A stretch of 57,627 nucleotides of DNA from Armatimonadota bacterium (GTDB lineage: Bacteria; Armatimonadota; DTGP01; JAKQQT01): assembly GCA_036504095.1 (NCBI GenBank), contig DASXVS010000068.1, positions 1 through 57,627 on the forward strand, written 5' to 3'. Both the position numbers and the translations under genes were made by a program. Under the pieces are notes generated by a model. That model made no database searches, had not been told where the DNA came from, and was given only the letters and a program-made list of their open reading frames with translations. Of this stretch, positions 1 through 57,627 are shown one piece after another (the first letter of the stretch is position 1; each line of letters opens with the position of its first letter).

Positions 1-514
1 GGAGGTGCCAGTCTGCTATGCCGTTTATGTCCTGCCGAACGTGGAGCGTCAGGCTGGGATCGTTGGGGTCTATGGCTCCGAGGTATGCCTCGATTCGGTT
101 GATCATTCCCTCGTAGCGCTCCGCATCGATAACGCGTTCCGCCGATGTGAGGGGGCGGAGGGTGTACGCCATGCCCTTGCGCTGCCATTTTGCCCCATTG
201 AGGTATCCAGATGCCGCCAGCACGCGGCTGAACGGGGTATTGCGGCAAAGCACCGCGTAAGGCGTCTTACTTGCCGCGTAACGCTTGTCCAGATTGAACG
301 TGTAACCGGTTTGCTTCCCAAGTTCCGATGCCAGGCTGCTGAGCGTCAGGCTGGACTCTTCGATGGTGACCGTTTTCTCGGCGTGAAGGATTACGACATT
401 GGGGTTGGGGCGAACGGGCGGGGGCGGCTTCGTGTCTGAATGGGCCAACTGGGTGACGGCGCCGGCGGCGAACCCTGCAATGGCAACCCCCGCGAATAAC
501 GCGCATGGTTTCAT
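1..514 (-). CDS. Secreted protein with STN-like domain (3' end cut by window)
   Basis: The reading frame starts at an ATG at 514 and runs off the left edge, so only the first ~171 residues are visible. AAGGAG lies just upstream of the start. A hydrophobic N-terminal segment (MKPCALFAGVAIAGFAAGAV) looks like a signal peptide or membrane anchor. Residues about 45-100 (TLSSLASELGKQTGYTFNL, then a pattern like NTPFSRVLAASGY) resemble the short N-terminal STN domain of secretins and TonB-dependent receptors. That is a family-level resemblance; the protein could be another envelope protein with this fold. It lies 60 bases after the 575-1711 gene on the same strand and is probably co-transcribed with it. 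Function is unknown. Confidence 0.6.
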   Translation of the reverse strand, partial: MKPCALFAGVAIAGFAAGAVTQLAHSDTKPPPPVRPNPNVVILHAEKTVTIEESSLTLSSLASELGKQTGYTFNLDKRYAASKTPYAVLCRNTPFSRVLAASGYLNGAKWQRKGMAYTLRPLTSAERVIDAERYEGMINRIEAYLGAIDPNDPSLTLHVRQDINGIADWHL

Positions 515-574
515 CTAATCTCTCCTTGAGCGTGAGCGCGGCCCGAAGCCGCACTCACGCGGTGCGGGATGCAA

Positions 575-1711
575 CTACGGGTTGACGTGCGAGTGGACAA
601 ATCGAGCGTCGGCAGTATTGTTGCCCTTGGCGTATCCGCTGTTCGAGGTGACCGACGGATCGGGGTATGATGAGGAGGTGATCGTCGTATAGAGGTCTGC
701 GATGTATGAAATGGTACTACCACCGAGTGTGCCGGTTCTCGTCACTGGGTTGGTATATCCAGTGGGAAGCGTACCGTCGTAGTAGTTAACTGTGACTTCG
801 CCGGTGCCAGATGCAGCCGCCGTGAGCGTGGAGAGGGGGGTGATGCCTGCTATTGCCTGCGCGCCTCCTGAAGTATTGTTGTGCGAAGCATATGAGTAGC
901 GGCAGATGTCTACGTTAAGGGTGTTTCCCAGAGGCGCGCCCGAATAAGACAAATCATCTTTAACCCACGAGATACTGAAGGTGTCCCCAAGGTGGCTCGT
1001 CGCGTCGGCAATTGCGGTCTTGGTCGTTCCATACACCTGAGTCATTCGCGTTTCGCATTCGGCGTAGGCGTCGTTTACACCCTTGCCTGCTATATCGATG
1101 TCTCCACCGGCTCCTCCGCTGCTCGGGGATCCCGAGCTTGACACTCGCGAATCGAAGTTGAACTCATACCAAGCGACCGGGCCAAGGTCGGCGGAATAGG
1201 GTCCAGTCACTGCAAAGGATCCACTGCCGGTGCCGGTCGCGTGCGTAATGGTTGGGTCGCCGTCAGACGTTACGCCATTAACTGTCACGGGGTTCCAGTG
1301 CCCTGTAACGAAGGTGAATGAGGTCCAACCAGAGCAGACTTCGTATCCGCCAATATAGGCTCGCACCTGTCCAGTGCAGTGTCCGGAGCCGGTGATAAAG
1401 ACCCCGGCTTTGCCTTCGATGTTGGTTATGCCGCTGGTGGCGGAAAGCGACGCGTTTCCGGATGGCGAGCAGGTCATCTGGAAGTTGATCTGTACTTGGC
1501 TGGCTTCATTTCCGTTCTCGTCATAGGCGGTGAATTCCACGTAGTACCGGCATCCACCGTCAGCAATCAGCACGTTCCCGGCGGCGGGACTAACTCTTGT
1601 GACATCAATCCGCGATTCGTCCGCCAGCGCGCACGGAAGCGGAGCGCAACAGACGAGGAGGAGGGTCAGGCCGCGAGCCGACGCCGCGCGGGGGGGGTAC
1701 AGTGCGTGCAT
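575..1711 (-). CDS. Secreted protein with Ig-like domain, function unknown
   Basis: 378 residues with a signal peptide (TLLLVCCAPLPCALA followed by DES). Residues ~35-115 have the look of a bacterial Ig-like domain of the invasin type: YVEFTAYDENGNEAS, then alternating polar/hydrophobic strands with GKAGVFITGSG. The rest is rich in Gly, Ser and Thr, which suits an extracellular beta-rich protein. The start is the ATG at 1711 with AAAGGG upstream; a good -10/-35 pair lies ~75-100 bases further up. It is the first gene of a probable two-gene unit with the STN-like gene downstream. I do not recognise a specific family and assign no function. Confidence 0.65.
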   Translation of the reverse strand: MHALYPPRAASARGLTLLLVCCAPLPCALADESRIDVTRVSPAAGNVLIADGGCRYYVEFTAYDENGNEASQVQINFQMTCSPSGNASLSATSGITNIEGKAGVFITGSGHCTGQVRAYIGGYEVCSGWTSFTFVTGHWNPVTVNGVTSDGDPTITHATGTGSGSFAVTGPYSADLGPVAWYEFNFDSRVSSSGSPSSGGAGGDIDIAGKGVNDAYAECETRMTQVYGTTKTAIADATSHLGDTFSISWVKDDLSYSGAPLGNTLNVDICRYSYASHNNTSGGAQAIAGITPLSTLTAAASGTGEVTVNYYDGTLPTGYTNPVTRTGTLGGSTISYIADLYTTITSSSYPDPSVTSNSGYAKGNNTADARFVHSHVNP

Positions 1712-1783
1712 AGATCGAGCCCTTTCGTGTTGTGCAAGGAAGTTGCTAGTGGCGAGGACGCCATTGTCCGCGTTGTGAATCGA

Positions 1784-1812
1784 TATATAGCACGTCGTGT
1801 TAAATCCGGCAA
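1784..1812 (-). promoter_or_regulatory. Sigma70-like promoter for the 575-1711 gene
   Basis: Read on the minus strand: TTGCCG at 1812-1807, a 17-base spacer, then TATATA at 1789-1784. Spacing is ideal and the -10 is AT-rich in otherwise GC-rich DNA. It sits about 75 bases before the ATG at 1711. The position and spacing are seen directly; use as a promoter is inferred. Confidence 0.5.
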
Positions 1813-1903
1813 GTTTATTTTGAACGGTCCGTCATGACGAAGCCAGCCGCGCGAAATGGGCCTCCGCCCTGAAACCCGTGATGGAGAAGATGGGAATGCT
1901 GCC

Positions 1904-2037
1904 AGGGAAATGAGGCAATGAGGAAACGGGGAAACGAGGCGATGGGAAATGAGGGAATTAGGAAACTGCTTCGGTCTGGTAATTTCCCAGTCTCCTCAAT
2001 TACCCAGTCTCCATTTCCTCGTCTCCCCATTTCACTC
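1904..2037. repeat. Purine-tract/pyrimidine-tract imperfect inverted repeat
   Basis: The 1712-2045 gap holds, besides the promoter, an odd low-complexity element. From 1904 to ~1967 the plus strand is almost pure purine, built of quasi-repeats of 8-9 bases such as AAATGAGG, AAACGGGG and AAACGAGG. After a short CTTCGGTCTGG centre it becomes the mirror type, pyrimidine-rich (TTTCCCAGTCTCC, TTTCCTCGTCTCC) up to ~2037. The arms are complementary in style but not base-perfect. It lies after the mqnD stop and before the promoter of the next gene. It could form a long imperfect hairpin and act as a transcript boundary. Confidence 0.6.
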
Positions 2038-2045
2038 CCATGTGG

Positions 2046-2900
2046 TTACACCACGAATCGGAGGGGGAGTACGTTCGGGATCAGGCCGGCGTCCGCCGCG
2101 CGTCCCAGGAACAGCTCTATGGTCTTCCGGCCCTTGTCGCCCATGTCCAGCGTCCAGTCGTTGACGTACATGCCGACGAAGGTGTCCGCGGTCTCGGGGT
2201 CCATGTCGCGCGCGAACTGCATCGCGTGCCGCACCCCTTCCGCGCGGTGGTCGAGGCCGTACGCGATGCTGTCGTGCAGTACGCGGTTGAGGGTGTGCTG
2301 CAGGTCGGCCGGCAGATCGCGCCGGACGGTATTGACCCCCAGGGGCAGGGGAAGCGCGTACTGCGCGTGCCACCACTCGCCCAGATCGACGACCTTGTGC
2401 AGCCCTTCGCGCTCGTGCGTGAGCTGTCCCTCGTGGATAAGAAGCCCGGCGTCCACACGTCCGGCCTTAACCTCGTCCATAATCCGGTCGAACGGCACGA
2501 TGGTCTTATTGGCGGTAACGCCGTTGTCGGCCAGGTAGAGGTCAAGCGCGAGCGCAGCGCTGGTCATTTTGCCCGGAATGGCGATCGTCTTGCCATTGAG
2601 GGACTGGATGCCGGCCGGCTGGGGCGTTACGATCATCGGGCCGTAGTTATCGCCCATGCTGGCGCCGTGTGACAGCAGGTCGTACTTATCCGCCACATAG
2701 GCGTAGGCGTGGACCGAGATGGCGGTGATGTCGAGCCGGCCTTCGGTTGCCCACTGGTTGAGGGTTTCGATGTCCTTGAGAATGTGTTCGAACTCGAGGC
2801 CGGCGAGATCGATCTTATGCTCCGCCATACCGTAGAACATGAAGGCGTCATCGCTATCGGGGCTGTGTCCGAGGGTTATCTTACGTGTTGTGGTTTCCAT
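2046..2900 (-). CDS. mqnD: 1,4-dihydroxy-6-naphthoate synthase (futalosine pathway)
   Basis: 284 residues. The N-terminal pattern KITLGHSPDSDDAFMFYGM is characteristic of MqnD, a periplasmic-binding-protein-fold enzyme that turns cyclic de-hypoxanthine futalosine into 1,4-dihydroxy-6-naphthoate in menaquinone synthesis. Further family-like blocks are TAISVHAYAYVADKYDLLSHGASMG and the Asp/Glu-rich ligand pocket around DEVKAGRVDAGLLIHEGQ. I start at the ATG at 2900, ten bases after the stop of the MFS gene, because homologues begin close to KITLG. An ATG at 2939 would add 13 residues and overlap the MFS gene. It lies directly downstream of the transporter on the same strand. Menaquinone is relevant to the cytochrome island further right. 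Confidence 0.9.
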   Translation of the reverse strand: METTTRKITLGHSPDSDDAFMFYGMAEHKIDLAGLEFEHILKDIETLNQWATEGRLDITAISVHAYAYVADKYDLLSHGASMGDNYGPMIVTPQPAGIQSLNGKTIAIPGKMTSAALALDLYLADNGVTANKTIVPFDRIMDEVKAGRVDAGLLIHEGQLTHEREGLHKVVDLGEWWHAQYALPLPLGVNTVRRDLPADLQHTLNRVLHDSIAYGLDHRAEGVRHAMQFARDMDPETADTFVGMYVNDWTLDMGDKGRKTIELFLGRAADAGLIPNVLPLRFVV

Positions 2901-2910
2901 ATCGCTTTCG

Positions 2911-4179
2911 TTAGGCAGGAGTCGCGTTGCGCTCGCCATGGACTGTGAGGGCCATCAGGAAGGCCAATCCCATGATAACAGCCGCCGCCAAGTAGGGACG
3001 ACCGGGGTCCAGGCTCAACCCGCCGGTGACCTTCCCATACAGCAGGCCGCCCGCCAGCGGACCGGCGATGCGCGCCAGGCCGCTCATCCCCTGGCTAGCG
3101 CCGAGTGTGAGCCCCATCTCGTTCGGATCGGCCCGCCGGCTGATCAGACTGGTGAGCGATGGATTCACGAAGCCGCTTCCAAACGCCACAAGAGCGAGCG
3201 GAAACAGGAGGACGAATGTGTTGGATATGAGCGCCATGCCAAACATGCCGGCCGCCAGTGAAAGGGTTCCGCCGGCGACGAGGATCGTCTCGAGGTTCTT
3301 GCCCTTCAACCGGCGGATCGCCCAACCCTGGATGAACGCCATCAAGAACCCGATGTAGGCGAAATACGGCCCGGTGCGGCGCGCCGCGACCGCTGCGTCC
3401 ACGCCCATTCGGTCCTTCAGATACATCGTAAGGGTTGTTTCGAGGATGGCGAACGCGAAAGTCGCCACGAAGACCAGCACGATAAGTTTGCCCAGCAGCG
3501 GATTCGTGAGCGTTCGCGTGATGGCCGACACGCTGAACGTTCGGCCCACGGGCGCGGAATCGGGTTTGCGGCTCTCCGGCAGCGCCTTGTACGCCCAGAT
3601 CCAGTTGCCAATCGCCAGCGTTCCGGCGGCGATCGCCGGCCAGTGGAAGCCGTAGCGTGCGAGCACACTGCCGATGACGGGGCCGAAGATGAAGCCCAGG
3701 CCGAACGCCGCGCCGATCATGCCCATTCCCTTGATGCGGTCTTCGGGAGTGGTAATATCCGCGATATAGGCCTGCGCCGTTGAGATATTTCCGCCCGAGA
3801 CTCCGTCTATGGTTCTGGAGAGGAATAACAGGACCAGGCCAACGGGCAATCCCCACAGCCACGGCAGATGGTGTTCGGTGAAGATGGGCCGGTCCGCTAT
3901 GGCAAGGACAACATAGCCCAGAATCGTGCCGCCGAGGCTGACGAGAAGGACGGGGCGGCGCCCGATGCGGTCACTCCAGCGGCCCAGAATGGGCGCGAAG
4001 ATAAACTGCCAGAACGAGAATGTGGCCATCAACCCGCCGATGATGGCCGGCGAGGCGTGGAACGTGTCCGCATACAGGGGCAGCAACGGGATGATGATCC
4101 CGAAGCCGATCAGGTCGATGAACACCGTCAGCACCAGCAGGTGAATGGCGGGGTTCATCGTGGATTTGTGTTCGCTCAT
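2911..4179 (-). CDS. MFS transporter, DHA1/TetA-like
   Basis: About 422 residues with 12 predicted membrane segments. The first helix block (LTVFIDLIGFGIIIPLLPLY) and the loop GRWSDRIGRRPVLL (MFS motif A) match the DHA1 drug:H+ antiporter branch that includes TetA. Substrate cannot be read from the sequence; calling it tetracycline resistance would go too far. I start at MSEHKST (ATG at 4179), with GAGG six bases upstream. An ATG at 4221 would add 14 residues without a clear ribosome site. It ends ten bases before mqnD, so the two are probably one transcript. Confidence 0.8.
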   Translation of the reverse strand: MSEHKSTMNPAIHLLVLTVFIDLIGFGIIIPLLPLYADTFHASPAIIGGLMATFSFWQFIFAPILGRWSDRIGRRPVLLVSLGGTILGYVVLAIADRPIFTEHHLPWLWGLPVGLVLLFLSRTIDGVSGGNISTAQAYIADITTPEDRIKGMGMIGAAFGLGFIFGPVIGSVLARYGFHWPAIAAGTLAIGNWIWAYKALPESRKPDSAPVGRTFSVSAITRTLTNPLLGKLIVLVFVATFAFAILETTLTMYLKDRMGVDAAVAARRTGPYFAYIGFLMAFIQGWAIRRLKGKNLETILVAGGTLSLAAGMFGMALISNTFVLLFPLALVAFGSGFVNPSLTSLISRRADPNEMGLTLGASQGMSGLARIAGPLAGGLLYGKVTGGLSLDPGRPYLAAAVIMGLAFLMALTVHGERNATPA

Positions 4180-4419
4180 GAAGTCCTCAGGCCAAAGGGA
4201 GGCGCGCGGAAGTCGGCGCACGTCTCACCATTCTAAACGCTGCGTATCCGACATAGCAACGCCTCGAACGGCCCGATGGTTTCGTCGCGGGGCGACGCGG
4301 CGTGGATTCGCGCGCGGCAGGTTCGCCCCGGCCGCGCGGCAAGCGGTATCATGAAATTGAACGCAAAGCTGCGGGGCTCCGCTGCAATGCCTGGTCGAAC
4401 CGGATAGGGAATCGCCAAC

Positions 4420-5847
4420 TTGAAACACCTGATTTACATCGTCATTGCGGCAGCGGCCCTGGGAGCGTTGGCATTTTGCGACCAATGCGGGGTCGCGGGC
4501 CGCGCGCTGGCCGCCGCGGACGCGTTGGCGCCAACCTCACCTCCCCCGGACCTGGTTATCGATTTTCTCGGCGCGTCCAGAGGATTCGTCGAGCCTTGCG
4601 GTTGCGTTACCGGCCAGTATGGCGGCATCGCGCGCTGGGCCACGTTTTTGAATCAGTCCCGGAAGGAGAACCCCGCCGAGCTGGCCCTTTTCGCGGGCGG
4701 CGTCCGCGTCGGGAAGGGAGACGTCAACGACCAGCAGACCATCGCGCTCTGGAAGGGCTACACGGCGATGGGCTTCAACGTGGCGACTGTATCCTCCGAG
4801 GACCTGCCGGACGTGGAGGCGATGCCCGCCGCCACGCAAGCGCTCCTGTCGCTGGCCAACGTCACGAAGATGAACGGAACGGCCATCGCGTCGCCCGTCC
4901 AGTACAAAACCGTGACCCTGCGCTCCGGCGCGAAGGTGGTCGTGGCCGTGATCGGGTTGCTGGGTGTGTCGCCCTATGGCACTCCGCCGAACCCCGACAA
5001 TTCGCCGGCGGAACTGCCGTGGAAGGTCTCCAGCCCCGCCGCGGCGCTCAAGGCGCTGGTGCCGGAGGTCCGCAAGAAGGCCGACATCGTGGTCGTTATG
5101 CTGTCCGGCACGCGCGCGCCGGCGCGGCAGTTGGCGAAGGATATTCCGGGAATCGACATCATGATCGCCGGGCTCGAGGGGAACGTGGATCAGGTCGTGG
5201 AGTATGTTGGCCCGACCGCGCTCGTGCAGAATCCCGACCGCGGGCGTTTCGCGGGCCACCTGGGCATCACATTGGACAAGGCTAAGCGCCCGGCCGGGTA
5301 CACGTTGAAGGTTGTTCCCATGGACTCCCGGCTTCCGGACGACCCCGAAATGGCCCAAATCGTCCAGGCCTACCGAAGCCGGCTGACGGTTCCGGCGCCC
5401 GACTCGACGCCGCTACTCGAATCGTTCGCCAACTCGCAATGGGCCGGCTCCTTCGTGTGCGCGTCGTGCCATGAGAAGGAATTCGCGCAGTGGAAGCTGA
5501 CCAAACACTCCGTGGCGATGGTGGCGCTTGAGAAGAAAGATGGCGGGCAGCCCTCGCGGCGCATCGACTGCGTTCCGTGCCACGTGGTTGGCTATGGCAA
5601 ACCGGGCGGCTACGTGATCGATCTGCCGCGCGCGGCTCTGCGGGGTGTCGGGTGCGAGGACTGTCACGGCGCCGCCGCGGAGCACGTCAACGCCCGCCAG
5701 AAGGGTGTAACGGATACATCGAAGCTCATCCGCGTTCCCGTTAAGGCCGATTGCGTGACGTGTCACAACCGGGATAACAGCCCGAACTTCGACTTCAGGA
5801 CGTACATGAAGCGCATCACCCACACGTTGGCCGCGCCCGCTGCGTGA
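4420..5847 (+). CDS. UshA-like domain fused to tetraheme cytochrome c554-type domain
   Basis: 475 residues from a TTG start (AGGGA upstream); exported by an N-terminal hydrophobic segment. Residues ~45-320 resemble the metallophosphoesterase/UshA-like fold, with a distinctive EPCGC at 58-62 followed by QYGGIAR. Related proteins I know of carry selenocysteine or cysteine at this motif. Residues ~345-475 carry four CXXCH heme sites: CASCH (347), CVPCH (384), CEDCH (412) and CVTCH (445), spaced as in the cytochrome c554 family (WKLTKH, then GYGKPGG, then DCHGAAAEH). It stands alone on the plus strand between two minus-strand units. Predicted periplasmic redox protein; whether the first domain still hydrolyses anything is unknown. 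Confidence 0.8.
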   Translation: MKHLIYIVIAAAALGALAFCDQCGVAGRALAAADALAPTSPPPDLVIDFLGASRGFVEPCGCVTGQYGGIARWATFLNQSRKENPAELALFAGGVRVGKGDVNDQQTIALWKGYTAMGFNVATVSSEDLPDVEAMPAATQALLSLANVTKMNGTAIASPVQYKTVTLRSGAKVVVAVIGLLGVSPYGTPPNPDNSPAELPWKVSSPAAALKALVPEVRKKADIVVVMLSGTRAPARQLAKDIPGIDIMIAGLEGNVDQVVEYVGPTALVQNPDRGRFAGHLGITLDKAKRPAGYTLKVVPMDSRLPDDPEMAQIVQAYRSRLTVPAPDSTPLLESFANSQWAGSFVCASCHEKEFAQWKLTKHSVAMVALEKKDGGQPSRRIDCVPCHVVGYGKPGGYVIDLPRAALRGVGCEDCHGAAAEHVNARQKGVTDTSKLIRVPVKADCVTCHNRDNSPNFDFRTYMKRITHTLAAPAA

Positions 5848-5884
5848 TCGGCGGCACAGGCTTCCGCATCAGCCGGGATGCGCG

Positions 5885-7396
5885 TCACGCCCGCGAGAGC
5901 CCGTAATCGCACATGTCCACGCGGATGAATTCCGCCATCAGCGGGTCGCGCTCGTGCAAGGCCTTCCAGAGGTCCTGGGCGATACGGCGGTAACTGGCGT
6001 GTCCCTGTTTTCCTGAGCGGAGGCTGATGAAGTGGTGCAGCTCACGCAGGTTCCAGGTGAACAGGACGCGGACCCTGCTGGCGAGGGGGAGCACATAGGA
6101 CGCCGCGTCACGGTCCACCGGGACCAGTGTCTGGTAGGCATTCGACGCGCGTTCCATGCACTCTGCAAAGATGTCTGAGAGGCCGAACTCGGCGATTTCC
6201 GGCGGCGTCGAGTATCCCCAGGCGTCCGTTAGGCGCTGGCGGCTCTGGGTGGCCATACGGTGGCGCTGGATGTCCCGGAACGCGCCGAAATCCAGGGTGA
6301 TTTCAAACGTGTAGTAGAGGTGCTCGAGCGCGCGGATCGGCTGGTCGAACCGCGCCCGAAAGCCGCCGCTCTCCTCGCCGCGAACGGCGACCTCGATGAT
6401 CTCCCGTCGCTTTTCGGGGCCGAGCGCTTCGACTGCCTGGCGGACCTCCGCCCACGGCCGTTCGCTGTGTTCATAGACAAGCGCGGCCGCCAGGTCGAGC
6501 TCCGGGTTTGCCGGGCCGGACACCAGTGATACGTGGTCGCCCTGACACGACACCGCGCCGCCCGCCGACGGGCCAACGGCTTCCGCAAGGGAATCCAGCG
6601 CCTCGCCCGATTCCACAAGATAGGGGCTTCGGGCAGCATATTTGATGAGGGTCGGCACAACGATCTGGGCCTCGCGCTTCATCGATTCGCCGAGGTCGCG
6701 GCACTCCTGCAAGGGGTGCGACATCAACTTTGCGAGAAGGTGCTCCAGCGTGCGGGCGTTGGCCGTGATGCCGATGTTGGTTCGCGTGGAAGTGGGAAGG
6801 ATGTACCTCAGGACGTCGCATGCGGCTGCCTTGCACGCCGTATCCCACCCTCGTTGCGACTGTTTCTCGGTGCGCGGGCGGCGTTTTCGGACCTCTTCGA
6901 TGACGCCCGGCATCAGGGACGCGTAGGTTCCCAGGAGGAAGCGACAGGCTTCCCGGTACACGGTCGAGTCGGCGAAGCATGGAGGCGCATAGTAGCGGTC
7001 TTCGTCAAAGACGACGTAGCGGGTGGATTTTTCCGTGAAACTGGCGAGCCGCGCGTCCTCAATGACCTTGCTGGCCAGAATGCTCACGTCCTCCACCGCG
7101 AGGTGGACAACCGCGTGTTCCGCCACCGACGAGTGCCCATAGCCGACGACCCATTTCTCGTGGAACTCGCGGGCTTTCTCCCTCGCCCGAGCCAGATCGA
7201 CGTCTTCGGTCTCGCCGGCCCCGACCGCGATATCGCCGTCTTCCGCGAGTTTCGCCAGGTTCTCCCGCAGGCCGCCGGTGCTGCGGCTGTAATACGCGAA
7301 GAGAACGGCAACCACTTCCTCCGGCAGGTTCCGCAGCGCAAACACCGGCCGGTCCAGGTTGGTCACATAGGGCGTAAGTGTGGACGTGTCCATCAT
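5885..7396 (-). CDS. Double-domain ThyX-like (FAD-dependent thymidylate synthase family) protein
   Basis: 503 residues, twice the length of a usual ThyX. Each half looks like one ThyX fold. The N-terminal half has GYGHSSVAEHAVVHL and, at ~113-128, EDARLASFTEKSTRYV, where the second part of the ThyX motif is kept but the RHR is not. The C-terminal half has QRHRMATQSRQR near residue 377, where RHR is kept but the Ser/Tyr part is changed. ThyX makes dTMP from dUMP using FAD and methylene-folate. Here a composite site or an altered activity is possible. Two ATGs (7396 and 7393) lie two or five bases after the stop of the upstream gene, so translational coupling is likely. Confidence 0.75.
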   Translation of the reverse strand: MMDTSTLTPYVTNLDRPVFALRNLPEEVVAVLFAYYSRSTGGLRENLAKLAEDGDIAVGAGETEDVDLARAREKAREFHEKWVVGYGHSSVAEHAVVHLAVEDVSILASKVIEDARLASFTEKSTRYVVFDEDRYYAPPCFADSTVYREACRFLLGTYASLMPGVIEEVRKRRPRTEKQSQRGWDTACKAAACDVLRYILPTSTRTNIGITANARTLEHLLAKLMSHPLQECRDLGESMKREAQIVVPTLIKYAARSPYLVESGEALDSLAEAVGPSAGGAVSCQGDHVSLVSGPANPELDLAAALVYEHSERPWAEVRQAVEALGPEKRREIIEVAVRGEESGGFRARFDQPIRALEHLYYTFEITLDFGAFRDIQRHRMATQSRQRLTDAWGYSTPPEIAEFGLSDIFAECMERASNAYQTLVPVDRDAASYVLPLASRVRVLFTWNLRELHHFISLRSGKQGHASYRRIAQDLWKALHERDPLMAEFIRVDMCDYGLSRA

Positions 7397-7398
7397 GT

Positions 7399-10224
7399 CT
7401 ACATCACCGGCTTCGGCAGTTCAAGTGCGGTTTTATGGTCGGCCGTGATCGCGCACACGCGGAATCGGCGGCCTTCGGGGAACGTGATCGATTTGAGCGA
7501 TTTCCCGGCGTCAACGGGGAGTTCGTATATGTAGAGGTAGGCGTGTGACCCGGCGTCGTCGCCCTTCACGGAGCGTCGGTAGGTGCAGGCGAGGCCAACG
7601 GTCTCGCCGTGCTTCGGCCCATCGGTCCAGGCGCTGAACTGGAGCGGGACATCGGCGGAGGAACCGTCCGCGTAATTGAGGCGGAACGTCCCCGAGGAAT
7701 CCTGGGTGGCGGCGCCGAGGATGAACAGGCGGTTGTAAGCGCCCACTCCAACGGGGAGCGTCTGGCCCCGGGACAGGATGAAGTTGCGGTCGCCGTCGCG
7801 TTTGGGTGAGAATCGGAACGGAATCCGGCGGGTGCTGCGGGCTCCAATTGTGTCAACGGGACCGAAATACCCGGCGGGGTAGAGCACCGGCGCAACCCCG
7901 GGCGGGTAGGGGCCCTGCGGAGCCGACGACATCTTGAGCGGAGGCTGAACGTCCGGCGGGAACTGCTCGCCCGGGTATGTGAAGCCATCGGCGAAATCGC
8001 CATCCCCCGGCTCGCCTTCCGAGGCCACACCGTCCACGTCAAACAGGCCCGTGAGATCCACGGGACGCAGGTTTCCCCCCACGATATTCACGTAAGTGAG
8101 ACTGGTGTCGAACCCGGCGGTTCCCGGCAGGGTAGAGATCCACTGCTTGCCATCCCAGACGTCCACGGTGAAGACGTATGCGCCGGCGGAGGTGGGCGCG
8201 GTGGCGTTCATATGGACCAGCGTTTCCTCGCCCGGTTTCAAGTCGTTCGGAATGGCGGTTTTCTGGCTGTCCCACAGCGCTTCGGTGCCGTCCCAGTAGA
8301 ACCAATGGTAGCCGACCTTGAATTCGGACGCTTTCCAGGTAGTCGGCCCGATGTTGCGAACGGCCGCGCGAACGTCCAGATCCGTCCCCGCCGGCCACGA
8401 TGGAGGCACGCTGCTTCCAAACGGGAAGTGCGCCACTTCCAGCAGCGGGAGGATATTGGCGGCGCGACGCACGGGAGCGCCGGGGCCTTCCAGGACGGGC
8501 AGAGGCTGTCCGGCGAGAACCACATCGAACATCAGCGACACCGGTACAGGCGCGTCTGCCGTTGACTTAGCCGGTGAGATGGTCAGCGAGACCGCCTCGC
8601 TCATCCCGCCCGGAGTTACCTCAGCGGCCATGGGAGCGCTGACGCCGGTCCCCAGCCCGGTGTCACCGTTCTCCGAAACGAGTTTCCAGGAGATGGCCGT
8701 ACCCTTTGGCCACGTTGCCGGGCCGTCATTGCGGACGACGATCCGGCAGGTCGACCCGGCGCCCGCCATCAGGTAGGGCGACGCGTCGCAAGTGATCAGG
8801 CGCGCTTCGGGCGCCGGGGGTGTGCCGACGGTAACCGGTATCACGGCGGCTGGCGCGGCGAACGGTGTGAAGGCGGGCGTGTTGGGCTGGAATGAAGATT
8901 TGAAGAACTCAATCCGGAGTTCGTACTTGCCGTCCGGCAGCGGCGTCCCATCCTGCCTGGCGGTCACGGCCGCGACGGGGACCGTCAACAGGCCCATGAC
9001 GGGGACCTTCTGCATCACCGGCAGTTTGGGGCCTTCCTCGATCAGCTTGCCGTCCTGATACCAGGAAGCGCTGAAGCTGATATTACCGCGGCCCCACTGT
9101 TCCAGCGAGCCGTTCTGAACCACGATTTCGATGGGAATGACGGATTTGGGAAGCATGATCTCGGGCGCGTTCACGCGAAGCGCCTGGGTGACCAGGCCGG
9201 ATTCGCCGCGAAACTGGAGCAGTCCGGCCATCGTCTCATCCTGGTCGCGAACGCCGTAGTCCCGCGTGGGGGCAACGGCGGTGCCATGCCCGAAGTCATT
9301 CCATGATTCGATGATGATCCAGTCCGTGGACCCCTTGAACAACGTGCGCCAGTCATCGATCATCGTGGTGCCGGCATTGCGAGACCGCACGATTGGAGCG
9401 GGGCCGTCAAGGCCGGAGTCGTTGTAGCCGGGTCCGATGGACGCAATGGAAATCGCGCCATCGCGGTTGACGTTGAGGCCGTGGCTTTCGTTGAACGTGG
9501 TGTAGGCGTCAAGCGAGCCGATGAGCGGTTTCCAGTCGGCCTCGGCGATCCAGAGCAGCGACCGGCCAAAATCCGCGCGGAACTGAGTGTTGCAGTAGTC
9601 ATGCAGCGCGGGAGAGACGCCCTTCAGGCCACCCGCGGAGCCAACGCTCAGGATGCAGGCGGGGCCGCCGGGTGTCTGGACGAGAGCCCGGAATTCCTCG
9701 GGGACATGCCGGAAGAACCGCTTGATGCCGTTGTAGAAGGCGGCCTTGCCGGCGGCGGTGGAAACGTCCAGCGGGTCCGCGGCGGAGCCCAGAGAGGCCG
9801 TGTCGAAGAACATCCCGATGAGCGGGTAGTCCTCGTGATCCCTTTTCAGTTCCACCAGGGCCTGCGTCATGCTGTCCAGGCCCGCGGTGGCGTATCCGTT
9901 CAGCGCGGCGGTGTCTGCCCGGAAGACCGGCAGAGCGACGTCGATCCCGGCGTGGCGCATCGTTGTGAGGTTGTCCCGGTGCCACATAGAGTGTCCGTAG
10001 CCGAACCACGGGCCGATTCCGACCATCGGGCGGACGGCAAATACGGATTCGCCCTGGGGCCCGCGTGTGGGGAGTCCGGCGGGGAGCGGTTTGCGCGTAT
10101 CCGCCTGGTATCCGTAGAAATATCGCGTCAACGCGAAGCGCTGAGGCGTGGGGGAAGCTGCGTGAGTGGAGACGGCGGCTAAGATGGCGGCCGTAAGCGT
10201 CAGACCGAGGAGACGGAGTTTCAT
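7399..10224 (-). CDS. Large secreted TIM-barrel glycosidase-like protein with Ig-type domains
   Basis: About 941 residues from an ATG at 10224 (GGGAG upstream); an ATG at 10278 would add 18 residues before an obvious signal peptide (KLRLLGLTLTAAILAAVSTHA). Residues ~25-330 have the character of a GH71/GH99-like catalytic barrel: YFYGYQADTR, WFGYGHSMWHRDNL, DHEDYPLIGMFFD, then WIIIESWNDFGHGTA, with acidic residues placed as in these clans. The middle contains CARDB/NBR1-like Ig domains (for example FKVGYHWFYWDGTEALW). The C-terminal ~120 residues resemble the beta-sandwich found after glycosidases (YLYIYELPVDAGKSLKSITF). Predicted to act on polysaccharide outside the cytoplasm. Exact family and substrate are uncertain. 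It is coupled to the ThyX-like gene downstream. Confidence 0.6.
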   Translation of the reverse strand: MKLRLLGLTLTAAILAAVSTHAASPTPQRFALTRYFYGYQADTRKPLPAGLPTRGPQGESVFAVRPMVGIGPWFGYGHSMWHRDNLTTMRHAGIDVALPVFRADTAALNGYATAGLDSMTQALVELKRDHEDYPLIGMFFDTASLGSAADPLDVSTAAGKAAFYNGIKRFFRHVPEEFRALVQTPGGPACILSVGSAGGLKGVSPALHDYCNTQFRADFGRSLLWIAEADWKPLIGSLDAYTTFNESHGLNVNRDGAISIASIGPGYNDSGLDGPAPIVRSRNAGTTMIDDWRTLFKGSTDWIIIESWNDFGHGTAVAPTRDYGVRDQDETMAGLLQFRGESGLVTQALRVNAPEIMLPKSVIPIEIVVQNGSLEQWGRGNISFSASWYQDGKLIEEGPKLPVMQKVPVMGLLTVPVAAVTARQDGTPLPDGKYELRIEFFKSSFQPNTPAFTPFAAPAAVIPVTVGTPPAPEARLITCDASPYLMAGAGSTCRIVVRNDGPATWPKGTAISWKLVSENGDTGLGTGVSAPMAAEVTPGGMSEAVSLTISPAKSTADAPVPVSLMFDVVLAGQPLPVLEGPGAPVRRAANILPLLEVAHFPFGSSVPPSWPAGTDLDVRAAVRNIGPTTWKASEFKVGYHWFYWDGTEALWDSQKTAIPNDLKPGEETLVHMNATAPTSAGAYVFTVDVWDGKQWISTLPGTAGFDTSLTYVNIVGGNLRPVDLTGLFDVDGVASEGEPGDGDFADGFTYPGEQFPPDVQPPLKMSSAPQGPYPPGVAPVLYPAGYFGPVDTIGARSTRRIPFRFSPKRDGDRNFILSRGQTLPVGVGAYNRLFILGAATQDSSGTFRLNYADGSSADVPLQFSAWTDGPKHGETVGLACTYRRSVKGDDAGSHAYLYIYELPVDAGKSLKSITFPEGRRFRVCAITADHKTALELPKPVM

Positions 10225-10366
10225 CAAACGGGACTCTCCCTTGCGGGGCGCGATATCCAGGCGCCGGCAAAACATCACAATTCAGGTGCTCCAACCTTGC
10301 TGTGAGGCAACCGATGGATGACACAATGGTGCATCCATTCTAGACTAGTTTGGACAAGGGGAGCCG

Positions 10367-10380
10367 GGTGGACGTCCACC
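10367..10380. promoter_or_regulatory. 14-bp perfect palindrome, operator-like
   Basis: GGTGGACGTCCACC is a perfect palindrome. It lies between the divergent starts of the glycosidase-like gene (10224, minus) and the small gene at 10454 (plus). A second, shorter inverted repeat, AATGG-TGCAT-CCATT, lies at 10325-10339. Such sites are typical for dimeric repressors; no partner is evident. Confidence 0.35.
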
Positions 10381-10453
10381 AGCAACCCGATATAGCGGCC
10401 GGCGCGCTTATCCGTCGTCCGGCCGCGCTCTCATACATACAGAGGAGCCCGAT

Positions 10454-10705
10454 ATGGACCCATCGCGCCCTGCTGCAAATGTCTGGACTGTCAGGCGCAA
10501 ACCGGTTGACATCCAGGGCAGACTGATGATCCGTCTGGATTTTCAATTGGTGGACTGGGAGATCACGGTCCATCACGCCATGTGCAAGACGGTTGAAGAG
10601 GCGGATGCGGAGTGCAGCCGCCTTCATTCCGACATCTCTCAAATGCTGGACGGAGCCTTCCGAAGGAAATACCGCATCGCTCACGATCTTCGAGGCGGTT
10701 TCTGA
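10454..10705 (+). CDS. Small hypothetical protein
   Basis: 83 residues, mildly charged, no signal peptide or membrane segment. AGAGGAG stands seven bases before the ATG, and a strong hairpin follows 15 bases after the stop, so it looks like a self-contained small gene and not a chance frame. I do not recognise the sequence; it contains VDWEITVHHAMCKTVEEADAE and ends RIAHDLRGGF. It is divergent from the large glycosidase-like gene and upstream of the lysA promoter. Confidence 0.5.
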   Translation: MDPSRPAANVWTVRRKPVDIQGRLMIRLDFQLVDWEITVHHAMCKTVEEADAECSRLHSDISQMLDGAFRRKYRIAHDLRGGF

Positions 10706-10719
10706 GGCGGCAAATTCGA

Positions 10720-10749
10720 AAAGGGGCGGTCCATTCGGGCCGCCCCTTT
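10720..10749 (+). terminator. Hairpin terminator after the small gene
   Basis: AAAGGGGCGG (10720-10729) pairs perfectly with CCGCCCCTTT (10740-10749) across a ten-base loop. The run of T is only three bases, so termination may be partial. It separates the small gene at 10454 from the lysA promoter 60 bases further on. Confidence 0.6.
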
Positions 10750-10811
10750 CCCATGAAAAGCGGGCGGCGGTGGGTACGGCGGCCTCACTCACGATCATGT
10801 GCCGGCGGGCT

Positions 10812-10871
10812 TTGACCCCCTCACGGCGCAAACGATAGAATGTCGTAGGAACCGCGCTCCCGCCGGTTCCT
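10812..10871 (+). promoter_or_regulatory. lysA promoter and 5' leader hairpin
   Basis: TTGACC at 10812-10817 and TAGAAT at 10836-10841 are separated by 18 bases, a good sigma70-like pair. Transcription would begin near 10848, exactly where a hairpin begins: AGGAACCG (10847-10854) with CGGTTCCT (10864-10871), followed by TCTTT. This could protect the 5' end of the long transcript or act as a weak attenuator. Nothing like a lysine riboswitch is visible. Confidence 0.5.
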
Positions 10872-10924
10872 TCTTTGTATGTGGGCGGCCGTTCGGGGCC
10901 GGCGTTTCGGAGTTGTGACAAACC

Positions 10925-12256
10925 ATGTTCCTTTTCGGCGGTCAGAAGGTCCTGCCCAACGGGCATCTTGAAATCGGCGGCTGCGATGCGGTGGCGCTCG
11001 CGGCGGAGTTCGGCACTCCCCTGTATGTGCTGGACGAAGACGCCGTTCGCGGCCAGATGCGAGATTACGTACGGTCCTTCAACGAGCTCTATCCCACGAC
11101 CGTGGCCTATGCCGGCAAGGCGTTCCTCACCACCGCGATGGCGCGAATCGTTGAGCAGGAAGGCCTGAACCTGGATGTCGCCAGCGGCGGGGAACTCTAC
11201 ACGGCGCTGAAGGCCGGTTTCCCGGCGGAGCGCCTGGTTTTCCACGGGAACAACAAATCCGACGCGGAACTGGCGATGGGCCTGGACGCGAACGTCGGGT
11301 GCTTTGTGCTGGACAATTTCCACGAACTGGAACGGCTGGCGGACCTCGCGGCCCAGCGCGGCGCCGTGGCGCGCGTGATGATCCGCTGTACCCCCGGCAT
11401 CGATCCGCATACGCACCGCCTCATCCGCACGGGCCAGGAAGACACGAAATTCGGGTTGAGCGTGAAGGACGGCGCGGCCCTCGAAGCGGCCAGACGCATC
11501 TGTGGCGCGCCTTCGCTGACCCTTGAAGGGTTTCACTGCCACCTGGGTTCCAACCTGATGGATGCTTCCTCGCATGTAGAGGCGCTGGACGTGATGGCGC
11601 GCTTTGTCGCCGAGACGCAGCGCGAACTCGGCGTTGAAGTAGGCCGGCTGGACCTGGGGGGCGGCCTGGGCGTCCGCTATCTACCGGAACACGCGCCGAT
11701 CTCCGTGAAGGAGTTTGCCGCGAAGGTCGTCGGAGCGCTGGTCGAATCGCTCGATCGCTATGGCGCCGGACGGCCGCATCTCGAACTGGAGCCCGGGCGC
11801 AGCATCGTCGCGGAGGCGGGGACAACGCTCTACACCGTTGGCGCGGTTAAGGAAGTCAGCATCCCGGAAGCGCCCGGCAAGCGCATCTACGTTGACATCG
11901 ACGGCGGCATGAGCGATAACCCGCGGCCGCAGTTGTATGAAGCGCGGTACCACGCCTTTCTCGCGGACGCCGCCGGGTCGCCTGCCGATACCACGGTGAC
12001 GATTGCCGGGAAGCATTGCGAGACGGACATCCTGATCTGGAACGTTGTGATGCCCAGGCCGAAACCGGGCGATCTGCTTGCCGTGCAAACGACCGGCGCG
12101 TACAACTATGCGATGGCGAGCAACTACAACCGACTCACGCGGCCCGCGGTGGTACTGGTGAAAGATGGAAGGGCCGACGTCATCGTTCGACGGGAGTCGC
12201 TGGACGACCTGGTACGGAACGACTTGATTCCCGACCGGCTGAAGTCGGCGTCCTAG
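10925..12256 (+). CDS. lysA: Diaminopimelate decarboxylase
   Basis: 443 residues, normal length. Decarboxylates meso-diaminopimelate to L-lysine using PLP in the cytoplasm. Visible landmarks are VAYAGKAFL with the PLP lysine at 65, NLDVASGGELYTAL, the HCHLGS block, DLGGGLGV, ELEPGRSIVAEAGTTLYTVG and the active-site cysteine in GKHCETDIL. The ATG at 10925 has GGAG 12 bases upstream. It is the first gene after a recognisable promoter and is followed 55 bases later by the nucleotidyltransferase gene, so it probably heads the long operon that runs to 20579. Confidence 0.95.
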   Translation: MFLFGGQKVLPNGHLEIGGCDAVALAAEFGTPLYVLDEDAVRGQMRDYVRSFNELYPTTVAYAGKAFLTTAMARIVEQEGLNLDVASGGELYTALKAGFPAERLVFHGNNKSDAELAMGLDANVGCFVLDNFHELERLADLAAQRGAVARVMIRCTPGIDPHTHRLIRTGQEDTKFGLSVKDGAALEAARRICGAPSLTLEGFHCHLGSNLMDASSHVEALDVMARFVAETQRELGVEVGRLDLGGGLGVRYLPEHAPISVKEFAAKVVGALVESLDRYGAGRPHLELEPGRSIVAEAGTTLYTVGAVKEVSIPEAPGKRIYVDIDGGMSDNPRPQLYEARYHAFLADAAGSPADTTVTIAGKHCETDILIWNVVMPRPKPGDLLAVQTTGAYNYAMASNYNRLTRPAVVLVKDGRADVIVRRESLDDLVRNDLIPDRLKSAS

Positions 12257-12311
12257 AGCTGCGGCGGCTCGCACCTATTGCAGCCCGGGTCTCGGCGCCG
12301 GGCGTTTTCCG

Positions 12312-13562
12312 GTGACTATGCGCGTCCTGTTCGACCCCAATCTGGAAGCTAGCCTGCGGGCCATCGGCCGGGCGGCCGATGACGCCGGCGCGCGCGCATG
12401 GGTGGTCGGAGGCGTCGTACGGGACGCGTTGATCGGGGCGCCGATCACGGATATAGACGTCACCATCGCCGGCGATGCGGAGGGTGTGGTCCGCCGGCTG
12501 GGCGTGGAATGGAATGCGGAGTTCGAGCAACACGACGCGTTCTCGACGGCAACTCTGACAGCGCCGGGAACTCCGAGAGTAGATGTGGTCCGCGCGCGAA
12601 GAGAGACGTACGCGCATCCGGGCGCGCTGCCGGACGTCGTTCCCGCCGGCATCGCCGAAGACCTGGAGAGGCGGGACTTCTCGGTCAACGCCATGGCCGC
12701 CGATCTCAGAGCGGACTGTTTCGGCGAAATGCTCGATCCGATGAATGGGAAGGGCGATCTGGAGCGTCACACGCTCCGGATTCTCCACGCGGGGTCTTTC
12801 GCAGACGATCCGACGCGCCTGTTCCGCGCGGGACGGTACGCGGTGCGGCTCGGGCTGGAGCCGGATGCGGCGACGGACGAGGCGGCGGCGCTGGCGGTTC
12901 GCGACGGCGCTTTGGGGACGATCTCGGCGGATCGCCGCCGGCGCGAAGTCGAATTGATGCTGGGTGAGCCGCGTTGGGCGGATGCGATCGCATGGCTCAA
13001 CCGTTGGGGCGTGTGGGAGGGCATCGCGCCTTGCTGGATGCCGTGCGCGCCCATGCTCCGGCGGGCGGACGTGGTGCGGGCCTGGGCGCTTCGCAGCGTG
13101 GGGGAAGGTACGTCGGAAGCCGCCGATTTGCGTTGGCTGGTGCTCCTGGCTGCAACGATGACGCCGGTCGCCGAGGTTATGGCGGTAAAACCGGCCGAGT
13201 TGCGCCTTGTTCACAGCGTGTGGAAGGCCATTGAGTCCCTTTCAGACGTGGACGGTCCCGCGTGGTGGCGCCAAATGGACGACATGCCGATGATCGCATT
13301 GCTGGCGGCGACGGCGTTGTGCGGAAGCGATTCGGAGAAAGCGCGGTTGACGGGCTACATCGCGTCGGTGAGGAATAAACGATTGACCATTACCGGTGAC
13401 GACCTTCTCGCGCACGGCGCACGGCCGGGCCCGGCGCTGGGACTCGCGCTGAGTCTCACACTGGACGGCCTCAGAACGGGCCGGCTGAACGGAGCGGAGG
13501 CTGAATTGAAGTATGCTATGAACGCGTGGCGGGAGAATGCCGGCGCCGGGGGACAATCCTGA
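12312..13562 (+). CDS. CCA-adding/poly(A) polymerase family nucleotidyltransferase
   Basis: 416 residues. The class II nucleotidyltransferase head is clear: WVVGGVVRDAL with GG at 33-34, catalytic aspartates in DIDVTI (47, 49), then RRDFSVNAMA and RILHAGSFADDPTRLFRAGRYA. Members add or repair the CCA end of tRNA or add poly(A); the family cannot be split safely by eye. The tRNA-Cys in this window encodes its own CCA, so repair is a plausible role. The frame opens with GTG at 12312 and an ATG at 12318 is equally possible; neither has a strong ribosome site. Its stop overlaps the next start (TGATG). Confidence 0.85.
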   Translation: MTMRVLFDPNLEASLRAIGRAADDAGARAWVVGGVVRDALIGAPITDIDVTIAGDAEGVVRRLGVEWNAEFEQHDAFSTATLTAPGTPRVDVVRARRETYAHPGALPDVVPAGIAEDLERRDFSVNAMAADLRADCFGEMLDPMNGKGDLERHTLRILHAGSFADDPTRLFRAGRYAVRLGLEPDAATDEAAALAVRDGALGTISADRRRREVELMLGEPRWADAIAWLNRWGVWEGIAPCWMPCAPMLRRADVVRAWALRSVGEGTSEAADLRWLVLLAATMTPVAEVMAVKPAELRLVHSVWKAIESLSDVDGPAWWRQMDDMPMIALLAATALCGSDSEKARLTGYIASVRNKRLTITGDDLLAHGARPGPALGLALSLTLDGLRTGRLNGAEAELKYAMNAWRENAGAGGQS

Positions 13563-14239
13563 TGGTGTGGGACCTCCTTAGGGAGCCCCACTTCTCGTGG
13601 GTCTGGCTGCTCGGGATTCTGGTGTCCTTCGCGGTCGTTGTGATCGCCATTACGGTGCACGAGTTCGCGCACGCGCTGTCCGCGCGCTCATACGGTGATG
13701 ACACCGCAACGGCGCACGGCCGCCTGTCGCTGAACCCACTCAGCCACTACGATCCGGTCGGCAGCACCTTGTTTCTGCTGTTCGGGTGGGGTTGGGCGAG
13801 GCCGGTGCCGATCAACACGCATCGGATGCGCAATCCCCGGCTGGACGGGATTCGCTGCGCCCTGTGGGGACCGTTCAGTAATATCCTGATGGCGACAGCT
13901 GCCGGCCTGCTCCTACGGTTTGTCCCCAGTATGCCTGCCGCGGCGGCGGCGGTGCTGGCGACCGTCGTGTATTTGAACCTGTGGCTGGCGTTCTTTAACC
14001 TCATCCCGTTTCCGCCCCTCGATGGATCGCGCATCGTGACCAATCTCCTGCCCGATGAGACCGCCATGCGCTGGGAACGGTTCGCGCAGCGGTACGGATT
14101 TCTCATCCTGCTGGGCCTCTCGTTCATGTTTCCGGGTGTCCTCAGTACCATCGTGGGCATCCCGGTCTTCATGGGATCCTGGGCCGTTACAGGGATGCCG
14201 CCTTCCGATTTCATGGCCCTCATAGCGTTCTTCAGATAG
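13562..14239 (+). CDS. Site-2 protease family (M50) membrane metalloprotease
   Basis: 225 residues with several membrane segments. The zinc motif HEFAH is at 33-37 in the second half of the first helix block, and the third metal ligand region is FNLIPFPPLDGSRI, both diagnostic of M50 proteases of the short rhomboid-like-context subgroup. Such proteins cut substrates inside the membrane; the substrate here is unknown. The ATG overlaps the preceding stop (TGATG) and has GGGGGAC upstream. An in-frame upstream ATG at 13526 would lie inside the preceding gene and is less likely. Only two bases separate it from scpA, an arrangement known in several phyla. Confidence 0.9.
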   Translation: MVWDLLREPHFSWVWLLGILVSFAVVVIAITVHEFAHALSARSYGDDTATAHGRLSLNPLSHYDPVGSTLFLLFGWGWARPVPINTHRMRNPRLDGIRCALWGPFSNILMATAAGLLLRFVPSMPAAAAAVLATVVYLNLWLAFFNLIPFPPLDGSRIVTNLLPDETAMRWERFAQRYGFLILLGLSFMFPGVLSTIVGIPVFMGSWAVTGMPPSDFMALIAFFR

Positions 14240-14241
14240 AG

Positions 14242-15033
14242 ATGAGTTACGTTGTAGACTTACCGGTTTTCCAGGGGCCCCTCGACCTTCTGCTGCACCT
14301 CGTGCGGCGCAACGAGATGGATATCTACGATATCCCGATCGCCGCCCTCGCGGACCAGTACATGGCGACGCTGGGGGCGATGGAGGACCTGGATCTCAAC
14401 GTGGCGGGCGAGTTCCTGGTGATGGCCTCCACCCTTCTGGAGATCAAATCGCGGATGCTCCTGCCGCTTCCGCCGCCCGACCCTGAGACCGGGGAACCGG
14501 AGGACCCGCGCGCGGAGCTCACGAGGCGCCTGCTCGAGTACCAGGCGTTCAAGGCGGCGGCCGAATCGCTGCGCGAGGTGGAGGCGTACAGCGCCCGGTT
14601 CTATGGACGCGCAGGCACGGAGGTGCTTTCGGATTACCCGTTCGACGGCCCCATCTACAGGAATGGAACCGTGGATGGCCTGATGGCCGCGCTCCAGCGG
14701 ATGCTGGAAGAGGCCGCGTCGGACCTGAGCATGCCCGCGCCGCTTCCGCGGGACCGGTGGACCATACCGCTGAAGATGCGCGAACTGGCGATTCTGCTGC
14801 ACCATCACCCGGACGGGGTCTGGTTCCGGGAGACGATCCCGCCGCACGCGGACCGCATGGAGATCATCGTGACGTTTCTGGCCCTGCTGGAGATGCTGAA
14901 GCGCGGTCGCATCCGCATGAAGCAACGAAACGTGTGGGGCGACATCCGCCTGCTCCAGATTCCGGCGGCCCAGCCGCTCGATACGGCGCCGGCCCAGCCG
15001 GTTCAAATCGCCCTGGTGGAGGTTGCGGCGTGA
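14242..15033 (+). CDS. scpA: Segregation and condensation protein A
   Basis: 263 residues. Kleisin subunit of the SMC-ScpAB complex that condenses and segregates chromosomes. The N-terminal block FQGPLDLLLHLVRRNEMDI, followed by YDIPIAALADQYM and AGEFLVMASTLLEIKSRMLLP, is a textbook ScpA signature. The C-terminal part carries the winged-helix that binds the SMC head. It starts two bases after the M50 gene and overlaps scpB by four bases (GTGA). Confidence 0.95.
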   Translation: MSYVVDLPVFQGPLDLLLHLVRRNEMDIYDIPIAALADQYMATLGAMEDLDLNVAGEFLVMASTLLEIKSRMLLPLPPPDPETGEPEDPRAELTRRLLEYQAFKAAAESLREVEAYSARFYGRAGTEVLSDYPFDGPIYRNGTVDGLMAALQRMLEEAASDLSMPAPLPRDRWTIPLKMRELAILLHHHPDGVWFRETIPPHADRMEIIVTFLALLEMLKRGRIRMKQRNVWGDIRLLQIPAAQPLDTAPAQPVQIALVEVAA

Positions 15034-15617
15034 ACGGAGCGCCTCTCAGCCGAATCGCCGCCGCCATCGAGAGCCTTCTCTTCGCGTCATCGGACCCCCT
15101 TACGGTGGAGCGCCTTGGAGAGATTCTCGAGGTTGGCCCCGATGACATCGTGGAAGCCCTCGGTTCACTGCTCAACGGGGCGTACGAGTCGCGCGGTTTG
15201 ACCGTCCTCGCCGTCGCGGGCGGTTATCAGATGTGCACAAATCCCGATTTTGCGCCCTACGTTGGCCGTTTGCTCGCGCCGCCTCCGCCGCGACTCAGCC
15301 GCGCGGCGATGGAGACGCTGGCCATCGTGGCGTATCGTCAGCCGGTCACGCTGCCCGAGATCGAGGCCATCCGGGGGGTGGATGCGAGCGGGGTGGTGAA
15401 AACGCTCACCGAACGCGGGATGCTTCAGGACGTCGGCAGGAAGGAAACTGTCGGCCGCCCGACGCTCTATGCCACAACGCCGGCCTTCCTGCGGCATTTC
15501 GGGCTCAACGACCTGAGCGACCTCCCGGATATGCCGGACTCGCTGGAGGAGGACGAGCCCGAGGACGATCCGCAATTGGCGCTGCCCGATGCGGCGATGG
15601 GAGAACGTGACGAATGA
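15030..15617 (+). CDS. scpB: Segregation and condensation protein B
   Basis: 195 residues from the GTG at 15030 that overlaps the scpA stop. Partner of ScpA in the SMC complex; two winged-helix domains. Landmarks: IESLLFASSDPLTVERLGEIL, AGGYQMCTNPDFAPYV, then LSRAAMETLAIVAYRQPVT and GRPTLYATTPAFLRHFGLNDL, as in ScpB. It ends in an acidic tail (LEEDEPEDDPQ). The frame is open further upstream inside scpA, but the GTGA overlap and family length fix the start. Its stop overlaps the dacA start (ATGA). Confidence 0.95.
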   Translation: MNGAPLSRIAAAIESLLFASSDPLTVERLGEILEVGPDDIVEALGSLLNGAYESRGLTVLAVAGGYQMCTNPDFAPYVGRLLAPPPPRLSRAAMETLAIVAYRQPVTLPEIEAIRGVDASGVVKTLTERGMLQDVGRKETVGRPTLYATTPAFLRHFGLNDLSDLPDMPDSLEEDEPEDDPQLALPDAAMGERDE

Positions 15618-16858
15618 CGAAATGGGTGAGCGCCCTCGCTGTCCTGCTGTCGGCGGTCACGTCGGCGCGTCCTCAGCCCGCTCCGCCGGATATCCTGTCG
15701 CCGGCCGGCATCCTCGTGGAGGCGAAGACCGGGAAGGTGCTTTGGGCGCACAACCCAGACCAGCAGCGCCCGATGGCGTCCACGACCAAGATCATGACGG
15801 CCCTCCTGGTGCTCGAGTCCGGCCGGCTGAACGAGACCGTGCAGGTGTCCGCGAAAGCGGCCAAGGTTGCGGAATCGTCGCTCAATCTCAAGATGGGTGA
15901 GCATCTGACGATGGATGACCTTCTTCACGGCATCATCATGCGGTCGGCGAACGACGCGTGCGTGGTGGCCGCAGAGCACCTCGACGGGAGCGTTGGCGCA
16001 TTCGTGGCGCAGATGAACGCCCGGGCGGCGCAACTCGGGTGCAAGCATACGCATTTCGCAAATCCCAACGGCCTGCAGGCTACGGGCCATTACAGCACGC
16101 CGCGGGACCTGGCGACCATGGCGAGAGCGGCGATGGCCTATCCCGTGTTTCGGGACATCGTCAGCACACCGGACTATACTATCGAGCGGGACATCAACAA
16201 GTACGACCGGGGACTGAAGGCGCGCGACCACTGGTTCCTGACGCATTACGAGGGCGCGGACGGCGTGAAGACCGGCTACACGCGGCAGGCAGGGCACTGT
16301 TTCGTGGCGTCCGCAACCCGTGGGGGATTCCAGCTGATCTCGGTGCTGATGCACAGTCCGAACATCAAGAAGGAGACGCGCGCGCTCCTTGACTGGGGTT
16401 TCGCCAATTATAGGGGCGGCGTTGCCGCCAAGCCAGGGCGCCCGTTGGCCGAGGCGACTGTGACGTCGGGCAGCGCCGCGAGCGTGCCGGTGGGCGTGGC
16501 GTCGCCGGCATATGCGGTTGTGCCGAAGGACGCGGGAGCAGTGCTGGTTCAGCCGGAGTTCAAGCCCGTGCGGGCTCCAGTCACAGCGGGCCAGGTTGTG
16601 GGACGCGCTGTGCTGGTGGCGGACGGGCGCGCCGTCGGGCACGTGGACCTCATTGCGCTCAACGAGGTTGACCTGTCGCCGTGGCGCAAGGCCGGGCGGG
16701 TTGCGGTTGTCGTGCTTTCACTTGGATTAGGGGGCGCCATCGTTGGAACGGCTTCAAAAGTTGCTCGCCGCCGCCGGCGTCGCCTCTCGGCGCGCCGCCG
16801 AAGACCTGATCCGCGCCGGGCGCGTGTCCGTGAATGGGACGACGTCTACCCTCGGTGA
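15614..16858 (+). CDS. dacA: D-alanyl-D-alanine carboxypeptidase (S11 family)
   Basis: 414 residues with a signal peptide. It trims the terminal D-Ala from peptidoglycan pentapeptides in the periplasm. The three penicillin-binding motifs are present: STTK (56-59), SAN in SAND (111-114) and KTG (219-221). A C-terminal membrane segment (VAVVVLSLGLGGAIVG) is followed by a strikingly arginine-rich tail (KVARRRRRRLSARRRR). The last 116 bases overlap the pseudouridine synthase gene in another frame, so the basic tail is encoded by the same DNA as that protein's S4 domain. It starts at an ATGA overlap with scpB. Confidence 0.9.
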   Translation: MTKWVSALAVLLSAVTSARPQPAPPDILSPAGILVEAKTGKVLWAHNPDQQRPMASTTKIMTALLVLESGRLNETVQVSAKAAKVAESSLNLKMGEHLTMDDLLHGIIMRSANDACVVAAEHLDGSVGAFVAQMNARAAQLGCKHTHFANPNGLQATGHYSTPRDLATMARAAMAYPVFRDIVSTPDYTIERDINKYDRGLKARDHWFLTHYEGADGVKTGYTRQAGHCFVASATRGGFQLISVLMHSPNIKKETRALLDWGFANYRGGVAAKPGRPLAEATVTSGSAASVPVGVASPAYAVVPKDAGAVLVQPEFKPVRAPVTAGQVVGRAVLVADGRAVGHVDLIALNEVDLSPWRKAGRVAVVVLSLGLGGAIVGTASKVARRRRRRLSARRRRPDPRRARVREWDDVYPR

Positions 16859-17465
16859 CAGAGCCGACGCGGAGAGCGATGTCATTACCGTGGATGGGCG
16901 GCCCATCCCGCCGCCCCGGGCGCATGTCTACGTGATTCTCAACAAACCGGCAGGCTACGCCTGCACGCGCTACGATCCCCATATTTCGCGGACCGTCTAC
17001 GATCTTCTGCCGATAGAAATGGAAACGCTTTTCACCGTTGGACGCCTCGATGTCGATACCGAGGGCCTGCTGCTCCTGACGAACGATGGCGAGTGGGCCA
17101 ATAATATCGCCCACCCGCGGACGCACGTTCCCAAGACCTACCTGGCGGACGTGTACGGCGAAGTCACGCCGCAAAGCCTCGACGCGTTGCGGTGGGGCAT
17201 CCCGCTGGAAGAGGGGGTGACCCTGCCGGCCCTCGTGCGGGAGGTATGGCACCGGCCGTCCGAAGGGCGCTCCCGGTTGCAGATCGTCATCTCGGAGGGC
17301 CGCAAACGGCAGGTGCGTCGGATGCTCGATTATGTCGGACTGCGGGTGGCGTGGCTGGAGCGGGTGGCCGTCGGGTCGCTTCACCTTGATGACCTGCCGG
17401 TTGGCCGATGGCGCTACCTGGATGAGAGGGAAGTGCTGAGTCTGAAGGCGGAGGCTAACGGATGA
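16743..17465 (+). CDS. rluB: RsuA/RluB-family pseudouridine synthase
   Basis: 240 residues from a TTG start inside the end of dacA. It converts a uridine of rRNA to pseudouridine. An N-terminal S4 RNA-binding domain (MERLQKLLAAAGVASRRAAE, then IRAGRVSVNG) is followed by the synthase domain with the catalytic aspartate in GRLDVDTEGLLLLTNDG and the end block EGRKRQVRRMLDYVGL. RluB (23S) is the usual member beside scpAB, but RsuA or RluE types cannot be excluded by eye. It overlaps the binding-protein gene by four bases (ATGA). Confidence 0.85.
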   Translation: MERLQKLLAAAGVASRRAAEDLIRAGRVSVNGTTSTLGDRADAESDVITVDGRPIPPPRAHVYVILNKPAGYACTRYDPHISRTVYDLLPIEMETLFTVGRLDVDTEGLLLLTNDGEWANNIAHPRTHVPKTYLADVYGEVTPQSLDALRWGIPLEEGVTLPALVREVWHRPSEGRSRLQIVISEGRKRQVRRMLDYVGLRVAWLERVAVGSLHLDDLPVGRWRYLDEREVLSLKAEANG

Positions 17466-18295
17466 CCCGTCTGCTCGCGGTGGCGCTCGCGTGCGCCTGC
17501 GCAGCGGGCTGCGCGCCGAAACCCGGTCCGCGACCGGCCGTCCAATCGACCGCGGTTCCGGGGCGGATCGTTTCCATCGCTCCGAGCGTCACCGAGATGC
17601 TCTTCGCCGTCGGCGCGGGGTCCAGGGTCGTCGCCACCGATGATTACTCGAACTACCCCGCGGAAGCCGCGGCGCTGCCGCGCGTAGGCGGGATGGCCCT
17701 CAATTATGAACGGATCGTTGCGCTGAAGCCGGACCTCGTGATCGGTGTGTCCGACCTCCAGGGCGCATCGCTCGACCGGCTCGGCAAACTCGGCATCCGC
17801 ACCCTTCGGCTGGACACCACATCCTACGCGAAGACGGTCAGCGCGATCCGCACAGTGGGCGGCGCCACCGGCTACGCAATCGGCGCCGAGCGAGTGGCCG
17901 GACGGATGGAGGACGCGCTACGCGCGGCCCGGCGCCCAGGCATCAGGAGATTCCACCGCATCCTGGTGGTGGTCGAGGCGTCTCCCAAGCTCTTCGTGGC
18001 TGGGAAAGGGACGTTCTTCGACGGGATGCTGGAGAGCGTCGGGGTGGCGAACGCCGCCGAGACGGCAGGATTCCAGATGATCTCGCTGGAGGGGCTCATC
18101 GCGTTGAAGCCGGACCTGGTGGTCACCACCACCGCGGCGGATACCGCCACCGTTTCCGGGCTCCTTTCGCGCGCGCATCTGAAGACGCCCGTCGTGACCG
18201 CTCCGCAGGACTCGTTCGTGCGCCCGGGGCCGCGCCTCGCGGATGGCCTGGCCTGGCTTTCGAAGGCGGTGCGTGAGCCGGTGGCGTCGCGATGA
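17462..18295 (+). CDS. ABC transporter substrate-binding lipoprotein, BtuF/FepB-like
   Basis: 277 residues. The N-terminus MTRLLAVALACACAAGCAPK is a lipoprotein signal with Cys at the cleavage site. The body is a class III binding protein: RIVSIAPSVTEMLFAVGAG, YERIVALKPDLVIG and FQMISLEGLIALKPDLVV. This class binds cobalamin, heme or ferric siderophores. It overlaps the upstream gene (ATGA) and the permease downstream (ATGA), forming a complete importer. No B12 riboswitch is seen because the genes sit deep in a longer operon, so the ligand stays open; heme or iron would suit the cytochrome-rich lifestyle. Confidence 0.85.
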   Translation: MTRLLAVALACACAAGCAPKPGPRPAVQSTAVPGRIVSIAPSVTEMLFAVGAGSRVVATDDYSNYPAEAAALPRVGGMALNYERIVALKPDLVIGVSDLQGASLDRLGKLGIRTLRLDTTSYAKTVSAIRTVGGATGYAIGAERVAGRMEDALRAARRPGIRRFHRILVVVEASPKLFVAGKGTFFDGMLESVGVANAAETAGFQMISLEGLIALKPDLVVTTTAADTATVSGLLSRAHLKTPVVTAPQDSFVRPGPRLADGLAWLSKAVREPVASR

Positions 18296-19302
18296 GGCGG
18301 GTCTACCTGGTTTTTTGCGGACTTGTTCCGGCCGTCCTCGTCGCCGTTGTCGCCGGCACATCCATTGGCGCCGCTCCGATCCCCATATCCCACGTTTTAG
18401 ATTTGCTGCTGTCCTCTCACGCGCGCGCCGCGGACCCGGCCGGCGCCCAGATACTCCTCGAACTGCGCTTGCCGAGGGTGCTGGCGGCCATATTGGCGGG
18501 CGCCAGTCTCAGCGTTTCGGGGTGCGGCCTCCAGGCGCTCCTGCGCAACCCGCTCGCCGACCCGTACGTCCTCGGCGTGTCCGCGGGCGCATCCCTGGGT
18601 GCGGCCATCGTCATCGCCGCGGGGGTGACCATGGCGCTCTCCGGACTGGCCGTGCCGGGCGCGGCCATCCTGGGAGCGGTGCTGGCAACGGCGCTCGTGT
18701 TCGGGGCCGCCCAGTCCCGCGGGGCACTGCCCGGCACGGTGCTGCTTCTTGCCGGTGTTGTAACGGCGTCGGTACTCGGTTCGCTGGTGTCCATCGTGCT
18801 GTTCGCTTCCGCCGGAAGCGACCGGATGCAGCAGATCGTGCTGTGGACGATGGGAGGCTTCGGCGAGGCGGATTGGCCGCGCGTTCTGGCCGTCCTGCCC
18901 ATCACGCTCGCGGGCTCCCTGCTGCTCTGGGCGCTGGGGCGGGACATCAACCTGCTTTCGTTCGGGGAAGATCCCGCGCGGTATCTTGGCGCCAATGTGG
19001 AGAATCTGAAGCGGGGGATTCTCATCGTTTGCGCGGTGCTGACGGGCGGCGCCGTGGCGCTTGGGGGCGTGATCGGATTCGTCGGCCTGATCGTGCCGCA
19101 CGCCTGCCGCAAGATCGTGGGGCCGAATCATCGCGTCCTGCTTCCGGCGTCGTTCCTCGCGGGCGGCGCGTTTCTTGCCCTGGCCGATCTTGTGGCGCGC
19201 ACATTTTACGCGCCGACCGAACTACCGGTCGGGCTTCTGACCGGCCTTATCGGGGGCCCGTTCTTCCTGGCTCTGATGCGCAGTGCGCGGGGCGGCAAGT
19301 AG
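18292..19302 (+). CDS. ABC transporter permease, BtuC/FecCD family
   Basis: 336 residues with about ten membrane segments. FecCD signatures are visible: RLPRVLAAILAGASLSVSGCGLQALLRNPLADPYVLGVSAGASLGAA (only its shape is quoted in part: LRNPLADPYVLGVSAGASLG) and GVIGFVGLIVPHACRK near the end, which contacts the ATPase. It forms the membrane channel of the importer with the lipoprotein and the ATPase encoded on either side. Start by four-base overlap with the preceding stop. Confidence 0.9.
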   Translation: MRRVYLVFCGLVPAVLVAVVAGTSIGAAPIPISHVLDLLLSSHARAADPAGAQILLELRLPRVLAAILAGASLSVSGCGLQALLRNPLADPYVLGVSAGASLGAAIVIAAGVTMALSGLAVPGAAILGAVLATALVFGAAQSRGALPGTVLLLAGVVTASVLGSLVSIVLFASAGSDRMQQIVLWTMGGFGEADWPRVLAVLPITLAGSLLLWALGRDINLLSFGEDPARYLGANVENLKRGILIVCAVLTGGAVALGGVIGFVGLIVPHACRKIVGPNHRVLLPASFLAGGAFLALADLVARTFYAPTELPVGLLTGLIGGPFFLALMRSARGGK

Positions 19303-19304
19303 CA

Positions 19305-20579
19305 ATGGCAACCCTTCGCATCCGGCAGGCGGCCGTTACATTCGCCTCGGTCCCCGCGCTTGATGACGTCACGCTGGAGGTCGAGCGAGGGGAGTGGCTG
19401 GCGCTGATCGGTCCGAATGGCGCCGGCAAGACGACCCTTCTCCGCGCCATCGCGGCCGCCATACCGCTGGATTCCGGGGTGGTGATGCTGGGTGATGACG
19501 ATGTGGCGCTCTTGAAACCGCGCGCGCGGGCCCGTCGCATGGCCGTTGTGCCGCAAGAGCATACGAGCGTTAGGGGTTGGACCGTCGAGCAAATCGTCGC
19601 TCAGGGCAGGGCGCCACACCTGGGCGCCTGGCGGTCGGAGGGGCACGCGGACCTGGAAGCGATCGCGCAGGCGCTTCGCGATACGGATACCGCGGCGCTG
19701 GCGGAGCGAGAGGTGGACACGCTGTCCGGGGGGGAGCGGCAGAGGGTGTATTTGGCCCGCGCGCTGGCGCAGATGCCGGTGATCCTCCTCCTGGACGAGC
19801 CGACCGCGTTTCTCGATCTCCAGTACCAGTGGGAGATGCTGGAACTGGTCCAGCGGGTGCGCCTGGAGCGCGGGATCACGGTGGTATCCGTTCTGCACGA
19901 CCTCAATCTGGCGGCGGCGTTTGCGGGCCGCATCGCCCTGTTGAAGGGCGGCCGCATCCTGTCCATGGGGACGCCGGAAGCGGTGCTGACCGAAGACACC
20001 ATCCGCCGGGGTTACAATCGACGGGTGTCGATCAGCCGCCACCCGGCAACCGGACGGCCGATTGTGATCTCGTGGCCCAGTGAGCACACCCCGATCCGGC
20101 ATTCGCGGGTCCACGTGGTCAGCGGGGGAGGTTCCGGAGCAGCCCTCATCCGCCGCCTGGTGGCGGACGGCCACACGGTCACCGCGGGCGCATTGAACGT
20201 CGGCGATACCGATTGGGAGGCGGCGCGGGCGCTGGGCGTTGAGACGGCTGAAGAGGCGCCGTTCTCTCCGCTATCCCGGACATCGCTGGATCGCGCGGAG
20301 GCGCTCATCCGGGAGGCCGACGCCGTGTTGGTTGCGCCGATGCCGATCGGGCCCGGAAACCTTGACAACCTTCGCCTCGCCAAAGAGGCCGCGGAGCGCG
20401 GCCAGCGGGTTCTGCTGGTGGGCCAGTTGGACGTCAGCCGCGATTTCACCGGCGGGAAGGCCGTGAGCCTTTGGGACGCAGCCGTCCGGGTTGGCGCGGA
20501 AGAGGTGCCGGATTCGGCCCGGGCCACGAGCATCCTTGCCGACACCGGCGCCGGGATGCAGAAAGGGCCCCGCTCTTGA
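19305..20579 (+). CDS. ABC transporter ATPase (BtuD/FecE-like) with C-terminal extension
   Basis: 424 residues against ~260 for the family. Residues 1-~255 form the ATPase: Walker A GPNGAGKTT, signature LSGGERQRV, Walker B ILLLDEPTAFLD and the switch histidine in SVLHDLNLA. Residues ~265-424 add a Rossmann-like domain (VHVVSGGGSGAALIRRLVAD, then GALNVGDTDWEAARALG and ADAVLVAPMPIGPGNLDNL). Similar extensions exist in some corrinoid/heme ABC ATPases; their role is unclear to me. The ATG is two bases after the permease stop. It is the last gene of the long operon. Confidence 0.85.
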   Translation: MATLRIRQAAVTFASVPALDDVTLEVERGEWLALIGPNGAGKTTLLRAIAAAIPLDSGVVMLGDDDVALLKPRARARRMAVVPQEHTSVRGWTVEQIVAQGRAPHLGAWRSEGHADLEAIAQALRDTDTAALAEREVDTLSGGERQRVYLARALAQMPVILLLDEPTAFLDLQYQWEMLELVQRVRLERGITVVSVLHDLNLAAAFAGRIALLKGGRILSMGTPEAVLTEDTIRRGYNRRVSISRHPATGRPIVISWPSEHTPIRHSRVHVVSGGGSGAALIRRLVADGHTVTAGALNVGDTDWEAARALGVETAEEAPFSPLSRTSLDRAEALIREADAVLVAPMPIGPGNLDNLRLAKEAAERGQRVLLVGQLDVSRDFTGGKAVSLWDAAVRVGAEEVPDSARATSILADTGAGMQKGPRS

Positions 20580-20591
20580 AGAAGGGGGCCC
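20561..20591 (-). terminator. Terminator of the tRNA-Cys transcript
   Basis: GGGCCCC (20565-20571) pairs with GGGGCCC (20585-20591). On the minus strand the hairpin is followed by TTTCT, directly downstream of the tRNA. On the plus strand it spans the stop of the ATPase gene but lacks a T run, so it serves the tRNA best and may also block read-through from the other side. Confidence 0.6.
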
Positions 20592-20598
20592 GATTCGA

Positions 20599-20674
20599 TG
20601 GAGGCGTGGATCGGAATCGAACCGATGGATCACGGTTTTGCAGACCGTTCCCTTAGCCACTTGGGTACCACGCC
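20599..20674 (-). tRNA. tRNA-Cys (anticodon GCA)
   Basis: A complete cloverleaf can be folded by eye. The acceptor stem is GGCGTGG/CCACGCC, the D stem CCC/GGG, the anticodon arm ACGGTCTGCAAAACCGT with anticodon GCA, and the T arm ATCGG-TTCGATT-CCGAT. The discriminator is U and CCA is encoded (20601-20599). It is convergent with the long operon. Confidence 0.95.
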
Positions 20675-20802
20675 ACAACGATATGAGGCGGCACGCGAGC
20701 GTACCGCCGTGCAGTCAGTATACCTCGGGTCGTCGGTTGGCGTCAACCGACACGTCTGCCGGCCGGGGCACCAGAGGCGGGCATAAGCGTGAGAGTGGCA
20801 CG

Positions 20803-22843
20803 CTACTTGCGCGTCTGCAATTCCCGAATCTCCTGCTCGAGCCGATCAATCCTGGTCTGCTGGGCCTTGATCGCCTCGACCAGCACCGGGACGATGTTCT
20901 GATAGGCAACCGACTTGTAGCCGTCGGGGCCGTTTTCCACGACGCCCGGTAGGACCTTCTCTACTTCCTGTGCCACGAAGCCGATCTGGCTCCCTTTCGC
21001 GAAGCCCTTCTCCGGAAATGCAACGTTATTCCAGTCGAATGTGACTCCACGCAGTGAAAGGACGGACTCGAGCCCGTTCGCGATGGTGTGAATGTTGTTT
21101 TTGAAACGCGCATCGGAAGCCAGCGCCATGCCATTGGCGCGGACGAACCCAATAGCGTTGATGTCGCCATTGACTTCCAGTGGGTAATGAGGGTTGGGGA
21201 GGCCTATGCCTACCCGACCATCATGCGTAAACCTGATGTTTTCGTGCAGGGCGGCGCTGGAGCCGTATCCGAATGCAATATCGGAGGCACTTGTATCCGA
21301 GCACCTGTAGGAGATTGGCCTGGACGCCCAATCCCACGGTTGAAACGCCATCTGCGGCGGTATACAAAGCGATCTTATCACCCACGGAACTTGCGAACGT
21401 AAGAGGAAAGCCGGGGTTCGTCTGGTTGATGCCGACATTTCCCACGTCGGTGATCCTAAGTCGCTCACTTGAGCCCACCCGAAACGCGAGGTTAGCGGCT
21501 GGCGTAACCTCGTTGTAGGCTATCTGGCCTGGGTAAAACCCCCCGGCATCAGCGAAGTTGATGGCACCGAGCGTTACGCTGCCGGGCGCCAGGTTCTTCA
21601 ATTCCAGAACCGAGCCGTTCGAAGCGTTTGTGCTGACCAGCCTCGCCTTTGTCTCCCGTGACAAGACGTCCAACTGGTACGACGGATAGACTCCGATGCC
21701 CAGTTTGTCGTCCGCTGTCAAAACCGCTCCCAAACCGCTTCCCGGGGCAATGTTGAGAGCTGTGCTGTCACCGTAGAGCATCCACGAGGTGTCATCAGCC
21801 AGGTTCTTCAGTGAGATCCAACTTCCCACACCATTGGACCGCACCGACAATGGAAAGGTGGGCTTCAGCGTCCCGATGCCTACCATACTTCCCGCGTCGG
21901 GAGCCGTGGGGTTTGTCACAACAATCGCGTGCTCCGTTATCATCCCGCCGCTCGGCCTTACCCACGTTTGAAAATACATGTCCGAGACAGGCACCGGAGT
22001 TCCGCCAGCGTACATCATTCCGTACGGATATTCGTTAACATCAACTGCGTACACAGCGGTGGTGTCGGTGGAAAAGGCAACAGTGTATTCCTGCCCCGCC
22101 GTGACCGGCCAGCTCGTTCCGCTTAACCCCCAAAGGTACATTTTCGAATCGCTTGCAGAGTTGCTCACGGACGAAGCTTGGATCGGTGTTCCAACTGGAG
22201 CGTTTCCAGCGTACAAGGAAATAGTGGCGGTGAATGAGCCCGCGGCCGCCAAAGACATCCGCCAATTCACAGATGAGAGCAGACCGGTATAAGCCGGCCT
22301 GAAGGATTGGGCAATTACGTAACCCGGAGGACCCAGGATTCCGGTCGAATAACTCGAATCGGTTTGGTCAAGCACAGCATCAGTGGATGAGGTTGGAACC
22401 TGGACTGCCAGATCGAACGCACCGAACGGCCTTGCCACGCCGATCCCGACGTTCCCTGCCGAATCCACATTCACGTTCGGCAACGCGAGAGCAAATGGCA
22501 CAGCGGCCAGTGGGACCCGCGGCGACATTTCCGGGTCCCCATTGACAGAGACCCCGACGTAGCGTGGGCTATCAAACGGCAGCGACAGCGGGTTCGTGGC
22601 TCCGAGCGTCGTGGAGACGAGTCCTTTGGTGACGTTGACCGTCAGGGTTTCGGACCAAATGGGGGAGCCGCCCGAGGCTGCACCATACAAGCTGAACGTC
22701 GCGTTGAGCGGTCCTTCGAGGGGGATTCCAGCGGGCTTCATGACTATGGCCTGGAATGGAATGGTGCGCGGCACATCGGCGCTGCACGTTGGCAAGAGCC
22801 AGCAGAAAACCACAGTAAGGGGCAAACTAACGCGCGTTCTCAT
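20803..22843 (-). pseudogene. Peptidase_S74 fibre-like protein with a frameshift
   Basis: From the ATG at 22843 (GGAAGAGG upstream) the frame gives a signal peptide and VPRTIPFQAIVMKP, then a beta-rich stalk with repeats of the type VGIGxxxPxxxL. At ~21301 the frame breaks. Before it the product reads GVQANLLQV; after it, in another frame, SDTSASDIAFGYGSSA. Homologues read straight through this point. The second part contains the self-cleaving intramolecular chaperone S74 (SDARFKNNIHTIANGLESVL, GFVAQEVEKVLP, YQNIVPVLVEAIK) and a coiled-coil end. One extra base, or two missing bases, at 21301 explains it. It may be a true pseudogene, a programmed shift or a sequencing error. Intact length would be ~680 residues. 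Likely a trimeric cell-surface or fibre protein. Confidence 0.75.
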
Positions 22844-23057
22844 ACAGACCTCTTCCGGGACGAATCTGATCCAATGTTGGGTCGGGCGCATTGGCGTCGC
22901 TCGTGCCTATGGCTTCCATTCTATCACGTATGTCTGCCAGCCGTACATCCCGCGTAATCCCGCGGAAACCGCCTGTCGGTACGAATGTTGGCCGAGGCAA
23001 GCGGGAGCATAGTCGGCGCTTTGGCGGAACCGACTGCCGCTTGCTAACATGGGGTCA

Positions 23058-23082
23058 GGAGCCGTCCGGTTTCCCCGGCTCC
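23058..23082 (+). promoter_or_regulatory. Leader hairpin before the protease/TPR gene
   Basis: GGAGCCG (23058-23064) pairs with CGGCTCC (23076-23082), ending 25 bases before the GTG start. No T run follows. It could be a leader structure; nothing else notable is seen in 22844-23107. Confidence 0.3.
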
Positions 23083-23107
23083 GCGCCCGAGAAAGGGTTA
23101 TGCCACC

Positions 23108-24931
23108 GTGAAAAGGTATCTTGCCTGCACCGCGCTGATCTGTGTTCTCGCGCCTGCCCTCGCTTCCGCAGCCGAACCGCTGTCCGCCACCGATATCGTC
23201 ACTCGCATGCGTCCCAGCATCGTGACACTCAGTATTCTGGACCCGGATAAGCAGAAATCCTCCGGCAGCGGAGTGTTCCTCACCGCCTCGGGGCAGATAC
23301 TGACGTGTTTTCACCTGATCTCGAACGCCAAGACCGTTTCCGCGTTGCTGCCGGATGGGACGTCGGCGCGCGTGACGGGCGTTCTTTCATCCAGCCGCGC
23401 GCAGGACTGGGCCGTTCTGCAATCCGACGTCCGCAACGCCGTTCCTGCTCCGCGCGGAAAGCCTGCCCTGCTTCGCCAGGGCGATCGCGTTTATGCCGTT
23501 GGAGCGCCCGCCGGTGGTCCGGACCCTGAAATCGCGGAAGGGGCTGTGTCCCGGATCCGGGATACGCAGGGCGCCGGGCTGTACCTTTGGACCACCGCAC
23601 CCGTCGCCACTGGAAGCAGCGGCGGCCCGGTTGTCAATGCGAACGGCGAGGTGGTCGGCATCGCCGCCTTCCGGATGCCCCAGGGAGACAACCTGGTGTT
23701 CGCGATCGGGATCGGAAACGTGGAGTCTCATTGGAAGGGGACAGAGCGGGCTCGCCCATTCGCCGCCGCGTCGGCGGAGATCAGAGGAAATGTACCCGTC
23801 CCTTCACCGCCGGATGACCCCACGGAGGCGCCAAGGCTGTTCGCGGACGGGCTCGCGGCGCTTCCGGGCGACGGCGCCACGCTGAGCGAGAAGGAAACCG
23901 CTTACAGGAGCGCGCTGACGTTCTTCGAAAAGGACGACCGCTTGTGGCCCAATGACGTGGATATCAGGTTCCAGGTGGCTTACTGCTACGGCGCTCTTGG
24001 AGAGACGGCGAAGGCGATTGCGGGCTTTCGAACGGTTATCCGATTGCAGCCGCTCGACCCGATACCGCATTTCAACCTGGGTGTCGTATTGGCTAACGCC
24101 GGCCGCACCGGCGAGGCGATCGTGGAGTATCGCACGGCCATACGCCTCAAGCCGGATTACGCGATGGCTCACAATAACCTGGGCGTGATGCTCCGGCGAC
24201 TCTCGCGCAATGACGAAGCAATGCAGGAATACCGGACAGCAATCCGCAACCAGTCCGACCTCGCGGAAGCGCATTTCAACCTCGGCCTGGCGCTGCGCAA
24301 AGCCGGACGGGCGGACGAAGCCGTCGCCGAATATCGTACCGCCATCCGCTTCAAACCCGGATTCGACGCAGCCCACTTCAGCCTGGGCGTGGCGCACAGT
24401 GAAGCCGGGCGCACCGATGAGGCGATCGCCGAGTACAAAGAGGCTCTCAGCGCAAATCCGGATTACGTGCAGGCTTATTTCGGCCTGGGCAACGCCCTTT
24501 ACCTCAAGAGTCGGACGGACGATGCGGTTACCGAGTACGCCGAGGCGATCCGGATCTGCCCTGAGTATTCGGCGCCGTGCTTCCGCCGCGGCGTCGATCT
24601 CGACGACGTTGGCTGTACGGATGACGAAATCGAACTGTACCGGGCGACGATCGAGGTCAAATATGACTTCGCGGAAGCCCAGTATTACCTCGGAAGCGCC
24701 CTGAGCCGACTGGGGCGCACCGATGAGGCGATCACGGAGCTTACGACGGCTATTCGGATCAAGCCGGAGTATGCGAACGCACACCTGGGGTTGGGCATGG
24801 CGTATCTGGCGAAGGGCGATCATTCTTCCGCCTTGAAGGAATACGGCATTCTGAAGAATCTCGACGCGGAGAAATCGAAGGCGCTGTTCGACCTTATCTA
24901 TCCGCCGGGCGTCAAAGCGCACACGGGCTAG
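23108..24931 (+). CDS. Secreted trypsin-like (HtrA-type) protease with nine TPR repeats
   Basis: 607 residues from a GTG start with AAAGGG upstream. Signal peptide ends near residue 21. Residues ~28-200 are a trypsin-like domain: catalytic His69 in CFHLISNA, Asp100 in AQDWAVLQ and Ser171 in ATGSSGGPVV. No PDZ domain follows, unlike HtrA/DegP. Residues ~275-595 consist of about nine 34-residue TPR units (for example AHFNLGLALRKAGRADEAVA). It is probably a periplasmic or surface protease that recruits partners by its TPR superhelix. The gene stands alone; a REPIN-like repeat and a terminator follow. Confidence 0.85.
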   Translation: MKRYLACTALICVLAPALASAAEPLSATDIVTRMRPSIVTLSILDPDKQKSSGSGVFLTASGQILTCFHLISNAKTVSALLPDGTSARVTGVLSSSRAQDWAVLQSDVRNAVPAPRGKPALLRQGDRVYAVGAPAGGPDPEIAEGAVSRIRDTQGAGLYLWTTAPVATGSSGGPVVNANGEVVGIAAFRMPQGDNLVFAIGIGNVESHWKGTERARPFAAASAEIRGNVPVPSPPDDPTEAPRLFADGLAALPGDGATLSEKETAYRSALTFFEKDDRLWPNDVDIRFQVAYCYGALGETAKAIAGFRTVIRLQPLDPIPHFNLGVVLANAGRTGEAIVEYRTAIRLKPDYAMAHNNLGVMLRRLSRNDEAMQEYRTAIRNQSDLAEAHFNLGLALRKAGRADEAVAEYRTAIRFKPGFDAAHFSLGVAHSEAGRTDEAIAEYKEALSANPDYVQAYFGLGNALYLKSRTDDAVTEYAEAIRICPEYSAPCFRRGVDLDDVGCTDDEIELYRATIEVKYDFAEAQYYLGSALSRLGRTDEAITELTTAIRIKPEYANAHLGLGMAYLAKGDHSSALKEYGILKNLDAEKSKALFDLIYPPGVKAHTG

Positions 24932-24944
24932 GCAAGCGAGCACA

Positions 24945-25028
24945 GTAGAACGGGCGGGACGCCCGAATCTGTGGTCAACGGGCGGGACGCCCCAATTCTG
25001 TGGTCAACGGGCGGGACGCCCGTTCTAC
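24945..25028. repeat. REPIN-like repeat: GTAG-hairpin ... hairpin-CTAC
   Basis: The element opens with GTAG (24945) and closes with CTAC (25028). Inside are three copies of CGGGCGGGACGCCC, the outer two being hairpins CGGGCG-GGA-CGCCCG flanked by GTAG on the left and CTAC on the right, i.e. in opposite orientation. Two near-identical spacers (AATCTGTGGTCAA and AATTCTGTGGTCAA) separate them. The outer arms AGTAGAACGGGCG/CGCCCGTTCTACT are perfectly inverted. A GTAG foot before a palindrome is the mark of REP sequences moved by RAYT transposases; a REPIN is two of them inverted. Confidence 0.65.
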
Positions 25029-25075
25029 TAGTTCATTTAGCCTGAAACGGAGCATCGTTCCGCCATAACGAATAC

Positions 25076-25106
25076 GGCCCCGGGTGCTCAGCCCCCGGGG
25101 CCTTTT
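25076..25106 (+). terminator. Intrinsic terminator
   Basis: GGCCCCGGG (25076-25084) and CCCGGGGCC (25094-25102) form a nine-pair stem with a nine-base loop, followed by TTTT. It is placed to end the protease/TPR transcript after the repeat element. The remaining part up to the next gene (25107-25441) holds only the inverted repeats listed next. Confidence 0.75.
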
Positions 25107-25284
25107 GTCGCCGGCGACCCCTCCGGACGCAAGCACGGCCCACGCGTGATTTGCGCTCTCAATCCACCGCGAATTGGCTCGAAATGTGCACGCACAATCG
25201 TTGCGGGGTTTGGGGAGCGCTTTCTCCGTCGCACCGACGCTGCAGAATGTCACGCGGCATTCACTTTGGCGTCGCAGGCTGACA

Positions 25285-25345
25285 CGAATTGGTACCCCTG
25301 GCCAATTCGGTGGACAACGGAGAATCACATACGAGTATATCTCGT
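25285..25345. promoter_or_regulatory. Two operator-like inverted repeats before the PEP-CTERM gene
   Basis: CGAATTGG (25285-25292) is inverted as CCAATTCG (25302-25309) with a nine-base spacer. Then ACGAG-TATAT-CTCGT (25331-25345) forms a second dyad with an AT-rich centre. Both lie in the ~160 bases before the start at 25442 and could be regulator sites; no clear -35/-10 pair is visible. Confidence 0.35.
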
Positions 25346-25441
25346 CTCAAAGGGTCTTGACTGGCCATCGCCATCGCGTTGGCGACGGAGCCCCAACGGC
25401 TTTGCGTCACCGACAAGCCCTCATTTAGGAAAGGCAAAGTC

Positions 25442-26428
25442 ATGAAATGCAATCGGTTGGTTTGGTCTGCGGTCATCGCGGCATCTGTCTCGGGTTCGCT
25501 TCTTCTTGGGGCGATGCCGGCGAAGGCAGGCACGGTGGCCCTCTGGCGGTTTGAGAACGGTCCGGCGGATGCGCCGGTGGCCCATCTTTCGGGCGTTAAC
25601 GGCCAATGGTCTGCCGATGTAGCGGACAGCTCCGGCAACGGCAACGCCCTGTCGGTCTGGAGCACGGGTGGCGGCGGCGGTTATGCGTACAAGAGCGATG
25701 TGCCGTTTTCCACCGTTCCCCAGACAGGCGCTCCCAATAACTTCAGCGTGAAAAACACGGGCGGCGGCCCGGCCATGTGGAACAACACCCTGCGCGGCTG
25801 GACTCCCTCCGCGTTCACGATTGAAGCCTCCTTCAAACCCGAAAACGGTGGCTGGCGCACCCTCGTCGGCCGCGACAGCCGGGGCGCCGGAACACAGCCG
25901 GGCGCCAACCCGGACGAGTCGGCGCTGTATTTCCAGATCCGCCCGGACAACAGCGTTGCCATGACATTCGAGGACGTCATGGGATTCCGTCATTCGGCCG
26001 GCTCGGTCGCCGGATTGATACACGGGTTCGATTGGCCCTCGGATCATGACGGCCTCAAAGGGACGTGGTACAGCATGGCCGGCGTCAGTGACGGCGCCAT
26101 GTTGTCGCTCTACCTGAAAGACGTCTCGGCGGGGACCGGTTACCAGTTGGTCGCCCAGACGGACATGACGCTGTCCGGCAGCACAAACACGGCGTTTACC
26201 GCGGGTTTGGGCAGTGCAGGCGACTGGACCGCGGGAGACTTCTCCGTGGGCCGCGGACTGTACGCCGGCGGGCACGGTGACCGCGCATACGGTTTCATTG
26301 ATGAAGTTCGCCTGTCGGATACCGCACTGACTCGGGACCAGTTCACCTCCGTCCCGGAACCCGGCTCATTGGCGCTGCTCCTCGTGGGCGCATTGCCGCT
26401 GCTTCGCCGCCGCCAGTCGGCGCGCTAA
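25442..26428 (+). CDS. LamG-type secreted protein with PEP-CTERM sorting signal
   Basis: 328 residues from ATG at 25442, with AGGAAAGG eight bases upstream. Signal peptide: LVWSAVIAASVSGSLLLGAM, cut near AKA. Residues ~30-295 look like a LamG/concanavalin-type jelly roll (TVALWRFENG, WTPSAFTIEASFKPENGGW, GFIDEVRLSDTALTRDQF). The end is a classic PEP-CTERM tag: PEPGSLALLLVGALPLLRRR, i.e. the PEP motif, a hydrophobic helix and an Arg cluster. Such proteins are sorted by exosortase and often belong to extracellular matrix. A strong terminator follows. Confidence 0.85.
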   Translation: MKCNRLVWSAVIAASVSGSLLLGAMPAKAGTVALWRFENGPADAPVAHLSGVNGQWSADVADSSGNGNALSVWSTGGGGGYAYKSDVPFSTVPQTGAPNNFSVKNTGGGPAMWNNTLRGWTPSAFTIEASFKPENGGWRTLVGRDSRGAGTQPGANPDESALYFQIRPDNSVAMTFEDVMGFRHSAGSVAGLIHGFDWPSDHDGLKGTWYSMAGVSDGAMLSLYLKDVSAGTGYQLVAQTDMTLSGSTNTAFTAGLGSAGDWTAGDFSVGRGLYAGGHGDRAYGFIDEVRLSDTALTRDQFTSVPEPGSLALLLVGALPLLRRRQSAR

Positions 26429-26460
26429 GCCCTCCTCATCCAGCCGTCGCGCGACGGCCG

Positions 26461-26495
26461 CCCCATCGCGATATCCATCGCGATGGGGCTTTTTC
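26461..26495 (+). terminator. Strong intrinsic terminator
   Basis: CCCCATCGCGAT (26461-26472), a four-base loop, and ATCGCGATGGGG (26477-26488) give a perfect 12-pair stem, followed by CTTTTTC. It ends the PEP-CTERM transcript. Confidence 0.9.
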
Positions 26496-26639
26496 ATGGG
26501 CGGGTCACCGGCCCGCCTCGGGGATCGAGACCGTACTTGGCCGCGGCGGGATTCCGGCCCGCCGAACGCACCAAACGCCGCTCCCGCGAACTCAGGACCC
26601 AGCCTCAACTCACGTCGCGCTCGTTTCCCTGGAAGAGCC

Positions 26640-26675
26640 AAAAACTACGCAGGGGGCGCCCGATTGGGCGCCCCC
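26640..26675 (-). terminator. Terminator of the left cytochrome arm
   Basis: GGGGGCGCCC (26652-26661), loop GATT, GGGCGCCCCC (26666-26675): a perfect ten-pair stem. On the minus strand it is followed by TGCGTAGTTTTT, 30 bases beyond the stop of the hexaheme gene. The T run starts seven bases after the stem, so efficiency may be moderate. Confidence 0.65.
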
Positions 26676-26705
26676 CGCGTTACGCCGATTAAGGCGTTGA
26701 GTTGA

Positions 26706-27734
26706 CTAAGCGTCCGTGCCCTGAATGTGGCACTGGCGGCAGAGGTTCTTCGCCTGAGTACCGTCGTCGCCTTCTTCAGTGACGACTCCCGTCCCCTTCA
26801 TGTAGATGAGGCCGAAAGCGTTCTGGTTGCCGTGGGATTTGTGGCAGGAGAAGCAGGACGGGGTGAAATCCGTCTGTCCCGCGTCCCAATTCCCCGTCGG
26901 ATTCATAACCTTGACTCTGTTGGTGTGGCCCGTGAACTGCGTGAGGCTTGAGAAGTAGGCCGCGCCCGGCGTTCCGATTTTGATGCCGGCCGTTGGGTGC
27001 CTGAACCAGTTCTTCGCGGTGCCTTCGTTCGCCGCGCCGTGGAAGACGGTGTGGCAGCCCTGGCACCATTCGCCGAAGGCTGATTTGGTGGTGTCCGGTT
27101 CGTTGAAGTCAACGTTGTTCACGGAGTAGTGGATACCGACCTGCCCAAGCGTGGCGTCGCGCTCGAAGATGGGCAGCGTGGTGTCATTGGTGCCGATGGC
27201 ATACGCCAGGGCAATGTCCGTCGGCGCCGTGCCAGGCTTACTCTGCAGGTTGCGGTACTGCTTGTTCGTGTATCCGGCGGGGTAGGTTGCGTGGCTCTGG
27301 CCGTGCTGGACGTGGCAATTGAGGCACTCCAGGCCAGTCGTGCCCGTGTTGAACGTTCCACCAGGGGCAACCACGTTCGGTACCCCCAGGGTATGGCCTT
27401 TCCAGTCCTCGTAGGGCGCCACGCCCGTTGTCAGGGCGCCGGCCTCGCGAACGTTGGTGCCGGTGTTCAAGCCGATCACGTCCGGGGCGAAGGTCTGACC
27501 ATCGTGGCACTGCAGGCACATCGTGTTTGCGTCGGCCTTCAGCAAGCCCACATACGGCCCACCGGTGAGAGGTGTAGTTGGTCCACCGGTGTAGGTGTGT
27601 GAGATGCTGTAGTGCATCGTGTGACAGTCAGAACAGATCAGTGATGAATCTGTATGGTAGTCTCCGGCCATCAATGTGCCGGCGCTGAGCGCCAGCACAA
27701 GTGCCGCGCCCAGGAGTTTCAGGTGTTTAGACAT
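26706..27734 (-). CDS. Periplasmic hexaheme c-type cytochrome
   Basis: 342 residues with signal peptide (LKLLGAALVLALSAGTLMA). Six CXXCH motifs: CSDCH, CLQCH, CLNCH, CQGCH, CFSCH and CRQCH, i.e. six covalent hemes. The start of the mature protein, GDYHTDSSLICSDCHTMH, matches that of the hexaheme at 36275-37297 (GEYHGPLQNTCSDCHTAH), so the two are paralogues of the doubled-CXXCH family. GGAGATG precedes the ATG. It is the last gene of the left arm and is separated by ~400 bases from the NHL gene upstream, so it may have its own promoter. Confidence 0.9.
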   Translation of the reverse strand: MSKHLKLLGAALVLALSAGTLMAGDYHTDSSLICSDCHTMHYSISHTYTGGPTTPLTGGPYVGLLKADANTMCLQCHDGQTFAPDVIGLNTGTNVREAGALTTGVAPYEDWKGHTLGVPNVVAPGGTFNTGTTGLECLNCHVQHGQSHATYPAGYTNKQYRNLQSKPGTAPTDIALAYAIGTNDTTLPIFERDATLGQVGIHYSVNNVDFNEPDTTKSAFGEWCQGCHTVFHGAANEGTAKNWFRHPTAGIKIGTPGAAYFSSLTQFTGHTNRVKVMNPTGNWDAGQTDFTPSCFSCHKSHGNQNAFGLIYMKGTGVVTEEGDDGTQAKNLCRQCHIQGTDA

Positions 27735-28132
27735 TAAGTGTCATCTCCATTTGTGTTGGAAAAAGAATCAACCGTTTTCACAGCCGGTAATAACCAGCGC
27801 CGTAACAGGTTTGGGGTACAACGAGTGCAACGCGCAGGTGTCTTTCCGCAGTGCTGTCAACGCGTTTGGCGGATCAGGCAGGGGCTTGTAGGCGTGCCCT
27901 CCGAGTCCACTACCAGGTTCTTTCGCCCCCCTTTCTAGTTCTTGATTGTTCGAGTAATCCCAGTTATCAACGTGAACACGGATTCGATATACGCGCCGGC
28001 TTGCGGGCTTACCCCGGTGGTACCCCGGCCCGGAAGACGGCCTCCGCGGTGTGGCTTCAGCGATCAGTGATCAAGTATGCATTTGGGTATGTCAGGTGCT
28101 CAGGCGACAGAGTAAACGCGGTGAACAGCACG
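27735..28132 (-). other. 398-base leader/intergenic region before the hexaheme gene
   Basis: No gene is supported here. On the minus strand a TTGATA and a TTGACA occur (near 27978 and 27858), neither with a convincing -10 at the right distance. A 26-base stretch with GTAG (27888) and CTAC (27913) at its ends, followed by CAG as in the element at 47892, may be a decayed repeat of the REP type. I looked for a c-di-GMP riboswitch, since these can precede cytochrome genes, and did not find the conserved core. Confidence 0.3.
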
Positions 28133-29206
28133 TTATTGGCTTGGTGGCGCGGCGCTTACCGGGGGCTCAATCTGAAACCCCTGCACCCGGGCGCCCGCGG
28201 ACTCCGCGACGTATATCTTTGCCCCCCCGTCACCCGTGATGGCGCTCGGGAATGACAGATCGCCCGCCCCCTGGCCCAGTCCGCCGATCGCCAGGGAGAG
28301 GAATTTGGGCGTGAGGGTCTGGCCCGATTTGGCGATTGTGAATACCGAGACCACGTGTCTCAACGTATCCACAACCCAGAGGCGGCCCGTCGAGTCTGTG
28401 ATCAGCCCCGCGGGCAGCGAGAAGTTCTGCGGGCCTGCATCATGCGTGCCGAAGGCCATGAGCTGCTTCCCGTCCGGCGCGTAGGCCCGGACGCAAACCC
28501 CCAACGCGTAAGAGGCGTACACGATGCCATCCTTGTCGGCCCATAAACCCGTGACGCCTTTGGATACGTCGGTCGCCGTTGCGTTGGCATCGGAGGTCGG
28601 CACGCCTTTGGAGTCCGGAATCCAGTCTGCTTTGGACTCGACGCCCATCGTGGTCTTCAATTTGAGGTCCGGGGTGAGCACCATGATTTCCTTGTCGCCG
28701 CCGGTCAGTCCCAAATACACGTTGCCGGCCGGATCAAGCGCCAGGCAGCGTGGTTGAATCTTCCCTTTCGGCTGGCCCAGCAACTCCGCCGGCCAGACCT
28801 TTCGGACGGAACGGCCCTGGAAATCGAGCACGTCCAGATAGGTGCACTGATTGTCGATGATCAGAATATCGCCGTTCTTCTGGACGACCACGCCCTTTGG
28901 CTCGCCGGGGTTGCGATTTCCCGTCACCGGATCGACGACGTAATGGGGGATCTTGATGATCGGCATGCCCTTTTTGTCGAGAATCACAATCTGGCCGTGG
29001 CCCGAATCCGCCACGTACAATTCGCTCCGCTTCGAGTCGTAAAACAGGCCGCTGGGCCTGGAAAACCGCTGCACGGACGAAAAGCCGTAGGAAGCGTAGA
29101 GATACCTCATCGGGATCTCGCCGTCCGCGAACGCGCGGCGGGAACCGGCGGCCATGGCCATCAGGGCGATCCCCACCGCCGCGACGATAGTTCGGTGTGT
29201 GCTCAT
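28133..29206 (-). CDS. Secreted NHL-repeat beta-propeller protein
   Basis: 357 residues with a signal peptide ending near residue 27 (AGSRRAFA). The mature protein is made of NHL-type blades: FSRPSGLFYDSKRSELYVAD, GEPKGVVVQKNGDILIIDN, QPRCLALDPAGNVYLG, FSLPAGLITDSTGRLWVVD and FPSAITGDGGAKIYVAE. NHL propellers bind proteins or ligands and are often found beside multiheme cytochromes. It starts three bases after the stop of the 16-heme gene, so it is translated from the same message. It is a paralogue of the NHL protein at 35218-36222. Confidence 0.85.
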   Translation of the reverse strand: MSTHRTIVAAVGIALMAMAAGSRRAFADGEIPMRYLYASYGFSSVQRFSRPSGLFYDSKRSELYVADSGHGQIVILDKKGMPIIKIPHYVVDPVTGNRNPGEPKGVVVQKNGDILIIDNQCTYLDVLDFQGRSVRKVWPAELLGQPKGKIQPRCLALDPAGNVYLGLTGGDKEIMVLTPDLKLKTTMGVESKADWIPDSKGVPTSDANATATDVSKGVTGLWADKDGIVYASYALGVCVRAYAPDGKQLMAFGTHDAGPQNFSLPAGLITDSTGRLWVVDTLRHVVSVFTIAKSGQTLTPKFLSLAIGGLGQGAGDLSFPSAITGDGGAKIYVAESAGARVQGFQIEPPVSAAPPSQ

Positions 29207-29209
29207 GGG

Positions 29210-30652
29210 TTAGCTCGCGACCCCCGTGTGGCAGAGGATACACAGGTCCCTGGATTTGTCGGCTATGGTCATGGCTTCAAACTTGGAGCCGTGAATATCG
29301 TGGCACGATGAGCAAGTCATCGGGTCGCCGTTTATCGGGTTGAGAACGATGGTACCGTCGGCCTTCTTGCCGATCGGGTGCGAGAACGAGTGCTTATGGC
29401 ACTTTCCGCACATGGATATCTCATCATCGACCAGCAGCTTCGGCTGCGGCGAACTGTGCGGCTTGTGGCACATCATGCAATCCAGATCGGTATCCAGCAC
29501 CTTGTGCCGATGCTCCGCTACCGTGTCTGTCTCGATCTTGCTATGACACGTGAAGCACGTGTACGCCGGACGAGCCTTCATCAGAGCCTTCTGGTTGGAC
29601 ACATGGGGGTCGTGACACGTCGTACAGAGCCCTTCCTTGGCCGGAACATGAGCGTGCTCACCGGCCGGAGTGATAACCGATGCGGGGTGGCAGGTCATGC
29701 AAAGCTCATTCGCGGGCTTGACGAGTCCGATTGGCTGTCCCGTTACGGGCTTGGTGTGGCAGATTTCGCACTTCCCCTGCTTGAAAGGCATGTGCGCTTT
29801 GGTCTTGACCAGGCTGGCCTTCTGGTTGTGCGAGTGCGGATCGTGGCACTGGGCGCATTTGGATTCGGCAATCGGATAGCCCTGATGAGCGGTGAGGATC
29901 GCCGGGGTCTTCGGATCGTGGCACTGGATGCATTTCTGCTGGACGTCCGGGATGACCATGTTGTGGTCCGGGGTTCCGTGCGGGTCGTGGCAGGTCAGGC
30001 ACTGCCCCTTGGCCACCGGCGAATGGGTATAGGCGGCGGTTTTGCCCGGTGAGCTTTCCAGGACCTTGGCGTGGCAGCCCAGACAAAGTTGCGGCGCCGG
30101 CTTGATCAGCTGCTTGTCATTCCCGTTCGGATGCCCGGTGTGACACGAGACGCACGCCAGGTTCTTTCTTCCGTGCTGGCTGCCGGCGAAATACCGGCCG
30201 GGGATATTCTGCCATTCCGCGGGAGCTTTCGACGCTTCGTTCTTGAAGTGGCACGTCCCGCAAACCGCGTTGGCGGCCTTGGGGTCATCCGCATTGATGA
30301 CGCGGAGTTTCCTGGTTCCGGGCGAAGCGACGTGAGCGCCGGCGGGACCGTGACACGCCTCACAGGCGTTCAATTCCGCCGGCAGGCCATCCTTCGTCAG
30401 AGACTTGCCGTGGGCGGATTTGGACCAGGCATCGACGGCGGCCGCATGGCAGTTCTTGCACGCCCCGCTGCCGACGTAAGCCGGCGCCGCGGGTGCGGGA
30501 GGCGTGGGGGGCTTGGCCACCGCCGGAGCGCCGGCGCCGCGGGGCGCCGCCTGAGCCCTGATAGGCGTCACGGACGCCAGGAATAGCCCAACGCCGAGAA
30601 TCGCACTTCGGACCGCCCGAGATGTCTTACCTGATGTCGTCATGATAATCAT
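29210..30652 (-). CDS. 16-heme c-type cytochrome
   Basis: 480 residues, secreted (signal block AILGVGLFLASVTPIRA), with an Ala/Pro-rich linker before the first heme. I count 16 CXXCH motifs: CKNCH, CEACH, CGTCH, CVSCH, CLGCH, CLTCH, CIQCH, CAQCH, CEICH, CMTCH, CTTCH, CFTCH, CMMCH, CGKCH, CSSCH and CILCH. That is one heme per ~28 residues of mature protein, with many CHDPH and free His-Xaa spacings as in nanowire-like doubled-CXXCH proteins. ATG at 30652 and ATG at 30643 are both possible starts. The leader carries Rex-box-like and other inverted repeats. Likely a periplasmic or surface electron wire. Confidence 0.9.
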   Translation of the reverse strand: MIIMTTSGKTSRAVRSAILGVGLFLASVTPIRAQAAPRGAGAPAVAKPPTPPAPAAPAYVGSGACKNCHAAAVDAWSKSAHGKSLTKDGLPAELNACEACHGPAGAHVASPGTRKLRVINADDPKAANAVCGTCHFKNEASKAPAEWQNIPGRYFAGSQHGRKNLACVSCHTGHPNGNDKQLIKPAPQLCLGCHAKVLESSPGKTAAYTHSPVAKGQCLTCHDPHGTPDHNMVIPDVQQKCIQCHDPKTPAILTAHQGYPIAESKCAQCHDPHSHNQKASLVKTKAHMPFKQGKCEICHTKPVTGQPIGLVKPANELCMTCHPASVITPAGEHAHVPAKEGLCTTCHDPHVSNQKALMKARPAYTCFTCHSKIETDTVAEHRHKVLDTDLDCMMCHKPHSSPQPKLLVDDEISMCGKCHKHSFSHPIGKKADGTIVLNPINGDPMTCSSCHDIHGSKFEAMTIADKSRDLCILCHTGVAS

Positions 30653-30686
30653 TGCCTGATCCGCCCGCGCGTAAAGTAAGCAGACA

Positions 30687-30704
30687 TTGTGCGCGTGCGC
30701 ACAG
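30687..30704. promoter_or_regulatory. Rex-box-like site upstream of the 16-heme gene
   Basis: TTGTG-CGCGTGCG-CACAG at 30687-30704 differs in one end base from TTGTG-N8-CACAA, the outer consensus of Rex operators. Its core TGTGCGC-GT-GCGCACA is a perfect dyad. It lies 35 bases before the ATG at 30652. Binding by the Rex-like protein encoded next door is inference. Confidence 0.45.
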
Positions 30705-30728
30705 ACTCACGCGCCCGCTCCCTCGGAG

Positions 30729-30773
30729 CCGTGTGAGGCGCCTCGGTTGATATTGTGCACAGACCTCACACGG
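30729..30773. promoter_or_regulatory. Inverted repeat CCGTGTGAGG...CCTCACACGG
   Basis: Perfect ten-base arms at 30729-30738 and 30764-30773 frame a 25-base centre containing ATTGTGCACAGAC. The last sequence echoes the ATTGTG...CACAGAC of the site at 30687. It may be a second operator or a leader stem of the 16-heme gene. Confidence 0.4.
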
Positions 30774-30924
30774 CGTATGGGCACATCGGGAGATCAACGC
30801 GCATCTAGTAACTGTTTGCCTGCGGTTTGCGGATAGGCTCAGCGGATATGGCAGGCGCCATAACCCTCGTAAATGGACCACAGCCTGATCGGCGGCATAC
30901 GCCGCACGCTGCGGGCGAATGAAG

Positions 30925-31335
30925 TTATTTCGGCGGGATCATATGGATATTCGTCTTCTGATGGCAGGCGGCGCAGGTGCTGCCTGACGGCACGCGCTGA
31001 ATCTTCGTTTTGTCACCCATATGGGCGGCGCCGGGGCCGTGGCAGCTTTCACACGTTGTGCCCTTCAGCAACGGAGTGGTCGCCTCGTCTATAAAACCGC
31101 CCTTGCCGTAACCGGTGGAATGGCACGGCAAGCACTCCGCGCTCTTCTCTTTTCCGACGTTGACCAGGAGGTCGAAGCTTTCCGCGTGGCGAGATTTAGC
31201 CCAGTCGTTGTAAATGTCGGGGTGGCACATTTTGCAGTTGTCTACGCCGGCGTACTTGCTGGTGCTCTGCGCGCCAATGACGACGCCATTCGCGGATACC
31301 AGAAATAGAACGAACCCACACAGCAGTTTCTTCAC
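30925..31335 (-). CDS. Tetraheme cytochrome c554-like protein
   Basis: 136 residues from the GTG at 31335 (AAAGGAACC upstream); this start gives a clean signal peptide (KKLLCGFVLFLVSANGVVIG). Four CXXCH motifs: CKMCH, CLPCH, CESCH and CAACH, with the c554-family spacing YNDWAKSRHAESF, then CHSTGYGKGGF and CESCHGPGAAHMGDK. The same domain forms the C-terminus of the fusion protein at 4420-5847. Small cytochromes of this type shuttle electrons in the periplasm. It lies between the 16-heme gene and the Rex-like gene on the same strand. Confidence 0.9.
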   Translation of the reverse strand: MKKLLCGFVLFLVSANGVVIGAQSTSKYAGVDNCKMCHPDIYNDWAKSRHAESFDLLVNVGKEKSAECLPCHSTGYGKGGFIDEATTPLLKGTTCESCHGPGAAHMGDKTKIQRVPSGSTCAACHQKTNIHMIPPK

Positions 31336-31503
31336 AAGCGGTTCCTTTCCCGGGCAGGAGAGAGTCTTTCCACACCTTGCGGGACAGCCGGTCCGCGAAG
31401 GCTCAAAACACCCGGCCACCTAACTCTTAATGGTCGGCCGGGCTGGCAATTCCGGTCGCTCGTTGAAATGGCGCATTCCGGCTCAAGATTGCGCATAAAC
31501 GGG

Positions 31504-32493
31504 TTATGAACTCTGCCGAAGTTCAACGTGTCTTCTCAAGTGATGCCTGCGGATAGGCGCAGAGACCACGGTGTCGTCACTTCTGACCTTCATAGCGAGC
31601 GCCATCATCTCGCCGATCATGTCAACCTGTCGCACATTCACGTGGGGTGGCGGCGTCAACGTCACCGAGGTGAGGTTCAAAATACCTTTCACGCCGGCCT
31701 CGATCAGAAAATCCGCGATGCCCCTGGCGTTTTCCGGAATCGCCAGCACAACTCCGTCGATGCTTCCTTCGCCTAACAGCGTCTTCAGATCACTTAACGG
31801 ACGAATATCCCAATCGCCGATCTTCTTTCCGATCCATTCAGGTCTGGGATCGAACGCTGCCACCACGCGGAAATTCAGATCCAGGGTGGAGTCGAACATC
31901 GCATACACATTGGTCAGCCATTCGGCCCCAATCCAAGCAACCAGACAGGTGTGCTGGTCAAAAAGTTTGTGAATTCTCTCCCGCAGAAACGCAACGTTGT
32001 AGCCGATCCCCGGCCTACCGGTTTCTCCGAAGCAGGAAAGGTCCTTCCGCACCATCGCGGCGCCAACTCCCACCTGATCCCCCAGTTCGCGCGAAGAGAT
32101 TATCTCTATCCCCTGGTCGGAGAATGAATCCAACGTCGCAGCATACCAGCGAAGGCGCATCAGTGTCTTGAGCGGAACGCTGGGACGATCGTGGCACGGT
32201 GTCCCCTTGTCTTCGAGATAGCGGGCGATCCGCCAGATCCAATGTGACTTATCTTCCGATCCACTGCGCAACGGGCATATGTTATGGAGATTCACCCGAA
32301 GAGAGCAAACGATGGTGGTACAGACGCTGCAATCCTGAATACCCCTGGCGCTCGCGCAGGCGTAGATCTGGCACGGGGTGCGACCCCACTGCTCCAAGTA
32401 AAGATTGCCCCGATCGCATCCCGGGCAAGTAGCCTGCCGGCGATACTTGCAGTTGCTGCAATCGAACAAGCCACATCGTGAACGCTCTTCCAA
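31504..32493 (-). CDS. Rex-like regulator with N-terminal cysteine-rich DUF3795-like domain
   Basis: 329 residues. Residues 1-75 hold 11 cysteines in a DUF3795-like order (CGLFDCSNC, CPGC, PCQIYACASARGIQDCSVC), suited to bind Fe-S or zinc. Residues ~105-170 are a Rex winged helix: IEIISSRELGDQVGV, then VRKDLSCFGETGRPGIGYNV (148-167). Residues ~180-310 follow the Rex Rossmann domain (VVAAFDPRPEWIGKKIGD), but the glycine loop GxGxxG is IGAEWLTN at 188-195, so NADH binding is doubtful. I start at the TTG at 32493 (GAGG eight bases upstream) because a TATAAT promoter lies just above it. The frame stays open to 32949 but there overlaps a divergent gene. Predicted redox-responsive repressor of the surrounding cytochrome genes. 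Confidence 0.75.
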   Translation of the reverse strand: MEERSRCGLFDCSNCKYRRQATCPGCDRGNLYLEQWGRTPCQIYACASARGIQDCSVCTTIVCSLRVNLHNICPLRSGSEDKSHWIWRIARYLEDKGTPCHDRPSVPLKTLMRLRWYAATLDSFSDQGIEIISSRELGDQVGVGAAMVRKDLSCFGETGRPGIGYNVAFLRERIHKLFDQHTCLVAWIGAEWLTNVYAMFDSTLDLNFRVVAAFDPRPEWIGKKIGDWDIRPLSDLKTLLGEGSIDGVVLAIPENARGIADFLIEAGVKGILNLTSVTLTPPPHVNVRQVDMIGEMMALAMKVRSDDTVVSAPIRRHHLRRHVELRQSS

Positions 32494-32553
32494 CGACAAA
32501 ACCTCGATGACCCGCCTGTACGAATAATTGAGCCCCGATTCACTGACGAAAAC

Positions 32554-32582
32554 ATTATACCCTATTTCACAAAGTCCAGCAA
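32554..32582 (-). promoter_or_regulatory. Promoter of the Rex-like gene with overlapping Rex-box-like operator
   Basis: Minus strand: TTGCTG (32582-32577), 17 bases, TATAAT (32559-32554). Across spacer and -10 lies TTGTG-AAATAGGG-TATAA (32572-32555), with the 5+8+5 spacing of a Rex operator, a perfect left half (TTGTGAAA) and a right half two transitions from CACAA. It looks like an autoregulatory site. The rest of the 331-base gap (32494-32824) also has TACAAT at 32690-32695 on the plus strand, a possible -10 for the right arm. Confidence 0.6.
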
Positions 32583-32824
32583 GGAGTACTTTTCGGCCTG
32601 AACATACGTAAGTAATCGCCGAATTCCCCCGTGGCGGCAGGCGCCCTGCTATTGCGCGGACTCCGAAGACGTTGTATAGTTCAAGAGGGTACAATGTTTT
32701 CCGGGGCCGCCGCGCCGTGAAGGCCTCGCGTTGATCGCCATTGCGCCACGCGGAATCAGGCGTACCCAGCGACCACTGACCGGTTCCCGATAAGGCCCGG
32801 TCTATCGTATGCAGGAGCGAAGTT

Positions 32825-34963
32825 TTGCGCAATTTCAGGCCTATTCTGTCTCTTTGTTTGCTTGCGCCGGTGAGCCTTACCATGCCCGGACGCGCTGTTG
32901 CGGCGCTGCCGAACGGCGGTTGGGGCGCGGCATGGTCTCCGGACAGCACCCGAATCGCGTTCCTGTCGGGTTCGCCTCACAGCATACCCAATCTCTGGGT
33001 GATCGGCTCCGACAAGAAAGGGCTCCGGCAGATGACGACCAGGGGCGCGCACGAGCCCCAATGGCTGCCCGATGGGAAAACCATCGTTTTCGGGACGCTC
33101 CGCTCGGGCGAGTCTGCCTTCATGCGGATCGATGCCGCCGGCGCGCCAGGGAGCGAGAAACCCGTTGAAGCATTGCCAAGAGGCGCCGTCGGTCCGGTGT
33201 GGTCGCCGGACGGCTCGTTGGTTACGTACGGGGTCGTGGCGAAGGACGGGTCTTCTATCGACGTGGGCTACGCCCGGACGAACGGCGGCGGGGCGACCGG
33301 ATTGACCTCGAAATTCTGGTGCCGCGACTGGACCTGGTCGCCCGACGGCGGCACGATAGCCTTCGTGGTAGGCAAATCCGCCGGCACCAGCGTCTGGACC
33401 GCCGATATCGCGACAAAAGACGTGAAGCTTCTCTATAAAGGCTTTTGCGGCTCGCCGGTGTATTCACCGGACGGCAAATCCCTGGCCATCGCGGTTCCCG
33501 ACATCCGCAGCGGGTTCAAGATCGTGGTCGTGGACCTCAAGGCAAAGGCTGAGAAGTCCATCGCCGTGACGACCTTCGACGGCGGCAAGGTGATGTGGTC
33601 GCCGGACGCGAGCCACCTGTTCTTTGCATCGAACCGTAAGAGTGAGCCTGCGGTGTGGTCCGTGGGCGCCGATGGCAAGGGGCTCACCCGGCTGACGACG
33701 AAGGCGACACCCGCTTCGGAGCCGGCGCTCTCGCCCAACGGGAAGAGCATCGCCTTCGAGGTGACCACGCCCACTTCGTACAGCCCCGAGATGTACACGT
33801 GCAGCAACACGGGGCAGTCGTTGACCAAACTCACCGACAGCAGCAGCCCGTCGTATTGGTCTCCCATCTGGTCGCCGAACGGCAAGGAGTTCGCTTTCAC
33901 GTCCGACGTTCTTCATTCCGTGAGCCTGTACACGGGTTCTCCCGCGGGGCGCACAAGCAAAGCGCTTACCAAGATCGAGGGCCGTGATATCCCGGATGCT
34001 TCGTGGTCCGCCGACGGCAAGGCCCTGATGTTGAGCGACGGCGGCCGCTTGCTGAAGGTTGACCCGTCCGGCGGAAAGGTCCCGGTTACGCCGTTGGCCA
34101 AGGTGACCAACCCCGTGCAGGGCGTCCGATGGAACGGCAACGAGATGATCGTCACCGAATGGGTGGGACGTGACGCGCTGGTATCGGCGCTCCATCCGGA
34201 TGGCTCCAAGAAACGGACCGTGACTACGAAGGCCGTCGCTCCGCCTAAAGCCGATTCCGGCAAAGCCCCCGCCCCGCCGCACGTGGTCGCGGGTGCGGCA
34301 ACTGAAACCAACGCCGAAGCAGGCAACCCGCACGCCGATCTTGGTTTGATGGGGCCGCAGGTGAACGTTGCCAAACCGCCCGTCCCCACCACCGTTGACC
34401 TCTGGCCGGCCGCGTCACCGGACGGCAAGTCCGTGGCCTTTGTGAGGGACAATCAGATCTGGCTCGTGAACAGCGATGGATCGAAACTGAGGCAGCTTAC
34501 ATCCGCAGCGTCCGACGCCGCCGGCGCTCGGACGGTTGCGAATCCCACATGGTCGCCCGACGGCAAGACGATACTGTTCTGGGCGTACAACAATGTGCCC
34601 GGCAAAGTCAGCCTCGACATATGGCTTTGTGGATTGGTCCCCGGCTCGGAGCGGTCGGTGTATTCCGAAGCCGTCAACACCGAATTTGGCGTGTACTACG
34701 CGGACTGCACGAATCCGCCGGCCTTCACGCCGGACGGGAAAAGGATACTGTTCACCTCGGTCGCGAACGGGGAGCCTCGGATCGTCTCCATCGCAGCGGA
34801 CGGGAGTGACCTCCGTGAGGTTGTCCAGGCGCCCTCGAGTTTCCCTGCGTTGGACGCGACCGGCAGCAGGATGGCCTTCGTTGACCTCTCGAATTTCCAC
34901 GAGAGGATATGTGTCCGGGACATGAAGACCGGGAAGGTTCAGGGACCGTTGTTCAAGAAGTAG
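32825..34963 (+). CDS. Secreted TolB-like (PD40) beta-propeller protein
   Basis: 712 residues from a TTG start with AGGAG nine bases upstream. Signal peptide: ILSLCLLAPVSLTMPGRAVA. About eleven WSPDG-type turns (AAWSPDSTRIAFLSG, PVWSPDGSLVTYG, WTWSPDGGTIAFV, PVYSPDGKSLAIA, PTWSPDGKTILFWA and others) show two TolB/PD40 propellers, interrupted near residues ~465-520 by an Ala/Pro-rich insertion. There is no peptidase domain as in DPP4 or tricorn proteins. It is the first gene of the right arm, divergent from the Rex-like regulator, so it likely serves as an envelope scaffold of the same system. Confidence 0.85.
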   Translation: MRNFRPILSLCLLAPVSLTMPGRAVAALPNGGWGAAWSPDSTRIAFLSGSPHSIPNLWVIGSDKKGLRQMTTRGAHEPQWLPDGKTIVFGTLRSGESAFMRIDAAGAPGSEKPVEALPRGAVGPVWSPDGSLVTYGVVAKDGSSIDVGYARTNGGGATGLTSKFWCRDWTWSPDGGTIAFVVGKSAGTSVWTADIATKDVKLLYKGFCGSPVYSPDGKSLAIAVPDIRSGFKIVVVDLKAKAEKSIAVTTFDGGKVMWSPDASHLFFASNRKSEPAVWSVGADGKGLTRLTTKATPASEPALSPNGKSIAFEVTTPTSYSPEMYTCSNTGQSLTKLTDSSSPSYWSPIWSPNGKEFAFTSDVLHSVSLYTGSPAGRTSKALTKIEGRDIPDASWSADGKALMLSDGGRLLKVDPSGGKVPVTPLAKVTNPVQGVRWNGNEMIVTEWVGRDALVSALHPDGSKKRTVTTKAVAPPKADSGKAPAPPHVVAGAATETNAEAGNPHADLGLMGPQVNVAKPPVPTTVDLWPAASPDGKSVAFVRDNQIWLVNSDGSKLRQLTSAASDAAGARTVANPTWSPDGKTILFWAYNNVPGKVSLDIWLCGLVPGSERSVYSEAVNTEFGVYYADCTNPPAFTPDGKRILFTSVANGEPRIVSIAADGSDLREVVQAPSSFPALDATGSRMAFVDLSNFHERICVRDMKTGKVQGPLFKK

Positions 34964-34995
34964 CGTGCCCTGCGACGGCAAATCTCACAGCCGAT

Positions 34996-35013
34996 GCAGT
35001 ACCTTAGTACTGC
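34996..35013. other. Hairpin GCAGTAC-CTTA-GTACTGC
   Basis: Seven-base perfect arms with a four-base loop, 32 bases after the propeller gene. No T run follows. It could be a transcript 3'-end structure or an operator for the NHL gene at 35218. Confidence 0.35.
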
Positions 35014-35217
35014 GTCTGGTTCCCAAATACCCGATATGCAAAACGCCCGCGTGGCCGCAACAATATACCATCACTCTTGGACATTCCGCCCGTACGTGAT
35101 GACCACGCTGTCTCTGAAGGTGGTTACCCGGCCAAATGAATGCTGCGGGGTTCGCAGCGAGGAGAGGCGGGCGATGGCTCGATTTTCTGGCGATTCGGAT
35201 AAGGCGGACGGAGCCGA

Positions 35218-36222
35218 ATGAGGCTGAATCCGGTTGGCTCCGGACTCCGTTTTCGGGGCGGTAGTGCCGTGAAGCTTCGGCTGGGCGCGTTCGCCCTGCT
35301 TTGCACCCTCAGCACCGTAAAGACGTTCGCCGCACCGTTTGATGCTGGAGCGCAACCGGATTTCCGCGAGTATTTCAGCATTACCGGTTACGGCGCCAAT
35401 ACGCGGTTCACCGAGCCATCGGCTCTGGCGCTGGACGAACGCAACCGCCTCATTTACATTGCCGACCAGAAGGCGGGCGTCGTGAGCGCCTTCAGCCTCC
35501 AGGGTGTTGCGAAGTTCCAGTATGGAGCGGCAAATGGGTTGAAGGCGCCCATCGGATTGGCGGTGGACCGCGCCGGCGATGTTTTCGTCTCGGAGAACGA
35601 CGGCGGCCCTATCAAGATCATCGATTCTAAGGGCGAGGTCAGCACCCTGGAATTGCCGGACGACAAGGGATATGGGAAAGACCCGCCGAAAACAGGACGG
35701 ATAGCGATAGACCGCGATGACAACCTTTGCGTGGTTGACCGCGCAAATTGCCAGGTGTTTGTGTTCGACAAAGATCGAAAGTTCAAGCTGAAATTCGGTG
35801 GAGTGGGGGACAAGCGCGGGCAATTCAAGCTGATCCAGGATGTCGCCTTTGACAAACAGGGCAGGATTTACGTTACGGATGCCGTTGGAACGGCCGTTCA
35901 GGTATTCGATCGAAATGGCGCCTATATCTACGGCTTCGGCGCTCACGGCGAGGCGGACGATGCCGTTTCCTTCCCGGCGGGCGTATTCGTGGACCGGCAT
36001 GACCAGGTGTGGGTTGTGGATAAGCCGCGGCATAGCCTGAAGGTGTTCAACCGGTCGGGCTTGTTTCTGAGATCGTTTGGCGCCTATGGCCAGGGCGAAG
36101 GCAGTTTGTTTTACCCCGTCGCCGCGGCGCAAGACGCATTGGGGCGAGTGTACGTGCTGGAGTTTGGGGCGCGAAGGCTTCAGGTCTTCACCCTCAACCG
36201 GCCCTTTGAACCGTTTAGTTAG
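35218..36222 (+). CDS. Secreted NHL-repeat beta-propeller protein
   Basis: 334 residues from ATG at 35218 (GGAG four bases upstream). A GTG at 35269 would place the signal peptide (KLRLGAFALLCTLSTVKTFA) at the very start and is a fair alternative. Six NHL-type blades follow: FTEPSALALDERNRLIYIAD, APIGLAVDRAGDVFVSE, GRIAIDRDDNLCVVDR, IQDVAFDKQGRIYVTD, FPAGVFVDRHDQVWVVD and YPVAAAQDALGRVYVLE. Paralogue of the NHL protein in the left arm; again it sits beside a hexaheme cytochrome. The role is probably structural or binding, outside the cytoplasm. Confidence 0.85.
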   Translation: MRLNPVGSGLRFRGGSAVKLRLGAFALLCTLSTVKTFAAPFDAGAQPDFREYFSITGYGANTRFTEPSALALDERNRLIYIADQKAGVVSAFSLQGVAKFQYGAANGLKAPIGLAVDRAGDVFVSENDGGPIKIIDSKGEVSTLELPDDKGYGKDPPKTGRIAIDRDDNLCVVDRANCQVFVFDKDRKFKLKFGGVGDKRGQFKLIQDVAFDKQGRIYVTDAVGTAVQVFDRNGAYIYGFGAHGEADDAVSFPAGVFVDRHDQVWVVDKPRHSLKVFNRSGLFLRSFGAYGQGEGSLFYPVAAAQDALGRVYVLEFGARRLQVFTLNRPFEPFS

Positions 36223-36274
36223 CTCATCCGGGTGTCACCGGGTGTCGTCATCGAATCTAAGCAGGATCAATATC

Positions 36275-37297
36275 GTGTTGCGACGGAATAACAGCCTCTC
36301 CCTGATCACGTTGGCGGTACTGGCAGCTTGCCTGCTGGCCACGGGCGCCGTCCGGGCTGGCGAGTATCACGGGCCGCTGCAGAATACGTGTTCCGACTGC
36401 CACACCGCCCATGCCAGCGTGCGCGGGCAAACGTGGACGCCCACACCGCATCTTCTCAAGAACTCCAATGGAGAGGTTTCGCTCTGCATGAGCTGCCACG
36501 ACGGAACCGACCCGCAGGCTCCCGATATTGTGGCTTCCGGCACCGCGAGCAACCCTACGGACACGGTGACCACGTTGTACACCAGCAAATTTGGGTCAAG
36601 CGCGGGGTTCTTCCAGAGCGACTACCTTACGGCCAGTTCCCCGTACGGTCACGACCTGGCGCCGGCGTTTTCGGTCAGCGCTCCGTTGTCCTCCGGCTAC
36701 ACGAAAAGCGGCGGGCTCACCTGTGCGGATTGTCACGACGTGCACGGAAACGACAATTACAGGAACCTGCTGCCCGACCCGAATCCCGCGCATCCGGGGT
36801 CATACAGCATCGTCATCGGCACGCAAGTGAAAGAGACGACGCCTGTAAACGCGCAAAACCCGAACCCCGCGGTGGCGTATGATACGGCGAACGTTTCGCT
36901 CTACGTGAACAACAACATCAATGCGTGGTGCACTGATTGTCACGACCTGCTTGCGGCCAACAGCGCCGGCAGCGCGCCCGCGCATTTCCGGGGCCATCCG
37001 ACCGACGTTCAGATCGGGGGCATCGGCAAGCATACGGACTCCGCCAACTGGATTTCACCCGGCAGCGGGCCGAACACGGGCTTCGGAAGCGATGTGAATG
37101 ACTCCATTCCCGGCATCCCGCGAGTACGGTACGGATCTCCCACAGGCAGCAACACCATCGCCGGTAGCACCGACACCGTCTCGTGCCTGAGCTGTCACAA
37201 GGCCCACGGCAGCAAGTACAAACAAGCCACGGTCTGGCCGCTTCAGCAGGCCGGAGCCGACATGATTTCAGGATGCCAGCAGTGCCATTTCAAATAG
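36275..37297 (+). CDS. Hexaheme c-type cytochrome
   Basis: 340 residues. I take the GTG at 36275 (AGGA eight bases upstream), since it puts the signal peptide (LITLAVLAACLLATGAVRA) at the N-terminus; the open frame before it belongs to no domain. Six CXXCH motifs: CSDCH, CMSCH, CADCH, CTDCH, CLSCH and CQQCH. It shares layout and N-terminal pattern with the hexaheme at 26706-27734. It starts 52 bases after the NHL gene and ends two bases before the decaheme gene. Confidence 0.9.
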   Translation: MLRRNNSLSLITLAVLAACLLATGAVRAGEYHGPLQNTCSDCHTAHASVRGQTWTPTPHLLKNSNGEVSLCMSCHDGTDPQAPDIVASGTASNPTDTVTTLYTSKFGSSAGFFQSDYLTASSPYGHDLAPAFSVSAPLSSGYTKSGGLTCADCHDVHGNDNYRNLLPDPNPAHPGSYSIVIGTQVKETTPVNAQNPNPAVAYDTANVSLYVNNNINAWCTDCHDLLAANSAGSAPAHFRGHPTDVQIGGIGKHTDSANWISPGSGPNTGFGSDVNDSIPGIPRVRYGSPTGSNTIAGSTDTVSCLSCHKAHGSKYKQATVWPLQQAGADMISGCQQCHFK

Positions 37298-37299
37298 GT

Positions 37300-38826
37300 A
37301 TGTCGAAAACCGCGACGAAATGGGCCCGGCTTGCCGGACGCGCCTGCCTGCTGCTGGCGGCGATCGCGCTGCCGGTCAGTTTGTTTGCAGACGGCGGATT
37401 CTACACCCAGACCAAGCACGGCAGCCCCACGCTCGGCGTTCAGAGAGATCTGGCGCAGCCACAGGGAGACTGCACGCAGTGCCACACGAGCCATGGGACG
37501 AACCCGCAGGATTTCGGGCTGTGGGTGGCGAATGACGACAATCTGTGCTTCACCTGCCATGCCACCGAGGCGGGAACCTATTCGGGGCAGACGGCATACT
37601 CGCAAAGCGGCCACTCCGTTTCAACGGTCACCTTCAATCAGCGCCCGGTCGGCCTGTGCGTGCAGTGCCACAACCCTCACGGGGCCGGCGACTCTCGCGG
37701 AATGTTCCCCAAATTGACCGCTCAACTGGAAGAGAAGAATTGCTACACGTGCCATGGATCGAGCCTGCGGCCGCAAGGAGCGCAGGACATCGAAACACCC
37801 TCCCGGCAGAGGTATGGCCACGCGGTGGCGAATTTCGAGCGCCTGCACAACGATGCCGCCGAGTTCGGCTCTATCGGCGGCCGGCCCAATCAGTTTCTCA
37901 GCGGAGCATCGCGTCACGTTGAATGTGCGGACTGTCACAACACGCATACCGGGAAGACCGCGCCCCGTTTGGCCCGCAGTTCCAACATCGGGGAATTGAT
38001 GCTGGGCACCTGGGGAGTGCGGCCGGTCTTTTCCGGAACCGCATGGATTGCGCCGTCGAGTTACGTCACGGAGAGGTTCCAGAGCACATCCACCGAACTT
38101 GAGTCCTACCTCTGCTTCAAATGCCATTCCGATTACGCGTGGGGCAACCAGGCGCCGTATACCGCGGATGGAATGCTCGAATCAAACAACGCGCTCGAGT
38201 TCAATCCAAACAACCCAGCGTACCACAATGTCACCGGCCAGCCGGAACTGAGTGTTCCGTCGGAGGACTTCGTTTTCGGCACCGCGAGCCCGCCTGCCTA
38301 TATCAACCAGTGGGGCCCCAACTCGGCCATGGCTTGCAGCGACTGCCACGCGGGCGATCCCAGTACCGGGGACGTTCAGGGTTCGCACGGATCGATGTTC
38401 AGCTTCCTGCTGAAGAAGCGCTTCAAGGCGCAGGCAGGGGCTATTGACAACACGGGCGCCACCGGCACGCAGTCGGACGCCTGTTTTGATTGCCACGATT
38501 GGAACACGTACGGACAGGGCGGCACAGGAACGGCAACGAATTTCCGCAAGGATACCGGCAATCTGCACAGCCTGGCGGGCCACGCCCAGGCGGGGTGTTT
38601 CCAGTGCCATTCCGCGGTCCCGCACGGATTCAAGCGCAAGCATATGATCGTCTACGTGACCGACGGGGCTCCCTATTACCAGTCAGATCCGATTAACTAC
38701 ACCCTTCAGAAGGGCGGCATCCAGGCGTACTCTCACCAGGATGGCGGCGCATACACAGTCAACAGCTGCAAGGCGGGCTGCCATGACGCCCACCAGACGG
38801 CAACGCCGGTAAACCCGTTACCCTGA
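37300..38826 (+). CDS. Decaheme c-type cytochrome (nine CXXCH, one CX3CH)
   Basis: 508 residues with signal peptide (RACLLLAAIALPVSLFA). Nine CXXCH sites: CTQCH, CFTCH, CVQCH, CYTCH, CADCH, CFKCH, CSDCH, CFDCH and CFQCH. A tenth site near the C-terminus is CKAGCH (codons at 38767-38784), a CX3CH variant. The ATG at 37300 stands two bases after the hexaheme stop; the frame is open further back only as a shadow. The beta-barrel gene follows 17 bases later, the order expected for the cytochrome that sits in an outer-membrane conduit. Exact position in the complex is inference. Confidence 0.9.
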   Translation: MSKTATKWARLAGRACLLLAAIALPVSLFADGGFYTQTKHGSPTLGVQRDLAQPQGDCTQCHTSHGTNPQDFGLWVANDDNLCFTCHATEAGTYSGQTAYSQSGHSVSTVTFNQRPVGLCVQCHNPHGAGDSRGMFPKLTAQLEEKNCYTCHGSSLRPQGAQDIETPSRQRYGHAVANFERLHNDAAEFGSIGGRPNQFLSGASRHVECADCHNTHTGKTAPRLARSSNIGELMLGTWGVRPVFSGTAWIAPSSYVTERFQSTSTELESYLCFKCHSDYAWGNQAPYTADGMLESNNALEFNPNNPAYHNVTGQPELSVPSEDFVFGTASPPAYINQWGPNSAMACSDCHAGDPSTGDVQGSHGSMFSFLLKKRFKAQAGAIDNTGATGTQSDACFDCHDWNTYGQGGTGTATNFRKDTGNLHSLAGHAQAGCFQCHSAVPHGFKRKHMIVYVTDGAPYYQSDPINYTLQKGGIQAYSHQDGGAYTVNSCKAGCHDAHQTATPVNPLP

Positions 38827-38843
38827 CGCGGAAATCAACGATT

Positions 38844-40541
38844 TTGAGCGATCGCGAAATCATAACGCCCGGACGGGCCCTGCTCTTACTCCTGACACTG
38901 GCTATCGCCGCACAGGCGGAACCCGTTCGTGCGGGCGTTCTGGATTTCCAGGCGCAGACGGAGTACGATTTCGCGCAGGTAAAGAGGAAAGGAACGTCGG
39001 CTACAGGGATCGGCCATTTTTCGACGGACTATACCCTGACACTGCGAAGGCCGTTTCTGCCCGCTTCATCCCTTATGAGCGACCTGACGTTCAAAGGCAT
39101 TGACAGCAGCGACAGCAATTTCCGCCAGAACTCCAGGGGCTGGACGCTGAACCTGTACAGCACCGACCCGAAGTACATGCTGAGCAGTCGGATTGACCAC
39201 AACTCATACACCACGTCCTCGGGTTTATCCACGAAATCGACCGGCTATACAACGAACTACCATGCGGATCTCTTATTGAGGCAGCCTGCTTATCCGGCCG
39301 TAAGCCTGCAATTTCAACGCCAGACATCGGGGACGAATTACGGCGGAGCATCGGGCAACTACACAACCAGCACGTGGCTGATGAGCAGTTACTATGACAT
39401 GGCGCCGTTGCGCTTCACCGTCGACCGCTCCCGGCAGAGGTTTGATTACTCCGGGGCAAACAGTATCCAAATGGGCAGCCAGTCGTCCGCGATAACGCTC
39501 AACCGTTCTCTGATGACCGGCCTCACTGTGTACGGCGAACTGAGCCATACGGCGACAGATGTCAAGTATTCCGCATCCTCCTCATCGACCGATACCAACC
39601 GGAGGGTGCTGCGGCTAACCGTGACGCCGCTGCGATCCCTTGTCGCGGATATTTCGCTGGAATCACAGGCGGATCGTCAGAAGGTGGGGCTGGTATCGGG
39701 AACGAACGACAATGCTCTGGTATCCTGGAGCGTACGGTCGGAAATCCTGCCCGGTCTGTCCCTGGATGCCAGTGATGACCGTCAGACGCAGTCGGGCAGG
39801 GCGTATTTCGGCTACCCCAGCAGTGTTTCCAGGAATCGGAGTGTCGCGCTCACCGCACGATTCAGTGACGCGGCTCTGTTCAGCGTATCAAACACACGCT
39901 CCGATTTCGATGTATCCACCACGATCTACCATGCGACTCAGGAGTCGCTGCAATCAACGCTGCAGGCGAGCCTTTCTCCGACCACCGATTTGAATCTGAA
40001 TTACGGGAGGAGCAAGTCCTCGGCCGGGGGCGGCGACCTGTTCGACAGCTCCGTCGAGGGGCTCCTGATCAGGGACAGGACTTCGAGGTTACTCTCGGTG
40101 GGCGCTTCGTTCCGGCGCAACAGGCTCCGCTCCGAGGTGTCCGGGGGAGAGCCGCTTCTCCAATACGGCGACACGGCGGATGTGGACGTCTCGTGGCAGC
40201 CTCGATACGACGTTGGCCTCGACCTGCGAATGAGCCACCAGAACAACACGGGAAGCGGGGCGTACAAATCGTTTGCGCCCTCCGGCAATCTGAGGTGGCA
40301 GATCACATCCGCCACGAATTTCACGGCGAACTATTCGCTGCAAAGGTACCGGCCGTTCGACCCCACGAACGTGGGGCTCCTGGGCCAGGATACGAGAGGG
40401 CTTTCCATGCGCCTGACCCACAGGATTGCGAGGGGCGCCACCCTGGATATTGCCTACGATTTCCAGGCCAGCAATATCACGGACATCGAGTGGCATAGGC
40501 AGCTCAGGATGGGTTTCGTACTCAGTCCGTCTTCATACTGA
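38844..40541 (+). CDS. Outer-membrane beta-barrel protein, candidate conduit porin
   Basis: 565 residues from a TTG start; signal peptide LLLLLTLAIAAQAEPVRA. The rest is a long run of amphipathic strands with Tyr/Trp/Phe girdles and short Ser/Asn/Asp turns, for example YTLTLRRPFLPASSLMSDLT and FTANYSLQRYRPFDPTNVG, ending LRMGFVLSPSSY. Length and strand pattern suggest a barrel of more than 20 strands. I see no match to a named porin family such as MtrB. Its place between two multiheme cytochromes and the System II genes argues for the sheath of a porin-cytochrome complex, like Ombs in Geobacter, by analogy and not by homology. Confidence 0.7.
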   Translation: MSDREIITPGRALLLLLTLAIAAQAEPVRAGVLDFQAQTEYDFAQVKRKGTSATGIGHFSTDYTLTLRRPFLPASSLMSDLTFKGIDSSDSNFRQNSRGWTLNLYSTDPKYMLSSRIDHNSYTTSSGLSTKSTGYTTNYHADLLLRQPAYPAVSLQFQRQTSGTNYGGASGNYTTSTWLMSSYYDMAPLRFTVDRSRQRFDYSGANSIQMGSQSSAITLNRSLMTGLTVYGELSHTATDVKYSASSSSTDTNRRVLRLTVTPLRSLVADISLESQADRQKVGLVSGTNDNALVSWSVRSEILPGLSLDASDDRQTQSGRAYFGYPSSVSRNRSVALTARFSDAALFSVSNTRSDFDVSTTIYHATQESLQSTLQASLSPTTDLNLNYGRSKSSAGGGDLFDSSVEGLLIRDRTSRLLSVGASFRRNRLRSEVSGGEPLLQYGDTADVDVSWQPRYDVGLDLRMSHQNNTGSGAYKSFAPSGNLRWQITSATNFTANYSLQRYRPFDPTNVGLLGQDTRGLSMRLTHRIARGATLDIAYDFQASNITDIEWHRQLRMGFVLSPSSY

Positions 40542-40543
40542 GT

Positions 40544-40561
40544 TTGTGCGTTCACGCACAA
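40544..40561. promoter_or_regulatory. Rex-box-like palindrome upstream of the lipoprotein-resB-ccsA group
   Basis: TTGTG-CGTTCACG-CACAA fits the outer Rex consensus exactly; with flanks it is TTTGTGCG-TTCA-CGCACAAA, an eight-base perfect stem. It begins three bases after the barrel stop, so it could instead be part of a transcript end, but no T run follows. A TTGACA (40578-40583) lies 17 bases downstream, with only a poor -10. Confidence 0.5.
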
Positions 40562-40740
40562 ACCCTAACAGGGATTGTTGACATACATCGCCCAAATGAA
40601 GGACAAATCAAAACGGGGCCGAATGTAAGCGTTCGGAAAACAGTTCGATAAGCGACGCGGCGTTCGTGAGGGGAGACTTCATGGCGCCGGCCCGGGTTGG
40701 TTCGATTGTCCGCAACAGGGCACTTCGAGAGTGGAATCAC

Positions 40741-41910
40741 ATGAAAATCAAAACTCCAGTCGGAATGATGCTTGCCGCATTAATCGTGACGATGCCCATC
40801 GTTTCAGGGTGCAATGATGGAGGACCGTCCACCAAGTTGTTTGTGAAGGCCCGGAATGGAAAGCGCCTCCGAGTGGCCGTCCTGCCGTTTGACAACGTCA
40901 GCAGGGATCAGGACGCGGGCCGAACCGTCACCAACACCATCGTCACCTACCTGCTGTCCACCGGCGACTACGACGTAGTGGAACCGGGCGTGGTCAGTTC
41001 GGCGATGAGCTCCGAAGGGATCCGCCTCGTCGACGGCATAACCTTGGAGTCGTGCCAGAAACTCCAGCCCAAACTCAACGCGGACGCGTTCATCATGGGG
41101 ATGGTCGAAGAGTATGGGGAGGTCCGGATCGGGGCCGACTCGTACCCATCCGTCTCGTTCAGCGCCCGGCTCATTGACCCGCGAAACGCCGACATCCTGT
41201 GGGCGGGAACGATCAGCAAGACGGGAGCCGATAACGTCAAGGTGTTCGACATCGGCCGCGTCTCGTCGATCGGAAAGCTCTCCAAGCGGGCAGTGGCGGC
41301 GTTTTCAGCCTCCCTGGCGAAGTCCAGAGCGGCTATTACGGCGGCGATGTCTTCGCCTCCCGTTGATGTGACACCGCCGACCGTCGCACCGACCCCGCCG
41401 GTGACAACGCCGGTTCCGGAGCCGGTTGCGCCGCCGGTTGTTGAGCCGACTCCCACCCCCACGCCGACGCCCACCCCGACGCCTACACCGGACGTGACGC
41501 CGCCGTCAAACGCGAAATATCGTGACGAGTCCGCAGCCTACAGCGAAAAAGCGCTTACGGCATTGCTGAAGGACATTGGCACGGCGAAACTCGGCAAAGT
41601 GAACTATTCGAAGCATTTCCACGGGACGATCGAAACGAAGTACGTCGTCGGGGACCGCGGGCAATCCGTGGATGTGAAGCTTGTTGACTACTTGAAAGTC
41701 GCGACCGCGGAGAAATTCGTCCAGGGATACAATCCGGGCGCGCAACAGACTACGTTTGAGACTCTGCCGGCGTTTACCGGCGAATCCGGTTTCGGCTACG
41801 TTCATCTGGACGTGGCGGTTGGCCGCTTCGGCATCTACCTCCGTGGCCCGAAAGACAGGAAGGCGGACGTGGACGCTGTCGGCAAGGGGATTATCGCACT
41901 GCTAAAATAG
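40741..41910 (+). CDS. CsgG-like lipoprotein with Thr-Pro repeat linker
   Basis: 389 residues from ATG at 40741; lipobox VSGC ends the signal. Residues ~30-200 resemble the CsgG/GNA1162-type domain (LRVAVLPFDNVSRDQDAGRT, YDVVEPGVVSSAMSSEGI, ADAFIMGMVEEYGEVRIG, SARLIDPRNADILWAGTIS). A Pro-rich linker with six or more Thr-Pro repeats leads to a C-terminal ~120-residue domain (YSEKALTALLKDIGTAKLGK). CsgG-type lipoproteins form or support outer-membrane secretion pores. In this operon it may help export or anchor a cytochrome; that is inference. Its start follows a Rex-box-like site. Confidence 0.7.
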   Translation: MKIKTPVGMMLAALIVTMPIVSGCNDGGPSTKLFVKARNGKRLRVAVLPFDNVSRDQDAGRTVTNTIVTYLLSTGDYDVVEPGVVSSAMSSEGIRLVDGITLESCQKLQPKLNADAFIMGMVEEYGEVRIGADSYPSVSFSARLIDPRNADILWAGTISKTGADNVKVFDIGRVSSIGKLSKRAVAAFSASLAKSRAAITAAMSSPPVDVTPPTVAPTPPVTTPVPEPVAPPVVEPTPTPTPTPTPTPTPDVTPPSNAKYRDESAAYSEKALTALLKDIGTAKLGKVNYSKHFHGTIETKYVVGDRGQSVDVKLVDYLKVATAEKFVQGYNPGAQQTTFETLPAFTGESGFGYVHLDVAVGRFGIYLRGPKDRKADVDAVGKGIIALLK

Positions 41911-41944
41911 CAGTGCACGCTTCGGGACGGGTGAGGTTTGACTA

Positions 41945-43363
41945 GTGATCAACGGAAACTACCAGGAAGATCCGCATCAGGCAGGGGCAGGGGCAGCGCA
42001 GCCGGTCGAAGAGAAAGAGATCGGCGCCCTGGAGGCATTGTGGGCGTTTTTCAGCTCGATGAAGACGGCCATCGTGCTTCTCCTACTTCTGGCTGCGACC
42101 TCGATCGCGGGCACGATCATCGAGGACAGAACAGGGAAAACCATCTATGGCAGCACCGGGTTTTCCATGCTGGTCCTGCTTATCGGCATCAACCTGGCCG
42201 TGTGCAGCATCAACCGGTTCGGGCTTGTCTGGCGGACCGGGTTCAGGCCGAGTGCGGCCGCATCGCCGGCGTTGGTTTCGATGATGTCAAGGTCGCAGAA
42301 GGTGACCTGCGCCGGCGCTGTAGATTCCGTTGCGGACAAGGTGATCCGTTCGCTTCGATCGATGCATTACCGTGTCGATACCGAGGCCTCCGACGGCGCC
42401 GTTTCAATCTATGCCGACAAGGGGCGCGCCAGCGTGTGGGGCCCGCACGTCACTCATCTGAGCCTGCTCATCATCTTCATCGGAGCGATTTTCGGAAACT
42501 ACTTCGGAAAAGAAGGATTCACGAACATCGTTGAAGGCCAGCGCGCCGCCGGGTACTACCCGAGGGACATGAAGAGCAAAGTGAAGACTCCGATGGGCTT
42601 CGAGGTAGGCCTGAACAGTTTCACAATCACTTACGACAAGAACCACAGCCCGGTTGGATACAAGAGCGACCTTCAGGTCTACGACGGCGGCAAGGCGACG
42701 ACCCGAAGAACCATCGACGTGAATCACCCGCTCACGTACAACGGTCTCTCGTTTTACCAGTCGGACTACGGACTGGTTGGGCTTGTGATGAAGGTGACCG
42801 CGCCGGATGGCCAGGTGCAGGAGATCGGGTACGACATCAGCACCGATGACACCAACCAGGGCAGGAAATACAGCGTGGCCGGCCAGCCGTTCAAGCAGTT
42901 TCCGCTGGCAGGGAAGAACCTTACCCTGTTCGTGCACAACCTTGTCCCGGACTACGTAGAAGGGATGGAAGGCGGCCGAAGCACGCTGCCATTGAACCCC
43001 GCGGTCAACGTGATGATCAACGACCGGTTTCCGCAGTATAAGGGGATGGATGCGTGGGGAAAGCTGGGCTGGTTGACGGTGTCGAAGTCGGCTGAGTACA
43101 AGGGCTATACAGTGACGCTGGACCGAGTGGTCAAATACACCGGCTTGCAGGTTTCCAGCAATCCCGCCCTGCCGGTGGTCTATCTCGGCTTCGTGCTTGC
43201 CGTGCTTGGCGTGCTGCTGTGCTTTTACGTGACGCATAAGTCCATCAGGGTAAGCATCACGGGGTCCGGCGAGGCAGTGAACGTGGTTGTTGGCGGAACG
43301 TCGAAACCCGATCCGGCGGTGATGGACAAGGACCTGAAACGCCTGTCTGACTCGCTGGCATGA
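41945..43363 (+). CDS. resB: Cytochrome c biogenesis protein ResB (CcsB)
   Basis: 472 residues from a GTG start with GAGG upstream. ResB is one half of the System II cytochrome c synthase that attaches heme to CXXCH outside the membrane. Features: ALWAFFSSMKTAIVLLLLLA (first helix), TSIAGTIIEDRTGKTIYG, HVTHLSLLIIFIGAIFGNYF, a large periplasmic part with INHPLTYNGLSFYQ-like block (here DVNHPLTYNGLSFYQSDYG), and a last helix PVVYLGFVLAVLGVLLCFY. Normal length. It is followed by ccsA, the usual partner. Confidence 0.9.
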   Translation: MINGNYQEDPHQAGAGAAQPVEEKEIGALEALWAFFSSMKTAIVLLLLLAATSIAGTIIEDRTGKTIYGSTGFSMLVLLIGINLAVCSINRFGLVWRTGFRPSAAASPALVSMMSRSQKVTCAGAVDSVADKVIRSLRSMHYRVDTEASDGAVSIYADKGRASVWGPHVTHLSLLIIFIGAIFGNYFGKEGFTNIVEGQRAAGYYPRDMKSKVKTPMGFEVGLNSFTITYDKNHSPVGYKSDLQVYDGGKATTRRTIDVNHPLTYNGLSFYQSDYGLVGLVMKVTAPDGQVQEIGYDISTDDTNQGRKYSVAGQPFKQFPLAGKNLTLFVHNLVPDYVEGMEGGRSTLPLNPAVNVMINDRFPQYKGMDAWGKLGWLTVSKSAEYKGYTVTLDRVVKYTGLQVSSNPALPVVYLGFVLAVLGVLLCFYVTHKSIRVSITGSGEAVNVVVGGTSKPDPAVMDKDLKRLSDSLA

Positions 43364-43488
43364 TTCGGCAGCCGGTACTCCGGCACTCCGAGCTAAAGGG
43401 GAGATTCGGGCGAACTGTGTGTTAGTCTGTATGAGATAATATCGGTTGAGCCATTTTCGCGGACAGCGGAAGTGGAGGATAGGGATAT

Positions 43489-44361
43489 ATGACAGAACAA
43501 CTGGGGCTGAGACTGTTTGAGACGGCATTCTGGATCTACCTAGCGGCGGCGGCGATATATATCGCCGGCATGTTCAAGAACCAGACGAATCTGGCGAAAC
43601 TGGGCCGGGGCTTTTTTCTGGCCGCGCTGCTTGTGCACACGGGTTCGCTCGTGGTCATCACCATCGCCATCGGCAGGCCGCCATTCCTGAACCTGTATGA
43701 GTACATGCTTTCGTTCACCTGGGCGGCGGCGGCGGTGTATGCGGCGATGGAAGCCCTCACCAAAAGCACGTCGTTCGGGGCGTTCTGTGTGCCTCTGATC
43801 GCGGCCTTCGCCCTTTTCACCCAGCTCTTGGGCAAAGAGATACACCAGGGGATCGACGAGAGCATCATGCCGGCCCTCCACAGCGCGTGGCGCGTCCCTC
43901 ACGTGGGGAGCGCGATCCTTGCGTACGGGGCGTTCCTGATAGCGTTCGTGCTGGCCATCATGTACCTGGTTCGAACCCAGATCGACCGAAACGCCGCTGC
44001 GCCGGGGGGGAAGCCCGCGCAGAAATCCTTCTGGGATGCCAGACTGCCGTCGGCCGCAGTGCTTGATCAGACGATCTACCGCACCATCGCTTTCGGATTC
44101 CTCATGCAGACCCTCCTGGTGATCATCGGCGCCGTGTGGGCCCAGGTGGCCTGGGGCAGATTCTGGGGCTGGGATCCGAAGGAAACGTGGTCGTTCATCA
44201 CATGGCTGATTTACGCCACATACCTTCACACGCGGACCGCCATGGGGTGGCGCGGCCAGAGGTCGGCGTGGTTGGCGATCATCGGGTTCGCCGCGACGGC
44301 GTTTACGCTGATCGGTGTGAGTTTCCTGCTTGGCGGGCTGCACAGCTACGCCGGGAAATAG
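43489..44361 (+). CDS. ccsA: Cytochrome c biogenesis protein CcsA (ResC)
   Basis: 290 residues with about eight membrane segments. The heme-handling tryptophan-rich motif WGRFWGWDPKETWSFITWL is diagnostic of the CcmC/CcmF/CcsA family; flanking histidines for heme transfer are visible (SAWRVPHVGSAILAY, THLHTR-like YLHTRTAMGW). With ResB it forms the System II synthase. GGAGG lies ten bases before the ATG. A 125-base gap after resB leaves room for its own promoter. Likely last gene of the right arm; a hairpin follows. Confidence 0.9.
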   Translation: MTEQLGLRLFETAFWIYLAAAAIYIAGMFKNQTNLAKLGRGFFLAALLVHTGSLVVITIAIGRPPFLNLYEYMLSFTWAAAAVYAAMEALTKSTSFGAFCVPLIAAFALFTQLLGKEIHQGIDESIMPALHSAWRVPHVGSAILAYGAFLIAFVLAIMYLVRTQIDRNAAAPGGKPAQKSFWDARLPSAAVLDQTIYRTIAFGFLMQTLLVIIGAVWAQVAWGRFWGWDPKETWSFITWLIYATYLHTRTAMGWRGQRSAWLAIIGFAATAFTLIGVSFLLGGLHSYAGK

Positions 44362-44445
44362 CGGTCGGATCCGGAGGCTGTTCGGTCGGGTGCTGGAGCG
44401 CGGGACCGGGCCGCGACCGCCGGAACATACGGACTGGATCGCAGT

Positions 44446-44480
44446 GCAAGCCGAGCAGCAACCTGCTGCCCGGCTTGCTT
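44446..44480 (+). terminator. Hairpin ending the right cytochrome arm
   Basis: GCAAGCCG (44446-44453) pairs with CGGCTTGC (44471-44478), and inside it AGCAG pairs with CTGCT around a CAAC loop, with a three-base bulge. TT-C-T follows. It lies between ccsA and the glycosidase gene, whose own AAGGAGG site is 10 bases downstream. Confidence 0.5.
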
Positions 44481-44497
44481 CTGCGTAAGGAGGCGAT

Positions 44498-45592
44498 ATG
44501 AGATACGCTGCGCTGCTTGCCATGGTACTGCTCCTTGGCGCCGAAACGCGCGGAGCGGTGAGGTTCGATCCGTCGGGCAACACGCTCGTGAACGGGCGGC
44601 CCTTCTTCCCGATCGGTTTATATACCTATTCCCTCGATCCCACGGTCTTCGCAGACATGAAACGCCTTGGGTTCAATACGGCCATCCTGCTCACGGAGCA
44701 CCATTCACCGGCCCAACTGGACGAAGTGGCGGCCCATGGCCTCATGGCGATCTGCCCGACGACCGACCGGTGGTTCCCCGCGGTTAAAGGCCACCCGGCG
44801 TTGCTGGCGTGGTATCTCGACGATGAACCCGAGGGACATGGGCAGTCGCCGGTGTCGGAGCGGGAGCGCTACCTCGCCGTGAAGACGGCCGATCCGGATC
44901 ACCCTATCGGCCTCTGCCATTATCTATGGGAGGCCATCGAGAAGTACCGTGACGCCTGCGATTTGACGATGACAGACGTGTACCCGATTACGGCGGCGCG
45001 CGATGTGCCGATCACGCATGTGGGCAAGTTCATGGACGAAGCGCGGCGCGTACACGGCGAGACTTGGCCGTTGTGGCCCTACGTGCAGGTGTTCGGCGGG
45101 CCGGCGACGGAGGGCGGCAAGTGGGCGCAGCCGACGCCGGCTGAGGTCCGCTGCATGGTCTACATCGAGCTCATTCACCGTGCGAACGGCATCATGTACT
45201 TCCCGTACTGGCCGAAGGCGCCGCAGACGTGGGAAAGCCTGGGTCCCATCAACCGCGAGATCGGGGCGCTGGCTCCGTGGCTTACTGCGGACGGCCGTGA
45301 GCTGACCGTCACCGTTTCGCCACCGACGGCACAGGTTCGCGCGCGGCAAACCCGAAACGGAACGCTCGTGACCCTGGTCAACACAAGCGCGGCAGTGGCC
45401 GGCGCAACGGTGACGGTGCGAGGCTTGGCCGCCACGAGCCTGAGCTCCATGTTTTCGCGCCGCGTGGTGAAGGTCAACGGCGGTACGTTCCGGCTGTCAC
45501 TCGCACCGTATGAGACGCTGGCCCTGAAGACAGGCGAATCGCCTGACACGACGGCGAAACGCGCCTCAGGCGCGTCAAAAGCATCACCCTAA
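44498..45592 (+). CDS. Secreted TIM-barrel glycosidase-like protein
   Basis: 364 residues, ideal ribosome site AAGGAGG before the ATG, signal peptide RYAALLAMVLLLGAETRG. The sequence VNGRPFFPIGLYTYS, MKRLGFNTAILLTEHHSP, LLAWYLDDEPEGHG and TMTDVYPI resembles the clan A (beta/alpha)8 glycosidases; DDEPE may supply an acid/base glutamate. The C-terminal ~90 residues form a small beta-sandwich. Specific GH family and substrate are not clear. It is convergent with the mannosidase operon and may share its purpose. Confidence 0.6.
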   Translation: MRYAALLAMVLLLGAETRGAVRFDPSGNTLVNGRPFFPIGLYTYSLDPTVFADMKRLGFNTAILLTEHHSPAQLDEVAAHGLMAICPTTDRWFPAVKGHPALLAWYLDDEPEGHGQSPVSERERYLAVKTADPDHPIGLCHYLWEAIEKYRDACDLTMTDVYPITAARDVPITHVGKFMDEARRVHGETWPLWPYVQVFGGPATEGGKWAQPTPAEVRCMVYIELIHRANGIMYFPYWPKAPQTWESLGPINREIGALAPWLTADGRELTVTVSPPTAQVRARQTRNGTLVTLVNTSAAVAGATVTVRGLAATSLSSMFSRRVVKVNGGTFRLSLAPYETLALKTGESPDTTAKRASGASKASP

Positions 45593-45631
45593 GACGACAG
45601 GCCCTGCCCGCTCCGGCCATCGATGGCGCCG

Positions 45632-47776
45632 CTACCTGGTGTTGATCACGAGCTCCTTGCCCCGGATCAGTTCGTGGTGGGGAATGAAATAGCCGTCGAT
45701 TTTGCGGTCGTCGTAGGTTATCCCGCTGATTTTTCGGCCCGATCCCTTCCTGAGAATCGTGCACTTCGCCTTGTCTCCGAGGCTGAGTTCGACCTTGTCA
45801 AACAACGGCACCGAGAGGATGTAGTCCTCATCGGCCGGCGAGAACGGATACATTCCGATGGCGTTGAACACGTACCACGAGGACATTTCGCCCGCATCGT
45901 CCATCCCGCAATACGCCAGCTTCTCCTTGCCCATGTCATAGAAACGGTCCAGGATCGTGTCGAGCACGGCCTGGTATTTCTCCTGTTTGCCGACGAAGTA
46001 GTACAGGAACGCGTAGTTGTGATCGGGCTGGTTCCCGTGGCAGTACTGCCCGATGAAGCACGACAGGTTGTCGGCCTCCATGCCCTTCCAGGGAATCGAG
46101 AACAGGTCGTCCAGTTTCTTCTCAAACGCCTCGGGACCATTGTACAGGCCGATCAGACCCTTTACGTCGTGCGGGACGAAGAACGACGACTGCCAGGCGT
46201 TCGCCTCGCGGTACATATATTCGTAGTAGGGGTACTCGGGGTCGAAGTTTTTGATCCAGTCGCCATTCGCGAGGCGTCCGCGCATGAACCCGGTTGACGG
46301 GTCGAAGACGTTCTTGTAGTTGCCCGTCCGCTTCATCAACATCTCGTAGTTCGGGGTATCGTTCAGCTCCTTGGCGAGCAGCGCCACGGCGTAGTCATCG
46401 TACGCGTATTCGAGGGTCTTTGTGACTCCGGCGTTGGCGACGGTCTGAAGGACGGGCTTTGCCAGGTCGGGCTCCGATATGTAGCCTTTCTCCATGTATT
46501 CGGCGATATGCGGTCGCGTCCCGCCTTCGATGGTGGCGTTTCTCAGGAGCAGGTGGTAGGCGCTCTTGATGTCGAATCCGCGTATGCCCCTCAGGTACGT
46601 TCCAGCGATATAGGGAGCGGCGTGGTCGCCGTGAAAGAACGTGGGGATAAATCCGGTCTTCTCGCCCTTATCGATCAGGGATTTGATCACATCGACGCTC
46701 ACCGATGGGGACAGCATCCCCAGCAGGACGAGTTTGTTCCGGTAGTCGTCCCACAGCGACGGATCCGTGTAGTAGCGGAAGCCCTTGTTGACGACTTTCC
46801 CGCTCTTGTCCATGAAATCACCGTTCGCGTCGCTTCGCAGTGCAGGCCAGAGGAAGGAGCGGTACAGGCAGGAATAGAAGATCCCCCGCTGGCGGTCGGT
46901 GCCGCCGGACACCTTGATCTTCGAGAGCAGCGCTTCCCACGTCTTCGTCGCCTCGTTTCGAACCTGCGAGAACGTTTTGCCCAGCATCTCCTTCTCGAGG
47001 TTTTCCTTCGCGTTCTTGACGCTCACAAATGAGAGACCGATCCGCAGTTCGACGGGCTCCGGGGAATCCGCGAAACTGACGACCGAAATCTCCTTCGCAC
47101 CCTCCTTCAGCGATTCAAAGGCGGTAATCTTGAGATTCGATGTGGCGTAGAAGTACATCGTCTCGCCGGTCTGCTGAAAGCCGCTGAAGGCGTTATCACC
47201 TTCCTGCCGGATTTCGTGATTCCTCACCCGTTCGTTGGAGATGGAGAGGTCGGCAATCAGCTTCTTGCTCTCCCCTTCCTTGAACGTGTACTTGTGGAAG
47301 GCGCAACGAAGCGTGGAGGTCAGTTCGGCATTGACGGCGTAACGTTCGAGGTAGACCTGGTAGTAGCCGGGGTGGGCGGACTCATTCTTGTGGCTGAACG
47401 GAGAACTGTAGTCATCGGGGGTAAAGGCGCCGGTCGCAGGCATCAGCGGGATATTGCACAGATTCCAGTGGCCCTTGCTGGTATGGGTGAAAGCCTGGAT
47501 GGAAGTGTCTTCGTACTGGTAGCCGGAGCCGCTGTGGAACTTGGTGACCGGGCTCAACTGAACCATGGCATTCGGGACCGATGATCCGGGGAAGACCTCC
47601 GCGCCCCACGTCCTGTGGGTTGGCGTGAAGCCCAGATCTTCCTTGTCCCACAACGTGGCGGTCCCCAGGAACGGGTTCACCCAATCCGTAAGCTGCGTTC
47701 TGGCATCTGATGCGGTTGCCGCGAGCAGCAGCAGGCCGATGGACACCAGAAGCGCGTGTGTTAGCATTCCGCTCAT
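45632..47776 (-). CDS. GH92 family alpha-mannosidase
   Basis: 714 residues from ATG at 47776 (AAGGA upstream); an earlier in-frame ATG at 47863 would start inside the repeat element. Signal peptide: LLVSIGLLLLAATASDA. GH92 marks: VNPFLGTA, GYQYEDTSIQAFTHTS, GTRPHIAEYMEKGYI, and the catalytic-region block GMDDAGEMSSWYVFNAIGMYPF. GH92 enzymes are calcium-dependent exo-acting alpha-mannosidases, mostly on alpha-1,2 bonds of N-glycans and yeast mannan. Last gene of the GH76-GH2-GH92-GH92 run; 120 bases with a REPIN-like element separate it from the other GH92. Confidence 0.9.
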   Translation of the reverse strand: MSGMLTHALLVSIGLLLLAATASDARTQLTDWVNPFLGTATLWDKEDLGFTPTHRTWGAEVFPGSSVPNAMVQLSPVTKFHSGSGYQYEDTSIQAFTHTSKGHWNLCNIPLMPATGAFTPDDYSSPFSHKNESAHPGYYQVYLERYAVNAELTSTLRCAFHKYTFKEGESKKLIADLSISNERVRNHEIRQEGDNAFSGFQQTGETMYFYATSNLKITAFESLKEGAKEISVVSFADSPEPVELRIGLSFVSVKNAKENLEKEMLGKTFSQVRNEATKTWEALLSKIKVSGGTDRQRGIFYSCLYRSFLWPALRSDANGDFMDKSGKVVNKGFRYYTDPSLWDDYRNKLVLLGMLSPSVSVDVIKSLIDKGEKTGFIPTFFHGDHAAPYIAGTYLRGIRGFDIKSAYHLLLRNATIEGGTRPHIAEYMEKGYISEPDLAKPVLQTVANAGVTKTLEYAYDDYAVALLAKELNDTPNYEMLMKRTGNYKNVFDPSTGFMRGRLANGDWIKNFDPEYPYYEYMYREANAWQSSFFVPHDVKGLIGLYNGPEAFEKKLDDLFSIPWKGMEADNLSCFIGQYCHGNQPDHNYAFLYYFVGKQEKYQAVLDTILDRFYDMGKEKLAYCGMDDAGEMSSWYVFNAIGMYPFSPADEDYILSVPLFDKVELSLGDKAKCTILRKGSGRKISGITYDDRKIDGYFIPHHELIRGKELVINTR

Positions 47777-47817
47777 AAACCAAAAATCCTTTACACTGAC
47801 ATTCCAGTGCCACCGCA

Positions 47818-47892
47818 GTAGCTCCGGCTTCCCCGCCGGCGAATGGTGCGTAGGACCGGGCAATTGCGATGTCGGCGGGACGCCGACACTAC
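47818..47892. repeat. REPIN-like repeat between the two GH92 genes
   Basis: Opens with GTAG (47818) followed by the hairpin CCGGC-TTCCCC-GCCGG and closes with the hairpin TGTCGGCG-GGA-CGCCGACA (47870-47888) followed by CTAC (47889-47892). Thus two GTAG-footed palindromes face each other, as in the element at 24945-25028, with the same GGA loop in the right-hand hairpin. Confidence 0.6.
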
Positions 47893-47896
47893 CAGT

Positions 47897-50185
47897 TTAC
47901 GTTGTTGGTAGCGACATTGACGGCGCCGCGGCATCGGGCGAACTGCCCCATTGTTTGTTCGGGCGCGGGCCCATCTGGAACACCAGTTTACCTCCGCGCA
48001 CCACATCGTCATTGTTGATCCATGGTTTGTTGAGGGCGGCTCCGTTGAGCAAAGCCGACTGGATGTACTTGTTTTGCGCCGAGACATCCTTGGCCTCGAT
48101 GACGAACGTCTTTCCCTTGCCGACGTTTATCGTTGTTTTCGCGAATACGGGGCTCCCGATGTCGAAGATCGGCCGGCCGGGGCACTGGGGATAGAGGCCC
48201 ATTGCGGAGAACACGTACCAGCTTGACATGGCGCCGCCGTCTTCATCGCCGCTCAGGCCCGCCGGCGTCGTGTCATACCAAAGGTCCATGATCTCCCTGA
48301 CCTTACGCTGGGTCTTCCATGGCTGGCCGCCGTAATTGAACAGGTACGGAATGTGGAAGGCGGGTTCGTTGCCCTGGCAGTACATCCCCATGAGGCCGGT
48401 CATGTCGGGGAACTGCCCCAGAAACGCGAGTTTGTCCATCGTTCGCCCCGTAAGGAAAAGAGTGTCCAGTTTGGCGATGAACTTATCGCGGCCGCCCATC
48501 AGGTTGATCAGCCCCTGCACGTCGTGCTGAACGTGCCACGTGTAGACCCACGAATTGCCTTCGGCGAAGTAGCCTTCGCCGGCGAACCCGCCGGAGTACT
48601 TCGGATCGAAAGGCTCGACCCACCTGCCATCCGCGGATTTCGGCGCCATCAGGCCGATGGCCGGATTGAACAGGTTCTGGTAGTTGTGGGCGCGCTTCAT
48701 GAAGAGCCGGTAATCGTCTTCCTTTCCCAGCGCTTTCGCCATCTGGGCCAGGCACCAGTCATCGTAGGAATGCTCGAGGGTCACGGATACCGATTGCCGC
48801 CGGTGCCATGGATCGACTTCCTTGACCCATTCATCGACCCCGATCTCCGGCAGCCATTTCACCTGGTAAGGCAATCGTGTCAGCGGATCGTCGCTCCGCT
48901 CCTGGCTCGCCTTCACCCTGGCGGGATCCGCCGGAAGCGCCGGGTAGAACCCCTTGTCAAAATAGCACTGCTCCAGCTCGGTGATCTGCCCCGCATCCTT
49001 CCAGGGGATCATCGTGGCTTCCATGGCGTTCTTCCGCATGCCTTCATATGCCTTCGCCACGTCGAAATCGCTAAGGCCCCTCATATAGGCGTCCACGATC
49101 ACCGCGGTAGAATGGTGGCCGATCATCGCTCCCGAATCCGGCAGCCAGCCCGTATTCTCGTACGCCTGGACAAAGCCTCGAATCGCTTTCAGGGTGTCAT
49201 CGGGGTGGATCAGCGATTGAAGCGGGTAGGCGCAGCGGTAGGTGTCCCAAACGTTGCCCATCCGGAGCGAGCGGGTGCGGTACAGCGTGGTGTAGAAGAG
49301 CGAACGCTGCTTCTCCGTACCGCCCTCGACCTTGATCAGGCCCAGTTCATCGTTCCACCGCTCCCTGGCTTTCTCTTTCACCTGATCGAAGGACATGGAC
49401 CCGATTTCGGCCCCGACGAACGCGCGGGCTTCATCGATGCTCCTGGAGGAGATTCCGATCTTCACCTCCACTGTCGTGTTTCCGGCGGCGGCGGGATAGC
49501 CGGCATACAGACCGATACCCCTGCCTGTCGTCGATGTGGATCCCGGGCTGATTTCGCTGCCCTGCCAGGTTCCGCAGACCGCCGCGGGTTTGCTCAGTTC
49601 CGCGTGGTAGAAGCTCTCGCTTGCGGGACCTCCCCGACGGCCCGACCGTCCGCCTGCGGCCGACCCCTCGATGACCCTGTTGTTCTTGATTTCGACGCCG
49701 GCGGTGCCCGGCATACTCAGCAACACCTGCGACGTTTGGTTCGCCGGCAGCGTGAATCTGAACACAACGACGTGGTCGGTGAGCGTAAACTCGGCGTTGA
49801 TATCAGAGTCTTCGAGAAGGACCTGGTAGTAGTACGGAGTGGCCGTTTCCAGATCGTGGTCGAACGATGAAGCGTTGGCCCCGGCGTCCGTCCTGACATC
49901 GCCGGTGGTCACCATCAGGCTGGCGGCGCCGAGTGGAAAGCCGTAGATCTTGTCGGCCAGGTACATATCTTCCATCTCGGGCGAAAACGATGGAAATAGC
50001 CCCACGGTACCCCCGGGCACCTTGATGACCGGTGTTGTACCCCGGGTCTTGGGATTGATCGTGCCGATGTACGGATAGATGGTATCTACCGGAGTATCTT
50101 TCATTTCAGCGCTCCTGCCTTGAGCCGTTTGAACCGCTGCGCAGAACGCTGCAACGATCGTCAGGTATTTCAATTTGTCGTTCAT
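47897..50185 (-). CDS. GH92 family alpha-mannosidase, second copy
   Basis: 762 residues from ATG at 50185 with GAGG just upstream; the frame extends further only as a shadow of the GH2 gene. Signal peptide: YLTIVAAFCAAVQTAQG. GH92 marks: DTIYPYIGTINPKTRG, IGHHSTAVIVDAYMRGL, GNEPAFHIPYLFNYGG and GDEDGGAMSSWYVFSAMGLYP. It is diverged from its neighbour, so a different linkage preference is likely. It begins 35 bases after the GH2 stop. Confidence 0.9.
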   Translation of the reverse strand: MNDKLKYLTIVAAFCAAVQTAQGRSAEMKDTPVDTIYPYIGTINPKTRGTTPVIKVPGGTVGLFPSFSPEMEDMYLADKIYGFPLGAASLMVTTGDVRTDAGANASSFDHDLETATPYYYQVLLEDSDINAEFTLTDHVVVFRFTLPANQTSQVLLSMPGTAGVEIKNNRVIEGSAAGGRSGRRGGPASESFYHAELSKPAAVCGTWQGSEISPGSTSTTGRGIGLYAGYPAAAGNTTVEVKIGISSRSIDEARAFVGAEIGSMSFDQVKEKARERWNDELGLIKVEGGTEKQRSLFYTTLYRTRSLRMGNVWDTYRCAYPLQSLIHPDDTLKAIRGFVQAYENTGWLPDSGAMIGHHSTAVIVDAYMRGLSDFDVAKAYEGMRKNAMEATMIPWKDAGQITELEQCYFDKGFYPALPADPARVKASQERSDDPLTRLPYQVKWLPEIGVDEWVKEVDPWHRRQSVSVTLEHSYDDWCLAQMAKALGKEDDYRLFMKRAHNYQNLFNPAIGLMAPKSADGRWVEPFDPKYSGGFAGEGYFAEGNSWVYTWHVQHDVQGLINLMGGRDKFIAKLDTLFLTGRTMDKLAFLGQFPDMTGLMGMYCQGNEPAFHIPYLFNYGGQPWKTQRKVREIMDLWYDTTPAGLSGDEDGGAMSSWYVFSAMGLYPQCPGRPIFDIGSPVFAKTTINVGKGKTFVIEAKDVSAQNKYIQSALLNGAALNKPWINNDDVVRGGKLVFQMGPRPNKQWGSSPDAAAPSMSLPTT

Positions 50186-50220
50186 AGCCTCACCAACCCC
50201 TAGCGGGCCGCCCCCCCTGG

Positions 50221-53200
50221 TCACTCGCCGGACAGCACCGGCAGCGCGCGGCGGGCGATTTCGCCCAGGTCTTTCGTACCGCCGGGCACCGGGCGCAGCA
50301 CGTAGGTGAAGCTCACCGGCGTTGCGTAAACGCGGTACTTGGGCAGGGTGGCCGGCCCGCAGGCCGCCGTGCCGACGCCCAATGTCGCGGCGCTCAGGCA
50401 CAGCGTCGTGGCCGAACTCTCTCCCAGGTCAATCGTGTGCTTCGCCTGGTACAGCGTGTCGTCGTCATACGGCAGCGATGAGACCTGCAACGGGGCTTCG
50501 GGGGCGATGGCCATGAGGCCGGCGCCGTCCGCGGCGGTGAGAGCCCACCACCGGACGTCCTCGTGATTACCGCATTCCATCGGCTTCACATACGGCGGCA
50601 GTTGTTCCTTCACCGTGCTCGTGTAGCGGCCGACGTAGGAGCCGCGGTCGCGGTCGTTGTAATTCTCGTCCGGCCCGCGGCCGTAGTATGTGACGCGGTT
50701 CAGTTCCTTGTTGACGGCCAGCTTCACGCCGATGCGCGGCAGAACGATTTGATCCAGGTTCGCCGGTCCCTTCGGCGTTACCTTTTCATTGACGACGATC
50801 GTGCCGTCGCCGAGAACGGTATAGACCACCTGCTGGTCGAAAGCCATGGAGGCCTTTCCGGAGGAGGTGAGACCGGTTACGGCTACTCTCACGGCGCTGC
50901 CTTCCGTAAGCGGGGTGACCTCGATCGTTGGCGGCACGTCGATGGTCAGCGCGTCGAGCCCGTAGCCGAACCAGCCGGGGCTGCCGGTGGCGCCACCACG
51001 ACCGCGGCTCGGCATTGCCGCCCACATGTCGTCTTTGTTGTGGGGAGCGCGGAAGACGTTCAGTTTCGGGCCGGCCTTACCGGCGACGATCTCCGTTCCG
51101 CTGTATGCCAGGTCGCTGATGGCGCCGGTGGCCGTTGCGAAACTGACGCTGAAGTCCCGGCCGGTGAGCGTGATGGCGTTGTCGTTCCTGGCGACCTGAA
51201 TCGCCGGGCCGCGTGGTGCGGTCGGCTCCGGCCTGGCTGCCGCCGGCAGCCTGAACTGGTCCTCGGCCACCACATAGCCCTTCTTTGCCCACATCTCATC
51301 CTTCGAAAGCGTGAAGGCAACGTTCAGCAGGTACTCTGCGCCCGGCGTGGGCACGATGGGCTTGATGTCCAGTTCCAGGGTGCCCGCGCTCAGCGGTGCC
51401 ACGTCCAGCGGAGCGGCCTTTCCACGCTGTATCACGACGCCATCCTCGATGACATTCCAGGTGATGTTGAACTTGCGCAGGTTGGTGAACTGGTATTTAT
51501 TGAAGATACCGATCTTACCCGAGGCAGGGTCCGTTGCTGTGAAGCCCACCCACTGGTAGGCGCGCTTGACCTCGGCGTAGCAGGGTTTGGGGGTGCGGTC
51601 GGCGAAGACGACGCCTTTCATGATAAACAGGCCGTCGTTGGGATAGTCGCCCCAGTCGCCTCCGTAGGCGAGGAACGGGGGTCTCGACTTATCGCGGTCG
51701 TTCCAGAGCGCTTGATCCTGCCATTCCCAGATGGCTCCGCCCATGAGCGCGGGGTACTTGTCAATCAAGTCGTTGTAGTCGCCGATCGCTCCCAGCGAGT
51801 TGTTCATCGTGTGGACATATTCGCACATGTAGAACGGTTTGGTGCGCTCCGGGTCCTGGCCGGCGCGTTCGACATCCCCCGGATCCGGGTACATCCGGCT
51901 GTCTACGTCCGCGGGGTTGTTCGGCCCGGTCCCGAATCCTTCGTAGTGGATCGGCCGGGTCGGATCGATGTCCCGCATCAGGGGCATCACCTTGCGGAAA
52001 TTGTCGCCGTTGGAGGATTCATTGCCCAGCGACCACATCACGATGGACGCGTAGTTCTTCAGGGACTGGACCGAGCGCACCTGGCGGTCGGTGTAGGCCT
52101 TCAGGAAACGCTCCTCGCTGGAAGTGCGGCCGTAACCGTGGGATTCCAAGTTGGACTCGGCGACCAGGTAAATGCCGTACTCGTCGCACAACTCGTACCA
52201 GCGCGGGTCGTCCGAGTAGTGGCTTGTGCGCACGTGGTTGCCGTTCATCGCCTTGATCAACTTGAGGTCGGTGACCATCCGCTCCTCGGTGACATAGTGC
52301 CCCGTATCGGGCCAGTTTTCGTGGCGGTTGGTGCCCTTGAGCTTCACCGGCACGCCATTGATCATGAAGATTGGTCCCTTGATCTCCACCTTGCGGAAGC
52401 CGGTTCTGGTCGACAGGTATTCGCCGCCCTTGCCACCGTCTTCCAGGCTGAGGACCGTCGTGTACAGGTTGGGGGTCTCGGTCGTCCATTTGAGGGGATT
52501 CGCCACCCTGAGGCTCATGGCTAGCGTGGTTTCTTCGCCGGCCTTGAGCGCCGGAACGGTGATTTGCCCGCCGGCGCCCGCCACCGGCTTGCCGTCCGTA
52601 CCATAGAGCGTTACGTTCAACGCCCGTTCGGGCGCAGGCTCGTCGCCATAGTTCTTCACCTTCGCCGTAACGTCGAGCGTGCCGTCTTTGTACTGTCCGT
52701 CGAGGTCAACCTTTGCGTAGAAATCGCGGACGTGGACCTGCGGCGAACTCCAGAGGGTCACGTTGCGGAAGATGCCCGAAAGGCGGTACATGTCCTGGTC
52801 TTCCAGGTAACTGCCCGAACAGAAACGGTACACCTCGACGGCCACCATGTTCCGGCCGGGCTTGACGTATTTCGTGATGTCGAACTCGGCCGGGTTGCGG
52901 CTGTTCGTCGAATAGCCGACCTTCTCGCCGTTGATCCAGAGGAAGAAGCCGGAGTCGACGCCGTCGAAGGTCACGAAAATGCGGCGGCCGGCCCAGTTCG
53001 CGGGGACTTCGAAGTCGCGCCGGTAGCTGCCCACCGGGTTGCGCTCGACGTAGGCTGTGTAGTTTCGGGGCGGCTCGCTCATCACATGGGGCGGGTCTAC
53101 CTTGAAGATGTAGCCGAGGTTACGATAATAGGGCGTGCCGTAGCCTTCGGTCTGCCAGCAAGAGGGCACCGGGATGGTCTTCCACGCGCTGACGTCGAAA

Positions 53201-53526
53201 TCCGGCCGGTAGAAATCCACAGGGCGCTCCTGGGGCGTCTTGACCCAGTTGAACTTCCAGGGGCCGTTCAGGTCGCGCGCCCACGGCGACTCGCGGCGTA
53301 CGCCGGCCAGCGCCTGCCGCTGGGTTGTGTAGGGCATCAGGATGGCGTGTGCGGCCTCCTTGTTGACGTCCGTCACCTGCAGGTCTTCAAGTCCCGGCGG
53401 GATGGGGGCGTCCTGCGCGCGGGCTGCGCTCGCCAGGAAGCCGGCCATCAAGCCGATCAACGCCGTCAGCAGCATCGCGCGCCAGGGCGAATGGGGGGTA
53501 ATGCTTGTGATCAACTGCTCTCGCAT
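50221..53526 (-). CDS. GH2 beta-galactosidase-like glycosidase, secreted
   Basis: 1101 residues, LacZ-like in length and layout but with a signal peptide (AMLLTALIGLMAGFLASAARA). N-terminal jelly roll (PVPSCWQTEGYGTPYYRN, FDGVDSGFFLWINGEKVGYS), Ig domain, then the TIM barrel with the acid/base Glu503 in WSLGNESS and the nucleophile Glu569 in YMCEYVHTMNNSLG, and C-terminal beta-galactosidase small-chain domain (YYGRGPDENYNDR). Substrate could be beta-galactoside or beta-mannoside/other; the fold alone does not say. It lies 14 bases after the GH76 gene, in one operon with the mannosidases. Confidence 0.85.
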   Translation of the reverse strand: MREQLITSITPHSPWRAMLLTALIGLMAGFLASAARAQDAPIPPGLEDLQVTDVNKEAAHAILMPYTTQRQALAGVRRESPWARDLNGPWKFNWVKTPQERPVDFYRPDFDVSAWKTIPVPSCWQTEGYGTPYYRNLGYIFKVDPPHVMSEPPRNYTAYVERNPVGSYRRDFEVPANWAGRRIFVTFDGVDSGFFLWINGEKVGYSTNSRNPAEFDITKYVKPGRNMVAVEVYRFCSGSYLEDQDMYRLSGIFRNVTLWSSPQVHVRDFYAKVDLDGQYKDGTLDVTAKVKNYGDEPAPERALNVTLYGTDGKPVAGAGGQITVPALKAGEETTLAMSLRVANPLKWTTETPNLYTTVLSLEDGGKGGEYLSTRTGFRKVEIKGPIFMINGVPVKLKGTNRHENWPDTGHYVTEERMVTDLKLIKAMNGNHVRTSHYSDDPRWYELCDEYGIYLVAESNLESHGYGRTSSEERFLKAYTDRQVRSVQSLKNYASIVMWSLGNESSNGDNFRKVMPLMRDIDPTRPIHYEGFGTGPNNPADVDSRMYPDPGDVERAGQDPERTKPFYMCEYVHTMNNSLGAIGDYNDLIDKYPALMGGAIWEWQDQALWNDRDKSRPPFLAYGGDWGDYPNDGLFIMKGVVFADRTPKPCYAEVKRAYQWVGFTATDPASGKIGIFNKYQFTNLRKFNITWNVIEDGVVIQRGKAAPLDVAPLSAGTLELDIKPIVPTPGAEYLLNVAFTLSKDEMWAKKGYVVAEDQFRLPAAARPEPTAPRGPAIQVARNDNAITLTGRDFSVSFATATGAISDLAYSGTEIVAGKAGPKLNVFRAPHNKDDMWAAMPSRGRGGATGSPGWFGYGLDALTIDVPPTIEVTPLTEGSAVRVAVTGLTSSGKASMAFDQQVVYTVLGDGTIVVNEKVTPKGPANLDQIVLPRIGVKLAVNKELNRVTYYGRGPDENYNDRDRGSYVGRYTSTVKEQLPPYVKPMECGNHEDVRWWALTAADGAGLMAIAPEAPLQVSSLPYDDDTLYQAKHTIDLGESSATTLCLSAATLGVGTAACGPATLPKYRVYATPVSFTYVLRPVPGGTKDLGEIARRALPVLSGE

Positions 53527-53540
53527 CGTCTTCGTTTTCC

Positions 53541-54644
53541 TTATTTCTGCTTGTCGTCCGCAAAATCGATGACGACTGTCGCGGCGCTGCCGGCCGTCTG
53601 GCTCTGGATACCGGGTCCCGTGGGAACGGACCAGTCATTGCCCATGATATTATCGGCCGGCCGTCTGTTGCGCCACGCGGTGTCGGCATTGGCCTTCATC
53701 CACGGAAGAAACTCTTTGCGACCGCATTCATTGATGAGCAGTTTCATGTAGCGAATGAGGATGCCTTTGAAGGCGCCTCCGTCACCCTGGCCTTCGTCTT
53801 TCAGTATCCTCTGGTCCGTGACGCAGAGGTTGGCCTTGGTCCATTCCGCCGTCTTGATCGCATCTTCCAGGTACGTCTTGTCTTTAGTCTGTTGATACAG
53901 AAGGACGGCGGCTCCGATGAAAGTCCCCTGGTTGTATGTCAGTGAGAACGTGCTGACCCGGGTGGTCTGGCGGATTTTGTTGAAATTGATCGCGTCGAAG
54001 ACCTTGCCGGCGCCGTCGGTGAGCGTTTTCTTCTGCCATTCGTACAGGCTTCTGGCTTTGGCCAGGTAGGCGGCGTCCTTGAGGAGCACAGACAACCTCA
54101 CCGCCGCGATGACAGTCGGGCTGTTGATGCAACTGTTCTTGGATGTCCGCTCGTTGAGCCAGTAGACCCCGCCGCCCATCTTTTCATCCCGGAAGTTGTC
54201 GTACACGAAGTCGAAACTGGCCTTTGCCTTTTTGAGGTAGCGACTATCCCCGGTGATCTTATAGGCACGGGTGCAGGCGATGGTCCACCACATGATGTCA
54301 TCGTTGTATTTGTTGGTGGTCCAGTCCGGGTATTCCTTGATGAAACCATCGTAGACGTCACGGATCTGGCGTTTGACCTCCGCGCTGTGCGTGCGGTCGT
54401 ACTCGTCCATAACCGTGTCCCAGAGCTGCGCCGACAACCAGAAATCGGCTTTCCGCGGGCCCTGCTCCTCCTTGCGGAAGAACTTGGTGCCGGTATCCCA
54501 GTACACCTTGTTCAGTGAACGGAACGCGAGATCCGCATCCGCGGGAGTGACCGCGCGGGCGGGGCGGGCCGGAAGCATTGAGCCTAATCCGGCGGCAACG
54601 ATCAGCACGGCGGCGCGGCGACCACTCATCAGGGTACGAAGCAT
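53541..54644 (-). CDS. GH76 family alpha-1,6-mannanase-like protein
   Basis: 367 residues, GGAGG seven bases before the ATG, signal peptide RAAVLIVAAGLGSMLPARPARA. The (alpha/alpha)6 pattern includes NKYNDDIMWWTIACTRAYK with the paired catalytic aspartates typical of GH76, VYWLNERTSKNSCINSPTV and TYNQGTFIGAAVLLYQ. GH76 enzymes cut the alpha-1,6-mannan backbone of yeast mannan inside the chain. It is the first gene of the operon with GH2 and two GH92. Confidence 0.85.
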   Translation of the reverse strand: MLRTLMSGRRAAVLIVAAGLGSMLPARPARAVTPADADLAFRSLNKVYWDTGTKFFRKEEQGPRKADFWLSAQLWDTVMDEYDRTHSAEVKRQIRDVYDGFIKEYPDWTTNKYNDDIMWWTIACTRAYKITGDSRYLKKAKASFDFVYDNFRDEKMGGGVYWLNERTSKNSCINSPTVIAAVRLSVLLKDAAYLAKARSLYEWQKKTLTDGAGKVFDAINFNKIRQTTRVSTFSLTYNQGTFIGAAVLLYQQTKDKTYLEDAIKTAEWTKANLCVTDQRILKDEGQGDGGAFKGILIRYMKLLINECGRKEFLPWMKANADTAWRNRRPADNIMGNDWSVPTGPGIQSQTAGSAATVVIDFADDKQK

Positions 54645-55031
54645 ACGTTATCCTCCATAATCTGCGTTTGGACCGAGGGGATCGGGAAACCATCTGGGCG
54701 CATTGTGAGCGGCATAGAGGTCGGCGCATATGTTGTTGGCGGAACTCAGGCGAACGCGCGCGCGAGGACGCGCTTCCACCCTACAGGATATGCGCGAGTT
54801 TCGGCGCTTTGTGGCCTATCAGAATTCCAGCTTCCCACAGAGCTTGACGTGTTGGACGAACCAATAGTCGCCGAACGGCCGCGCAATTCCGGGAGCGGAG
54901 CCTGCATTTTATGCCACCCCCGGCATGCGATTGGGTCCCTTGTGGTGGCGAGGATTACCGAGTCTTATTAAACAGATAAGCGAGGTGTGAAACGCACGCG
55001 CTTGGCCCCGTGTTTCGACGTGGGGTCAATT
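54645..55031. other. 387-base divergent gap between GH76 and fibre gene
   Basis: Contains the ribosome site of GH76 (minus) and presumably two divergent promoters. I see no clear promoter pair, repeat or RNA; only an AT-richer patch near 54965-54980 before the fibre gene. Confidence 0.3.
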
Positions 55032-56912
55032 ATGAAAACTGGATTCACAATCGCACTGATGCTTATCATCGCCGCCTTGCCGGGGGCGTCTCACGCAGAG
55101 ATTCCGCGAACCATCGCCATGCAGGGAATACTCACAAACGCCACCGGTGTTCCGAAACCGGACGGGTCCTACAACGTCACCTTTCGGCTCTACGATGCGC
55201 TGTCCGGCGGCAGCCTGCTCTGGACCGAGACGAACAAGCCCGTCAGCGTATCCGGCGCACGCGGGCTGTTCACCACGTCGCTAGGCGCGCCCACTGCATT
55301 CGGCGCGCTGGCGTTCAATGTCCCTTACTTCGTGGAAATTCAGGTTTCCGGCGAGGCGGCTCCGATGGCCCCGCGCGTATCGCTGCAGGCCGTGCCATAC
55401 GCCCTCAGTGCCGGGGCCGCCAACCTTACGCTTCCGTTCACCGGCTCCGCGTCGGTGGCCGCTCCGGGCGCGGCCCTCTCCGTCACCGATACCGACAGCG
55501 GCACCGCCATCTCGGGCGTGGGCAAGCTTGGGAACGGAGTGTACGGATTGAGCGGCACATCCGCCGGTCTCACGCCCGCCATTGGTCTCGGTTTCGGGGT
55601 GAAAGGGGATTCCGCAAACGGTTTTGGCGTGGTGGGCCAGAGCTACAGCGGCTGGGGCATCTACGGCCAGCAGGGATCCTCGAGCGGGTACAGCCCGCCC
55701 TACGTTGCGGGGATCTGGGGCGATTCCAGCGCCAATGTGGGCGTGATGGGGACCAGCGCCGCGAACGCCGGACTGGCCGGTTACAGCACAGGATGGAACG
55801 GAGTGATCGGTTACAGCCAGGCCGCCGGCCAGGCGGGTGTGGCCGGAGTCAGCAATGGCGCGGGAGCAGGAAATGGCATCTACGGACGCAGCGATAACGG
55901 CGGGGCCGGCGCCTATGGTATCAGCGCCAATGGTACCGGCGTGGTAGGGGTGAGTAATGTGGGGGCGGGAGTCTACGGCGAGAGCTTGAGCAATGGCCTC
56001 GGCACCGGTAACAATGGCGTTTCAGGTGTGGCGCACGTTTCGGGTAGGGCGGGCCTTTTCGGGCAGAATGACGCTCCCGGCGCATACGGTATCTACGGCT
56101 CGGCGCAAGGGGCCGCCAGCATCGGTGTGGTGGGTACGGCCAGCGGGGACTCCTCTTCAAAGGGCGTGTACGGCAGCACGCTGGGAGGCGTTGGCGTCTG
56201 GGGCACCGGCGACAGTACGGGGGCTATCGGAATTCATGGACAGAACAGCGTCCGCGCCTATGGGGAATTGGGGACGTACCTGAATGGCGCAAGCGCCGGC
56301 ATTCTCGGTTTCACGCCAAGTGCGGCCGGCGGCAGCGCCTATGGCATATGGGGCATTGCGGAGAACCGGCTGGCGAACGCCGCAGGACGATTCGATGGCG
56401 ACGTCCTCGTATACGGCGCGGTACGCTCCGACGATCTGGTTGTGAGCGGGTACAAGCACTTCAAGATAGACGACCCGCTTGACCCGGCGAACAAATACCT
56501 GGTTCACTCGTGTGCCGAAGGTCCGGACGCTCTCAACATCTACAGCGGCAACATTATCACGGACGCGGACGGGAAGGCGGTCGTGAGACTCCCTGCATAC
56601 TTCGAAGCCGAAAACAAGGATTACCGGTACCAGTTGACCATTGTCGAAGACGGTGACAGCGTCGGCTTTGCGCAGGCGAAGGTCAGCCGCAAAGTGAAGG
56701 GCAACCGGTTCGAGATTCGGACGGACGTACCCAACGTACAGGTATCCTGGCAGGTAATGGGCGTGCGCAATGATGCGTATATACAGGCCCATCCGGAAGA
56801 GGTGGAGCAGGACAAGGGAGCGGACCGAGGGCATTATCTGAGGCCGGAGCTCTTTGGCAAGCCGGAGTCCATGAGGATAGGCTACCGTGCGGCCCCTCCG
56901 CCCCGCTCATAG
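55032..56912 (+). CDS. Secreted fibre-like protein with Gly-rich beta repeats
   Basis: 626 residues from ATG at 55032; signal peptide TIALMLIIAALPGASHA. The first ~110 residues (EIPRTIAMQGILTNATGVPK, PRVSLQAVPYALSAG) match the N-terminal module of the frameshifted protein at 20803-22843. Residues ~155-455 are degenerate repeats of the form GVYGxSxxGxGVxG, likely a stacked beta structure. The last ~150 residues (KHFKIDDPLDPANKYLVHSC, LPAYFEAENKDYRYQLT, VSWQVMGVRNDAY) form a conserved tail known from secreted proteins in several phyla, with no S74 domain. Surface or matrix role likely; function unknown. Confidence 0.75.
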   Translation: MKTGFTIALMLIIAALPGASHAEIPRTIAMQGILTNATGVPKPDGSYNVTFRLYDALSGGSLLWTETNKPVSVSGARGLFTTSLGAPTAFGALAFNVPYFVEIQVSGEAAPMAPRVSLQAVPYALSAGAANLTLPFTGSASVAAPGAALSVTDTDSGTAISGVGKLGNGVYGLSGTSAGLTPAIGLGFGVKGDSANGFGVVGQSYSGWGIYGQQGSSSGYSPPYVAGIWGDSSANVGVMGTSAANAGLAGYSTGWNGVIGYSQAAGQAGVAGVSNGAGAGNGIYGRSDNGGAGAYGISANGTGVVGVSNVGAGVYGESLSNGLGTGNNGVSGVAHVSGRAGLFGQNDAPGAYGIYGSAQGAASIGVVGTASGDSSSKGVYGSTLGGVGVWGTGDSTGAIGIHGQNSVRAYGELGTYLNGASAGILGFTPSAAGGSAYGIWGIAENRLANAAGRFDGDVLVYGAVRSDDLVVSGYKHFKIDDPLDPANKYLVHSCAEGPDALNIYSGNIITDADGKAVVRLPAYFEAENKDYRYQLTIVEDGDSVGFAQAKVSRKVKGNRFEIRTDVPNVQVSWQVMGVRNDAYIQAHPEEVEQDKGADRGHYLRPELFGKPESMRIGYRAAPPPRS

Positions 56913-57056
56913 GGGGCGTCCGATAGCTGCGGCGAGTCGTATAGCGAGGTATGATGCTCGATCGGGGCGGATCTGGAATGTGATCTCGCCGTATGAGTCG
57001 GCACCCACCGGTCGATTCGGCGCAAGTGGCAGGAGGCTGCCATCTCTGCGCAGGGA

Positions 57057-57108
57057 GAATCCGAGCAGCGTAAGAGGCCCTCGCGGGCCTGTTTCGCCGC
57101 TCGGATTC
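57057..57108. repeat. Nested inverted repeat between convergent genes
   Basis: GAATCCGAGC (57057-57066) is inverted as GCTCGGATTC (57099-57108); inside, AGGCCC-TCGC-GGGCCT forms a second hairpin. The 56913-57254 gap has no gene I can support. The element may end transcription from both sides, though T runs are missing. Confidence 0.4.
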
Positions 57109-57254
57109 ACATTTAGAGCGAGAGACCGCACTCGAACCGGCGAGTGTGCCTACCCCGGGGAACCACAGGCCGGCAGCGCACCCGCCTTGGACTGGTGACG
57201 CATCCAGGCCGGAAACTCGGGTGACGTTCAGAAGTCACGTTATGCAGAGAGACT

Positions 57255-57627
57255 TCAGCGGGTTGACTGGTGAGATCTGCCTGCCGCCAGGGACTGCACC
57301 TGCAGTTCCAGGTTTCGCAGCCGAGCCTGCAGGCGGGCGTTCGCACGACCCGCGGCGGCGATCTGGGTCTGTTGCTGCTTGATGGCTTCCACCAGCACAG
57401 GCACCACGTTGGAATACTGCACCGACAGGTAGCCCTTCTCGTCCGCACTCACGAGTTGAGGCAGCACTTTACGCACTTCCTGGGCAACGAACCCGATCTG
57501 AGGGCCCTTGGGAAACGACCGCCCGGTATCGGGGTTCCACTCGAAGGAAACGCCACGAAGGGATTCGACCTTGGATAACGCGTTCTGCACCGTCTGAATG
57601 CGTTGTTTGTAGCGGGCGTCCGAGAGA
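57255..57627 (-). CDS. Peptidase_S74 fibre protein, C-terminal part (5' end outside window)
   Basis: The frame enters from the right edge as LSDARYKQRIQTVQNALSK and goes on ESLRGVSFEWNPD, IGFVAQEVRKVLPQL and YSNVVPVLVEAIKQQQTQIA. This is the self-processing chaperone domain of tail-spike and fibre proteins (Ser-Asp catalytic start SDAR), ending in a coiled coil (ARLQARLRNLELQVQSLAAG). It is a paralogue of the second half of the gene at 20803-22843. The stop lies at 57255. The N-terminal stalk must lie beyond the window. Confidence 0.85.
   Translation of the reverse strand, partial: LSDARYKQRIQTVQNALSKVESLRGVSFEWNPDTGRSFPKGPQIGFVAQEVRKVLPQLVSADEKGYLSVQYSNVVPVLVEAIKQQQTQIAAAGRANARLQARLRNLELQVQSLAAGRSHQSTR

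Follow-up and report, generated by a model that had tools for sequence, protein, structure and literature searches.

A Rex-type regulator with a cysteine-rich DUF3795 domain and an altered NAD(H) site, encoded beside multiheme cytochrome genes in Armatimonadota

Rex senses NADH/NAD+ through a GxGxxG loop, while RirA, a member of the Rrf2 family, is an Fe-S winged-helix regulator. Within Rex, the residues termed Ala' and Tyr' contact the oxidised nicotinamide, with the Tyr belonging to the switch (PMC6125430), and in S. agalactiae Rex the recognition-helix residue Arg50 reads the operator (PMC8376106). Hydrogenase maturation is a known target of canonical Rex (PMC6391272). The third point of comparison, the domain DUF3795 (PF12675), is mentioned, incidentally, in just one paper of the literature searched, and the resources searched yielded neither a solved structure of a DUF3795 relative nor a known DUF3795 cofactor.

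The window analysed here, a stretch of 57,627 nucleotides from an Armatimonadota genome (4.68 Mb, 98.6% complete), encodes a protein that combines features of Rex and DUF3795. It shares with canonical Rex (T. aquaticus, T. maritima, S. agalactiae, B. subtilis) the winged helix with its recognition Arg and wing, the Rossmann domain, the C-terminal helix and an association with Rex-operator (ROP)-like palindromes; unlike canonical Rex, it carries an N-terminal DUF3795 domain, has lost the GxGxxG loop and residues of the nicotinamide switch, and occurs in a multiheme cytochrome context. With stand-alone DUF3795 it shares ten Cys in the same order, CGx(2-3)CxxC..CxGC..C..C..CxxC..C, at near-identical spacing, but it opens with C-x4-C-x2-C rather than C-x3-C-x2-C, has an eleventh Cys (C73), lacks the FPC motif and is attached to Rex. 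RirA belongs to an unrelated family, and the two proteins differ in Cys domain and Rossmann core; by analogy, they would work alike if the Cys domain of the fusion carries an Fe-S cluster next to the winged helix.

Domain architecture and family of the fusion

The original prediction, that a DUF3795-like Cys domain precedes a Rex winged helix and a Rex-like Rossmann domain, is borne out by Pfam, by NCBIfam and by a separate scan of residues 1-92. Across the whole protein, Pfam reports Put_DNA-bind_N (E 4e-15), CoA_binding (E 1.5e-6) and DUF3795 (E 1.1e-3), the last scoring 19.9 bits, which is below its gathering cut-off of 22.6; residues 1-92 alone score 24.9 bits (E 2.8e-5), which is above it. 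NCBIfam classes the fusion as Rex (NF003995, 159.6 bits against a cut-off of 126), and its strong PDB sequence matches are solved Rex proteins only. The winged helix, in which residues 148-167 read VRKDLSCFGETGRPGIGYNV, keeps the columns of the Rex motif RKDLSxFGxxGxxGxGY. An alternative TTG lies at 32499. The C-terminal tail RRHHLRRHVELRQSS (window 31504-31570) is basic and His-rich, and is not conserved across the fusion family.

Modelled with AlphaFold2, residues 107-300 come out Rex-like, and the top 39 Foldseek matches are all Rex, with the Rex-type Rossmann domain and C-terminal helix in place. Confidence in the Cys domain is low to moderate (pLDDT about 40-75 alone, about 50-88 in the full model). 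Since it is poorly predicted in both models, metal geometry cannot be claimed; the domain modelled alone, with a pLDDT of 57, was not taken into the fold search.

Table 1. Features of the window
Feature	Position	Strand	Details
6-heme cytochrome	26706..27734	-	
NHL beta-propeller protein	28133..29206	-	
16-heme cytochrome	29210..30652	-	Paired_CXXCH, NrfB/MtrC-like matches
Candidate operator CTGTGCG-CACG-CGCACAA	30687..30704		34 bp upstream of 16-heme cytochrome gene; p = 0.002
4-heme cytochrome (Cytochrome_C554)	30925..31419	-	Next gene downstream of regulator
DUF3795-Rex fusion gene, 329 aa	31504..32493	-	TTG start at 32493, stop at 31504
Rex-type Rossmann domain, residues 183-301	31591..31947	-	Foldseek; PDB sequence matches
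Degenerate dinucleotide loop W187-I-G-A-E-W-L-T-N195, replacing GxGNLG	31909..31935	-	Column comparison
Rex winged-helix DNA-binding domain, residues 107-165	31999..32175	-	PF06971, E 4e-15; Arg149/Lys150 retained
Cys-rich DUF3795 domain, residues 7-73	32275..32475	-	PF12675 in 16/16 homologues; hhalign 94.8%
Weak Rex-operator-like half site TTGTGAAATAGGGTATAA	32555..32572	-	61 bp upstream of fusion gene; p = 0.06
6-heme cytochrome	36230..37297	+	
9-heme cytochrome	37243..38826	+	
565-aa secreted protein, predicted outer-membrane barrel	38844..40541	+	No Pfam match
Candidate operator TTGTGCG-TTCA-CGCACAA	40544..40561		Before lipoprotein-ResB-CcsA, just after barrel gene; p = 0.001
GNA1162-like lipoprotein	40666..41910	+	
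ResB, cytochrome c biogenesis system II	41945..43363	+	
CcsA-type cytochrome c assembly protein	43489..44361	+	

The source genome holds a second copy of the fusion (contig C26, 57% identity) and no further Rex. A profile search of 291 Armatimonadota genomes gave matches in 153, mostly ordinary Rex, and 16 full-length fusions in 14 of the genomes; searching 397 relatives with a profile built from just the Cys domain recovered those 16 fusions and no other protein. All 16 Cys domains individually match DUF3795, and hhalign aligns them to the stand-alone DUF3795 proteins of the phylum with 94.8% probability and ten Cys in register. The 11 Cys of the window protein stand at residues 7, 12, 15, 23, 26, 41, 46, 55, 58, 63 and 73 (C-x4-C-x2-C-x7-C-x2-C-x14-C-x4-C-x8-C-x2-C-x4-C-x9-C); across the family, eight are invariant in 16/16 and three more are present in 15/16. 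All domains of the fusion are under purifying selection. For the Cys domain, four pairs give dN/dS of 0.13-0.45; for the Rossmann domain, three pairs give 0.24-0.36 (saturated for the window protein and its paralogue), and thus neither of these two domains is decaying. The N-terminal part had been expected to lie inside the translated region, and its conservation in 16 proteins, each matching DUF3795, together with the selection acting on it, rules out an untranslated artefact.

In a maximum-likelihood tree, a branch with 100/99 support sets the 16 fusions, along with the Cys-less relatives L066 and L067 (together the clade of 18 to which we refer below), apart from all canonical and reference Rex. 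The fusion is an old lineage within Armatimonadota, and the simplest reading of the tree would be one old fusion event followed by two later losses of the Cys domain. One of the Cys-less proteins (L066:1297-1953), which has a W-I-G loop, adjoins Fer4 and CCG-domain (heterodisulfide-reductase-like) genes.

No fusion was found in a protein search of genome contigs outside Armatimonadota, nor in the plasmids searched. A scan for the Cys pattern, narrow enough that variant members would be missed, returned Armatimonadota/Hebobacteria records only, plus one titled 'Bacillota bacterium CSMAG_728' (L012 / L059); the fusion in that record groups with those of Hebobacteria, so the phylum in its title is probably wrong. 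The architecture had been thought undescribed, and we found no paper on it in the literature searched, which left most subscription journals out of reach; with 16 fusions in the phylum, it is nonetheless not unique to the source genome.

The NAD(H) site and the DNA-binding surface

We compared the clade of 18 with 20 canonical Armatimonadota Rex and the Rex of T. maritima, S. agalactiae and B. subtilis. The loop motif GxGN[L/I]G is present in 20/20 of the canonical proteins and in 0/18 of the fused clade. Replaced in the clade are the second and third Gly, Asn92, Ala96 and Tyr100 (T. maritima numbers) and F176-A177 of the NFAP motif; G91, N92, G94, A96 and Y100 are kept in the 20 canonical Rex. 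A Trp187 that is new to the clade is invariant in it. At the column of T. aquaticus Y98 the window protein has F200, and Tyr, found in 19/20 canonical Rex, is not listed for the clade. At the column of T. aquaticus D188 the window protein has D291, and Asp occurs in 12/18 of the clade and in just 11/20 canonical proteins. On the DNA-binding side, Arg50 (GBS numbering) is kept in 18/18 clade members and the next residue, Lys/Arg51, in 16/18; most of the wing motif is retained as well. Thus the NAD(H) site has been selectively lost while the DNA-binding residues have been retained. Loss of the NADH loop, as first noticed in the window, proves to be broader than a loop change, the site being degraded at many positions and throughout the family; decay of the loop as a private mutation is thereby ruled out.

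Cytochrome genes and candidate operators

The fusion gene heads a minus-strand run of 4-heme and 16-heme cytochromes and an NHL propeller, with a 6-heme cytochrome further on (Table 1). The 565-aa secreted protein encoded on the plus strand is, judged from its sequence, likely to be an outer-membrane barrel. The island appears partly mirrored around the regulator (window 26706-29206 versus 35218-37297), with paralogues on opposite strands: the NHL proteins are 25% identical (E 8e-24) and the 6-heme cytochromes 29% (E 7e-20).

The proposed multiheme setting holds in the window and extends to other family members. Counting as a cytochrome neighbour any ORF with at least three haem motifs within about 8 kb, 5/16 fusions have one, whereas the density at which Paired_CXXCH clusters occur in their genomes would predict about 0.16 (P about 3e-7, approximate since some of the loci are related); 11/16 have none. 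Canonical Rex, taken as a control, has such neighbours in 1/20 cases, a difference from the fusions of only p = 0.049, several contigs being truncated. The paralogue of the window fusion sits near 8-heme and 6-heme genes, and the neighbourhood of locus L054 contains a decaheme gene together with one for a large barrel-like protein. At L064 and L065 the fusion, HemA, an 11-CXXCH protein, ResB and CcsA follow one another in the same order on one strand; homologues of the cytochrome, ResB and CcsA parts are found in the window, and homologues of the cytochrome and barrel parts at L054. Each of the 11-motif proteins (L064:11167-14265, L065:8323-11328) is one polypeptide chain of about 1000 aa that matches the MtrB/PioB barrel weakly, and may represent a fused MtrA-MtrB conduit.

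Other settings also occur. The L052 fusion follows HydG/HydF/HydE-like genes, and the L056 fusion precedes hemB. In the Hebobacteria group no fusion has a cytochrome neighbour, and several lie beside a response-regulator gene. In genome G228 the fusion adjoins HydEFG-like genes, and a canonical Rex with an intact GAGNLG loop has a 10-heme ORF 2.3 kb away (L068:2844-6990).

Two candidate operators lie in the island (Table 1). With one mismatch or fewer, TTGTGCGN4CGCACAA has three sites in the 4.68-Mb genome, two of them in the island; the associated P of 5e-4 for two of three sites falling in the window is optimistic, because the motif was chosen after both window sites had been seen. The site at 40544 has no T-run behind it and is not called as a terminator; its position immediately after a stop codon makes a role as an RNA hairpin conceivable. 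Autoregulation of the fusion gene through the candidate half site in front of it is possible. Palindromes resembling the Rex operator occur in the own promoters of the L054, L056, L064, L065 and L067 genes (p 0.005-0.02 each), with a combined P of 2e-4 over 18 genes. A search for upstream motifs found no good operator before several of the island genes or before the neighbours of the paralogue.

What the fusion may sense

Loss of the NADH-binding residues, gain of the Cys domain and the cytochrome neighbours together suggest that the signal probably differs from that of ordinary Rex, and the original proposal, in which sensing no longer depends on NADH but on a metal, Fe-S or thiol centre in the N-terminal domain, is plausible. 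We lean, on balance, towards a Rex derivative blind to NADH whose control of multiheme cytochrome genes runs through a metal (probably Fe-S) or thiol switch in the Cys domain. Such a protein would be a DNA-binding regulator, probably dimeric and no longer responsive to NADH/NAD+, in which the Rossmann domain is retained as the dimer core but has a rebuilt NAD(H) pocket. In the DUF3795 domain, Cys residues would ligate a metal centre (Fe-S being the likeliest, with Zn or a reactive set of thiols as the alternatives), and the state of that centre would alter the binding of the two winged helices to Rex-operator-like palindromes. Control of the surrounding island of multiheme cytochrome and cytochrome c assembly genes could then take either sign, repression or activation.

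It is also conceivable, though in our view unlikely, that the remodelled Rossmann pocket still senses a dinucleotide or other nucleotide, the Cys domain being a structural Zn site or a second input. Several positions are kept, namely the first loop Gly, the Leu, F214-D215 behind strand 2 and the LN that precedes the NFAP position; the domain is under purifying selection, and the invariant Trp187 suggests re-use of the pocket. Yet the other two loop Gly are gone in 18/18 or nearly so, as are Asn, Ala, Tyr and Phe-Ala, and these losses include the Ala' and Tyr' nicotinamide contacts (PMC6125430). We give rather little weight to a purely structural metal site, or protein-interaction module, in a regulator that takes its signal from a two-component partner. 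Such partners are to hand in some genomes, where fusions come immediately after a histidine kinase / response regulator pair (f35) or, in several Hebobacteria (f22), adjoin a receiver-domain gene, but there is none in the window or at L051, L052, L054 or L056, and eight Cys are invariant in 16/16 proteins across very different contexts. Sensing of haem through the Cys-Pro motif C73-P74 appears very improbable: although the neighbours include cytochromes, hemA (L064, L065) and hemB (L056), the motif is absent at L056 and L063-L065, among them the very fusions that lie beside hemA and hemB.

Returning to the NADH-blind, Cys-domain switch, a more specific version of it can be put forward tentatively, and we rate it as less likely than not: that this is an ancient Armatimonadota lineage of Rex in which NADH sensing was swapped for an Fe-S switch borne by DUF3795, and which became a redox regulator dedicated to conduits for extracellular electron transfer and to the supply of haem and cytochrome c for them. 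Automatic annotation of these proteins as Rex predicts an NADH response that they probably lack. If the swap did take place, it would provide a first function for DUF3795, and the family would be the first functional test bed for that domain. It would also be an example of a widespread redox repressor rewired to a new sensor domain, and would offer a handle on the control of multiheme cytochrome conduits in an almost uncultured phylum.

Follow-up and report, generated by a model that had tools for sequence, protein, structure and literature searches.

A 57,627-nt contig of an Armatimonadota bacterium, referred to in its entirety as the window, carries a gene for a Rex-type protein with an additional cysteine-rich domain (Cys-Rex), and in front of this gene a sequence with the spacing of a Rex operator runs into the −10 box of a promoter. 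Rex is the textbook NADH/NAD+ sensor. The locus raises the question of whether the Cys-Rex protein acts on its own promoter and, if so, which signal it would read. The reading that appears likely is that Cys-Rex itself uses the 18-bp site as an operator, binding it as a self-limiting dimer, with cytochrome c genes as further targets and with the signal entering via the cysteine-rich domain.

The site and its promoter

The predicted Rex-type operator, TTGTGAAATAGGGTATAA, lies on the minus strand at 32555–32572 and reads TTGTG-N8-TATAA from 32572 to 32555. Its left half-site is perfect for TTGTG and also for TTGTGAA of the longer consensus, and the right half-site, TATAA, agrees with CACAA at three of five positions, so that both mismatches to TTGTG-N8-CACAA fall in the right half. 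Together with the next T, this right half-site forms a perfect TATAAT, read as the −10 hexamer (32554–32559, minus strand), which occurs just twice in the whole window with both strands counted. The arrangement proposed in the preliminary description, i.e., Rex spacing, a perfect left half-site and a right half-site on the −10 box, is thus borne out by the minus-strand sequence. A candidate −35 hexamer, TTGCTG (32577–32582, minus strand), lies across a 17-nt spacer. A simple promoter scan of the window did not flag the promoter at 32554–32582, because TTGCTG has only three of the six consensus bases.

The composite is 79 nt away from the start codon of the Cys-Rex gene (31504–32493, minus strand; 329 aa), a TTG at 32493 with GAGG 8 nt upstream. 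The open frame extends a further 483 nt upstream of this TTG, and the promoter had been taken earlier as a sign that this extension is not translated. This is probably right, with better evidence coming from the homologues, which begin at the position corresponding to the TTG, and from the third-position G+C, which falls from 0.66 in the gene to 0.57–0.59 in the upstream open frame.

A Rex-type dimer would bind 32572–32555 with one winged helix per half-site, and the bound dimer would lie over both spacer and TATAAT, keeping RNA polymerase off and thereby letting the Cys-Rex protein limit its own synthesis. Action of a Rex on its own promoter has precedents, since a study of Streptomyces avermitilis rex-hem describes autoregulation through a site between and over the −35 and −10 boxes (PMC5355995), and a Caldicellulosiruptor bescii study states rex autoregulation (PMC6391272). 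The arrangement predicted here from sequence resembles both systems, but differs in that its right half-site doubles as the −10 box and deviates from the consensus. Autoregulation as such would therefore be ordinary, and the unusual part would be the regulator.

Rex-type dyads at the site and at other loci

The site could instead be a plain sigma-70 promoter (TTGCTG-N17-TATAAT) whose spacer happens to contain a Rex half-site and to which no regulator binds. The consensus alone proves nothing against this, because the window contains 20 sites with up to two mismatches to TTGTGN8CACAA vs. 15.5 expected from shuffles; without an excess, significance from the consensus count was rejected. In addition, GGTATAAT recurs as a conserved element of the promoter in front of four rex genes, all from one related genus in which the left half is not conserved, so the match may in part reflect promoter and not operator sequence.

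However, a matrix gave a different picture. It was built from dyads that have at most one mismatch and lie no more than 300 nt upstream of a rex-type gene at another locus, with the window excluded, and its 11 training sites comprised four from Cys-Rex genes, one of them from the paralogue in the same genome, and seven from non-Cys rex genes. The stretch 32555–32572 ranks first of 57,610 window positions with all 11 sites and also with the seven non-Cys sites only, and second of 57,610 with the four Cys-Rex sites only. In a shuffled 150-nt promoter, its matrix score has P = 0.001–0.002.

Dyads of this kind are also found in front of many other rex genes. With at most one mismatch, they occur within 300 nt upstream of 4/15 other Cys-Rex genes and 7/30 non-Cys rex genes. 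A comparison with shuffles, in which the count differs slightly, gave dyads with at most one mismatch upstream of 4/16 Cys-Rex genes (0.05 expected) and 6/20 others (0.12 expected), rising at two mismatches to 9/16 (1.04 expected) and 8/20 (1.86 expected), respectively, while the reversed-pattern control gave 0 and 2. The six Cys-Rex genes of family f19 have no upstream dyad at up to two mismatches and no cytochrome neighbour.

The composite itself recurs in the window's genome (4.68 Mb, 98.6% complete). Within three mismatches, the 18-mer is found at one other place, TTGCGAAATCGGTTATAA on contig C26 (G000:C26:33022-33039), which also runs into a TATAAT and lies 81 nt upstream of a 6-heme cytochrome gene, as measured to its called start codon; the reversed 18-mer pattern, searched in the whole genome at the same tolerance, gave no match. 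This second site is about 5 kb from the genome's only other Rex-type gene, a paralogous Cys-Rex that is 57% identical and whose TATAAT is followed, ahead of the start codon, by TTGTGCATGACGGCACGA. By eye, the paralogous gene is flanked by two near-alike open frames resembling ArsR-type HTH pieces (L084:9407-9682 and 11023-11361).

The first matrix rank, the low P value, the recurrence at a cytochrome promoter and the dyads at other rex genes make the plain promoter an unlikely account of the site. Together, the recurrence of the composite, its top matrix rank and the dyads at other rex genes render autoregulation at 32555–32572 by a Rex-type protein a well-supported prediction.

CRP/FNR-type sites have the same core spacing as TGTG-N8-CACA, and this shared core geometry would allow the dyads to belong to a protein of that type. 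Such an assignment is very improbable, since no protein of the genome matched the model HTH_Crp_2 above its cut-off (two weak matches lie below it), in contrast to 14/14 control genomes with matches, and since the dyads cluster at rex genes.

The Cys-Rex protein and its NAD(H) pocket

The preliminary description had implied an ordinary, NADH-sensing Rex. The family matches of the window protein agree with the name: its best one is NF003995 (Rex), with 159.6 bits vs. a cut-off of 126, and 16/16 Cys-Rex proteins are matched by models bearing the name 'redox-sensing transcriptional repressor Rex'. The winged-helix DNA-binding domain PF06971 (32035–32178, minus strand) exceeds its curated cut-off (56.1 bits vs. 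27) and matches 16/16 members at E ≤ 0.01. The Rossmann/CoA_binding domain (31666–31932, minus strand) is likewise over its cut-off, but its NAD motif is degenerate, with GAEWLT in place of GxGxxG. In front of these lies a cysteine-rich DUF3795-like domain (32266–32493, minus strand), the DUF3795-like front part of the protein comprising about 100 residues; the DUF3795 profile (PF12675) gives 19.9 bits, under its gathering score of 22.6, and matches 9/16 members at E ≤ 0.01, and the cysteines of the domain are invariant.

A search with this front domain in 291 genomes of the phylum gave matches at 23 places in 20 genomes, of which 18 were read and five weak ones (E 0.001–0.009) were left out. 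Sixteen of the 18 are fusions to a Rex core, from 14 genomes, and the other two are stand-alone DUF3795-like proteins. Eight cysteines are invariant in 18/18 rows, a feature that Cys-Rex thus shares with the two stand-alone DUF3795 proteins of the phylum, although its own domain is fused to a Rex core and scores below the Pfam cut-off. A comparison of the cysteine-rich profile with solved structures revealed no relative (best E 0.36), and an AlphaFold model from the single sequence was uninformative (mean pLDDT 30).

The contacts of Thermotoga maritima Rex with DNA and NAD(H), as given in PMC8836258, separate the two functions of the protein. Among these, the DNA contacts Arg12, Arg48, Ser52, Gly58 and Tyr64 are kept in 16/16 fusions. 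In contrast, the NAD contacts Gly91, Asn92, Gly94, Ala96, Tyr100 and Lys120 were found in 0/16 among the residues listed, i.e., the six commonest letters per alignment column, so that the nicotinamide-stacking Tyr (Tyr100) is replaced throughout. Of the other contacts, Gly89 is kept in 16/16 fusions, Asp115 in 13/16, and Asp191 in 11/16 vs. 5/24 in the other Rex group. The motif GxGxxG is present in 0/16 fusions vs. 36/38 other Rex proteins read (23/24, 11/11 and two more; the exceptions are L033 and G045c), which gives 7e-12 in Fisher's test on rows that are related to one another.

Cys-Rex is like the Rex of T. maritima and Bacillus subtilis in its winged helix, base-contacting Arg, conserved Ser/Tyr and Rossmann-type second domain, and in a predicted operator of the TTGTG-N8-CACAA class. 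It is unlike the NADH/NAD+-sensing Rex proteins in having no GxGxxG, a replaced nicotinamide-stacking Tyr and an extra N-terminal cysteine-rich domain, and in its link to multiheme cytochromes. An ordinary NADH-responsive Rex whose altered loop still binds NAD(H) would fit the family matches and the retained Gly89 and mostly retained Asp115; it is nevertheless improbable, given the loss of GxGxxG, the complete change of further NAD contact positions, and the company that the fusions keep. Of the 13 other fusion-bearing genomes, ten were searched for PF06971, and 10/10 have a separate fusion-free Rex, with at least one such Rex carrying GxGxxG in each. The same search of the window's genome gave no Rex beyond the two Cys-Rex proteins.

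The Cys-Rex protein is therefore probably not an NADH sensor, as judged from these residues. With the DNA-reading residues kept and the NAD(H)-binding motif lost, the N-terminal cysteine-rich domain is the more likely reader of the signal and may use a metal centre, an iron–sulfur centre or thiols for this. Accordingly, the earlier proposal of a Rex-type operator on its own promoter stands in part: the top matrix score, the dyads at other rex genes and the second composite at a cytochrome promoter speak for it, whereas the ordinary NADH-sensing Rex that it implied finds no support, with the NAD(H)-binding motif gone from the window protein and 15 relatives. In the open-licence literature, no paper was found that treats DUF3795 together with Rex, and nothing fitting was found there on a Rex fused to a cysteine-rich or iron–sulfur domain, associated with multiheme cytochromes or unresponsive to NADH.

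Gain of the domain and loss of the motif are not strictly coupled, since two short Rex-like proteins, L033 (G030) and G045c (L103:1297-1956, G045:C161), have neither the Cys domain nor GxGxxG; these may represent a third type. In an unrooted tree from which G045c, G241c and G240c are absent, 36 non-Cys rows form one clade (100/100), and all 16 Cys-Rex rows lie outside together with L033, which groups with G012 on long branches, making its placement unsure. By eye, a separate GxGxxG Rex at L147 and L148 (G241 and G240) directly precedes a NuoE-type-looking subunit gene, a neighbour expected for a target of the hydrogenase or complex I type.

Cytochrome c genes as candidate targets

A perfect dyad, TTGTGCGTTCACGCACAA (40544–40561, plus strand), lies in the intergenic region before a candidate target operon for cytochrome c maturation (40738–44361, plus strand; GNA1162-like lipoprotein, ResB and CcsA-type genes), and its matrix rank is first or second. 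The genome has only two perfect TTGTGN8CACAA sites; the other one, on contig C40 (G000; L085:9468-9485), is upstream of a terminase-like gene and was not accepted as a regulatory site, being either a chance occurrence or unexplained. For the GC-rich pattern TTGTGCGN4CGCACAA, the genome-wide count at two mismatches showed no excess (14 vs. 18 in the control). At one mismatch there are three sites, two of them in the window, of which only the second is independent because the pattern was derived from the first.

A weaker dyad, TTGTGCGCGTGCGCACAG (30687–30704, plus strand), has one mismatch and lies 35 nt upstream of another candidate target, the 16-heme cytochrome gene (29210–30652, minus strand); its matrix rank of just 21–53 makes it a weak candidate. 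Upstream of the same gene, an inverted repeat, CCGTGTGAG ... CTCACACGG, was seen by eye at 30729–30773. The window further contains a 4-heme cytochrome gene adjoining the Cys-Rex gene (30925–31419, minus strand), a 6-heme cytochrome gene (26706–27734, minus strand) and two more multiheme cytochrome genes (36269–38826, plus strand). The other two cytochrome loci of the same genome, on contigs C41 and C71, have no dyad with at most one mismatch in front.

Since the same operator class is present at the 6-heme cytochrome promoter on C26 and before the ResB/CcsA operon, repression by Cys-Rex probably extends beyond its own gene to those for cytochrome c. In the wider family, a multiheme cytochrome neighbour, defined as a gene with at least four CxxCH motifs within 9 kb, was found for 5/16 fusions, across four genomes and three families. 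The corresponding counts for non-Cys rex genes are 0/20 from other genomes and 1/10 from the same genomes (G235), giving a one-sided Fisher value of 0.015 for 5/16 vs. 1/30, uncorrected for kinship and with some contigs short. In 18 kb of G045, one of the best three matrix matches is the Cys-Rex promoter, itself among the training sites; the remaining two are 33 nt from each other and lie upstream of a gene for a 10-heme cytochrome.

The broader proposal is that Cys-Rex represents a sensor-swapped branch of Rex, in which the nicotinamide pocket was abandoned and a cysteine-rich domain (metal, iron–sulfur or thiol) was fused to the front. The inherited Rex operator code would then report a redox signal other than the original one, and control would extend to the protein's own gene, multiheme cytochromes and the maturation of cytochrome c. 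The chances for and against this proposal appear evenly balanced. If true, it would mean that a repressor can change its input yet keep its DNA code, would caution against annotating every Rex match as an NADH sensor, and would offer a handle on the control of multiheme cytochrome clusters in this bacterial group.

A further Rex-type dyad was noted in G223 (L164:4809-4826, contig C85). It lies 110 nt upstream of a gene for glutamyl-tRNA reductase, after which comes one for an 11-heme cytochrome; this genome also has a canonical Rex.
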